From a virus, in IMG/VR virus record IMGVR_UViG_3300031521_000214, positions 1 through 35,262 of that record: a stretch of DNA of 35,262 nt. One strand, 5' to 3'. This document shows, piece by piece, positions 1 through 35,262 of the stretch. The notes under the pieces are model-generated. The model saw nothing but the letters and a program-made list of their open reading frames with translations. It did no database searches and was not told the origin of the DNA. A program made the position numbers and the translations under genes. The first letter of the stretch is position 1; each line of letters opens with the position of its first letter.

Positions 1-1770
1 ACCACCTTCTAATTCGAAACCATTACCTGAATTTAAATATCTAACAACATCCCAACCATTTTCATCAATACCAGAGTATATATTTGGGAAATATACTTTG
101 AAACTAACTGTTTTTGGATTATTTTTAGGTGCTACTACTGGAGTTTTTACTACTGCTGGAGCTGGAGTTTTTTCATCAGCTAATTTTAAAACATCAACAC
201 CTGCAAAAAATCTCAAATAATCATCATCTTCAATAACTTTACCATTCGCATCTTTACTTGATTGTTTATAGTAATTAATAATACTTGGATGGTCAACGAT
301 TAAACTAAAATTTAAAGTTCCACCTCTTTCAGTATTAACATATGTATATATTGGTTCACCTCTACCTATGAAAGTGTCTGAATTCCAATTTACACTAGTT
401 GTTTCATTGAAAGCTATGTTATATGGTGGAAACCACATTATTCTACCACCGTTTGGACCTTCTTGAGATGTTCCAGCGATCAATGAATCAATTGAATCTT
501 TCCAAGCTAAATTTTCTATAGAAAACATGTAATTCTTAGGACTTGTTTTATTCTTTCCTGAAAAATCATCTTTATTTGGCGCTATTTTAACCATTCCATT
601 ACTTTGAAGTACACCATACTTTTCAAGTGATCCTGTACTATCAGCATTTGGCCTAACTCTTTTTAAATCTTGTTTTAAAATTTCCTTATTGGTATCGTTA
701 AATGGTCTAATTAAAGAAGATAATCTATTATATTGATTGGTTGATGTCCAAACACGTGCTACATTTTTACCATCTCTAGTATTTAAATTTCTACCTCTTG
801 ATAATCCATCATTATTGTTTTTAGTTTGAGTTATTAATGTTTGAATTCTACCGTTTTGGAATAAACTATGTGTTTTATATAATAATGAATCTGGTGAAAA
901 ATTAAGATCATCTGGTGTTGTAAAATTATTTTTACCATCTGTTGATATTAATAAATTTTCATTTAAACTATCAACCGTATTTAAATTATTATTATAAATT
1001 ACACTGTTTTTATTAACCCAACTAAAATCTTCAATTTTTGATTTTTTTATTTCAGTATAAAAATATATTGGTAACATTTTCTCTGAAAAGCCTAACATAC
1101 CGCTTGGTATTGTTAAACCACCCATTTTTTCAAAATCAAGTGTATCAACAGCATCAAAGAATCCAACTGGCTTTTCAAAAAACTTTAAAACACCTTCACT
1201 AGTCCTTGATTTATGTAATACTGAATTTGCCAATGATAACCCATAGCTTCTAAGTCCTATATTAGCCATGTCAGAGTCTCCAATAGCATATTCAGCCAAT
1301 CTACCAATTATAGATGTTGAAGCGTCTAGAGAGCTTGAAACAACCTCTAAACCACTACTGGTATCACTTATACCTATACTATCTCCTAAAGCGTAACCAA
1401 TTGCAGCATTTACACCCATTGAAACCCAATTTTTATCTTTTGGATCATGGTATTGCTCTCCATCCAAGTAAGAATATTTTTGAGGTTGAATAATATTAAA
1501 GCCTGTATCAATTGATTCTGTATTTCTTCTTGATAATGAATTTATTGTAGTTGTTTCTTCTAAATCTCCAGTTCTTTGAAATGTTCCATTGTTTATATAA
1601 TCTAACAATCCTTTAGATTTTGTAGATTTTTTAATTGGAACATCGTAATAAATATCAAAAGATTCACCTATTGGAGTTTTTAATTTTTCAGTTATTTGAT
1701 CATATTTCCCAATATTATTATTTAAAAGATTATCTCTTAAATCTGGTGAAATTGAATTTATATTTTCCAT
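1..1770 (-). CDS. Baseplate/tail structural protein, C-terminus cut off by window edge
   Basis: The reverse-strand frame is open from an ATG at 1770 to base 1 (590 codons); I checked it codon by codon and found no stop, so the gene continues outside the window. The start begins MENINSISPDLRDN. A segment around residues 440-500 contains FIGRGEPIYTYVNTERGG followed by LNFSLIVDHPS. This W..(I/L)GR...Y..(E)R...FS..VDH layout resembles tube-binding baseplate proteins of the LysM/XkdP or Afp7 type, but I cannot confirm homology. A Pro/Ala/Val-rich linker follows near residue 540, then another beta-rich segment begins. It lies directly after the tape measure gene, where contractile phages usually encode baseplate hub or tube-cap proteins. 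Upstream DNA is an extremely AT-rich gap without a clear late box. Baseplate role is inference; a real coding gene is near certain. Confidence 0.7.
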   Translation of the reverse strand, partial: MENINSISPDLRDNLLNNNIGKYDQITEKLKTPIGESFDIYYDVPIKKSTKSKGLLDYINNGTFQRTGDLEETTTINSLSRRNTESIDTGFNIIQPQKYSYLDGEQYHDPKDKNWVSMGVNAAIGYALGDSIGISDTSSGLEVVSSSLDASTSIIGRLAEYAIGDSDMANIGLRSYGLSLANSVLHKSRTSEGVLKFFEKPVGFFDAVDTLDFEKMGGLTIPSGMLGFSEKMLPIYFYTEIKKSKIEDFSWVNKNSVIYNNNLNTVDSLNENLLISTDGKNNFTTPDDLNFSPDSLLYKTHSLFQNGRIQTLITQTKNNNDGLSRGRNLNTRDGKNVARVWTSTNQYNRLSSLIRPFNDTNKEILKQDLKRVRPNADSTGSLEKYGVLQSNGMVKIAPNKDDFSGKNKTSPKNYMFSIENLAWKDSIDSLIAGTSQEGPNGGRIMWFPPYNIAFNETTSVNWNSDTFIGRGEPIYTYVNTERGGTLNFSLIVDHPSIINYYKQSSKDANGKVIEDDDYLRFFAGVDVLKLADEKTPAPAVVKTPVVAPKNNPKTVSFKVYFPNIYSGIDENGWDVVRYLNSGNGFELEGG

Positions 1771-1937
1771 TGTATTATAATTATATAATTATTATTATAT
1801 TATTGTTTATTATATTATTGTTTTATTATAATATTATTGATATATTATTATATATATTAATATAATAACATTAAAAAGTGAGAAAAACAACTAATTTCTG
1901 TTAATAATTGTTAATAATTTAGTTAAATATTCACTTA
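1771..1937. other. Very AT-rich low-complexity spacer
   Basis: This 167-base gap between the tape measure stop and the partial baseplate gene start is nearly pure A/T from about 1775 to 1870, built of interleaved ATTATT and TATATTA words. I see no strong hairpin terminator and no TATTTATA-type box on the minus strand. It may act as a promoter or leader for the downstream gene, but nothing in it is specific enough to call. Confidence 0.4.
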
Positions 1938-4481
1938 TTAGAATGAGTCATTTGTTAATGCTCCTGAGTATCTACCACCATTATTATCACGATTCATTTG
2001 GTTACCAATAATTCTAGTTAATTCTCTTACAAACTGTTGATCTTTAACAAGTTCAGATGCTGAAATTTTAGTTGACGAATTACCACCAATTAATGAAATA
2101 CTTCCTTGAATATTATGTGCAATGTTACCACTCATTGAATTATTACCACCACCTGAAGAAGATCTTCCTTGTGCTACACCACCATATGTTTTATTTACAT
2201 CTGGATTTGATGATAATACACCTGCTTGTGCTCCTGAAGCTTTTGCAAATAATAAACTACCAACATCACCAATATTAGATAATGGGTCACTATTCTTATT
2301 TACTCCAATATTATTAGAACCAAGTACATTTGCAATTGCCCCACCAGGCTTCATAGCAAAAACATCATCTTTACTATTCAACATGATAGGACTACCACCA
2401 CCGCTAGGTATAACCATATCATTAGCTTTTGTTGGAGTTCCAAATCTATTACCAATAATTCCACCAGCAGCAGCCCCAAGGCCAGCCCCAATATAAGCTC
2501 CAGGTATAATTCCAGCTGGGCCTAATGTTAAACCACCTAGAATACCACCACCTACACCACCAATAGCACCACCTATACCAGCACCTTTGATTGTTGGGAG
2601 AGCTCTACTTTGACCACTTGAACTACCAGCATCACCTAATAATTGTTTTAAAGGTGGTAAAATTACTTTAGTAAAATCTCCGATTAAACTTATCAACTCA
2701 GGCATTAAAGTTTGAACTAAAGCATTAAAACCATTTCTAACAATATCACTAATACCTAATGTATTTTCAGCTATAGATCTCATGTTAGTAGTATCTTCTT
2801 TTGGTTGTAATTTATCAATATCATCAGGCGTTAATGATGTTACTAATTTATTTTTACCACCAACAGTTATTTTAAATTTTTTAGTTGCAGTATCAAATTC
2901 AGATAATGAAGCGATTAAATCTCTAGTCTCTGGGCTTGTATTCTTAATAGTTGGAGTTATACCGAAAGTACCTTCAATTGCTGTTCTCTTACCTTTAAGC
3001 CTTGTACTTTGCATCATTTCATCAAAGTTAACGCCCATAGCTTCAGCAGCAGCTTTAACTCTCAACCTATCATAACCATTTATTGTTACTTCACCAGTTT
3101 CTTTATTTATGTTAGTTACACCATCAAGCATTTTACTATATGTTTTAGTTAAACCTTCCATATCAGTAATACCTTCTGTTAATAATTTCATTGGATCAGC
3201 CATTTGAGCAAATGACCCACCTAATACTTGTAATTTAGAAGCTGTTTCAATAGCACCCTCTGGTGATGAAACTTTATCAGCTAATGAAGCGATAGTTGAC
3301 ATATTTATTTTTAACTTTTCAGAATAAACAGTCATGTCTGCTACACCTTTCAATCCGTTTTTAAATGTATATGAGTTACCAATTTTTAAATTCTCTAATA
3401 ATTTAGCTGTCATAACACTACTAGACATACCACTTTTTTTAGAATTAGTAACTAAATCTTGAACTTGTTCCGTTGCTGTCTTAGCATTTAACCCAAACAT
3501 TTCCATGTTAGCAGCCATTTTAGCAGCCCCCTCAACACCAAGTCCAGTTGCGACAGCCATATTACTAAGAGATTCTAATCCATCAGCATTTAACATTACA
3601 GATCTACCAAGTTCATCAGTATATGTTCCTTGTAATTTAACTAAGTCTTCAGTTTTAACACCTAAAAATGCGGTATTAAGTGACGCAGCCATTATATTTT
3701 GCTTTAATACACCTGATTCATCTCTTGTTAAAGCATAATTAGCAGATAATTTAGACATTATTGAATCTTGTTCAAAAGCACTACTAATTGTTGTTTTTAT
3801 AAACCCTAATACACTTTCAGATGCTTTATTAGCAAGATTTTTAGTGGTATTTAAAACAGCATTTCGCCTATCTTCACTTTTAGTTCTTTCCTTTTCGGCT
3901 TTATCCTCAGATTGTTTTCTAGTTTTATATTGATCAGTTAATTTATCTGTTTCGGTTTTTAAATTTTTAATTTTCAAATTATGAGCATCTTTTTCAGTAT
4001 TACTCATATTCTTAGTATCTTTTTTTTGCAATTCTAGAAGCTTAACATAACTTTCAGTCTGTTTAAGTTTTATCTTTTCTAAAGCGTTTATTCTTTGTTG
4101 TTGTTGTAGATATATTTTTTGATTACCAGTCGCTTTTTTACTTGATACCCCAAGTTTTTTTTCAGCTTCTAGTTTATCATTTGCTAATTTAGTTGCTTTA
4201 GTTTCAACTTTTATACTCTCTCTAATTGCTTTATTTCTGGCATCTTCTAATTCAAGATTTTTCTTAATAATTTTTTGCATAGCAGTCTCAAGCTTCAATA
4301 AAGCTTCAGCACTATCTCTCTTTTTTTTATCGTTTTTAGTGTCGTAAGAATTATTGGGAGTATTTTTATTTTGAGACGTGTTAGTATTTTTAAAACCACC
4401 TTTACCAGTACCCATAACTTTTATTAAGTTATTAATACTTTTAATTAAGTCTTGTCCTGTTTTATCTTCCATTGATGCCAT
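1938..4481 (-). CDS. Tail tape measure protein
   Basis: This 847-residue protein would fix tail length and fill the tube lumen until DNA ejection. Residues 1-55 are polar and Asn/Lys-rich. Residues about 56-210 are a highly charged Lys/Glu-rich coiled coil. The middle (about 220-560) is helical with repeated Ala/Met/Leu segments. Residues about 628-680 are a Gly/Ala-rich hydrophobic stretch (GAGIGGAIGGVGGG and onwards), typical of tape-measure membrane-active segments. The tail is low-complexity Ser/Gly/Asn. At roughly 1.5 angstrom per helical residue the length would fit a tail a little over 100 nm (T4 gp29 has about 590 residues). It follows the gp26-like tail assembly genes and leads its own unit: a TATTTATATTAAAA box lies just before the ATG, after a terminator. 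Sequence identity to a named family was not recognised; the call rests on architecture and position. Confidence 0.8.
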   Translation of the reverse strand: MASMEDKTGQDLIKSINNLIKVMGTGKGGFKNTNTSQNKNTPNNSYDTKNDKKKRDSAEALLKLETAMQKIIKKNLELEDARNKAIRESIKVETKATKLANDKLEAEKKLGVSSKKATGNQKIYLQQQQRINALEKIKLKQTESYVKLLELQKKDTKNMSNTEKDAHNLKIKNLKTETDKLTDQYKTRKQSEDKAEKERTKSEDRRNAVLNTTKNLANKASESVLGFIKTTISSAFEQDSIMSKLSANYALTRDESGVLKQNIMAASLNTAFLGVKTEDLVKLQGTYTDELGRSVMLNADGLESLSNMAVATGLGVEGAAKMAANMEMFGLNAKTATEQVQDLVTNSKKSGMSSSVMTAKLLENLKIGNSYTFKNGLKGVADMTVYSEKLKINMSTIASLADKVSSPEGAIETASKLQVLGGSFAQMADPMKLLTEGITDMEGLTKTYSKMLDGVTNINKETGEVTINGYDRLRVKAAAEAMGVNFDEMMQSTRLKGKRTAIEGTFGITPTIKNTSPETRDLIASLSEFDTATKKFKITVGGKNKLVTSLTPDDIDKLQPKEDTTNMRSIAENTLGISDIVRNGFNALVQTLMPELISLIGDFTKVILPPLKQLLGDAGSSSGQSRALPTIKGAGIGGAIGGVGGGILGGLTLGPAGIIPGAYIGAGLGAAAGGIIGNRFGTPTKANDMVIPSGGGSPIMLNSKDDVFAMKPGGAIANVLGSNNIGVNKNSDPLSNIGDVGSLLFAKASGAQAGVLSSNPDVNKTYGGVAQGRSSSGGGNNSMSGNIAHNIQGSISLIGGNSSTKISASELVKDQQFVRELTRIIGNQMNRDNNGGRYSGALTNDSF

Positions 4482-4491
4482 GTTAATGTTG

Positions 4492-4505
4492 TTTTAATAT
4501 AAATA
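4492..4505 (-). promoter_or_regulatory. Candidate late promoter box for tape measure
   Basis: The minus strand reads TATTTATATTAAAA, beginning 24 nt before the tape measure ATG. The identical 14-mer precedes the gene starting at 8877. It sits immediately after the terminator of the preceding gene, as expected for a new transcription unit. The comparison with T4 late promoters (TATAAATA) is inference. Confidence 0.55.
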
Positions 4506-4536
4506 TATTTTCATTTGTTTTTTTAAGTAAATAATA

Positions 4537-4567
4537 CAAAAAATGGTAACATTAATGCTACCATTTT
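4537..4567 (-). terminator. Rho-independent terminator after membrane-anchored gene
   Basis: On the minus strand AAAATGGTA and TACCATTTT form a 9-bp stem around a 10-base loop, followed by a run of T. It lies 20 bases past the stop of the gene at 4588-5433 and before the tape measure promoter box. Confidence 0.75.
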
Positions 4568-4587
4568 AATAATCACATAATTATTTA

Positions 4588-5433
4588 TTATTTTTTAAAA
4601 ATGTTACCACCTTTAATACTATTAAACAGATTATAAGAAGCTCCAACCCCTAGTGACCAACCAAATCTAGATCCTTTTCCATTTAAATCAGTGTTCAACC
4701 CAAAACCAACATAAGGCCCGAAAGACCATGGGTTTGATTTAGTAATTGTTGATTGTGGAAATTTATCAAGAATTAGAGCACCATTCAATTCAGTAAATTG
4801 GACTAATTTAGAAGGTGATGTTGCTTGTACTATGTATTTACCATTTTCTTCTCTAAAACCATAATTTAATTTAATGTTAAATTTATTAGTATCTAAAATT
4901 GAAATTGGAAAACTTGGTTTATTATTTAATATTTTAAATTTGGTATTACCAATTAACGTTTGTGTTATTCCAGGGTCATTATAATTAAAATTCCATGGAA
5001 TAGTAAATCTAGAACTATCATTTTTATCTGGAATTACCTCATTTATTTTTGACGTTAATTCTGGGATAATAGTACTAACACTACTTTGTATACCAGCTAC
5101 TGAATTTTTCATATTTTTAATATCAGTATATAATCCAGCGTTTAATAATTTAAGATCATCAACTGATTTAACAATATAACTAGTTTTTTCACCAATAACA
5201 ATATTTAATTTTTTATCAAACCTATTTGTTAACGTATCAGTCATAGCTTTAATATTGTTTTCATTTAATTTGTTATCAATAACATGTTGTTTCTTCTCAA
5301 TAGATAGTTTATTACAACTATTAATATTGAAAATTACCAATAGAATTATAATAACACCTAATGTTAGTCCAATATATTCTTTACTGAAGATTGTTTTAAT
5401 GAAACTTAAAACGGTATTTAAAATTTGTGTCAT
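4588..5433 (-). CDS. Membrane-anchored coiled-coil protein of unknown function
   Basis: This 281-residue protein has one hydrophobic segment at about residues 20-38 (IGLTLGVIIILLVIFNI), followed by Cys40 in an INSC context. The context is only loosely lipobox-like, so an uncleaved membrane anchor is more likely. Residues about 45-125 look like a heteropolymeric coiled coil or stalk. The rest is beta-rich and ends with alternating aromatic/Gly strands (GPYVGFGLNTDLNGKG, then GWSLGVGASYNLF) like outer-membrane beta hairpins. It sits between the tail assembly chaperone-like genes and the tape measure and ends at its own terminator, so it is probably expressed late. An envelope-spanning lysis (spanin-like) role is one possibility suggested by the anchor plus periplasmic layout, but there is no diagnostic motif. 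I do not recognise the family. Confidence 0.65.
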   Translation of the reverse strand: MTQILNTVLSFIKTIFSKEYIGLTLGVIIILLVIFNINSCNKLSIEKKQHVIDNKLNENNIKAMTDTLTNRFDKKLNIVIGEKTSYIVKSVDDLKLLNAGLYTDIKNMKNSVAGIQSSVSTIIPELTSKINEVIPDKNDSSRFTIPWNFNYNDPGITQTLIGNTKFKILNNKPSFPISILDTNKFNIKLNYGFREENGKYIVQATSPSKLVQFTELNGALILDKFPQSTITKSNPWSFGPYVGFGLNTDLNGKGSRFGWSLGVGASYNLFNSIKGGNIFKK

Positions 5434-5441
5434 AACGATAT

Positions 5442-5744
5442 TTATTTTTTATTTTTATTTTTTAGAGATCTTTGTCTAGCCTTCTCATTCTGCTCACTAA
5501 TATATTCATTATGCTTATGAATATGTATTTTTCTTAGATAAGTTGGCATATGTTTAAGAGTTTTATAGTCAAGACCAACAAATTTTTCACAATTCCAAAG
5601 TTCATCCCACAAGTATTTTTTAAAATCAGGTGATATGGAGGAAAATAGTAGAGTCGAGTTCAAGAAAGGTATCAAAAGAGCCACCTCCGAGACTCTCAGG
5701 GCGTTCAATAGTTGTTTTAAAATCAACGCCAGGTGTATTCTCAT
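5442..5744 (-). CDS. Frame-shifted C-terminal extension of the gp26-like tail assembly gene
   Basis: This 100-codon open frame overlaps the last 119 bases of the gp26-like gene in the frame reached by +1 or -2 slippage. Its first roughly 35 codons (from the ATG at 5744) look like read-through of another coding frame. From about 5640 onward it becomes protein-like: PDFKKYLWDELWNCEKF, a second helical stretch, then a Lys/Arg-rich tail ending KNKNKK. That suggests it is translated mainly as an extension of the upstream protein by ribosomal frameshifting, like lambda G/GT or the reported -2 shift in phage Mu, both placed just before the tape measure. The alternative is independent initiation at 5744 by translational coupling, giving a separate small protein comparable in position to T4 gp51. 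The sequence alone does not settle which. Confidence 0.6.
   Translation of the reverse strand: MRIHLALILKQLLNALRVSEVALLIPFLNSTLLFSSISPDFKKYLWDELWNCEKFVGLDYKTLKHMPTYLRKIHIHKHNEYISEQNEKARQRSLKNKNKK
5626..5700 (-). other. Candidate programmed frameshift region (+1 or -2)
   Basis: Within the frame overlap the minus strand is unusually GC-rich for this genome. It contains GGAGGT at 5688-5683, a small stem around GAGAGTCTC (near 5697-5689), and several possible slip sites. ATTTTC at 5646-5641 would let tRNA-Phe move from TTC to TTT by -2 with full re-pairing. TTTC at 5667-5664 allows +1 from TTT to TTC. ACC TGA at 5631-5626 could allow +1 at a slow stop codon. The -2 option preserves most of the natural-looking upstream protein (to LELDSTIF) and joins it to SSISPDFKKYLW. 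The mechanism is inference. Confidence 0.45.
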
Positions 5745-6768
5745 TAATATGTTTTCTTAATGCCAATGAATCTGATACTGGCATAATAGATACGTATTTT
5801 TTTATGAAATTTCTATCACTATTACCATTAATTGAAACAATACTTCTTTCTAATAGGAAAGTTACATTTTTCAAATATTGGTTATCATTTTTATCATCAA
5901 TAACTTTTAAATATTCGTTCAAAAATTCAATTGATTGAACTAGATTTAATTTTAATTTACTATCAAGGCTATTTTCACTATTAATAATATCAGTAATACT
6001 ATTAACGCTATTTTTAACTGCTAATTTCTTAAAATTAGGGTTTATTTTTTCTAATAACTTAGTATAATTCACCTCATCCTTATGTGTTAAAAATCTAAAT
6101 TTAACAATATGTTTAGATTTCGGCAATTCATAATCAAAATAACCATCAATATCTGGGACTAAATTAAAATCTTTAACTTGTAATAAAGATAAATCAATTT
6201 CATAGTCGAAGCTTTCACCACTTGCTGGATCTTTAACCATTAATGGGAATTTAGCGCCATATCCAGTTGCTCTTAACCAAACAATAATTGCATCTCTATC
6301 ACCTTTACATAAATTTTCAGGTTTAATACTTGTGTCTAATATTTTTTTCCTTAACAATAAGTCAATAATTTTACCATCTAAATATAAATTTGGTGAAGTT
6401 ATTAAATCTTCATCAGACGCTGTTAAATACGCAACTGGTATTTTACTTTTTATATTTTTATATATTAAACCTTTAGATGGTAATGGTACTAAGTCATGTG
6501 GTATATCAAAATCATCAATGATACATAAATCATCATTATCAGTTTCATCATCATAATTTACTTCGTAGTTCTCTTCTTTATAAACTTTAACAGATTCTTT
6601 TTTAGGTGTACTTTGTTTTGGAGCTGTATCATCACCACCGTTTATTACTTGTTTAAGTAATCCAACGCTAGAGTCTTGTTTGTGCTCAATAGCTTCATTA
6701 AGTAAATCTTCGATAAATTTATCTTGATTTTTTTTTAAATTTTCAATTTTTCTTTGATCTTGTTCCAT
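5626..6768 (-). CDS. gp26-like baseplate/tail assembly protein (tape-measure chaperone candidate)
   Basis: This 380-residue protein has an N-terminal helical, acidic extension (about 1-90) and a core matching the T4 gp26 family layout. LPSKGLIY is at 96-103, TASDEDLI at 116-123, and GDRDAIIVWLRATGYG at 156-171, followed by a beta segment and a helical C-terminal half. T4 gp26 is shorter (about 208 residues). In contractile phages this family acts in baseplate hub and tape-measure assembly in the host cytoplasm. It starts 4 bases after the stop of the preceding small gene, so the two are co-translated. Its last codons overlap a second open frame, and the gene ends at a TGA just where the second frame becomes protein-like. 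The position between tube and tape measure matches that of frameshifted tail assembly chaperones. Family assignment is fairly secure; the chaperone role is inference. Confidence 0.75.
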   Translation of the reverse strand: MEQDQRKIENLKKNQDKFIEDLLNEAIEHKQDSSVGLLKQVINGGDDTAPKQSTPKKESVKVYKEENYEVNYDDETDNDDLCIIDDFDIPHDLVPLPSKGLIYKNIKSKIPVAYLTASDEDLITSPNLYLDGKIIDLLLRKKILDTSIKPENLCKGDRDAIIVWLRATGYGAKFPLMVKDPASGESFDYEIDLSLLQVKDFNLVPDIDGYFDYELPKSKHIVKFRFLTHKDEVNYTKLLEKINPNFKKLAVKNSVNSITDIINSENSLDSKLKLNLVQSIEFLNEYLKVIDDKNDNQYLKNVTFLLERSIVSINGNSDRNFIKKYVSIMPVSDSLALRKHINENTPGVDFKTTIERPESLGGGSFDTFLELDSTIFLHIT

Positions 6769-6772
6769 ATTT

Positions 6773-7339
6773 TTAATTATTAAATATTATTTGTTTAACG
6801 AATATTACAATTTTGTTTTCATAGTTATCGTAGAATATACATTCAGTTAACTCTGAATTTAAATCATTTATTTTTAGTTTGAAATTTCTTCTTGGTAATA
6901 GCTCCATTTTTAATTCATCACCATATGTATCAGGCATTGACATAACTTTTTTTGATTCAGAAATCCAACTTTTAAGTTCAATTAAACAATCTTCATCTGT
7001 GTTTTCATGATCAAACGAAAATACTAACATAAAACTATCTTCAGAAGTATTATATTCCAATAAAGTTTCAATATTTTCACTAGCATTAGTTACAGCGTTA
7101 AATATTTCACATTCTAGTTCATAATGTAATATTTGATCTATTGATTCATTATGTGGATTATGATATCCATAAAAACCGCCAGCAGTATTACTTTGTTTAT
7201 TTATAAAATTTTGAGCACCAATAATATTATTACCGACATTGTTTAATTGGTTAATATAATCTATGCTTCCACCGTTATAATCAAAAGCATCCTCACTTAA
7301 TTCAGTATTAACGTAAGGAATATATAAGATTCCATTCAT
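6773..7339 (-). CDS. Hypothetical tail-operon protein
   Basis: This 188-residue acidic protein begins MNGILYIPYVNTELSEDAF. A Gly/Asn-rich loop region near residues 22-65 is followed by an alternating strand/helix region (LECEIFNAVTNASENIETL, then MLVFSFDHENTDEDCLIEL) and a C-terminal beta segment ending in KIVIFVKQIIFNN. No catalytic motif, signal peptide or membrane segment is visible. It stands 4 bases upstream of the gp26-like gene, suggesting translational coupling and a shared role in tail or baseplate assembly. A weak late-type box (TATTTATTA, 7381-7389 on the minus strand) lies 50 nt before the ATG, overlapping the end of the endonuclease gene region. It may make this gene the first of the original tail unit. 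I do not recognise the family. Confidence 0.7.
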   Translation of the reverse strand: MNGILYIPYVNTELSEDAFDYNGGSIDYINQLNNVGNNIIGAQNFINKQSNTAGGFYGYHNPHNESIDQILHYELECEIFNAVTNASENIETLLEYNTSEDSFMLVFSFDHENTDEDCLIELKSWISESKKVMSMPDTYGDELKMELLPRRNFKLKINDLNSELTECIFYDNYENKIVIFVKQIIFNN

Positions 7340-7394
7340 ATTTATTTTATTTTTAATTAATTATAATTATTAATTTCAAATAATAAATAGTTAT

Positions 7395-7907
7395 TTATAT
7401 TTTTTTAGAAAAAAAGCTACCATTTTTTTTTGATTCTCTTAATAATAAAACTTCGTTTTGTAATTTAAGTCTTTGATTAATAAATTCAATAATTCCATTT
7501 GAATCGCCATAAATGTCTTTTTCCCAAAATCGGATTAACACGTAGTTATTCAAAGAGGCCCATTTATTTTTTAATTCATCAACTCTTTTATTTCTTTTTT
7601 GAGTTATTGTAAGGTTTGTGGTATATATTTCAGGGTTGGAATGGTAGAAGTCACCATCACATTCAATTAAAACTCTATATTTTGGTAAGTAAAAATCATA
7701 AAATCGCCCAATAGGGTGTGCTTCAAATTGTTGATCATACTCAACACCTAATTTATCCAATATATTAACTCTAAAATAAGTCTCAAGACCAGACCCATCT
7801 AAATCTGACGCATTCCTACTTTTAACAAATGTTTTTTTCTTTTTGAATACCTTATTTTTTTTAGGTTTTACATGGGTAGTTGTTTTAGTTTTAGTTGGTT
7901 GTTTCAT
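7395..7907 (-). CDS. Vsr/DUF559-like PD-(D/E)XK endonuclease, possible homing endonuclease
   Basis: This 170-residue protein starts with a very basic leader (residues 1-32, Lys/Thr-rich) followed by a compact nuclease fold. Glu42 lies in the first helix (SGLETYFRVNIL). Asp71 is in FYDFYLPKYRVL, and Glu82, Asp84 and His89 are in IECDGDFYHS. Then come a Lys/Arg helix (ITQKRNKRVDELKN) and the strand YVLIRFWEKDI. This is the layout of DUF559/Vsr-type restriction-like nucleases, which include mismatch nickases and free-standing phage homing endonucleases. It interrupts the tail operon between tube and tail-assembly genes, just after a strong terminator and without a clear late box of its own. That fits an inserted selfish gene, though a DNA-repair or packaging role is not excluded. 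Fold assignment is good; biological role is inference. Confidence 0.75.
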   Translation of the reverse strand: MKQPTKTKTTTHVKPKKNKVFKKKKTFVKSRNASDLDGSGLETYFRVNILDKLGVEYDQQFEAHPIGRFYDFYLPKYRVLIECDGDFYHSNPEIYTTNLTITQKRNKRVDELKNKWASLNNYVLIRFWEKDIYGDSNGIIEFINQRLKLQNEVLLLRESKKNGSFFSKKI

Positions 7908-7926
7908 TATTGGTAAGTTGAATTAT

Positions 7927-7966
7927 AAAAAACACAAAATGGATGAAAAATATAATCCATCCATTT
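7927..7966 (-). terminator. Rho-independent terminator after tail tube gene
   Basis: The minus strand forms a 9-bp stem AAATGGATG / CATCCATTT with a 12-base loop, followed after TGTG by a run of six T. It lies just past the tail tube stop and ends the 8877-7989 unit. Confidence 0.75.
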
Positions 7967-7988
7967 GCGTTAATTAATTGTTTATTTT

Positions 7989-8477
7989 TTAGTAAACTAG
8001 TATTGCGTAATCATATTTTAGTGTGATTTCAGCAGTAGCAACATCATCACTATCATAACCTAAGTCACCAAAATTACCAGTAGTTGGGAATGCGTTTATT
8101 AGAACCCATTTTTGAACAGCAACACCAGTTGGATCTAACATTGATATAGTAATATTACGTTTATATCCAGCAGCATAACCTTGTCTACCTGTAACAGATT
8201 CACTTTCAAGTCTAATCCACTCCATAAGAGACTGAGCAGTTGATGGACCTATGAATTGTCTAAATGTAATTGTTAAATCCTCCCAAGTATATCTACCTAA
8301 AACCCAAGTTGAAGTATTTAAGAATTGTAATTCGGTTGCGTTTTGGTTGATTGAAGGTAAACTACTAGTAGATACCCACCAGCTTTGTATACCAGTATCA
8401 GCTGGGAATGAAAATAAGAACCTATTTTTTCTTAATGGCTCATATACTAAAGGAGCATTAAATAAAAGATTTGACAT
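7989..8477 (-). CDS. Tail tube protein, gp19-like
   Basis: At 162 residues the length is almost that of T4 gp19 (163). It shows the family pattern: an N-terminal RKNRFLFSFPADTG strand pair, the WWVSTSSLPSINQ loop, a WEDLTITFRQF strand, a helix around SLMEWIRLESES, and then KRNITISMLDPTGVAV, WVLINAFPTTGNFGDLGY and a closing strand AEITLKYDYAILVY. Stacked hexamers of this protein make the inner tube through which DNA passes. It is the second gene of a short unit led by the gene at 8491-8877 and closed by a terminator. The high expected expression fits its own promoter and terminator. Confidence 0.88.
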   Translation of the reverse strand: MSNLLFNAPLVYEPLRKNRFLFSFPADTGIQSWWVSTSSLPSINQNATELQFLNTSTWVLGRYTWEDLTITFRQFIGPSTAQSLMEWIRLESESVTGRQGYAAGYKRNITISMLDPTGVAVQKWVLINAFPTTGNFGDLGYDSDDVATAEITLKYDYAILVY

Positions 8478-8490
8478 ATTGTTTTATATT

Positions 8491-8877
8491 TTAATTGTTA
8501 TTATTGTTATTTACCTCACCTTGTTCAGGTTGTTTAATTTTATTTGTTAAAAATTTATCACAACTATCCCAAATACCTTTGACTAGTTTTGATTCTTCTG
8601 GATTAGAAGCTGGATCTAAATCAATTAGCAATGTAATAGCAATTTCTCTAATTTTTTTAACACTGCCATCAATATTTGCTGAACTCTTATGTCCAATTTC
8701 TTTTTGTTGACTTTGTTGTGGAATCTTATTTATAGATTCTGGTTTTGATATTGGAGCTGATTCTGGTTTTTGTGCTGGTTCAGAGTTAGACTTCTCACCA
8801 AACATATAACTTTCATTCAACATGATACCTTTAATATCATCCATAATATCCCTAATTTCTTTACTTTGTTTTGACAT
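8491..8877 (-). CDS. Small polar late protein, unknown function
   Basis: This 128-residue protein has an N-terminal amphipathic helix (SKEIRDIMDDIKGIMLNESYMFGEK), a disordered Pro/Ser/Gln-rich middle (about 32-65), a second helical segment (VKKIREIAITLLIDLDP, then LVKGIWDSCDKFLTNKI), and a run of six Asn at the C-terminus. It leads the tail tube unit: a TATTTATATTAAAA box begins 21 nt before its ATG, and the tube gene starts 13 bases after its stop. Helix-linker-helix proteins of this sort are often virion core, scaffold or assembly factors, but there is no recognisable family. The poly-Asn tail is encoded by consecutive AAT/AAC codons and may vary in length. Confidence 0.6.
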   Translation of the reverse strand: MSKQSKEIRDIMDDIKGIMLNESYMFGEKSNSEPAQKPESAPISKPESINKIPQQSQQKEIGHKSSANIDGSVKKIREIAITLLIDLDPASNPEESKLVKGIWDSCDKFLTNKIKQPEQGEVNNNNNN

Positions 8878-8884
8878 ATGATTA

Positions 8885-8898
8885 TTTTAATATAAATA
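8885..8898 (-). promoter_or_regulatory. Candidate late promoter box
   Basis: The minus strand reads TATTTATATTAAAA, identical over 14 bases to the box before the tape measure gene. It begins 21 nt upstream of the ATG at 8877, in the divergent region shared with the early-type promoter on the plus strand. Confidence 0.55.
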
Positions 8899-9000
8899 TA
8901 CTTATTTTCCAAAAGTTGATGGTTTATAACAATATTTCTTTTGATTTACATATAAATATAATGGTAAATATTTTTTTGTGATTTTTTTTATAAAAATTTA

Positions 9001-9031
9001 TTGGTTTTTATAAAAAAAAGATGTACATTTG
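9001..9031 (+). promoter_or_regulatory. Bacteroidetes-type promoter
   Basis: TTG at 9001-9003 and TACATTTG at 9024-9031 are separated by exactly 20 bases, matching the known Bacteroidetes -33 TTG / -7 TAnnTTTG promoter. Transcription would begin about 7 bases after the box, near 9038, leaving a leader of about 20 nt before the ATG at 9058. The same 3-20-8 arrangement precedes the helicase and polymerase genes. Confidence 0.75.
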
Positions 9032-9057
9032 TAATAAATAAACAAATAAAAAATTCT

Positions 9058-9423
9058 ATGGCTAAAATTAAAATAAATTTAAACGAAAAACACATTAAAC
9101 TAATTGAAAGATTCGTAGTTGAAAGATTTAATGATATTCATGTTGGTTTTGATTCTATAAATCCATATGGTGGTGATTATCTAATGGAAGATTTAGCTAT
9201 GATTTTAGGGTATTGGGATAAAGCAATCGAAGGTACTGAAAAAGATTATGATGGTAGAAAATTTGGGTTGGATAATGAAATTGAAATGATTAAGATACAT
9301 TCATATGTTGTGGATAATATTGAGTTCATTCTATCTATGCTAATTCAATTCTCAACAACTGGTATTAAATCTGGTTTATACACATCGTTAGATAATAATA
9401 TAAAATGGGAATATAAAGGATAA
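9058..9423 (+). CDS. Small early-type protein, unknown function
   Basis: This 121-residue acidic protein begins MAKIKINLNEKHIKLIERF. An upstream in-frame TTG at 9001 would add 19 residues, but it coincides with the -33 element and lies upstream of the predicted transcription start, so the ATG at 9058 is chosen. The protein looks mostly helical (EKHIKLIERFVVERFND; YLMEDLAMILGYWDKAIEG; VVDNIEFILSMLIQF). No catalytic motif or membrane segment is seen. It has its own host-type promoter and a strong palindromic terminator 34 bases after its stop, so it is an independent monocistronic unit lying between two late operons. Early expression by unmodified host polymerase is inferred from the promoter. 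Function unknown; roles in host takeover or replication are possible but unsupported. Confidence 0.75.
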   Translation: MAKIKINLNEKHIKLIERFVVERFNDIHVGFDSINPYGGDYLMEDLAMILGYWDKAIEGTEKDYDGRKFGLDNEIEMIKIHSYVVDNIEFILSMLIQFSTTGIKSGLYTSLDNNIKWEYKG

Positions 9424-9456
9424 TTCAACTGTAACCTCTCTTAAACACAGTTAAAT

Positions 9457-9492
9457 AAAAATGGTGAACTAATTAATTAGTTCACCATTTTT
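9457..9492. terminator. Bidirectional terminator, perfect 36-base palindrome
   Basis: The arms AAAAATGGTGAACTAATT and AATTAGTTCACCATTTTT are fully complementary, flanked by A-run and T-run so that both strands give a stem followed by T. It lies between the convergent stops of the small early gene and the sheath gene. Confidence 0.85.
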
Positions 9493-9499
9493 TAGTTTA

Positions 9500-12055
9500 T
9501 TAAATTGTACTAAAATCAAATCCATCTGGAGTGATCATAAAGTCAATATTTATATATTCTAATGCTCCAATTGGAAGTACATATATTTTAACATTCATTT
9601 CATGTCTAGCTTTAGCTTCAGCAGAATCATCAATTCTAACTTCATATTTTTCAATACCTCTATTAGTTTTAACCGCATTTAATATTGGATTTACAATTTC
9701 TAAAAATTTAGTTTTTGTTGTATTATCGTTTGGTTCAAAAATTAATGGTAGATTTGCACGTCTAACCGCTTTTCTTAAATATAACATCATACGTCTAGTA
9801 CCAATTCTGTTTAAAGAATTATCTGCAATTTGTAAAGTTTTTTGTCCCCAAATTTTTACACCATCAATTGCAAATGTTTTAATAATATTAATTCTATTAC
9901 CGTATAGTATGTCTTCATCAGCCAATACAAGGCTTTTCTTAGCTTTAACACAATCAACAGAACCCCTACCAATACCTGATGGTGGAAACCAAGAATATAC
10001 AGTATTATCAGTATAAGCAATATTTTTAACAACATCTCTTGTTGCTGGTAAATATAAATATGTACCATTTTCAGTATCTAAGTATTGAGACCATGGGAAA
10101 TAAGTTGTAGTGTAACTACTATCAATTTCACTTGTATCTAACATTTCAGATATTGCAGCTGCTGAATACATTTCAGCTTTTGAATCACCAGCGCCAATCG
10201 GTTTATCTGGTGTTGTTACAACATAGATTGAATCTCGTCTTTCGTTTTCAACCATATCAATAATTTCATTAACCAATAGTTGGTTATTAATAAAATCAAT
10301 ACCTGGAGTTGCAAAAACATTTATATCAACAAATTCTGGATCAGCAAATGATCTTGCAGCTGACCAAAATGCATAGAAATCTGAAGTTAAACCAGTTGTA
10401 ACTGGAACATTTGGTATACCATTATAATTAGTTTCTAACTCACCTTCACCGAAAGTGTTAAAAGTCTCACCAATAAAAGGAGCTTTATTTACATTATTCA
10501 AGTATTGGTAATATTGATATCCATCACCAGTTGTTCTATTATTTCTAAATATATCCCATCCGTCAAAACCACCAGAAAAATAAGCTGTAAATTTCATTAA
10601 TTTTTTATCAGCTAGAACAATGTTTGAACTGTTTACAATAACAGTATCAAAACCGCATTCTAAACCTGTGTAAGGGTCTTGAATTGAACAATTACCAAAC
10701 TCTTTACCAACTAAGTGATCTAAGTGGAAACCCTTTGTTAATACTATATTATTAGTACCAACGTTTAACTTACCTTTATATTTGAACAAGTCGGAATCAA
10801 CATTACTTCTTGCTGAATTAGTAAGACCAAAATATGGTTTTTTAGATGCCACTGAACCAGTATCAGTATAAGTTAAATTATATCTAGGGCTAGTAGCACC
10901 AGTAACACCTTCAATGTTTTTAATTTCATATCCACTGAATCCCATTGGAACTGAGCTTTTAATATTTTCAGCATCAGTATCAATATCAAGAATTATATAT
11001 TTAGATTGTAATTTATAAACATCGTTTGCTGTACCTATTTGTTTACCAATATATTTAGTATCATTTGGATTCATGCTACAACCTAAAAATTGTTCAAGTA
11101 TTACAGGTTTAGCATCAGTATCATTTAATTGTCTAATAACAACATCAAAAGTTAATGTAGTTGTATTTACATTTTGAATACTCACTTTAAACATGCTATT
11201 TGCATTAACACCATCAGATAATGTTATAAATCTAAATAATGGTAAGACACCATTAGACCCATCGCCTACTTTTTCAGAAACAAACCATGGCGTTTTAGCG
11301 TAACTAAACGGTGAACTATAATCATCGTTAATTGTTAGTTTATCAGTCATAGCAAAACTAGTACCAGTATAAAATACATTTGTAGTTTCAATATCTATTG
11401 CATTTGTAATCGTACCGTTATAAATTTCCTCGACAAATATTTTAGAGTTTGAAGCTGATTTTAAATCATTACCAAGAACTTTAACAATATAATTTTTAGC
11501 TAAAGGATTTAATGAAACATTATATGTTTCAGTAGTACCAGAAGTTAAATTAACTACAATGTCAAAACTATCAGTTAAGTTTGTTATACCAGTAATATCT
11601 GGAGATGTAATCCCAGTAACTAATGGGGTTAAAGCTTCCCCATCATTTAAATATGTTGATTTAGATCTTAAAATTACACAAGCATCAGTTTCATTTTCAG
11701 TATAACTACCATTGAATATATTTATAGCCCAAGTACCATCAAATTTATAACCTGATAAACCAAGAACTCTTGTAACATATAATTGTTGTGATTGTTCTAG
11801 ATAAGATTTTGCAATATAACCTAATTCATATCTTGGATATCCATTTGGATATTTTTCAGGGTTAGCCCCACCAAAATAAGTTTTAAATTCGTTGTATGTT
11901 GAGATAGGAATTGGTTGAAAAGCTGGTCCAATCAGAGTTTCACCAACTAATCCAAGTGTAGTAACACCGATAGATTTAGTGGTATTTGATGGTATGATAA
12001 CTTCTCTAGTATAGATATTAGGTGAGTTATGTTCCCCTCTTGCAGTTGAATTCAT
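9500..12055 (-). CDS. Contractile tail sheath protein, gp18-like
   Basis: This 851-residue protein has the sheath family pattern. The N-terminal arm and first fold contain NIYTREVIIPSNTTKSIGV, TLGLVGETLIGPAFQPIPIS, FKTYFGG and YVTRVLG. The C-terminal fold contains DCVKAKKSLVLADEDILYG, VKIWGQKTLQIADNS, RIGTRRMMLYLRKAVRRA, and the closing strands KIYVLPIGALEYINIDFMI. Polymerised around the tube, it contracts to drive the tube through the envelope. It is longer than T4 gp18 (659); the extra length lies in the middle (about residues 100-450), where sheath proteins carry surface-exposed insertion domains. It is a single-gene unit with its own late box and terminator, in keeping with the very high expression a sheath needs. 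Confidence 0.92.
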   Translation of the reverse strand: MNSTARGEHNSPNIYTREVIIPSNTTKSIGVTTLGLVGETLIGPAFQPIPISTYNEFKTYFGGANPEKYPNGYPRYELGYIAKSYLEQSQQLYVTRVLGLSGYKFDGTWAINIFNGSYTENETDACVILRSKSTYLNDGEALTPLVTGITSPDITGITNLTDSFDIVVNLTSGTTETYNVSLNPLAKNYIVKVLGNDLKSASNSKIFVEEIYNGTITNAIDIETTNVFYTGTSFAMTDKLTINDDYSSPFSYAKTPWFVSEKVGDGSNGVLPLFRFITLSDGVNANSMFKVSIQNVNTTTLTFDVVIRQLNDTDAKPVILEQFLGCSMNPNDTKYIGKQIGTANDVYKLQSKYIILDIDTDAENIKSSVPMGFSGYEIKNIEGVTGATSPRYNLTYTDTGSVASKKPYFGLTNSARSNVDSDLFKYKGKLNVGTNNIVLTKGFHLDHLVGKEFGNCSIQDPYTGLECGFDTVIVNSSNIVLADKKLMKFTAYFSGGFDGWDIFRNNRTTGDGYQYYQYLNNVNKAPFIGETFNTFGEGELETNYNGIPNVPVTTGLTSDFYAFWSAARSFADPEFVDINVFATPGIDFINNQLLVNEIIDMVENERRDSIYVVTTPDKPIGAGDSKAEMYSAAAISEMLDTSEIDSSYTTTYFPWSQYLDTENGTYLYLPATRDVVKNIAYTDNTVYSWFPPSGIGRGSVDCVKAKKSLVLADEDILYGNRINIIKTFAIDGVKIWGQKTLQIADNSLNRIGTRRMMLYLRKAVRRANLPLIFEPNDNTTKTKFLEIVNPILNAVKTNRGIEKYEVRIDDSAEAKARHEMNVKIYVLPIGALEYINIDFMITPDGFDFSTI

Positions 12056-12078
12056 TTTATTATATTTTTAATTAATTA

Positions 12079-12093
12079 TTTATTATATAAATA
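12079..12093 (-). promoter_or_regulatory. Candidate late promoter box for sheath gene
   Basis: The minus strand reads TATTTATATAATAAA, beginning 38 nt before the sheath ATG, the longest spacing among the eight boxes seen. It directly abuts the terminator of the preceding fibre operon. Confidence 0.5.
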
Positions 12094-12094
12094 C

Positions 12095-12134
12095 AATTAA
12101 ATTCGTAAAAAACAGTATTTTTACGAATTTAATT
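12095..12134 (-). terminator. Terminator after FISUMP fibre operon
   Basis: Arms AATTAAATTCGTAAAAA and TTTTTACGAATTTAATT (17 bp, perfect) enclose a 6-base loop. It begins just inside the 12141 stop region and closes the long fibre/neck operon. Its AT-rich outer stem nearly touches the next late box. Confidence 0.8.
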
Positions 12135-12140
12135 TATAAT

Positions 12141-14441
12141 TTATAGAGAGGTTAGTGTTATTTTTTTCCAAGTGTTAACTTCAACACATATATACATATA
12201 CGTATCATCATAACAAATATCCCCTTTATTACCTGAAGCGTTAGCACTAGTTGGTGTTTTAGATTTTGGAATATTAATTCTATTAGTATTAGCATCAACA
12301 CAAAAATTAAGTGTACCACCACTTAAAGGTACTGGAAAAGCCCCAACTGTTAACGTACATCCAACTAATGTTCCACTTACAATAACGTCAAATCCAGTAT
12401 CGCTAACACAATTATAGAAAGTACCAGTTAAACCACTAGGCCCACTACTAAAACTATTCCCAGTTCCAGTACAATTGTGAAATTTACCAGATAGATCACC
12501 ACTATATGAATTAAATGAACCATCACCACCAATACAATTATAAAATTTACCAGTTAAATGATTACCTACAAAAGTTGGATTATCACCAACGCAATTATCA
12601 AAAGTTCCAGTTAAATAAAAACCGCTAAACCCATGTGCCCCACCAGAACAATTATAAAATTCACCAGATAAATCGCCAGTGTCTTGGTCAGCATGAAAAC
12701 TATTACTTATTCCACTACAATTATAAAATTTACCAGTTAAATTTTTTGAATAAAAACTAGATGAACCACCATGACAATTTATAAATGTCCCAGATAAAGA
12801 TCCAACAATACCAGTAAATAATTCAGTTGTACGAATAATTGGTACACCACCATTACTCATATCGCAATAAATATCTTCAAAATGCCCAGTAAATCCACTA
12901 AATCCTTGAATAAACCCATTAGAAATTACTTTAATATTTTTAAAAGTCCCTGACAAAATCGTATTATTATTTGTATTATCACCCATTATTTGTCCTGAGC
13001 AATTTTCAATCCATAAATTTGGATGATTACCTAAAATAGATAAACCGCCATCGCTAAACCAAATACCATAAAGTTTAATGTTATCAGTATTAACAGTAAT
13101 TCCATAAAATCCAATTCTAACATCTAAACTACCAGTTGAAGATATTAAATTTATATATGGAGTATCTAATATAAATGGTGAATTTAAACCATAATACCCT
13201 GGATATATAATTATATTTACTTCATTTCCAGGAGACAAACTCATTGTTTTTGCAAGATTATAAGCGTTAACTAATTCTAATCCATTATCACCAGGATTTG
13301 AGTTAGATCCTTTAACAGTTATAAATTTATTACCAGTTGCAGGTGCAAAATCACCTGTTGAACCTGTTGATCCAGTTGGTAAACTTAATATTAAATCTTT
13401 TAATATTCTACCTTGAGCTGCATCTAAAGCACTGCCAGGTATTACAGTGTCTAGATTATTAACAGTTTCAAACCCATCGATTATATTAAAAAATATTCTT
13501 TTATTATCTTTTGGTGCTAAGTGAATAGGGTCATCACCAATTGGTCTTGTAACTACTAATTGTATATCTTCTCCACTTGCATATACCAGTTCAGTACTAC
13601 CACTATTAGTGTTAGAATCTAAATAATAATTACTATAATATTCATTAGTTTCATCATAACTAATTGGAAAATCACTATTAATTGGTGTACCATCATTGTA
13701 TTTAGTTGATGCAAAGTTTTGAAGTGACCATGTTTGCCCTGATAATTCAATTGATGTATAAATATTTCCATCAACATCTACAAATTCAGTTTCAAGATTA
13801 CCTTCATTTCTTATAAGTCTAATATTATTATAATAACGTCTAATATCAGTTTCAACATATAATGAATTATCAGTTGAGCTACAATAGACATTATAACCAG
13901 TATCTCCACTAAAAACATCATATTCACCACTAATATCACTACACCAATAATAACAATAACTCATAAATCCTGAAAAATTTATACTTGGATCATTATCAAG
14001 TGCTGGATATCCCATTCCACCACCATAAAGGTTCATTCCAGATAATTCATCTCCAGTTGTATCATTATCCCAGTGATTAGTTCCAGATTCTTTTAATCTA
14101 GCTCCAGCAGAACTTGCTGTTCCAAAATTATCAATTAACGTTTGCCATTCATTACTTGTTGGTACGTGCCAACCTTCTGGAGCTAAATTAGGGCTTGAGG
14201 CAGTATAACCATTATAATATCTACCATAATCAATTGGTTGACTAGTATAAGTAATAGTCCCACCAGTTTGAACTGACTCCCAAAGGCTTCCACCACCAGT
14301 TGATCCTGTACTTAAATGTGCTAGTTTTATTTTCTCTGCTCGTGTAAAAGCGAATTCATCATCATTTAAATTATCGTTTAAATGAGATGTGTTTAAGCCA
14401 CTTAAATTGGGCTTCAAATTTCTGTTAACTGTTATTTCCAT
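12141..14441 (-). CDS. Tail fibre/adhesin with FISUMP-like domain and beta-helix
   Basis: This 766-residue protein is built of modules. Residues 1-50 are an anchor shared almost identically with the split fibre at 16763. A GSTGGG linker follows. Residues about 70-212 hold the C-terminal half of a FISUMP (Fib_succ_major) domain (GWHVPT at 90-95, EW at 98-99, LKESGTNHW at 117-124). Residues 220-254 hold the usual N-terminal half (VDVDGNIY, then TKYNDGTPI), so the order is permuted. Then come a TGSTGSTG linker and a right-handed beta-helix (about 390-715) with rungs of the form L(T/S)G.F.NC.G. The end (about 722-766, KGDICYDDTYMYICVEVNTW) is the C-terminal motif common in phage fibres. It probably binds a host surface receptor. 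It is the last gene of the long operon before a terminator. Fibre assignment is strong; receptor unknown. Confidence 0.8.
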   Translation of the reverse strand: MEITVNRNLKPNLSGLNTSHLNDNLNDDEFAFTRAEKIKLAHLSTGSTGGGSLWESVQTGGTITYTSQPIDYGRYYNGYTASSPNLAPEGWHVPTSNEWQTLIDNFGTASSAGARLKESGTNHWDNDTTGDELSGMNLYGGGMGYPALDNDPSINFSGFMSYCYYWCSDISGEYDVFSGDTGYNVYCSSTDNSLYVETDIRRYYNNIRLIRNEGNLETEFVDVDGNIYTSIELSGQTWSLQNFASTKYNDGTPINSDFPISYDETNEYYSNYYLDSNTNSGSTELVYASGEDIQLVVTRPIGDDPIHLAPKDNKRIFFNIIDGFETVNNLDTVIPGSALDAAQGRILKDLILSLPTGSTGSTGDFAPATGNKFITVKGSNSNPGDNGLELVNAYNLAKTMSLSPGNEVNIIIYPGYYGLNSPFILDTPYINLISSTGSLDVRIGFYGITVNTDNIKLYGIWFSDGGLSILGNHPNLWIENCSGQIMGDNTNNNTILSGTFKNIKVISNGFIQGFSGFTGHFEDIYCDMSNGGVPIIRTTELFTGIVGSLSGTFINCHGGSSSFYSKNLTGKFYNCSGISNSFHADQDTGDLSGEFYNCSGGAHGFSGFYLTGTFDNCVGDNPTFVGNHLTGKFYNCIGGDGSFNSYSGDLSGKFHNCTGTGNSFSSGPSGLTGTFYNCVSDTGFDVIVSGTLVGCTLTVGAFPVPLSGGTLNFCVDANTNRINIPKSKTPTSANASGNKGDICYDDTYMYICVEVNTWKKITLTSL
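14293..14441 (-). repeat. Fibre anchor direct repeat, copy 1
   Basis: These 149 bases encode residues 1-50 of the FISUMP fibre and align with 16615-16763 with only scattered mismatches and no gaps. The encoded anchors differ at just two of 50 positions (Leu/Tyr at 9, His/Pro at 20). The repeat offers homology for recombination between fibre genes. Confidence 0.85.
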
Positions 14442-14487
14442 TGTTTTATTTAATTGTTTTTATTTCTTTATTTAAAGTATTAGTTAA

Positions 14488-15171
14488 TTATTTAGCTATA
14501 TATCTACAAGTTATATGTGAACCTGGCGTATCAAATAAATATATCGTATTTGCATCAAAATAAGAAACAACGTATGCTATACCTGTATCTTCATATACCT
14601 GTAAGTTAAAAATATCTCTTGGTTCTTTAGATAAAACGAACTCAGTATTAACAGAATCTGTAGCACCTGTTGGTGTTTCTTGTATTACATCTTTAGGTGG
14701 GTTATATTCACTTATAATATCCCATTTATTACTAGTTCTATTAGCTATTAAAGTAATAGAACTATTAGCTGGTATTTGGTAAGGTACTGAATTACCTAAA
14801 TCTTCAATCTGTGCATCACCATCTAAAGATAATATATTACTAACATTAGTAGAATTTTCATTTTTAAATATTATTTGTTTACCATCAACAACATTACTTA
14901 TTAATGGTAGCCATAAATTAACACTAATACCATTTGTTATTATTATATCGTAAGTACTTAAAATATCAAAAACACCAGGCTCTGTAAAGTTAATAATTAC
15001 TGGGTCTTTTGAGACAGCTCCTATTTGTCCCCACACACCATCTAATTTATGATAAAATTCATTTCCTGTATCATTAAAATGTATAATCTGACCGATAGAA
15101 TATCCATCAGTTAATGTATAAGTTAAAGGTATTTCAGTATCTAAAAATATTTTTGGCTGTATTTTTTTCAT
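14488..15171 (-). CDS. Small fibre/appendage protein with C-terminal beta domain
   Basis: This 227-residue protein lacks membrane segments. Residues 1-50 include IGQIIHFNDTGNEFYHKLDG. A central beta-rich domain runs from about 55 to 155. The C-terminal 65 residues have the pattern TPTGATDSVNTEFVLSKEP, LQVYEDTG, then ANTIYLFDTPGSHITCRYIAK. This E/Q-TPTG..(D/N)..NT.F.L...P layout is a small beta-sandwich that recurs at the ends of phage fibre and baseplate proteins. It lies between two fibre genes in the same operon, with short gaps either side and no late box, so it is probably a fibre-associated or connector component. The exact role is not determinable. Confidence 0.65.
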   Translation of the reverse strand: MKKIQPKIFLDTEIPLTYTLTDGYSIGQIIHFNDTGNEFYHKLDGVWGQIGAVSKDPVIINFTEPGVFDILSTYDIIITNGISVNLWLPLISNVVDGKQIIFKNENSTNVSNILSLDGDAQIEDLGNSVPYQIPANSSITLIANRTSNKWDIISEYNPPKDVIQETPTGATDSVNTEFVLSKEPRDIFNLQVYEDTGIAYVVSYFDANTIYLFDTPGSHITCRYIAK

Positions 15172-15194
15172 TTTATTTTTTATTTTTTATTCAA

Positions 15195-16547
15195 TTATGT
15201 TTGTTGTTGAGGTATTTCAATTATATTAATATCACTATATTTATCACACCATTCAATTTTAATTGTACCTAAACCATTAGATGATTCCATTAGTGAAATA
15301 CTATGCTTATATATTTTATTATATAATTCTGACACAGAACTAAAATCTGTTGTTCTTATATTATTATTAATTTCATTATTTTTAAAATCAGCACCAATAA
15401 TATTATTATAATTATTAGAACCAATTTCATTATTATTAAAATTATTACCAATAATTAAATAAGTATTATTACTACCAATAGTATTTTCCGTAAAATTACT
15501 ACCAATAGTATTTTCCGTAAAATCACTTACAATGTTATTATTAGTAAAATCAGTACCTATAATACAATAATTTATTATTTTTCCAAAATTACTTGTAAAA
15601 TTATTTGATATTATACTATTCAATAAATTAATATTATTATTTTCAGAAAAACTATCACTAATACTATTATTATAAAATAAACCAATATTACCTTGAAAAT
15701 AATCTTTAATTGTGTTATAATTAAAATTTCTCCCAATATTATTATTATAGATATTTAATCCAAATATAACTGTATTATTACATTCTAAAATATTCCCATC
15801 ATCTAATGAATTTTTTTCAATTGTATTTGAATATATCATTTCATTATAATTTTGGAATAGTTTATAATCTACAAATTCTGCTGAGCATGGTATAACTACA
15901 TTACCTGTAGCCCAATAATTTTGAGTTGGACTTATATAACTTAAATTATCCCATTCAAATAATCTCCACTTAGATGTATCTGTTAATTGAACACCAGATA
16001 CCATATCAGATAAAGCGATATAAATAGTACTCCCACCATTTTCAATTACTGTTGTACCTTTACCCCAAGTAGTTGTGTCAGTCCAAATGTTTTCAACATT
16101 TATTTGCCATCTTCTGAATTTAACATTTCTAAAATCAAAAGGTATGTCATTATTTTGTATTGTATCAATTCTTCTATAAATATATCCTTTACTACAACCT
16201 TTTATCATGTTTTGATTATTCTCTATATCATAATATATTATATCTTTAGGGTATAATGTTGAGTACGCTTCAGGATATAAATTAGATGAATACATTGCAG
16301 TAACAATCAAAGGTTCAGTTTCACCAGTATTAAAATAACCAGTGTTTGGTATTTGGTGAATTGTTTGATAATCAGTAATTAAATACTGCTGTCCAGATGT
16401 TAGTCCGCTACTAGTAATTAAAGCCATTAATTCTGAATAGGTGACATTGATCAAACCTCCACCGCCTGTTGATCCAGTTGGTAAATTATCAATTCTATTA
16501 TTTATGGCAGTATCTCCAGAAATTCTATAAACCGTTTCACCTGTCAA
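15195..16547 (-). CDS. Tail fibre body, downstream part of a gene split by TAA
   Basis: This 450-residue frame follows, without any gap and in the same reading frame, the 71-codon anchor ORF; only one TAA at 16550-16548 separates them. The nominal start is TTG at 16547, an unlikely start in itself. Domains: a repeat remnant LTGETVYRISGD, an LPTGSTGGGG linker, a globular domain (about 35-160) with YSELMALITSSG, QYLITDYQTIHQIPNTG and RRIDTIQNNDIPFDFRN, then an Asn-rich nonapeptide beta-helix (about 245-415, units such as IGSNFTENT and IGADFKNNE), and a C-terminal tip. This looks like the receptor-facing part of a fibre. It would be separated from its virion anchor unless the stop is read through or is a mutation or sequencing error. 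Confidence 0.65.
   Translation of the reverse strand: MTGETVYRISGDTAINNRIDNLPTGSTGGGGLINVTYSELMALITSSGLTSGQQYLITDYQTIHQIPNTGYFNTGETEPLIVTAMYSSNLYPEAYSTLYPKDIIYYDIENNQNMIKGCSKGYIYRRIDTIQNNDIPFDFRNVKFRRWQINVENIWTDTTTWGKGTTVIENGGSTIYIALSDMVSGVQLTDTSKWRLFEWDNLSYISPTQNYWATGNVVIPCSAEFVDYKLFQNYNEMIYSNTIEKNSLDDGNILECNNTVIFGLNIYNNNIGRNFNYNTIKDYFQGNIGLFYNNSISDSFSENNNINLLNSIISNNFTSNFGKIINYCIIGTDFTNNNIVSDFTENTIGSNFTENTIGSNNTYLIIGNNFNNNEIGSNNYNNIIGADFKNNEINNNIRTTDFSSVSELYNKIYKHSISLMESSNGLGTIKIEWCDKYSDINIIEIPQQQT
15474..15527 (-). repeat. 27-base tandem duplication in fibre beta-helix
   Basis: Two consecutive 27-base units (15474-15500 and 15501-15527) differ at one position and encode adjacent nonapeptides IGSNFTENT. 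The unit equals one rung of the predicted beta-helix, so the array can grow or shrink in frame. Confidence 0.85.
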
Positions 16548-16763
16548 TTAATTATAATTATTATTAACAGTTTCAGTTAAACCGCTAACTAAAGCTAGAA
16601 GTTCACTAGTTGAACCACCAGTTGATCCAGTACTTAAATGAGCTAGTTTTATCTTTTCTGCTCTTGTAAATGCGAATTCATCATCATTTAAATTGTCATT
16701 TAAAGGTGATGTGTTTAAACCACTTAAATTTGGTTTATAATTTCTGTTAACTGTTATTTCCAT
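16548..16763 (-). CDS. Fibre N-terminal anchor, truncated by TAA
   Basis: This 71-codon ORF starts with the same anchor as the FISUMP fibre (MEITVNRNYKPNLSGL, then FAFTRAEKIKLAHLSTGSTG) and continues through SELLALVSGLTETVNNNYN to a TAA. The following codons, in the same frame, resume with LTGETVYRISGD. In the other repeat fibre of this window the corresponding words are NYNLITGETVNRISGD, so the TAA occupies the place of a Leu codon; a single T-to-A change of TTA gives TAA. As it stands the product would be a free anchor domain without adhesin. Shared anchors usually bind a common attachment site on the baseplate, so the free form could compete with full fibres. That is inference. Confidence 0.65.
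   Translation of the reverse strand: MEITVNRNYKPNLSGLNTSPLNDNLNDDEFAFTRAEKIKLAHLSTGSTGGSTSELLALVSGLTETVNNNYN
16615..16763 (-). repeat. Fibre anchor direct repeat, copy 2
   Basis: This is the second copy of the 149-base anchor-coding segment, in the same orientation as copy 1 (14293-14441) and about 2.3 kb away. Recombination between copies would delete the split fibre body and the small appendage gene while keeping one intact anchor joined to the FISUMP fibre. Confidence 0.85.
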
Positions 16764-16767
16764 CGTT

Positions 16768-17130
16768 TTATTTATTTATTTTTAGTATTGGATTTAGCAA
16801 CTCCATTGTTGTTAAATTTATTTTTGTTTTTTTTATTGATTCATTAATACTTATCAACTCAGATGTATCGAATTCCTCATCATATAATTCTTTACATTTT
16901 TTATTATAAGCTTCAAGTTTATCACTACCTGATATTACAAATTCATAACCATCAAAAATTCCATAATCACGGATTATGGTTGTAAATTTAACATTTTGTT
17001 CATTTATTATTTTATCACTAATTATTAAATTTTCAGATAATGCATGTGCGATATCAAATTCAAATTCAATATTTAGTTCTTTAATTTTTGCAATATTTTT
17101 ATTTATTGCTATTATATTCTCTAGAGTCAT
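16768..17130 (-). CDS. Small hypothetical protein in fibre/neck operon
   Basis: This 120-residue, mostly helical acidic protein begins MTLENIIAINKNIAKIKEL. It has a central strand segment (KFTTIIRDYGIFDGYEFVISG) between two helices and a closing helix (NESIKKTKINLTTMELLNP). There is no signal peptide, membrane segment or known motif. Its start is 1 base from the stop of the gp15-like gene and its stop is 4 bases from the next ATG, so it is tightly coupled into the operon. A role as assembly factor for the neighbouring fibre or tail-completion protein is possible from position only. Confidence 0.65.
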   Translation of the reverse strand: MTLENIIAINKNIAKIKELNIEFEFDIAHALSENLIISDKIINEQNVKFTTIIRDYGIFDGYEFVISGSDKLEAYNKKCKELYDEEFDTSELISINESIKKTKINLTTMELLNPILKINK

Positions 17131-17131
17131 A

Positions 17132-18127
17132 TTATACAGTTATTAAGGTCATTTTAGAGTTCTCAGATTTGTTGATTCTATCAATTTTTATTGTAACTCG
17201 ATCATATCTATTAATAATAAAGTCAGTTCCATTAACTAAAATATTATTAATAGAAATAGTATATGTTTTAATATTTGAGTCTATTAATAAGATGTTTGTT
17301 ATATGATAACTAGAATTTGTTTTAAATTTAATAGTATTCAATGCTTTCCTAGGGAAGTTGATTAGTAAATTATTTTCATAATTAATGAAATTTGATTTTG
17401 TAGTATCTACATTAATATCTAATAATGTTCTAACTATATTTTCCTCAAAAATAATATCTTTTTCATTTATAATATACCCAGCAACTTTAAGTTGGAAATT
17501 TTGAATAAAAATTTTCCTTTCATCTAAATCATAATCACTTTCATCTGAAATATCTTCAATTGTAACTGGCATGTAATGACCATTTACTATTATGTACGAT
17601 TGTTTTGATTTAAATTCATTATTAACACAATTATTAACATCATTAACCAATGTTAGACTATTACTAATCAACTTTATATTATAAATTATATCAACACAAT
17701 ACGGTTGTTTCATTTTACAAGATACTGTGATATTTTTATTTCCATCCCATTTCTCAAATGTTCCAATAGTGAAAAATGGTTCACCTGGAATATTAGCAAA
17801 ATTACTTAACATTGACCCTGGTTTAGGGTTATTTTCTCTTGTTACAATTTTAAAGTTTGGTAATATATTTTTATTATCATCAACCATTTCCCATGTCTGT
17901 GTAAATTCACTCATTCTTTGTTGTGAAAAGAAGAATGTTTTAATTTCGGTATTTCCAAAAATAGTATTAAATTTTTCTGATACAAAATTAGTTAATTCCG
18001 TATCAATATCATAATAAGATATAGGTTTAGGGGTTAAATTATTATTATCAAGTGACATTGACATAATTTCATTTATCCTACTATTACCTTCTAGACTATT
18101 ATTTAATTCTAATTTATTTAAATTCAT
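17132..18127 (-). CDS. gp15-like tail completion / sheath terminator candidate
   Basis: This 331-residue protein has no membrane segment. Its middle part matches the general layout I associate with T4 gp15 (272 residues). There is a loop-rich N-terminal part, then CKMKQPYCVDIIYNIKLIS with a helix (LTLVNDVNNCVNNEFK), and then IIVNGHYMPVTIEDISDESDYDLDERKIFI followed by FQLKVAGYIINEKDI. In gp15 the corresponding region is a strand, a helix, and a strand pair ending in a GYI(Y) motif. The C-terminal 100 residues are extra beta-rich sequence. It follows the gp14-like gene with a 2-base gap, the same order as genes 14 and 15 in T4. gp15 caps tube and sheath and joins the tail to the head. The assignment is by pattern and synteny and stays tentative. 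Confidence 0.5.
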   Translation of the reverse strand: MNLNKLELNNSLEGNSRINEIMSMSLDNNNLTPKPISYYDIDTELTNFVSEKFNTIFGNTEIKTFFFSQQRMSEFTQTWEMVDDNKNILPNFKIVTRENNPKPGSMLSNFANIPGEPFFTIGTFEKWDGNKNITVSCKMKQPYCVDIIYNIKLISNSLTLVNDVNNCVNNEFKSKQSYIIVNGHYMPVTIEDISDESDYDLDERKIFIQNFQLKVAGYIINEKDIIFEENIVRTLLDINVDTTKSNFINYENNLLINFPRKALNTIKFKTNSSYHITNILLIDSNIKTYTISINNILVNGTDFIINRYDRVTIKIDRINKSENSKMTLITV

Positions 18128-18129
18128 AT

Positions 18130-18654
18130 TTATTTACCTGAAAATTTATTTTTATCAACTGGCACACATTCTACAGTTCTAAAAAATGGTTTATATCCAA
18201 ACAGGCTATGCCCATTATCAAAATTTACTCTACCATCATTAGACACTTCAAAATATTCCATTTGATCTGGTGTTACTTGTAATCCGATAAAATCACCTCT
18301 AGATATATCCATCTTATTATCTTTCAATGTTTTAATATATACACCAAATGCTAAGTTACCAATTTGTAGGTAATTTCCAAGACCCTGTGTAGTATCATAT
18401 GCTTTGTTACTAGCTGCATCTAAAAGCAATGCAACATTTATTTCAATTGGCTCTTTATATGCGATAGAATTATCACCAATACTTTCTCCATATAAGTTAG
18501 TTACCATTGATTTGGTTCTATCAATTTGAAATACAAGTACTGTCTGATTCATATCTTGACTTACATAATCTAAACCGATTGATACTTCAAAATTATAATC
18601 AGCTTCTGAATAAAACATAGTATTACGAACTATTTTTGATTTTCTACCAGCCAT
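18130..18654 (-). CDS. gp14-like neck protein candidate
   Basis: This 174-residue protein begins MAGRKSKIVRNTMFYSEADYNF. It has the order seen in T4 gp14-type neck proteins: an N-terminal helix/strand, NLYGESIGDNSIAYKEPIEI (compare a YGE...YPIE pattern), FGVYIKTLKDNK, a RGDFIGLQ turn, EYFEVSND, and a final GYKPFFRTVECVPV strand. T4 gp14 is longer (256). gp14 with gp13 forms the collar ring below the portal on the filled head. It is first in the long operon, with a late box 28 nt before the ATG, and precedes the gp15-like gene. The gp13-like gene lies on the same strand beyond the helicase cassette. Homology is tentative; coding status is certain. Confidence 0.6.
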   Translation of the reverse strand: MAGRKSKIVRNTMFYSEADYNFEVSIGLDYVSQDMNQTVLVFQIDRTKSMVTNLYGESIGDNSIAYKEPIEINVALLLDAASNKAYDTTQGLGNYLQIGNLAFGVYIKTLKDNKMDISRGDFIGLQVTPDQMEYFEVSNDGRVNFDNGHSLFGYKPFFRTVECVPVDKNKFSGK

Positions 18655-18665
18655 ATCTTTATTTG

Positions 18666-18682
18666 TTATTTATAGATAAATA
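18666..18682 (-). promoter_or_regulatory. Candidate late promoter box for neck/fibre operon
   Basis: The minus strand reads TATTTATCTATAAATAA. It combines the TATTTAT word (28 nt before the ATG) with TATAAATA, the T4 late core (20 nt before the ATG). It leads the longest minus-strand operon in the window (18654 to 12141). Confidence 0.55.
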
Positions 18683-18762
18683 GTGGAAAAACAAATAAAA
18701 GTCGATTAAAATCTTAAAAAAAAATATATTTATTATTATTTTTAACTTTAAAACGTAACTAC

Positions 18763-18793
18763 TTGTTTATTAAATAATAAAATAGTACATTTG
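18763..18793 (+). promoter_or_regulatory. Bacteroidetes-type promoter for helicase gene
   Basis: TTG at 18763-18765 and TACATTTG at 18786-18793 are separated by 20 bases, identical in both elements and spacing to the promoters at 9001 and 27682. Predicted transcription start is near 18800, giving a leader under 20 nt before the ATG at 18817. Confidence 0.75.
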
Positions 18794-18816
18794 TTACTAT
18801 TATTAATATAAAAATT

Positions 18817-20646
18817 ATGAAAATTTCAATTAAAAAAACTAAAGAAGCTTTTGACCTACTTGAAAAATATAATGGAAATAACCCATATATAAAAAAGTTA
18901 AATTATTATATATTTACAAAAAAAGATAGGACATTATCTGACTTTGAAATTGAATATATTTTAGAAAACTATAATCGTGAACCAGAAAAATTAACCAAGG
19001 TTGTGAAAATAGCCAAATGGTTTGCTGAGAAATGTGTTGAAAGGTGGGAAGTTAATTTTACTCCTGAAAAGGTCCAAATAACTGATGTTTTAGGTGAAAA
19101 TGATAATTATTACCATGTATTCTTAAATTATAAAAAGAATCAAGAAAGGCCAACAATGTGTTTTATACCTAAGAAAGCATTACTTGATGATTTAAGAATG
19201 GAAGATTTTAACGAAATGCAAATAAATTTTGATAGATATGATAATGCATTATCTAAATATGGTAAGAAAATGTATGAACATCAAAAAATAGCTGTAAAAT
19301 TCTTGTTAATGAGAAAAAAATGTTTATTAGCTGATGATCAAGGTTTAGGTAAAAGTATGTCTTCAATTATTGCATCAATTGAGGGTGGATTTAAAAAGGT
19401 ATTGGTTATTTGTCCAGCATCGCTTAAATCTAACTGGAAACGTGAGATTAGCACTTTTATTCCAGAAGATCAAATAGGTATAGTTAATTCTGGTGATTGG
19501 TGTACTGATAAAAGATATACAATTATTAATTATGATATTGTTGATATGCATTACATTGTGCCGAAAGAAACGATAATTGATAGTGATGGTAATGAGAAAC
19601 AAATTAAATCTAGAAAGAAAGAAGTTAAAGAGGCTGCATTAGCTAATAGTGCGATGTATCTTGAAAATTTTGATTTAGTCATTATCGATGAATGTCATAA
19701 ATTATCTAAAAATACATCAATAAGATACGAAGTTATAAGCGATTTTTTGACCAGATCAAAAATTCCAAATGTATATTTAATGTCTGGGACACCGATGACT
19801 AATAAACCGATTAATTTATATCAGGTTTTAGCTTTAATCAATCATCCAGTCACCTTGAATTACGAGTATTTTGTTAAAACTTATTGTGATGGTAGAAAAA
19901 TTACAAGTAAAACAACACATAAAACTATTTTACTTTCAGGTGGTAGTTCAAATCTTGATGAATTAATGGAAAAAATTAAAAACTCATATTTAAGACGTTT
20001 GAAAAAAGATATTCCAGGTATGGTTATTAAAACAATTCATCAAAGATATTATGATTTAACAAGCGATGAACAAGTAGAATATGATAAGTTATGGGAAGAA
20101 TACGAAGAATCTCAGATTTCAATTGGTAAAAATAATTTAATAAAAGAATTAACAGAGGGTATATTCCTAAGACAATTCGTATCGGATAGTATGGTAAAAA
20201 ATACCATAGCATTAGCTGATGAATTCTTAGAAGATGGGAATAAAGTATTTATAGCCTGTTGTTTCAATGACGAAATTACAAAATTAAAAGAATACTTCGG
20301 TGATAAAGCTGTTATATATAAAGGCGGTATGACCACTAAACAAAAAGATAGAGCTGAGTCTAAATTCATGACCGATAAACATACAACAGTATTTATTGGA
20401 AATATTATTGCAGCTGGGGTTGGATTAACACTAACTTCATCAAATATATGTATTTTTAACTCATATGATTGGGTCCCTGGAAATAATGATCAAATGATGG
20501 ACCGTATTCATAGGATTGGTCAATTAAAAGATGTTGAAGTTTATTATCAGCTGTTCTCAGGGACGATCTCTGAAGATATGTGGGATAAGATCATTAAAAA
20601 AGAAATGAGTATTAAAGCGGTTATTAAAGAGGAAAATGATAAGTAA
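18817..20646 (+). CDS. SNF2-family DNA helicase/translocase
   Basis: This 609-residue protein has a complete SF2/SNF2 motor. The helicase core begins near residue 150 with YEHQKIAVKFLL (Q-like motif). Walker A is LADDQGLGKS (171-180). Motif II is DECH at 291-294 rather than DEAH. Motif III is SGTPM (323-327), motif V GVGLTLTSS (534-542), and motif VI DRIHRIGQ (562-569). A 150-residue N-terminal domain is not recognised. The pattern resembles SMARCAL1-type annealing helicases found in phages, which act at forks or recombination intermediates, the task of UvsW in T4. It is a monocistronic early-type unit with its own host-type promoter and a shared terminator. It lies between the gp13-like and gp14-like late operons and splits a block that is contiguous in T4. 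Confidence 0.92.
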   Translation: MKISIKKTKEAFDLLEKYNGNNPYIKKLNYYIFTKKDRTLSDFEIEYILENYNREPEKLTKVVKIAKWFAEKCVERWEVNFTPEKVQITDVLGENDNYYHVFLNYKKNQERPTMCFIPKKALLDDLRMEDFNEMQINFDRYDNALSKYGKKMYEHQKIAVKFLLMRKKCLLADDQGLGKSMSSIIASIEGGFKKVLVICPASLKSNWKREISTFIPEDQIGIVNSGDWCTDKRYTIINYDIVDMHYIVPKETIIDSDGNEKQIKSRKKEVKEAALANSAMYLENFDLVIIDECHKLSKNTSIRYEVISDFLTRSKIPNVYLMSGTPMTNKPINLYQVLALINHPVTLNYEYFVKTYCDGRKITSKTTHKTILLSGGSSNLDELMEKIKNSYLRRLKKDIPGMVIKTIHQRYYDLTSDEQVEYDKLWEEYEESQISIGKNNLIKELTEGIFLRQFVSDSMVKNTIALADEFLEDGNKVFIACCFNDEITKLKEYFGDKAVIYKGGMTTKQKDRAESKFMTDKHTTVFIGNIIAAGVGLTLTSSNICIFNSYDWVPGNNDQMMDRIHRIGQLKDVEVYYQLFSGTISEDMWDKIIKKEMSIKAVIKEENDK

Positions 20647-20647
20647 A

Positions 20648-20675
20648 AAATAAGGCTGGGTAACCAGCCTTATTT
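20648..20675. terminator. Bidirectional terminator between helicase and neck operon
   Basis: The stem AAATAAGGCTGG / CCAGCCTTATTT (12 bp) has a GTAA tetraloop. It begins 2 bases after the helicase stop codon and overlaps the stop codon of the convergent gene ending at 20670. Confidence 0.85.
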
Positions 20676-21107
20676 GTATTCACTATTTAATGAGCCAGGT
20701 AATAAATAACCTTTTTGTGCTCCATTATCTAAGTCAAAAAATATATAACTACCATTATCATACCCAAAGAATTTAATCCTTCGACCGTATAATCTTTGTA
20801 AATGTCTCATATGTGCTGATAAATGACTATTTGAACCATTTTGATAATATTCAGCATTTGGTCTTCTTCTCATTTGAATCCATTTCTCTCTTTGGTCTGG
20901 TGTTGATCTACCTTTATCAACATAAATTAGAAAATTAGTTAGCTCTATTCCACTAAAGCTACCTTCACCTTGGGTTCTAGCACCAAGACTACCTTCTCTA
21001 CTTCTTGAATCGCTCCAACTTTTATTGAATTTATCACCTTTACCAAAGGCTTCAACAATCATTGCGATTATTTTTGTCAAGTCTGACTCGTTTATTGATA
21101 CTTTCAT
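20670..21107 (-). CDS. Small basic protein downstream of gp13-like gene, possible connector component
   Basis: This 145-residue basic protein begins MKVSINESDLTKIIAMIVEAF. A Ser/Arg/Gly-rich segment (about 30-50, SDSRSREGSLGARTQGEG) is followed by FLIYVDKGRSTPDQREKW, an Arg-rich stretch (IQMRRRPNAEYYQ) and a C-terminal beta hairpin (IKFFGYDNGSYIFFDLDNG). The (Y)VDKGR word followed by a W helix recalls small tail-completion proteins of the HK97 gp10 type, but this is weak. It starts 4 bases after the gp13-like stop, so it is co-translated with a neck protein. Its stop codon lies inside the terminator stem. Confidence 0.65.
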   Translation of the reverse strand: MKVSINESDLTKIIAMIVEAFGKGDKFNKSWSDSRSREGSLGARTQGEGSFSGIELTNFLIYVDKGRSTPDQREKWIQMRRRPNAEYYQNGSNSHLSAHMRHLQRLYGRRIKFFGYDNGSYIFFDLDNGAQKGYLLPGSLNSEYK

Positions 21108-21111
21108 AATA

Positions 21112-22251
21112 TTATACGATTGCCCATCCTGGGACTGGTTGTGTTTTCTTTATTTCAGCCATTGAATTGGCCATTTTAGCCATAACATCTAATTGATATT
21201 GTGGTGTCATTCTAGTTAACCTATCCATTAACTCAGTTATAACTTCATCTCTTTCAGCTTTACCTTGGTCATGTAACATTGCATAATCAAGGATCATTTC
21301 ACCTTCTGGAATACTAATCTTACCGCTTGCATAACCTCTAATATTACCTAATAAAATTTTAGATTCAGCAATTAAAAGTTGACGAATAGTAACCTTTGTT
21401 GGTTCATTCATTAATGCGAAATCCATTTTATCTAATGGTACTTGATCTGGTGTTAATAAAATATCTGGGTTTTGTTTTCTACATTTATCAGCATTCTTAC
21501 CTTTTGTGTCATAATAAGTATACCAAACATGACTTCCAGCAACACCAAATATCGAACCACTAGTCCCATATGGATATGCAAATGACAATTTAGATCCTGG
21601 AGTTGATAATAAATGGATTATTTTAGTTCCTTCAGGGCCAGCTGTTACCTTATATATTAAGTCACTTCTTAATAAACGTTGTTTCATCATTAAATCTGAA
21701 GCCAATAACATGGTATCATATGCTGGAGCAATAAAGAAACCACCCATAGGTCCACTTGAAGTTCCATACCCGCCACCAAGTTGAGCAGTACCACCAAGTC
21801 CAGAACCTACATCAATACCGCCATAATTAGCCATAACAGCAGTTTGAGTTGTTGGTGGAGTCATGTGTAATACTTTATTAATTTCTCTATCAGCTGGTAT
21901 CATATAACTTTGTTTTCCCATTTCAACTGTGATATAATCTTTTTTTAATTCCCATGGACCACGTTGTTGTAAACCGACTTCCTTAGAAAACCAATAAGAA
22001 TAATCTTTTAAATAATCGAATGTTCTAACTGATAGTGCAAAGGCCATATCAGTGGTTGTTACGTCTTTACCATAAAGAGATGACCATTGAGTTTCAACCA
22101 ACCAATTTTGAACTAGTTTCGCATAATCTTCAACACACATTTCTAATAATTCACATAACATATCATCTTCTAATTGGACATTTCTTATCGGAGCGCCTAA
22201 TTTAACTCTTACTTTTTTGAATAGTGATTTAACTTCTGAATCTATTTTCAT
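21112..22251 (-). CDS. gp13-like neck / head-completion protein
   Basis: This 379-residue protein starts with a helical domain in the style of gp13-type neck proteins: VRVKLGAPIRNVQLEDDMLCEL, then VEDYAKLVQNWLVETQWSSL. A beta core follows with a large Gly-rich surface loop (about residues 143-172, GGIDVGSGLGGTAQLGGGYG). The C-terminal half is helical (KVTIRQLLIAESKILLGNIRGYAS; then DRLTRMTPQYQLDVMAKMANSM). T4 gp13 has 309 residues; the Gly-rich loop accounts for part of the difference. Such proteins bind the portal after packaging and provide the tail docking ring. It is divergent from terminase with facing late boxes, fitting the T4 13-to-17 neighbourhood. Confidence 0.65.
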   Translation of the reverse strand: MKIDSEVKSLFKKVRVKLGAPIRNVQLEDDMLCELLEMCVEDYAKLVQNWLVETQWSSLYGKDVTTTDMAFALSVRTFDYLKDYSYWFSKEVGLQQRGPWELKKDYITVEMGKQSYMIPADREINKVLHMTPPTTQTAVMANYGGIDVGSGLGGTAQLGGGYGTSSGPMGGFFIAPAYDTMLLASDLMMKQRLLRSDLIYKVTAGPEGTKIIHLLSTPGSKLSFAYPYGTSGSIFGVAGSHVWYTYYDTKGKNADKCRKQNPDILLTPDQVPLDKMDFALMNEPTKVTIRQLLIAESKILLGNIRGYASGKISIPEGEMILDYAMLHDQGKAERDEVITELMDRLTRMTPQYQLDVMAKMANSMAEIKKTQPVPGWAIV

Positions 22252-22257
22252 AATGGA

Positions 22258-22273
22258 TTTTATTATATAAATA
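22258..22273 (-). promoter_or_regulatory. Candidate late promoter box for gp13-like operon
   Basis: The minus strand reads TATTTATATAATAAAA, beginning 22 nt before the ATG at 22251. It faces away from the terminase box on the plus strand in the same 104-base divergent region. Confidence 0.55.
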
Positions 22274-22327
22274 TGTTGTGAATGTTATTTTTTTAATGAA
22301 TTCTTGATTAATTTTAGATAATAAATG

Positions 22328-22343
22328 TATTTATTATAAATAA
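22328..22343 (+). promoter_or_regulatory. Candidate late promoter box for terminase/portal
   Basis: The plus strand reads TATTTATTATAAATAA. TATTTAT starts 28 nt, and the T4-like TATAAATA 21 nt, before the terminase ATG, the same double arrangement as the box at 18666-18682. Confidence 0.55.
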
Positions 22344-22355
22344 CACACAATAAAT

Positions 22356-24239
22356 ATGTTAACAGGAAAACAAATATTAGTAGAATATAAAAAATGTTAC
22401 TTAGATAAGTCAAGAATATATATGATTGAAAATTATCTAACTACATATGATGCCACACAAAATGAAACAGTTCCATTTAAATTATTTCCAAAACAAAAAG
22501 AGCTTGTAGCAGCTCTTGGTGAATTTCCAAGAAATATAACAACAAAGCCACGTCAAGCGGGTATTTCAACAACAGCATCAGCTTTCATTGCTTGTGAAAT
22601 GGCCTTAGCTCAACCAAATAAACCAGAGACAGTTTTAATTGTTGCGAATAGATTAGATTTATCTAAATTAGATTTAAAAAAGATTAAAGAATTTTTATTA
22701 CAAGTTCCTAGATGGTTTTGGGGTACTGATTATTATGGAACACCAGAGAAAGAATCAAAAACTATTTTTGTTCTAGATAACCAGAAAGAATTACAATTAT
22801 TTAATGGAAGTAAAGTTATTGCAATTTCATCAGGTGATAATGCTGCCCGTGGGGTTTCTGCGGTATCATGGCTTATTTTTGATGAGGCTGCCTTTATTGA
22901 AAGGGGTAAATCAGTTTACTCACAAGCTGCTGCAACAACAGCTACTGGTGGTAGGATATTAATGATTTCAACTCCAAACGGTAAGGATGAATTATATTAT
23001 GAAGTTTATAATAAAGCAAAGAAAAAAGAAAATGACTTTAACGTTGTAGAATTAAAATGGTTTCAAGATCCACGTTATAGTAAAAATCTTAAATGGGAAA
23101 AATTTGATAAAGAAACTGGTGAAATCACAACTATAGTTGAAGAAACCGTATCAAAAGATGGTATTATAGCTTGGGACCCAGAAAAATGGGCACTTAGAGA
23201 GTCGGAAGGTTTCAAACCAACATCTCCATGGTACAATAAAATGTGTAATACATTTAACCAAGATAAGCAAAAAATAGCACAAGAGTTAGATGTATCATTC
23301 TTAGGATCTGCTGGTACTGTTATTGATATTGAAATAATTGAATTCCACGAAAAAACGAATATTAAAGAACCTTTATATTATGATAACTTTTTTAAAGAAG
23401 CTTGGATATATAAAGAGCCTATATTAGGTCATAAATATTTATTAGCGTCTGATGTTGCAACAGGGTCTGGTGAAGACTCTTCAGTTATACATATATTAGA
23501 TATTGATTCAATAGATGACTCTGGTCAACCATGTATTGAACAAGTGTTCGAATATCAAGGTAAAATTCAAGGCGATTTACTTGGTGAGTTGATAGATCAA
23601 TATGGTAGATATTATGGTAATGCACTTGCAATTGTTGATTGTATTGGTAGTTCTGGTGATGCAGCTGTATTAAGATTACAAAGTTTAAGTTATCCTAACT
23701 TATATTATGATGATTTAACATTGAAGAATGTAACAACTGAAAAATCTAATTTCACAGCAAATAAAACTAATGATGTTAAAACACCTGGATTTAGAGTTGG
23801 TGCTGCCAGATTACAAATGATTATGAATTTAGAAAGGGCATTAAGATTTAACGAGGTGAAACCAAGATCAACTAGATTTACACAAGAATTAAATACCTTT
23901 ATTTGGAAAAATGGTAGACCTGACCATCAAGGTGGGTTTCATGATGATACTATTACAGCGATGGCAATGGGATTATATGTCTTACAATTTTCATTTAAAA
24001 GACTAGAAGCGGTAAAAGAAAAAAATATAGCCATATTGAAAAGTATGGTTACTGCTCAAAACGCAATTAATGGTGTTGGTGGGCCAATTGAAATGAGTGA
24101 AGAATTGAAAAAGAAACCTTTACCGTTCTATACTACAAACACATTACAGACAGCACAAATGAAAAAAATAGATCCAACCGACAAAAATAAGATGTTAAAT
24201 GCTTATTTATTCAATCAGATGGTTAAATATATGCGATAA
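22356..24239 (+). CDS. Terminase large subunit, gp17-like
   Basis: This 627-residue packaging motor (T4 gp17, 610) has both domains intact. ATPase: adenine/Q region FKLFPKQKEL (41-50), Walker A KPRQAGIST (64-72), Walker B LIFDEAAF (173-180) with catalytic Glu177, and coupling motif STPNG (205-209). Nuclease: RNase H-like strands with Asp366 (LLASDVATGSGEDSS), Asp428 (LAIVDCIGSSG) and Asp530/Asp531 (GGFHDDTITAMAMGL). It cuts concatemeric DNA and pumps it through the portal. It leads a plus-strand unit with the portal gene 51 bases downstream and no terminator between. No small terminase subunit was recognised in the window. Confidence 0.96.
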   Translation: MLTGKQILVEYKKCYLDKSRIYMIENYLTTYDATQNETVPFKLFPKQKELVAALGEFPRNITTKPRQAGISTTASAFIACEMALAQPNKPETVLIVANRLDLSKLDLKKIKEFLLQVPRWFWGTDYYGTPEKESKTIFVLDNQKELQLFNGSKVIAISSGDNAARGVSAVSWLIFDEAAFIERGKSVYSQAAATTATGGRILMISTPNGKDELYYEVYNKAKKKENDFNVVELKWFQDPRYSKNLKWEKFDKETGEITTIVEETVSKDGIIAWDPEKWALRESEGFKPTSPWYNKMCNTFNQDKQKIAQELDVSFLGSAGTVIDIEIIEFHEKTNIKEPLYYDNFFKEAWIYKEPILGHKYLLASDVATGSGEDSSVIHILDIDSIDDSGQPCIEQVFEYQGKIQGDLLGELIDQYGRYYGNALAIVDCIGSSGDAAVLRLQSLSYPNLYYDDLTLKNVTTEKSNFTANKTNDVKTPGFRVGAARLQMIMNLERALRFNEVKPRSTRFTQELNTFIWKNGRPDHQGGFHDDTITAMAMGLYVLQFSFKRLEAVKEKNIAILKSMVTAQNAINGVGGPIEMSEELKKKPLPFYTTNTLQTAQMKKIDPTDKNKMLNAYLFNQMVKYMR

Positions 24240-24290
24240 TGGTTTAAAAAATAAAATAATTTAATATAATTACAATAAATAAATAAAAAT

Positions 24291-26321
24291 ATGGCTGAAC
24301 AAAGAAGAACAGTATTTCAAGACCTTGGTAATGCATTGATATATGGGTTCGATAAAAATGTTGAAAAACAACAAAAAAAAGTCCATTCTTACACTATTAA
24401 TAATTCAGATGTAATTCTTAAAACGAAAGACAAAGCTGAATTTGAGAAAACTAAAACTCAATTAAGACAAGAAAAGTATCTAGCTAATCAATGGGTTGGG
24501 GCTGGGTTAAATCTAAGCCAGACAACAGCTTTAGTTACTAATAATTTAAGATTAATGTATCGAGATTGTGATATCATGGATGGATATCCTGAGATTGGTG
24601 CTGCTCTTGATTTATATGCTGAAGAATCAACAGTAACAAACAATAAAGGTCAAATATTAAATATAACTTCAAAATCTGATAGGATTAAAAAAATATTAGA
24701 AGACTTATTCGTTAATAGATTGGATATACATATAAATTTACCAATGTGGTCTAGAAGTATGTGTAAATATGGGAATGCGTTTATAATGTTAAATATTACT
24801 GATGATAATGGTGTTATCGGTGCTAGACAATTACCAGTTTATGAAATTGAAAGAGTTGAAAATGGAGTTTATAACCCATATATTTCAGTTCCAGTTGATT
24901 ATAATAAAAGTAAAGATACTGAGTTCGTTTGGATTGGTCAATCTTTAGGTATGCCATTTAAAAGTTGGCAGATGGCCCATTTTAGATTATTAACAGATTC
25001 ATTGTTCTTACCTTATGGTGTATCAGTATTACATAAAGCTAGACGACATTTCAGAATTCTATCTATGATGGAAGATATGATGTTAATTTATCGACTTGAA
25101 AGAAGTATTGAACGAAGAGTTTTTAAAATTTTTGTTGGTAATATTGACGATGCTGATATTCCAGCTTACGTTCAAGATATTGCAAATACATTCAAAAGGA
25201 CACCAATTATTGATCCAGAAACTGGTCAGTTAGATGTTAAAAAAAATATGATGGATGTTAGTCATGATATTTTTATACCTGTTAAGGATGTAAATGCTCC
25301 AAACCCAATTGACACTTTACCAGCAGCATCAAATTTAGATAAAATTGAAGATTTAAAATATATTCAAAATAAAGTTTTAACAGCGTTAAGAATACCAAAA
25401 GAATTTTTAAATTTCGAAGAAGCAGCTGGGGATGGTAAAAACTTAGCAATTAAAGATATTAGGTTTACTAGAACCATTAATAGAATTCAGCAAGCTCTTA
25501 TAATGGAATTAACTAAGATTGCAGTAATTCATTTATATTTGAATGGTTTTACAGATGAATTGACTAATTTCAAAATCTCAATGAATAACCCTTCAACTCA
25601 ATCCAAAATATTGATGCTAGAAGAATTAGGTAAAAAAATTGGGATTGTAACATCAGCGGTTCAAGACCCTGGTAATGGTATTCAAATTATGTCTTTAACA
25701 AGAGCTCAAAGAGAAATTATGGAGTGGTCTGATGAAGAAATAACTCAGAATATGCTTGAAATAAGATTAGAAAAAGCTTTAGCTGCTGAATTAACTAAAA
25801 CACAACAAATTATTAAAAGAACTGGTATATTTGATAAAATTGATGAAATGTATGGCGAACCAGATGCTGACTATATGTCCGATGCTGGATTAGACGATGA
25901 AGGCGGTCCTGGTGGTGGATCTTCAGGTGGTTTCGGTGGTGGTATGAGTCCCGATCTAGGTGGTGAACCAAGTGATGATCTAAGTGGTGAACCTGAAGGT
26001 GGTCCAGAGGGTCCTAAACCAGGTGATGATTCAGGTCAAGAACCAGAAGTCCCACAAAATAGTGAAGATAGCAAAGCTAAATTGGAAAATACTATGAGAA
26101 AAACGAATAAATTATTACTTGAAAATAAAGTATTTTTAAAAGAAAGAAATTTAGCTAGAAAAGAGGTTTATTTAGATGCATATCTAAAATACTTAAATAC
26201 TGGAAGAAAAAAAATAAATGAAGAAAAAGATGAGATAGTTCCAATATTAAATCATGCATTCATTAAAAATGAGGAAACCAATCAGTTGATATCATTACTT
26301 GATAAAAAACTAAATGAATAA
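24291..26321 (+). CDS. Portal vertex protein, gp20-like
   Basis: This 676-residue dodecameric portal contains the T4-type core: RDCDIMDGYPEIGAALDLYA (about 92-111), MWSRSMCKYGNAFIML, WQMAHFRLL, a DMMLIYRLERSIERRVFKI clip/stem region, and ALRIPKEFLNFEEAAGDGKN. After the core, residues about 530-590 are a Gly/Pro/acidic linker (GGPGGGSSGGFGGGM and onwards), and the last 80 residues are a Lys/Glu-rich helix pair. T4 gp20 is shorter (524), so linker plus helical tail is an extension, perhaps contacting the scaffold or capsid interior. It follows terminase in the same unit and ends at a terminator. Confidence 0.93.
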   Translation: MAEQRRTVFQDLGNALIYGFDKNVEKQQKKVHSYTINNSDVILKTKDKAEFEKTKTQLRQEKYLANQWVGAGLNLSQTTALVTNNLRLMYRDCDIMDGYPEIGAALDLYAEESTVTNNKGQILNITSKSDRIKKILEDLFVNRLDIHINLPMWSRSMCKYGNAFIMLNITDDNGVIGARQLPVYEIERVENGVYNPYISVPVDYNKSKDTEFVWIGQSLGMPFKSWQMAHFRLLTDSLFLPYGVSVLHKARRHFRILSMMEDMMLIYRLERSIERRVFKIFVGNIDDADIPAYVQDIANTFKRTPIIDPETGQLDVKKNMMDVSHDIFIPVKDVNAPNPIDTLPAASNLDKIEDLKYIQNKVLTALRIPKEFLNFEEAAGDGKNLAIKDIRFTRTINRIQQALIMELTKIAVIHLYLNGFTDELTNFKISMNNPSTQSKILMLEELGKKIGIVTSAVQDPGNGIQIMSLTRAQREIMEWSDEEITQNMLEIRLEKALAAELTKTQQIIKRTGIFDKIDEMYGEPDADYMSDAGLDDEGGPGGGSSGGFGGGMSPDLGGEPSDDLSGEPEGGPEGPKPGDDSGQEPEVPQNSEDSKAKLENTMRKTNKLLLENKVFLKERNLARKEVYLDAYLKYLNTGRKKINEEKDEIVPILNHAFIKNEETNQLISLLDKKLNE

Positions 26322-26327
26322 GAAAAT

Positions 26328-26355
26328 GCCCGTCTATTTTAGATGGGCTTTTTTT
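26328..26355 (+). terminator. Terminator after portal gene
   Basis: GCCCGTCT and AGATGGGC form an 8-bp stem (one G-T pair) with a 5-base loop, followed by a run of seven or more T. It lies 6 bases past the portal stop. Confidence 0.85.
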
Positions 26356-26402
26356 ATGATAAAATAATTTACAATTTACTTTATATTTTTAAGTTTAGAA
26401 CA

Positions 26403-26416
26403 TATTTATATAAAAA
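26403..26416 (+). promoter_or_regulatory. Candidate late promoter box
   Basis: The plus strand reads TATTTATATAAAAA, beginning 25 nt before the ATG at 26428 and just after the portal terminator, so it starts a new two-gene unit. Confidence 0.55.
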
Positions 26417-26427
26417 TATATAATAAC

Positions 26428-27210
26428 ATGGAAAATAATTTAGGAAAATTAAACACTATATTCTTACAAAACGCACATAACCTATTTAAAGTTGATAACG
26501 GTAGATTACTAAAAGAATACGTATCAATGATAAAAAATGATAAAAATTTACTAAAGGAATTTTTGGTGTATGAATATGTTGAGAATACAATTGTTGGTGA
26601 AAACTTAAAAGAATGTATTTCTGAAAGTATTAATTATCTTAATGATGTTAATAAAAAAACATTAAAAGTCTTAAACGATAAAGTTGCAAATTTTATGATT
26701 GAAAATAAAATTGAACAATTAGAAGAAATTAAAAATGAAAAACTTTATGAAAATATTCACGCATTAATATTTGCGTCAAAATCATTAAAAACAATTAACG
26801 AAAGAATTGAAAAATTAAATTCAATAGTTGAACAAATTAAGGAAATTAAAAGCAACTCAAACGACATTAAAAATAATTTTGAAATCACAGAAAACAGCGA
26901 TGCTTTTTATAAATTTACAATTGATAAGTTTAATAAGAAATATGCGGATAAGTTAAATGAAAATGAACTTAGGATTTTTAAAACAATCACATCTCCAAAG
27001 AATGATACAGAAATGACAGCATTATTTGAGCAAGAGAAAAAAGAATGTTTAGCATTAACAAATGAATTTCTAAACGAAGATATAGATCAATCAACAAGAG
27101 AAAAACTACTCAATGTTAAAGAAAAATTACTAGAGCAAACATTTAATAAAGAAACATATGCTGAAGATATTCTTTCATTCGTTGATTTAAAACAAACATT
27201 AAGTGAATAA
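26428..27210 (+). CDS. Helical late protein, possible prohead core/scaffold component
   Basis: This 260-residue protein is almost entirely helical and rich in Lys, Glu, Asn and Leu, starting MENNLGKLNTIFLQNAHNLF. It has long coiled-coil-like segments (about 60-150 and 165-250, for example INERIEKLNSIVEQIKEI and LLNVKEKLLEQTFNK), no Gly-rich region and no membrane segment. A single Cys pair is spread out (Cys63, Cys211). Its place just after the portal, where T4-like phages encode prohead core and protease genes (gp67/68/21/22), and its composition suggest an internal head or scaffold protein. No protease or other catalytic motif is present. This assignment is inference; I do not recognise the family. 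Confidence 0.6.
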   Translation: MENNLGKLNTIFLQNAHNLFKVDNGRLLKEYVSMIKNDKNLLKEFLVYEYVENTIVGENLKECISESINYLNDVNKKTLKVLNDKVANFMIENKIEQLEEIKNEKLYENIHALIFASKSLKTINERIEKLNSIVEQIKEIKSNSNDIKNNFEITENSDAFYKFTIDKFNKKYADKLNENELRIFKTITSPKNDTEMTALFEQEKKECLALTNEFLNEDIDQSTREKLLNVKEKLLEQTFNKETYAEDILSFVDLKQTLSE

Positions 27211-27219
27211 AATAAATAT

Positions 27220-27579
27220 ATGCAAGAATTTTATATAAATAAAGATGCTACGTTACCATTCTTAAAAATGGAACTAATAAATGATGGGCGAGATGATTTT
27301 GATAATTTTTATCAAATGATTCAAAATGCTGTTATCACTTTCACCATGACACATGTAGATACTGGGGTTATTAAAATATCTAATAGTAATAATGTGTTTG
27401 TATCACCTAAAGAAGATACTTGTAATGATGAATATTTCATTTATTATAAATGGGATGTGAGAGATACCAAATTAAAAGGAAAATTCTCAGGAAAATTTAC
27501 AATTAAGTTTGATGAATACTTCGGTGGTGGTAGTTTAATAGTCCCAATTCAAGAAGAACTGATAATTTACATCCAATAA
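27220..27579 (+). CDS. Small beta-sandwich late protein
   Basis: This 119-residue protein starts at an ATG 9 bases after the preceding stop and ends at a terminator. It looks all-beta: LPFLKMELINDGRDD, IQNAVITFTMTHVDTGVIKI, FIYYKWDVRDTKLKGKFSGKF, and a final GGGSLIVPIQEELIIYIQ. The alternating strand pattern with TFTM..(V)DTG.(I)KI and a DVRDTK turn resembles the immunoglobulin-like or BppU-type N-terminal domains used as decorations or connectors in phage virions. There is no signal peptide. It is probably a structural accessory protein; the exact location in the virion cannot be inferred. Confidence 0.6.
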   Translation: MQEFYINKDATLPFLKMELINDGRDDFDNFYQMIQNAVITFTMTHVDTGVIKISNSNNVFVSPKEDTCNDEYFIYYKWDVRDTKLKGKFSGKFTIKFDEYFGGGSLIVPIQEELIIYIQ

Positions 27580-27596
27580 CATTAATTAATATAAAT

Positions 27597-27630
27597 AAAC
27601 CCACTTTGATTCATTTCTTAGTGGGTTTTT
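27597..27630 (+). terminator. Terminator after late two-gene unit
   Basis: AAACCCACT and AGTGGGTTT form a 9-bp stem around a 14-base loop and end in a T-run. It lies 18 bases past the stop at 27579 and upstream of the polymerase promoter. Confidence 0.8.
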
Positions 27631-27674
27631 GTTTCCATTCATTAAAATATTATAAATCATACAATAAAGAATAG

Positions 27675-27701
27675 ATATTTATTGTCAGTAACAATAAATA
27701 T
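27675..27701 (+). promoter_or_regulatory. Perfect inverted repeat within polymerase promoter (operator candidate)
   Basis: Arms ATATTTATTGT and ACAATAAATAT are perfectly complementary over 11 bp with a 5-base centre CAGTA. The left arm contains the -33 TTG and the right arm ends 3 bases before the -7 box. Nothing similar overlaps the other two host-type promoters. The layout fits a dimeric repressor or activator site; a transcript hairpin is unlikely because the repeat lies upstream of the predicted start. Confidence 0.55.
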
Positions 27702-27712
27702 AAGTACATTTG
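27682..27712 (+). promoter_or_regulatory. Bacteroidetes-type promoter for DNA polymerase
   Basis: TTG at 27682-27684 and TACATTTG at 27705-27712 are separated by 20 bases, as in the two other copies. Predicted start is near 27719, with a leader of about 22 nt to the ATG at 27741. Confidence 0.75.
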
Positions 27713-27740
27713 CAAAAAATATAATAAATACAACTAATTA

Positions 27741-30700
27741 ATGGAACAAAATAATAAGATATCGGAAGAGAAAATTAACAACTTTTTAAATGGTCGAGAC
27801 CCACAAATGGGAATTGTTGCTATTGAATGTAGTTATAATGATAACGAGGTTTCGATAGTATATAAAGATCCAGCTGGTGGTAAAAAAATTAAAAAAGATG
27901 ATTTTAAACCATTTATATGGGCAAAGCAGATTGGAGCTAGAAAATTATTCACCGATAGAAGGACTGGTATACAAAACAAGTCAGAACTAAGGAAAAAGTT
28001 AGCTGAATATGGTATTGCTGCAAAAGGATTAAATATCTATACTCAGGATGGTAGAACAACTGAACGACTTGAAAAAGGATATAATGTGATGTTTACTGCC
28101 ACTAAGAAAATGAGTTATAGTCGGTTTCTTAATTTTTTCAAAGAAGCTGGTGTTGATACTTATGGTGAGGGTCGTGAATTTTTATCAGTAACTCCAGTTG
28201 AGCAATATATGATGCGAACTGGTAAAAGGTTTTTTAAAGGTTTTGATGATTACGATGATTTAACTAGATTAGCATTTGACTTGGAAACCCAGGGTTTAAA
28301 TCCATACATGCATCGAATAGATCAAATTGGTATTCGAACTAATAAAGGATTTGAATTTGTTATTGCAATTGATGGTGATAATAGGGAGGAAAAAGATCGA
28401 AATGAATTATGTGCTATCGATTCTTTATTTAAAATTATCAAAGAATTAAAGCCTGATATTATTACTGGTCATAATTCTGAAAATTTTGACTGGAATTTTA
28501 TTTTAACTAGATGTGAAATGTTAAACACTAGTGTTGGTGATATTTCAGGTAAACACTTTAGGCAATCATTATATAAGAGCAAGAAAAAAACCGTATTAAA
28601 ATTAGGTGGAGAAATGGAATATTTCAACAAAACTAATTTATGGGGTTATAATATAACTGATTCTTTACATGCTGTTAGACGTGCTCAAGCGATTGATTCT
28701 AACATGAAAAAAGCTGATTTAAAGTATGTTACCAAATACTCAAAATTAAATAAGCCTAATAGAGTTTATGTTCCTGGTGATAGAATTGAGAAAGTTTGGT
28801 CAGATGAAGATAATTATTACGCTTTCAATGAGTTAGATGGTAGTTGGTATCAAATAGATGATAAACATCCACTAAAAGATGGGTACGAGGTTGAAACTGG
28901 AAGATTTGTTGTTGATAGATATTTGAAAGATGACTTATACGAAACTGATAAGGTAGAGTTAAGATATAATCAGCCTAACTTTCTATTGGGTAAATTACTA
29001 CCAACATCATTCTCACGTGTTTGTACTATGGGTACAGCAGGTATTTGGAAATTAATCATGATGGCTTGGAGTTTTGAAAATGGTTTGGGGATTCCAGATT
29101 ATGCTGACTCTAGAAGTTTTACTGGTGGTTTATCTAGATTATTAAAGGTTGGGTATGTTGGTAATGTTGTTAAGTTAGATTATAACTCACTATATCCATC
29201 AATAGATATTACTTGGGGCGTTGAGCCTGACCATGATATATCTCACGTAATGTTATCATTACTAACTTATATCTTAGATCAACGTGAAAAGTACAAAGAA
29301 TTAAAAGGTGATGCGAAAGGTAAAGCTAAAAAACTAAAAGCAAGTCTTGAATCATTAGACCCTAATAGTTCTGAATATATTGAAATTAAAAAACAAATCA
29401 AGAAATGGGATGATGAAGAAAATTCAAATGATAAGAAACAATTACCATTTAAAATTTTCGCTAACTCTTTCTTTGGTGGTTTTGGAGCTCCAAATTTATT
29501 TCCATGGGGAGATGTTAAGTGTGCTGAAAAAACAACTTGTGTTGGTAGACAATCATTAAGATTAATGGTTAAATGGTTCTCAGATAGAAAATACACACCA
29601 ATAGTAATGGACACGGATGGGGTTAACTTTTCATATAGTGATGTTTATAATGAACAACGTAAAGCTGAAGATCAACTATACATAGGCCAAGGATTAAATA
29701 GAAATACTGAAGTTGGTAAAAAATATTATGGTATTGAAGCTGATGTTGCTGAATTCAATGATTTATTTATGAGAGGTAAGATGGGGTTGGGTATTGATGA
29801 ATATGCACCAGCAACAATTAACTTTTCCAGAAAAAATTATTCTGATTTACTTAAAAGCGGTGAAGTTAAATATGTTGGTAATACTATTAAATCAAAACGT
29901 ATGCCAATTTATATTGAGAAATTCATGGAGTCTGGAGTTAAATTGCTATTACATAGTAAAGGTAAAGAGTTTTTAGAATATTATTATGATTATATTGAAA
30001 GAATTTATAATTATCAAATCCCACTTAAAGATATTGCATCTAAAGGTAGAGTTAAAAAAACAATTGCTGAATATAAAAAAGATTGTAATACTTTAATAAA
30101 ATCAGGTAGACCTAAGAACCGTCAAGTTTGGTATGAATTAGCAATTCAAAATAATGTTACTCCTGAAATTGGTGATACAATTTATTATATAAATGTTGGT
30201 GATGGTAAAAAGAAAACGACTTATAAAGATGTTGAAAAGAAAACAACTAAAATTGAAGGTGAAGCTGATAAGGTTGAAATAAAAATAAACTGTATTATGT
30301 TAGATAATAAAACAGTTGATTCAGATGAGGATGTTTTTTGTAGTGATGAAATTGAATATAACGCCCCAAAATATATTGAACAATTCAATAAACGAATAAA
30401 ACCATTATTAGTTTGTTTTTCTACTGATATTAGGAGTAAAATTTTAATAAAAACACCAGATAAAAGACAATGTTTTACTGAAATGGATTCACAATTATCA
30501 TCAGGGCTTCCAAATAAGCCAGAAGATCAGGACTCATATGAACAACTTATGACAATTGAAGATAAGGAAATTAAATTCTGGATAAGTGTTAACGAAACAC
30601 CACCGTTTATGGATGAGATTGGTTTAAATTGGGAAGAAATTGTTATTGATTATGAACAAAGAATGGAAAAGCTAAAAGAAGAAAATTTAGCAATCCAGTT

Positions 30701-30923
30701 AAATAGATATAACAATATTATTGACTCATTAACACCAAAAGAAGTTAATGATTTTATACTTGAAGTTAAGATTCCAAAAGAAATTTCATTATTTTTGAAA
30801 CTTGACACTAAGACAATGAATTTTGTATCTAAAGAATATGATATAGCAATTGGAAATATTTATGATATTGCAGATAAAGAATTCTCAGATAGTGATATTG
30901 AAGAATTAAGTAATAATGATTAA
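27741..30923 (+). CDS. Family B DNA polymerase, gp43-like
   Basis: This 1060-residue replicative polymerase has a proofreading exonuclease with Exo I FDLET (Asp180, Glu182), Exo II HNSENFDWNF (Asp250) and a probable Exo III region near residues 393-400. The polymerase domain has motif A KLDYNSLYPS (478-487, Asp480), motif B KIFANSFFGGFG (571-582) and motif C MDTDGVNF (Asp624, Asp626). T4 gp43 has 898 residues. Extra length lies between Exo II and Exo III (about 285-393, including a Trp/Tyr/Asp-rich segment) and in the C-terminal half. All catalytic acids are present, so both activities should be functional. It is a monocistronic unit with host-type promoter, an operator-like inverted repeat and a strong shared terminator, lying between a late head unit and a late fibre operon. 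Confidence 0.96.
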   Translation: MEQNNKISEEKINNFLNGRDPQMGIVAIECSYNDNEVSIVYKDPAGGKKIKKDDFKPFIWAKQIGARKLFTDRRTGIQNKSELRKKLAEYGIAAKGLNIYTQDGRTTERLEKGYNVMFTATKKMSYSRFLNFFKEAGVDTYGEGREFLSVTPVEQYMMRTGKRFFKGFDDYDDLTRLAFDLETQGLNPYMHRIDQIGIRTNKGFEFVIAIDGDNREEKDRNELCAIDSLFKIIKELKPDIITGHNSENFDWNFILTRCEMLNTSVGDISGKHFRQSLYKSKKKTVLKLGGEMEYFNKTNLWGYNITDSLHAVRRAQAIDSNMKKADLKYVTKYSKLNKPNRVYVPGDRIEKVWSDEDNYYAFNELDGSWYQIDDKHPLKDGYEVETGRFVVDRYLKDDLYETDKVELRYNQPNFLLGKLLPTSFSRVCTMGTAGIWKLIMMAWSFENGLGIPDYADSRSFTGGLSRLLKVGYVGNVVKLDYNSLYPSIDITWGVEPDHDISHVMLSLLTYILDQREKYKELKGDAKGKAKKLKASLESLDPNSSEYIEIKKQIKKWDDEENSNDKKQLPFKIFANSFFGGFGAPNLFPWGDVKCAEKTTCVGRQSLRLMVKWFSDRKYTPIVMDTDGVNFSYSDVYNEQRKAEDQLYIGQGLNRNTEVGKKYYGIEADVAEFNDLFMRGKMGLGIDEYAPATINFSRKNYSDLLKSGEVKYVGNTIKSKRMPIYIEKFMESGVKLLLHSKGKEFLEYYYDYIERIYNYQIPLKDIASKGRVKKTIAEYKKDCNTLIKSGRPKNRQVWYELAIQNNVTPEIGDTIYYINVGDGKKKTTYKDVEKKTTKIEGEADKVEIKINCIMLDNKTVDSDEDVFCSDEIEYNAPKYIEQFNKRIKPLLVCFSTDIRSKILIKTPDKRQCFTEMDSQLSSGLPNKPEDQDSYEQLMTIEDKEIKFWISVNETPPFMDEIGLNWEEIVIDYEQRMEKLKEENLAIQLNRYNNIIDSLTPKEVNDFILEVKIPKEISLFLKLDTKTMNFVSKEYDIAIGNIYDIADKEFSDSDIEELSNND

Positions 30924-30927
30924 TAAT

Positions 30928-30960
30928 AAAATGGGTGATAGTTTATCTATCACCCATTTT
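30928..30960. terminator. Bidirectional terminator between polymerase and fibre operon
   Basis: The 14-bp arms AAAATGGGTGATAG and CTATCACCCATTTT enclose a 5-base loop. It lies between the convergent stops of the polymerase (30923) and the LamG-like gene (30963), with T-runs available on both strands. Confidence 0.88.
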
Positions 30961-30962
30961 AT

Positions 30963-31595
30963 TTATTCATTATATAATGATGTTATTTCAGTTCCTGTTA
31001 ATAGTCTATTATAAATTCGCACATCTTGTATATTACCATAACAATTATAATCATATCCTGTTCCAATTTTTGAGTTAGCGATTCCCCATCCACCACCACC
31101 GACACTATATTCTAATGATTCTACACCATTATACCATAATCTACCTTCTGAATTAGTTACAAAATGATTCCAAATATTATTACTATAATAAGTAGCGTGA
31201 TAAATATAATTAACATCACCTATCATAACAGACATTTTACTACCTTCCGATACCATCCCATTATTATTAGACCAACCATTATTAAATAGAAGTGGAGCTG
31301 GATAACCAGTATTATTAATTTCATAATACCATAACGATACTGTCCAAGGTGAATACTCAGCCATAATTTGATTTGGAATATCAATACAAGAATTAACATC
31401 TTGAATTCCAGAAAAATGTGCGGATTGAATACCTTCTTTTCTACCATTAACCCAAGTAGCACCATTATTAGTTCCGTGTTGATTATTACCACTATAATCT
31501 AAACAATCTCCATTTAGTGGGTAATAACACAAGGTATCACCTGGTATTTCATTTTGGTTTCCAATTATTTTATTATATCTACTAAACTTTAGCAT
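30963..31595 (-). CDS. LamG/concanavalin-like lectin, fibre or appendage protein
   Basis: This 210-residue protein is essentially one Laminin_G_3-type domain: CYYPLNGDCLDYSGNNQHGT (about 23-42), the GRKEGIQSAHFSG strand (about 51-63), WTVSLWYY, WNHFVTNSEGRLWYNG, and the closing GNIQDVRIYNRLLTGTEI. This is the classical order (L.G.A.D.SG...G, F.G, (F/W)T.S.W, W.H, D..RIYNR.L...EI). Such beta-sandwich domains bind glycans, and in phages they sit at fibre tips. There is no signal peptide. The gene is last in the 35238-30963 operon and its start overlaps the preceding gene by 14 bases, showing translational coupling. A host-surface glycan-binding role is inference. Confidence 0.8.
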   Translation of the reverse strand: MLKFSRYNKIIGNQNEIPGDTLCYYPLNGDCLDYSGNNQHGTNNGATWVNGRKEGIQSAHFSGIQDVNSCIDIPNQIMAEYSPWTVSLWYYEINNTGYPAPLLFNNGWSNNNGMVSEGSKMSVMIGDVNYIYHATYYSNNIWNHFVTNSEGRLWYNGVESLEYSVGGGGWGIANSKIGTGYDYNCYGNIQDVRIYNRLLTGTEITSLYNE

Positions 31596-31824
31596 TTTTA
31601 TTAAATGTTTTAATTTTATAATTTATAATAATATTTGTTTCAGTTTCATCAAATTCTTGAATAAGAACTTCATTTTTTTTTAAAACTGGTTTTTCATTGA
31701 AAATAACTAATTTATACCCATATTTAATAAAATCTTCATTTGTTGGGTTAATTATAATTCCACCATTATCAATATCAATTGATTGGTAGTTTTGAATCAT
31801 ATTATTTATTAATTTACTATACAT
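31582..31824 (-). CDS. Small tail/fibre operon protein (XkdW-like pattern)
   Basis: This 80-residue protein begins MYSKLINNMIQNYQSIDIDN. The core reads IIINPTNEDFIKYGYKLVI, then KKNEVLIQEFDETETNIIINYKI. The succession NPT.E.....GYK, then (K/E)NE.L...(D/E)ET...I...Y.I recurs in small proteins next to fibre genes in Bacteroidetes phages and prophages and in XkdW-like proteins. The function is unknown; chaperone or fibre-attachment roles have been suggested by position only. It sits between the repeat fibre and the LamG gene and overlaps the latter by 14 bases. Confidence 0.65.
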   Translation of the reverse strand: MYSKLINNMIQNYQSIDIDNGGIIINPTNEDFIKYGYKLVIFNEKPVLKKNEVLIQEFDETETNIIINYKIKTFNKNAKV

Positions 31825-31830
31825 ATTTTT

Positions 31831-33036
31831 TTAACCTATTAAATTTATTGAATATAATGTATCTGATTTTTTTAATACCGTTAATAAATAGCAACTATCG
31901 ATTAACATTGTTGGTTGAATACCACCAACCCATTTATATGTAACACCTAATGGTGGTTGAAATGTAATAGTTGGAATAGTTGGGCCTGTTTCAAATTGTA
32001 ATAACCATTCATTACTATAACCATATATTGACGTGCCTTGAGTTATAGTTATAATATTATCAGATGTTAATGTATTAACTATAATAGTATCAATATTTGC
32101 ATTCAAGGTTATAGTTCCACCAGTGAAATTTACTTCACTTAATAAATAAGCTCCTCTTTGGATATCATTCACATTAGATGTTAACCCAGTGATCAAGTTA
32201 TAATTATTAACATCATTAGTGATTCTATTTTCTATTTCCCCAGTAATCAAATTATAATTATCTATATCAGCTACAATTCTATTAGTAGTTTCCCCAGTTA
32301 TCAAATTATAGTTAGTCACATCACCTGTAACTCTATTAACTGTTTCACCTGTTATTAAATCGTAATTAGTTGAAACAGTTGATGTTAACCCAGTTATTAA
32401 ATTATAATTAGTTACATCGCCTGTAACTCTATTAACTGTTTCACCTGTTATTAAATTATTTAACGTATTGTAATTAATTGAAACAGTTGATGTTAACCCT
32501 GTTAATAAATTGTAATTATTTATATCACCACTAATTCTATTAACAGTTTCACCAGTTATAGCGTTGTCAAGTGTATTATAATTAGATAAAATAGTTGATG
32601 TTAACCCTGTTAATAAATTGTAATTATTTATATCACCGCTAATTCTATCATTCGTTTCACCAGTTATTAAATTATTCAAGATCTCATCTTGAGTATCAAC
32701 ATATAATTGTGTAACTTGTGATGTTTCACCAGTTATTAATCCTAGTATATAATTATCGTTTAAAATTCTTTCAGCTGTTTCTCCAGACAGGTCAATTATT
32801 AAATTGTGGTTAAAAGATATTAAATCAGAATCTTCTATACCATCCTTAAACCAATATTTATTATTCCCATTTATTTGGTTTAATATTTTAATTTCCATTG
32901 TTGGATATCTCATAGATATTGGGATTGAAGATAAAGCATCTTCAATAGATTCATATGGACCTTCCCAACTATTTAATGATTTTGGGTTTAAAATTTTAAA
33001 CCCCATTGGTAATTCAATACCTATTATTTCTGACAT
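31831..33036 (-). CDS. Repeat-containing tail fibre protein
   Basis: This 401-residue fibre has three parts. Residues 1-80 are a globular anchor (ELPMGFKILNPKSLNSWEGP, then YWFKDGIEDSDLISF). Residues about 84-290 are an array of 18-residue units of two alternating kinds, ITGETVNRVTGDVTNYNL and LTGLTSTVSINYNTLNNL, one of them shortened to 14 residues. Residues 291-401 are a beta-rich tip (VNFTGGTITLNANIDTIIV and onwards). The regular heptad-like spacing of hydrophobic residues in the repeats suits a trimeric shaft. The same repeat wording appears around the internal stop of the split fibre at 16550. It is in the same operon as the 731-residue protein before it and the small protein after it. 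Confidence 0.75.
   Translation of the reverse strand: MSEIIGIELPMGFKILNPKSLNSWEGPYESIEDALSSIPISMRYPTMEIKILNQINGNNKYWFKDGIEDSDLISFNHNLIIDLSGETAERILNDNYILGLITGETSQVTQLYVDTQDEILNNLITGETNDRISGDINNYNLLTGLTSTILSNYNTLDNAITGETVNRISGDINNYNLLTGLTSTVSINYNTLNNLITGETVNRVTGDVTNYNLITGLTSTVSTNYDLITGETVNRVTGDVTNYNLITGETTNRIVADIDNYNLITGEIENRITNDVNNYNLITGLTSNVNDIQRGAYLLSEVNFTGGTITLNANIDTIIVNTLTSDNIITITQGTSIYGYSNEWLLQFETGPTIPTITFQPPLGVTYKWVGGIQPTMLIDSCYLLTVLKKSDTLYSINLIG
32167..32736 (-). repeat. 54-base tandem repeat array encoding fibre shaft
   Basis: About ten units of 54 bases (18 codons) run through this segment. One unit is shortened by 12 bases, and the first is longer and degenerate. Near-identical neighbouring units indicate recent expansion. 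All length changes seen keep the reading frame. Confidence 0.8.
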
Positions 33037-33042
33037 ATCTTA

Positions 33043-35238
33043 TTAATTAGTTAGTTTTATTTTAAATTCATGGTTTGTTGAATAAGGTATTGATATTACC
33101 ATTTCATAAACGTTATATGCTGTTAATTTACCGCCAGCATCTTCTACAAACATAGGTATATTAATAAAAGATTGACTTATATCAAATCCAATATTCATAT
33201 CAATAACACTTTCGATCATTCTATTTCCTGGTATTGCGATAATAAATGATTTATTTGAAATGCCTGTATTTATTATTAATTCATTTGTTTCAGTATTGAA
33301 TTTCTTACTATTTAATTCTCTAATATCATTAGATAACATAGGTATACTATTAATTCTTGTTCCGTAAAATATCATATTATCAAACATTATTGTTTCGTAT
33401 TTTTCAACGCTAGATTCTGTATCAATAACCTCAATTGAAAATTTAAGACTAGTTAATCCACTCATAGCTATATTAGCATTATAAAAATCATATACTGGTA
33501 TTAGACCGCCAGATGGATCAACACTAAAAGTAGTGCCAATTTGTATTTTATCACCGCTATTTGGATAATAAAATAAATTATAACCAATTAAAGAACTAGA
33601 TAAATAATTTAATACAATATTTGAATGTATATGTGTCAATATATCACCGATTTCTCTTTTATTCATTATTGCTGTGTTATTACTATAGTCAGTATCACCA
33701 CTTGTCCAAAATAATACTGTTGGTTGGATATAAGGGGATTCATTTGGTATATTATTTAAATCATAAATATAATTATTTAATATTTTAGAATAATCAGTTT
33801 TACCATAATATACTCTAAATTTATAAATATTTCCAATAAACGTACCAGCAAAATATTGTTCAATTGGTAATAAATATTGAGTATCATAATTATCGTCAAA
33901 ACCAATCATATCGCAAAGTCCTTGTGAACCACCGCCAAGTGATAAGTTATACGGAACACCTTCTTGTTTCTCATCTCTGTCATTTAACTCTTTAAATAAT
34001 AACCCAGTTAATTCTTTCGATATGAAAATTAATTTACCATTAACATAGAAAAGAATTTTAAATATGTTTTTTTTATTCATTATTATTCTAATGGTAATAA
34101 ATGATTTAGTATCACTAATAATCATATTAATTCTAGAATATTCTTCATTGATTGTATATCCAGTACAGGTTTCATTTAATATTCTATAACCAATACTACC
34201 ATCATCTTTAATTCTAAAACCAATTGCATTATTAATTATATCATCTGACACGTTATATTCTTTTTTTGAACCTGGAATTTGATCCCTAGTACTAGTTGTA
34301 TAGCCAGTACTAGTTCTATCCATATATTGATAAAGGTTAATATTTTCATTTGTTTCACCAGTTATGTAGTATTCCTTTGTTGGATCAAAACTTCTAGTTG
34401 TTAACCCATAACTAGTTCTATTAAATAATAAATATTTATTATCAGTTTTAATGTCAAAAATATTTTGTGAATTAACATTAAACCCATCGTTTGTGTTTAA
34501 ATTATCACTAGATGATAAAGGTGTTGTTTCACCAGTCTTAAATATAGGGTAGCTAGAAACATCTTTTTTTAAATATTCATACCAAAATTTATTTTCAGAC
34601 CTAGCTCCAAGATAAAAGAAAAAACCTTTATTATTTGAATATTTTTCATTTAAAGTGTTAGGTAAAATCGGTGTGGATGCGTTAGGTTTCAAAATAAATT
34701 CAAAATTTATTTCATTATTAAAAACATCTGGTAAAACGGAATAATTGCAATTTGATTTAAAAAACCCTTGATAAAATCCACCGTTTAAGTTAAGATATCT
34801 AGTTTCACTGTTAGTGTCAATAGATAATGGGTAAACATAATTACCTGTATTTCCAGATATTTGTGTTAAGAAAAGCCTAGTGTCCCCACTGGCAATATTT
34901 AAAGAGCTTCCAGTAACTAGATTATGAAATTCGTCTGATGTTATTGTATTGTTATCGAATAAGATATATCCATTATCAATACCAGTAAACCCTATATTAT
35001 CTAATTCAACGCCAGTGTTAATGGCATCACCCCAAGTTGAAATACTACGTAAAGTATTACCATCAACACATTCATTCTCATTCAATTCAATATTAGCTAT
35101 TAATGTATCATTATAGAAAGTACTACCATCTAAACTAATAGATGGGTCCTTTTCTTTACTAATTAGTAAATCCCAATATTCAGATTTAGAAACTCTTAAA
35201 TCTAATTTGTTGAAGTTGTTATTTTTTATATTTGACAT
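33043..35238 (-). CDS. Large virion appendage/baseplate protein with LamG-like region
   Basis: This 731-residue protein begins MSNIKNNNFNKLDLRVSKSEY and leads the operon; a late box lies 22 nt before the ATG. Residues about 140-215 (YLNLNGGFYQGFFKSN, then INFEFILKPN) and 380-490 (FITIRIIMNKKNIFKILFYVNGKLIFISKEL, then FAGTFIGNIYKFRVYYGKTDY) look like concanavalin/LamG-type jelly-roll strands, with a Ser/Thr/Asn-rich insertion between. The last 190 residues form a separate beta domain. There is no membrane segment or catalytic motif. Its size, first place in a fibre operon and lectin-like fold suggest a fibre-attachment or baseplate wedge component. I do not recognise a named family. Confidence 0.65.
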   Translation of the reverse strand: MSNIKNNNFNKLDLRVSKSEYWDLLISKEKDPSISLDGSTFYNDTLIANIELNENECVDGNTLRSISTWGDAINTGVELDNIGFTGIDNGYILFDNNTITSDEFHNLVTGSSLNIASGDTRLFLTQISGNTGNYVYPLSIDTNSETRYLNLNGGFYQGFFKSNCNYSVLPDVFNNEINFEFILKPNASTPILPNTLNEKYSNNKGFFFYLGARSENKFWYEYLKKDVSSYPIFKTGETTPLSSSDNLNTNDGFNVNSQNIFDIKTDNKYLLFNRTSYGLTTRSFDPTKEYYITGETNENINLYQYMDRTSTGYTTSTRDQIPGSKKEYNVSDDIINNAIGFRIKDDGSIGYRILNETCTGYTINEEYSRINMIISDTKSFITIRIIMNKKNIFKILFYVNGKLIFISKELTGLLFKELNDRDEKQEGVPYNLSLGGGSQGLCDMIGFDDNYDTQYLLPIEQYFAGTFIGNIYKFRVYYGKTDYSKILNNYIYDLNNIPNESPYIQPTVLFWTSGDTDYSNNTAIMNKREIGDILTHIHSNIVLNYLSSSLIGYNLFYYPNSGDKIQIGTTFSVDPSGGLIPVYDFYNANIAMSGLTSLKFSIEVIDTESSVEKYETIMFDNMIFYGTRINSIPMLSNDIRELNSKKFNTETNELIINTGISNKSFIIAIPGNRMIESVIDMNIGFDISQSFINIPMFVEDAGGKLTAYNVYEMVISIPYSTNHEFKIKLTN

Positions 35239-35245
35239 TGATAAT

Positions 35246-35260
35246 CTTTATTGATAAATA
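35246..35260 (-). promoter_or_regulatory. Candidate late promoter box for fibre operon
   Basis: The minus strand reads TATTTATCAATAAAG, beginning 22 nt before the ATG at 35238. The window ends 2 bases further upstream, so the rest of the promoter cannot be examined. Confidence 0.5.
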
Positions 35261-35262
35261 TG

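Follow-up and report, generated by a model that had tools for sequence, protein, structure and literature searches.

Tail genes of the window and an overlapping second frame

The window, by which we mean the whole stretch of DNA analysed, spans 35,262 bases, a fragment of a T4-like phage with genes for a gp17-like terminase, a gp20-like portal, sheath and tube. The closest relatives found for it are ~35–42% identical, and single-protein IMG/VR searches with its gp26-like protein and with its sheath returned no close relatives. In gene order, the coding features considered here are:

7989..8477, minus strand: gp19-like tail tube protein, encoded upstream
5626..6768, minus strand: gp26-like gene, short form of 380 amino acids with PF12322 (T4_baseplate), assigned by Pfam, PHROG 150 and fold model
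5442..5645, minus strand: +1-frame C-terminal extension of the predicted long form, ~65 codons plus stop, assigned by profile, residues and model
1938..4481, minus strand: probable tape measure protein of the tail (PHROG 167, E 4.5e-5), encoded downstream

The region from the tail tube gene to the tape measure gene also contains two unassigned ORFs and one endonuclease ORF. The endonuclease ORF (7395-7907, minus) is homing-endonuclease/DUF559-like and sits as an insertion in the tail module, past the tail tube gene and ahead of the gp26-like gene. The ORF at 4588-5433 (minus), which separates the extension from the tape measure gene, has a hydrophobic N-terminus, its family matches all being sub-threshold. 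A tail protein at 12141-14441 (minus) combines a Fib_succ_major domain (Pfam E 3e-21) with a weak phage fibre repeat.

The gp26-like protein scores 25.7 bits on PF12322 (curated cut-off 24.5), its RM378 homologue scores 37.6, and the Mel-JY01 gp26 homologue has no Pfam match. It also matches PHROG 150 (baseplate hub), and its fold model (pLDDT 83) has T4-like baseplate hub proteins as neighbours in BFVD, with E-values down to 6e-12 and Aeromonas phage 25 gp26 at 1.3e-4. Searches of the PDB were uninformative, by fold (VIA-align) yielding helical-hairpin matches only (Z ≤ 8, residues ~240-300) and by sequence no convincing match.

The gp26-like frame (6768-5626, minus) ends with TGA at 5628-5626. 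A second frame, in +1 (equivalently -2) relation to it, is open from 5756 to 5442 (minus), and its first ATG at 5744 gives a 119-base overlap; the stop, the overlap and the relation of the frames, reported in an earlier note on this DNA, were verified. That note had the second frame become protein-like only past the stop; protein-like it is, yet it becomes so slightly earlier, just ahead of the 0-frame stop, at ...SISPDFKKYL. A profile of the relatives' extension (see below), built without the window, matched the second frame with 22.2 bits (E 2.7e-6), the sole significant match among the window's 516 six-frame ORFs (next E 0.07), and the best of 5000 shuffles of the frame reached 13.2 bits. 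The invariant P and R of the MPxxLR motif are retained, the frame stays open for 61 codons beyond the gp26 stop, and the extension is modelled as three helices (pLDDT 90). Judged by these comparisons of sequence, the second frame is not a chance product and is homologous to the extension of the relatives.

The extension keeps its +1 relation across relatives

Distant gp26 homologues found by tblastn came from an uncultured jumbo phage, a Flavobacterium phage and a Microcystis phage, each with a similar second frame in +1 relation to gp26. A profile made from them retrieved 80 IMG/VR loci, to which later scans added ~160. At 239 loci with a complete 3' end, the extension (score > 15 bits) lies in the same +1 relation to gp26; among the IMG/VR relatives of this group, none had it in the -1 or 0 frame. 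The last residues of the gp26 frame read ...FFWP(x1-4)stop, and the first of the extension ...FFGL.P.YK. This conservation strongly supports the proposal of the earlier note that a frameshifted tail chaperone gene ahead of the tape measure yields a short form and one extended by ~60 residues. The note called a -2 or +1 event unusual; in this lineage the +1/-2 relation is the rule.

Relatives were gathered by protein patterns distant from the shift site, so that the site statistics below are unbiased by the search. In the dereplicated set no two loci exceed 85% identity around the site; the loci nevertheless share ancestry, and z-scores treat them as independent. Among 133 dereplicated relatives, 46 have no ATG, GTG or TTG between the point at which the +1 frame opens and extension codon 12, 108 have no ATG in this interval, and in 27 the +1 frame opens at most three codons ahead of the site. 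In many relatives the two coding blocks must therefore join during translation, and by homology in the rest. A standalone second ORF with a conserved start was sought in the +1 lineage and none was found. Two isolates, immuto and Mel-JY01 (L003 and L004), are annotated with two separate genes and no marked frameshift, the immuto annotation placing the start of the second part inside the extension domain. For Flavobacterium phage immuto, the +1 junction peptide would read ...GVSFFGLTPEYR.

A nearly invariant site that fits a +1 slip

The shift site of the +1 lineage is nearly invariant, NNV TTT TTT TGG CCT. Of 186 unique sites, 150 read TTT TTT TGG at the junction, 12 read TTT TTT TAC or TAT, and nine each read TTT CTT TGG and TTC TTT TGG; TTT CTA TTC, TTT TTA TGG and TTT TTT TTC occur once, and the diverged sites of SP-15 and GXN1, read by eye, are TTT TTT CAC and TTC TTT CGT. 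When codon-anticodon pairing was scored, the P-site tRNA re-paired perfectly one base forward at all 183 scored non-window sites. Perfect -2 re-pairing, as in the shifts reported for Mu and arteriviruses, is lost in 20 of the 183 (variants TTT CTT, TTC TTT, TTT CTA and TTT TTA), and these 20 retain +1 pairing; we therefore take +1 as the rule in the lineage, for which a -2 slip is not supported, the window itself having the -2 pairing.

Codon choice at the site points to the position of the slip and to its direction. The second Phe codon is TTC in none of 133 relatives, with ~26 expected to end in C, and the first is TTC in seven, which marks the second as the usual P-site codon; the TTT CTA and TTT TTA sites require the first codon in this role. 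The A-site codon is TGG or TAC, and the stop follows one to four codons past CCT. The codon preceding the T-run ends in T in only one of 133 relatives (58 expected from own-gene codon use, z -12.6), and this exception sits before TTC TTT, where no -1 heptamer forms. The bias is an avoidance of the -1 heptamer T TTT TTT. G/C-ending codons are, moreover, enriched just ahead of the relatives' site, where a single frame is read. Taken from codon statistics, selection appears to act on the bases at the site, beyond the protein.

An upstream hairpin in a subset of relatives

Short-loop hairpins of 6–8 bp ending 2–5 nt upstream of the run occur in 38% of relatives, compared with 14% in controls in which synonymous codons were permuted within alignment columns (z 6.7). 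The Shine-Dalgarno duplex of bacterial prfB (release factor 2) sits at a similar position. We infer that the relatives' hairpin stimulates the +1 slip, for which it would need to fit the ribosome exit channel. A prfB-type site was considered for the lineage and rejected: there is no Shine-Dalgarno excess at the prfB spacing (-14 to -9), only an excess of G-rich sequence spread broadly over -37 to -20, and the A-site codon is a sense codon, as given above. Downstream of the site, we found no RNAalifold consensus structure in the relatives, and the mean z was weak.

The slip site of the window has diverged

Three features bear on slippage in the window itself:

5638..5646, minus strand: canonical shift position, ATT TTC CTC in place of TTT TTT TGG
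5662..5670, minus strand: alternative upstream slip candidate ACC TTT CTT (tRNA-Phe from UUU to UUC, +1)
5682..5735, minus strand: GC-rich three-way RNA junction predicted ahead of both candidate sites, suggestive only

The canonical position was placed by extension-profile alignment, in which ACT ATT TTC CTC CAT ATC ACC TGA of the window is colinear with AAG TTT TTT TGG CCT AAC CTA TGA of relative L011. The window is the only one of the 186 sites without a Phe run, and, unlike the lineage, its codon ahead of the site ends in T (ACT). At ATT TTC CTC, +1 re-pairing involves at least one mismatch, whereas tRNA-Phe re-pairs perfectly after a -2 slip, as the earlier note had pointed out for the ATTTTC tract (5646-5641); perfect +1 re-pairing is found solely at the upstream ACC TTT C (5670-5664). 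Without the T-run, the slip of the window may be +1 or -2. A slip at the stop codon itself is disfavoured, because S-P in the +1 frame before the stop aligns with T-P of the relatives. Two further observations of the earlier note held. Unusual GC-rich codons are present, nine of the last 22 codons ending in C or G (3.6 expected, z 3.2), and GGAGGT does lie in the overlap (5688-5683); it encodes a GGGS stretch common to L011 and may therefore serve the protein rather than ribosome-binding stimulation.

The slip in the window would thus be displaced or altered: a weak +1 at ATT TTC CTC, a +1 at ACC TTT C, or a -2 at ATTTTC. A +1 slip at the canonical place would give LELDSTIFSISPDFK or LELDSTISSISPDFK. 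It is possible, although somewhat unlikely, that the +1 shift has relocated 21 bases upstream to ACC TTT C TTG (5670-5662), after structured RNA, giving the predicted product DTFLNSTLLFSSISPDFK with the fusion segment SFDTFLNSTLLFSSISPDFK. There, UUU-to-UUC re-pairing is perfect, the codon ahead does not end in T, as at the relatives' TTT CTT sites (this codon pair is the slip site of nine relatives), the +1 frame is open from ACC TTT C onward, and the last modelled strand (364-368) finishes at the TTT codon. The three-way junction, the strongest predicted RNA structure of the gene and its lowest-energy 60-nt stretch (-17.5 kcal/mol, z about -1.7 to -2), ends ~14 nt upstream; it is not conserved in relatives. 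Against this placement, L130 and similar relatives carry ACC TTT CTT at the corresponding place but slip at the downstream T-run, the codon bias at the upstream site is weak, and the product from there to SISPDF is unlike anything in relatives.

We regard as unlikely a -2 slip in the window, in which tRNA-Phe on TTC (5643-5641) would re-pair on TTT two bases back, giving LELDSTIFSSISPDFKK with the predicted fusion segment LELDSTIFSSISPDFK. It is the only option with perfect re-pairing at the canonical position and has precedents in phage Mu and arteriviruses (PMC5009743), but the relatives all keep +1-compatible sites, including the 20 variants without perfect -2 pairing, and perfect -2 pairing at ATTTTC is not much of a surprise if this tract is what is left of the ancestral T-run, as it may be. 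The -2 slip that the earlier note allowed for thus finds no support in the lineage, where the variants fit +1 alone, and is still compatible with the diverged tract of the window.

That the site has decayed and the extension is no longer expressed, or that the site is an assembly error, is improbable. Much of the window's core differs from TTTTTTTGG, and the window has no lineage-type hairpin adjacent to its site; on the other hand, the frame open for 61 codons past the stop, the kept P and R and the helical fold argue for continued selection on the extension, and several scattered substitutions are atypical of assembly error.

Relatives that shift backward, and the two proteins of T4

In Kyanoviridae-type relatives, a homologous extension lies in the -1 frame, and the site NNT TTT TTC, a classic -1 heptamer, is present in 72 of 72 dereplicated loci. 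These cyanophage-type chaperones thus share with the +1 lineage the place of the shift, the Phe-Phe codon pair at the 3' end of gp26; they differ in reading T TTT TTC with the extension in the -1 frame, whereas the +1 lineage has a non-T before the run and a T after it. Poly-T -1 signals in T4-like chaperone genes are described in PMC12846349, citing Vladimirov 2022.

Two Ackermannviridae loci (L096 and L099; Taipeivirus and Kuttervirus) keep an extension-like ORF in the -1 frame, with gp26 ending ATT TTC ATT TAA and no canonical -1 heptamer. The jumbo phage LR756511 (L009) has an extension-like domain in -1 relation, and the end of its gp26-like ORF is not Phe-Phe. In the -1-type phages phiN3, YB07, D481 and YC (L093, L094, L097 and L100), a -1-frame ATG sits across the gp26 stop, which makes coupled re-initiation possible there, instead of or besides frameshifting.

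Two members of PF12322, the same N-terminal family, occur in T4 itself: gp26 (208 aa) and gp51 (249 aa), encoded by oppositely oriented genes. The -1-group extension pairs with the C-terminal tail of gp51 on one side (hhalign 94.9%, E 4.8e-8) and with the +1 extension on the other (88%, E 3e-6); when the +1 domain was compared with gp51 directly by profile, the match was not significant, so that the link passes through the -1 group. T4, with two paralogous genes where the +1 lineage has one gene with a frame change, apparently makes its short and long forms from duplicated genes. Both proteins are listed as hub assembly chaperones, gp51 being essential and of unknown function (PMC3004832).

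Independent translation of the second frame as a small gene, from ATG 5744 or a GTG/TTG, is very improbable: the window does have start codons upstream in that frame, isolates are annotated with separate small ORFs and ATG overlaps the gp26 stop in some -1-type phages, but we rejected a standalone gene on the start-codon evidence of the relatives (46 of 133 without any such codon before the conserved domain, 108 without ATG), and, in addition, the T-run and the avoidance of T ahead of it serve no purpose in separate initiation, and T4 gp51 has the extension domain covalently fused to a gp26-type domain.

A probable tail assembly chaperone pair from one gene

We consider it highly likely, on the strength of the comparative sequence evidence, that a single gene at this locus of a T4-like phage encodes both members of a tail (hub) assembly chaperone pair, by a +1 shift in the lineage. 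Frame conservation, motif, direction preference, codon bias and hairpin excess were all computed here. In the mechanism that they suggest, most ribosomes would stop at TGA 5628 and release the 380-aa gp26-like short form, while a minority would shift to +1 just before this stop and add a three-helix extension of ~65 residues, so that the long form, resembling gp51, would measure ~441 aa. Within the lineage, the P-site tRNA-Phe (or Leu), as a rule on codon two of TTT TTT TGG, would slip one base forward and re-pair, often beside a 6–8 bp RNA hairpin ending 2–5 nt upstream. Shifting itself, its rate and the role of the hairpin are read from these sequence patterns.

The use of the Phe-Phe pair for a -1 shift in cyanophage-type relatives, together with the gp51 domain, leads us to regard the gp26 short and long forms, by homology, as a lambda G/GT-type chaperone pair. 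In lambda, gpG and its frameshift-extended form gpGT come from one gene just ahead of the tape measure, the extended form being the minor product (PMC5009743). The likeness concerns the two forms and their position, and lambda uses -1 where the T4-like lineage is in +1 relation at TTT TTT TGG. Forward shifts in phage tail or structural genes have parallels in the chaperone of the haloarchaeal myovirus HSTV-2, very likely +1 and likened here by description, and in Listeria phage PSA, whose CCC_UGA includes a stop codon (PMC5009743) whereas in the T4-like lineage a sense codon comes after the Phe-Phe run. With prfB the lineage would share re-pairing of the P-site tRNA one base forward and, in some relatives, an RNA duplex close upstream; prfB relies on a Shine-Dalgarno duplex and an A-site stop, whereas in the lineage some members have an intramolecular hairpin and the A site holds no stop codon.

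With somewhat less than even confidence, we suggest that one ancestral Phe-Phe pair is a two-way switch, T_TTT_TTC giving -1 in the cyanophage-type phages and V_TTT_TTT_T giving +1 in the other large branch. The +1 slip would be pushed from close behind the ribosome by an intramolecular hairpin, in place of a Shine-Dalgarno duplex; T4 would have swapped the switch for the gp26/gp51 gene duplication, and the window would have moved to another slip, upstream +1 or -2.

Vladimirov, Gautam and Davidson reportedly described in 2022 that T4-like phages possess tail assembly chaperones. T4-like chaperones and -1 shifting had thus already been reported, and the +1 form, its motif and the 5' hairpin appear to be new: we found no literature account of them, what Vladimirov 2022 says on +1 lying outside the literature covered. 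A 2016 review of frameshifting treats T4 as an exception to the conserved frameshifting of tail chaperones (PMC5009743), and a 2024 tool paper states that forward shifts lack any known general motif (PMC10885494). The +1 T4-like branch, a large and mostly uncultured group of viruses of bacteria, would supply such a motif, common to hundreds of phages, while relatives shift backward on the same two codons, so that the direction of slippage may be reducible to a test of one or two bases. Gp26 plus the extension equalling gp51 would, finally, offer a simple reading of two long-puzzling hub assembly proteins of T4.
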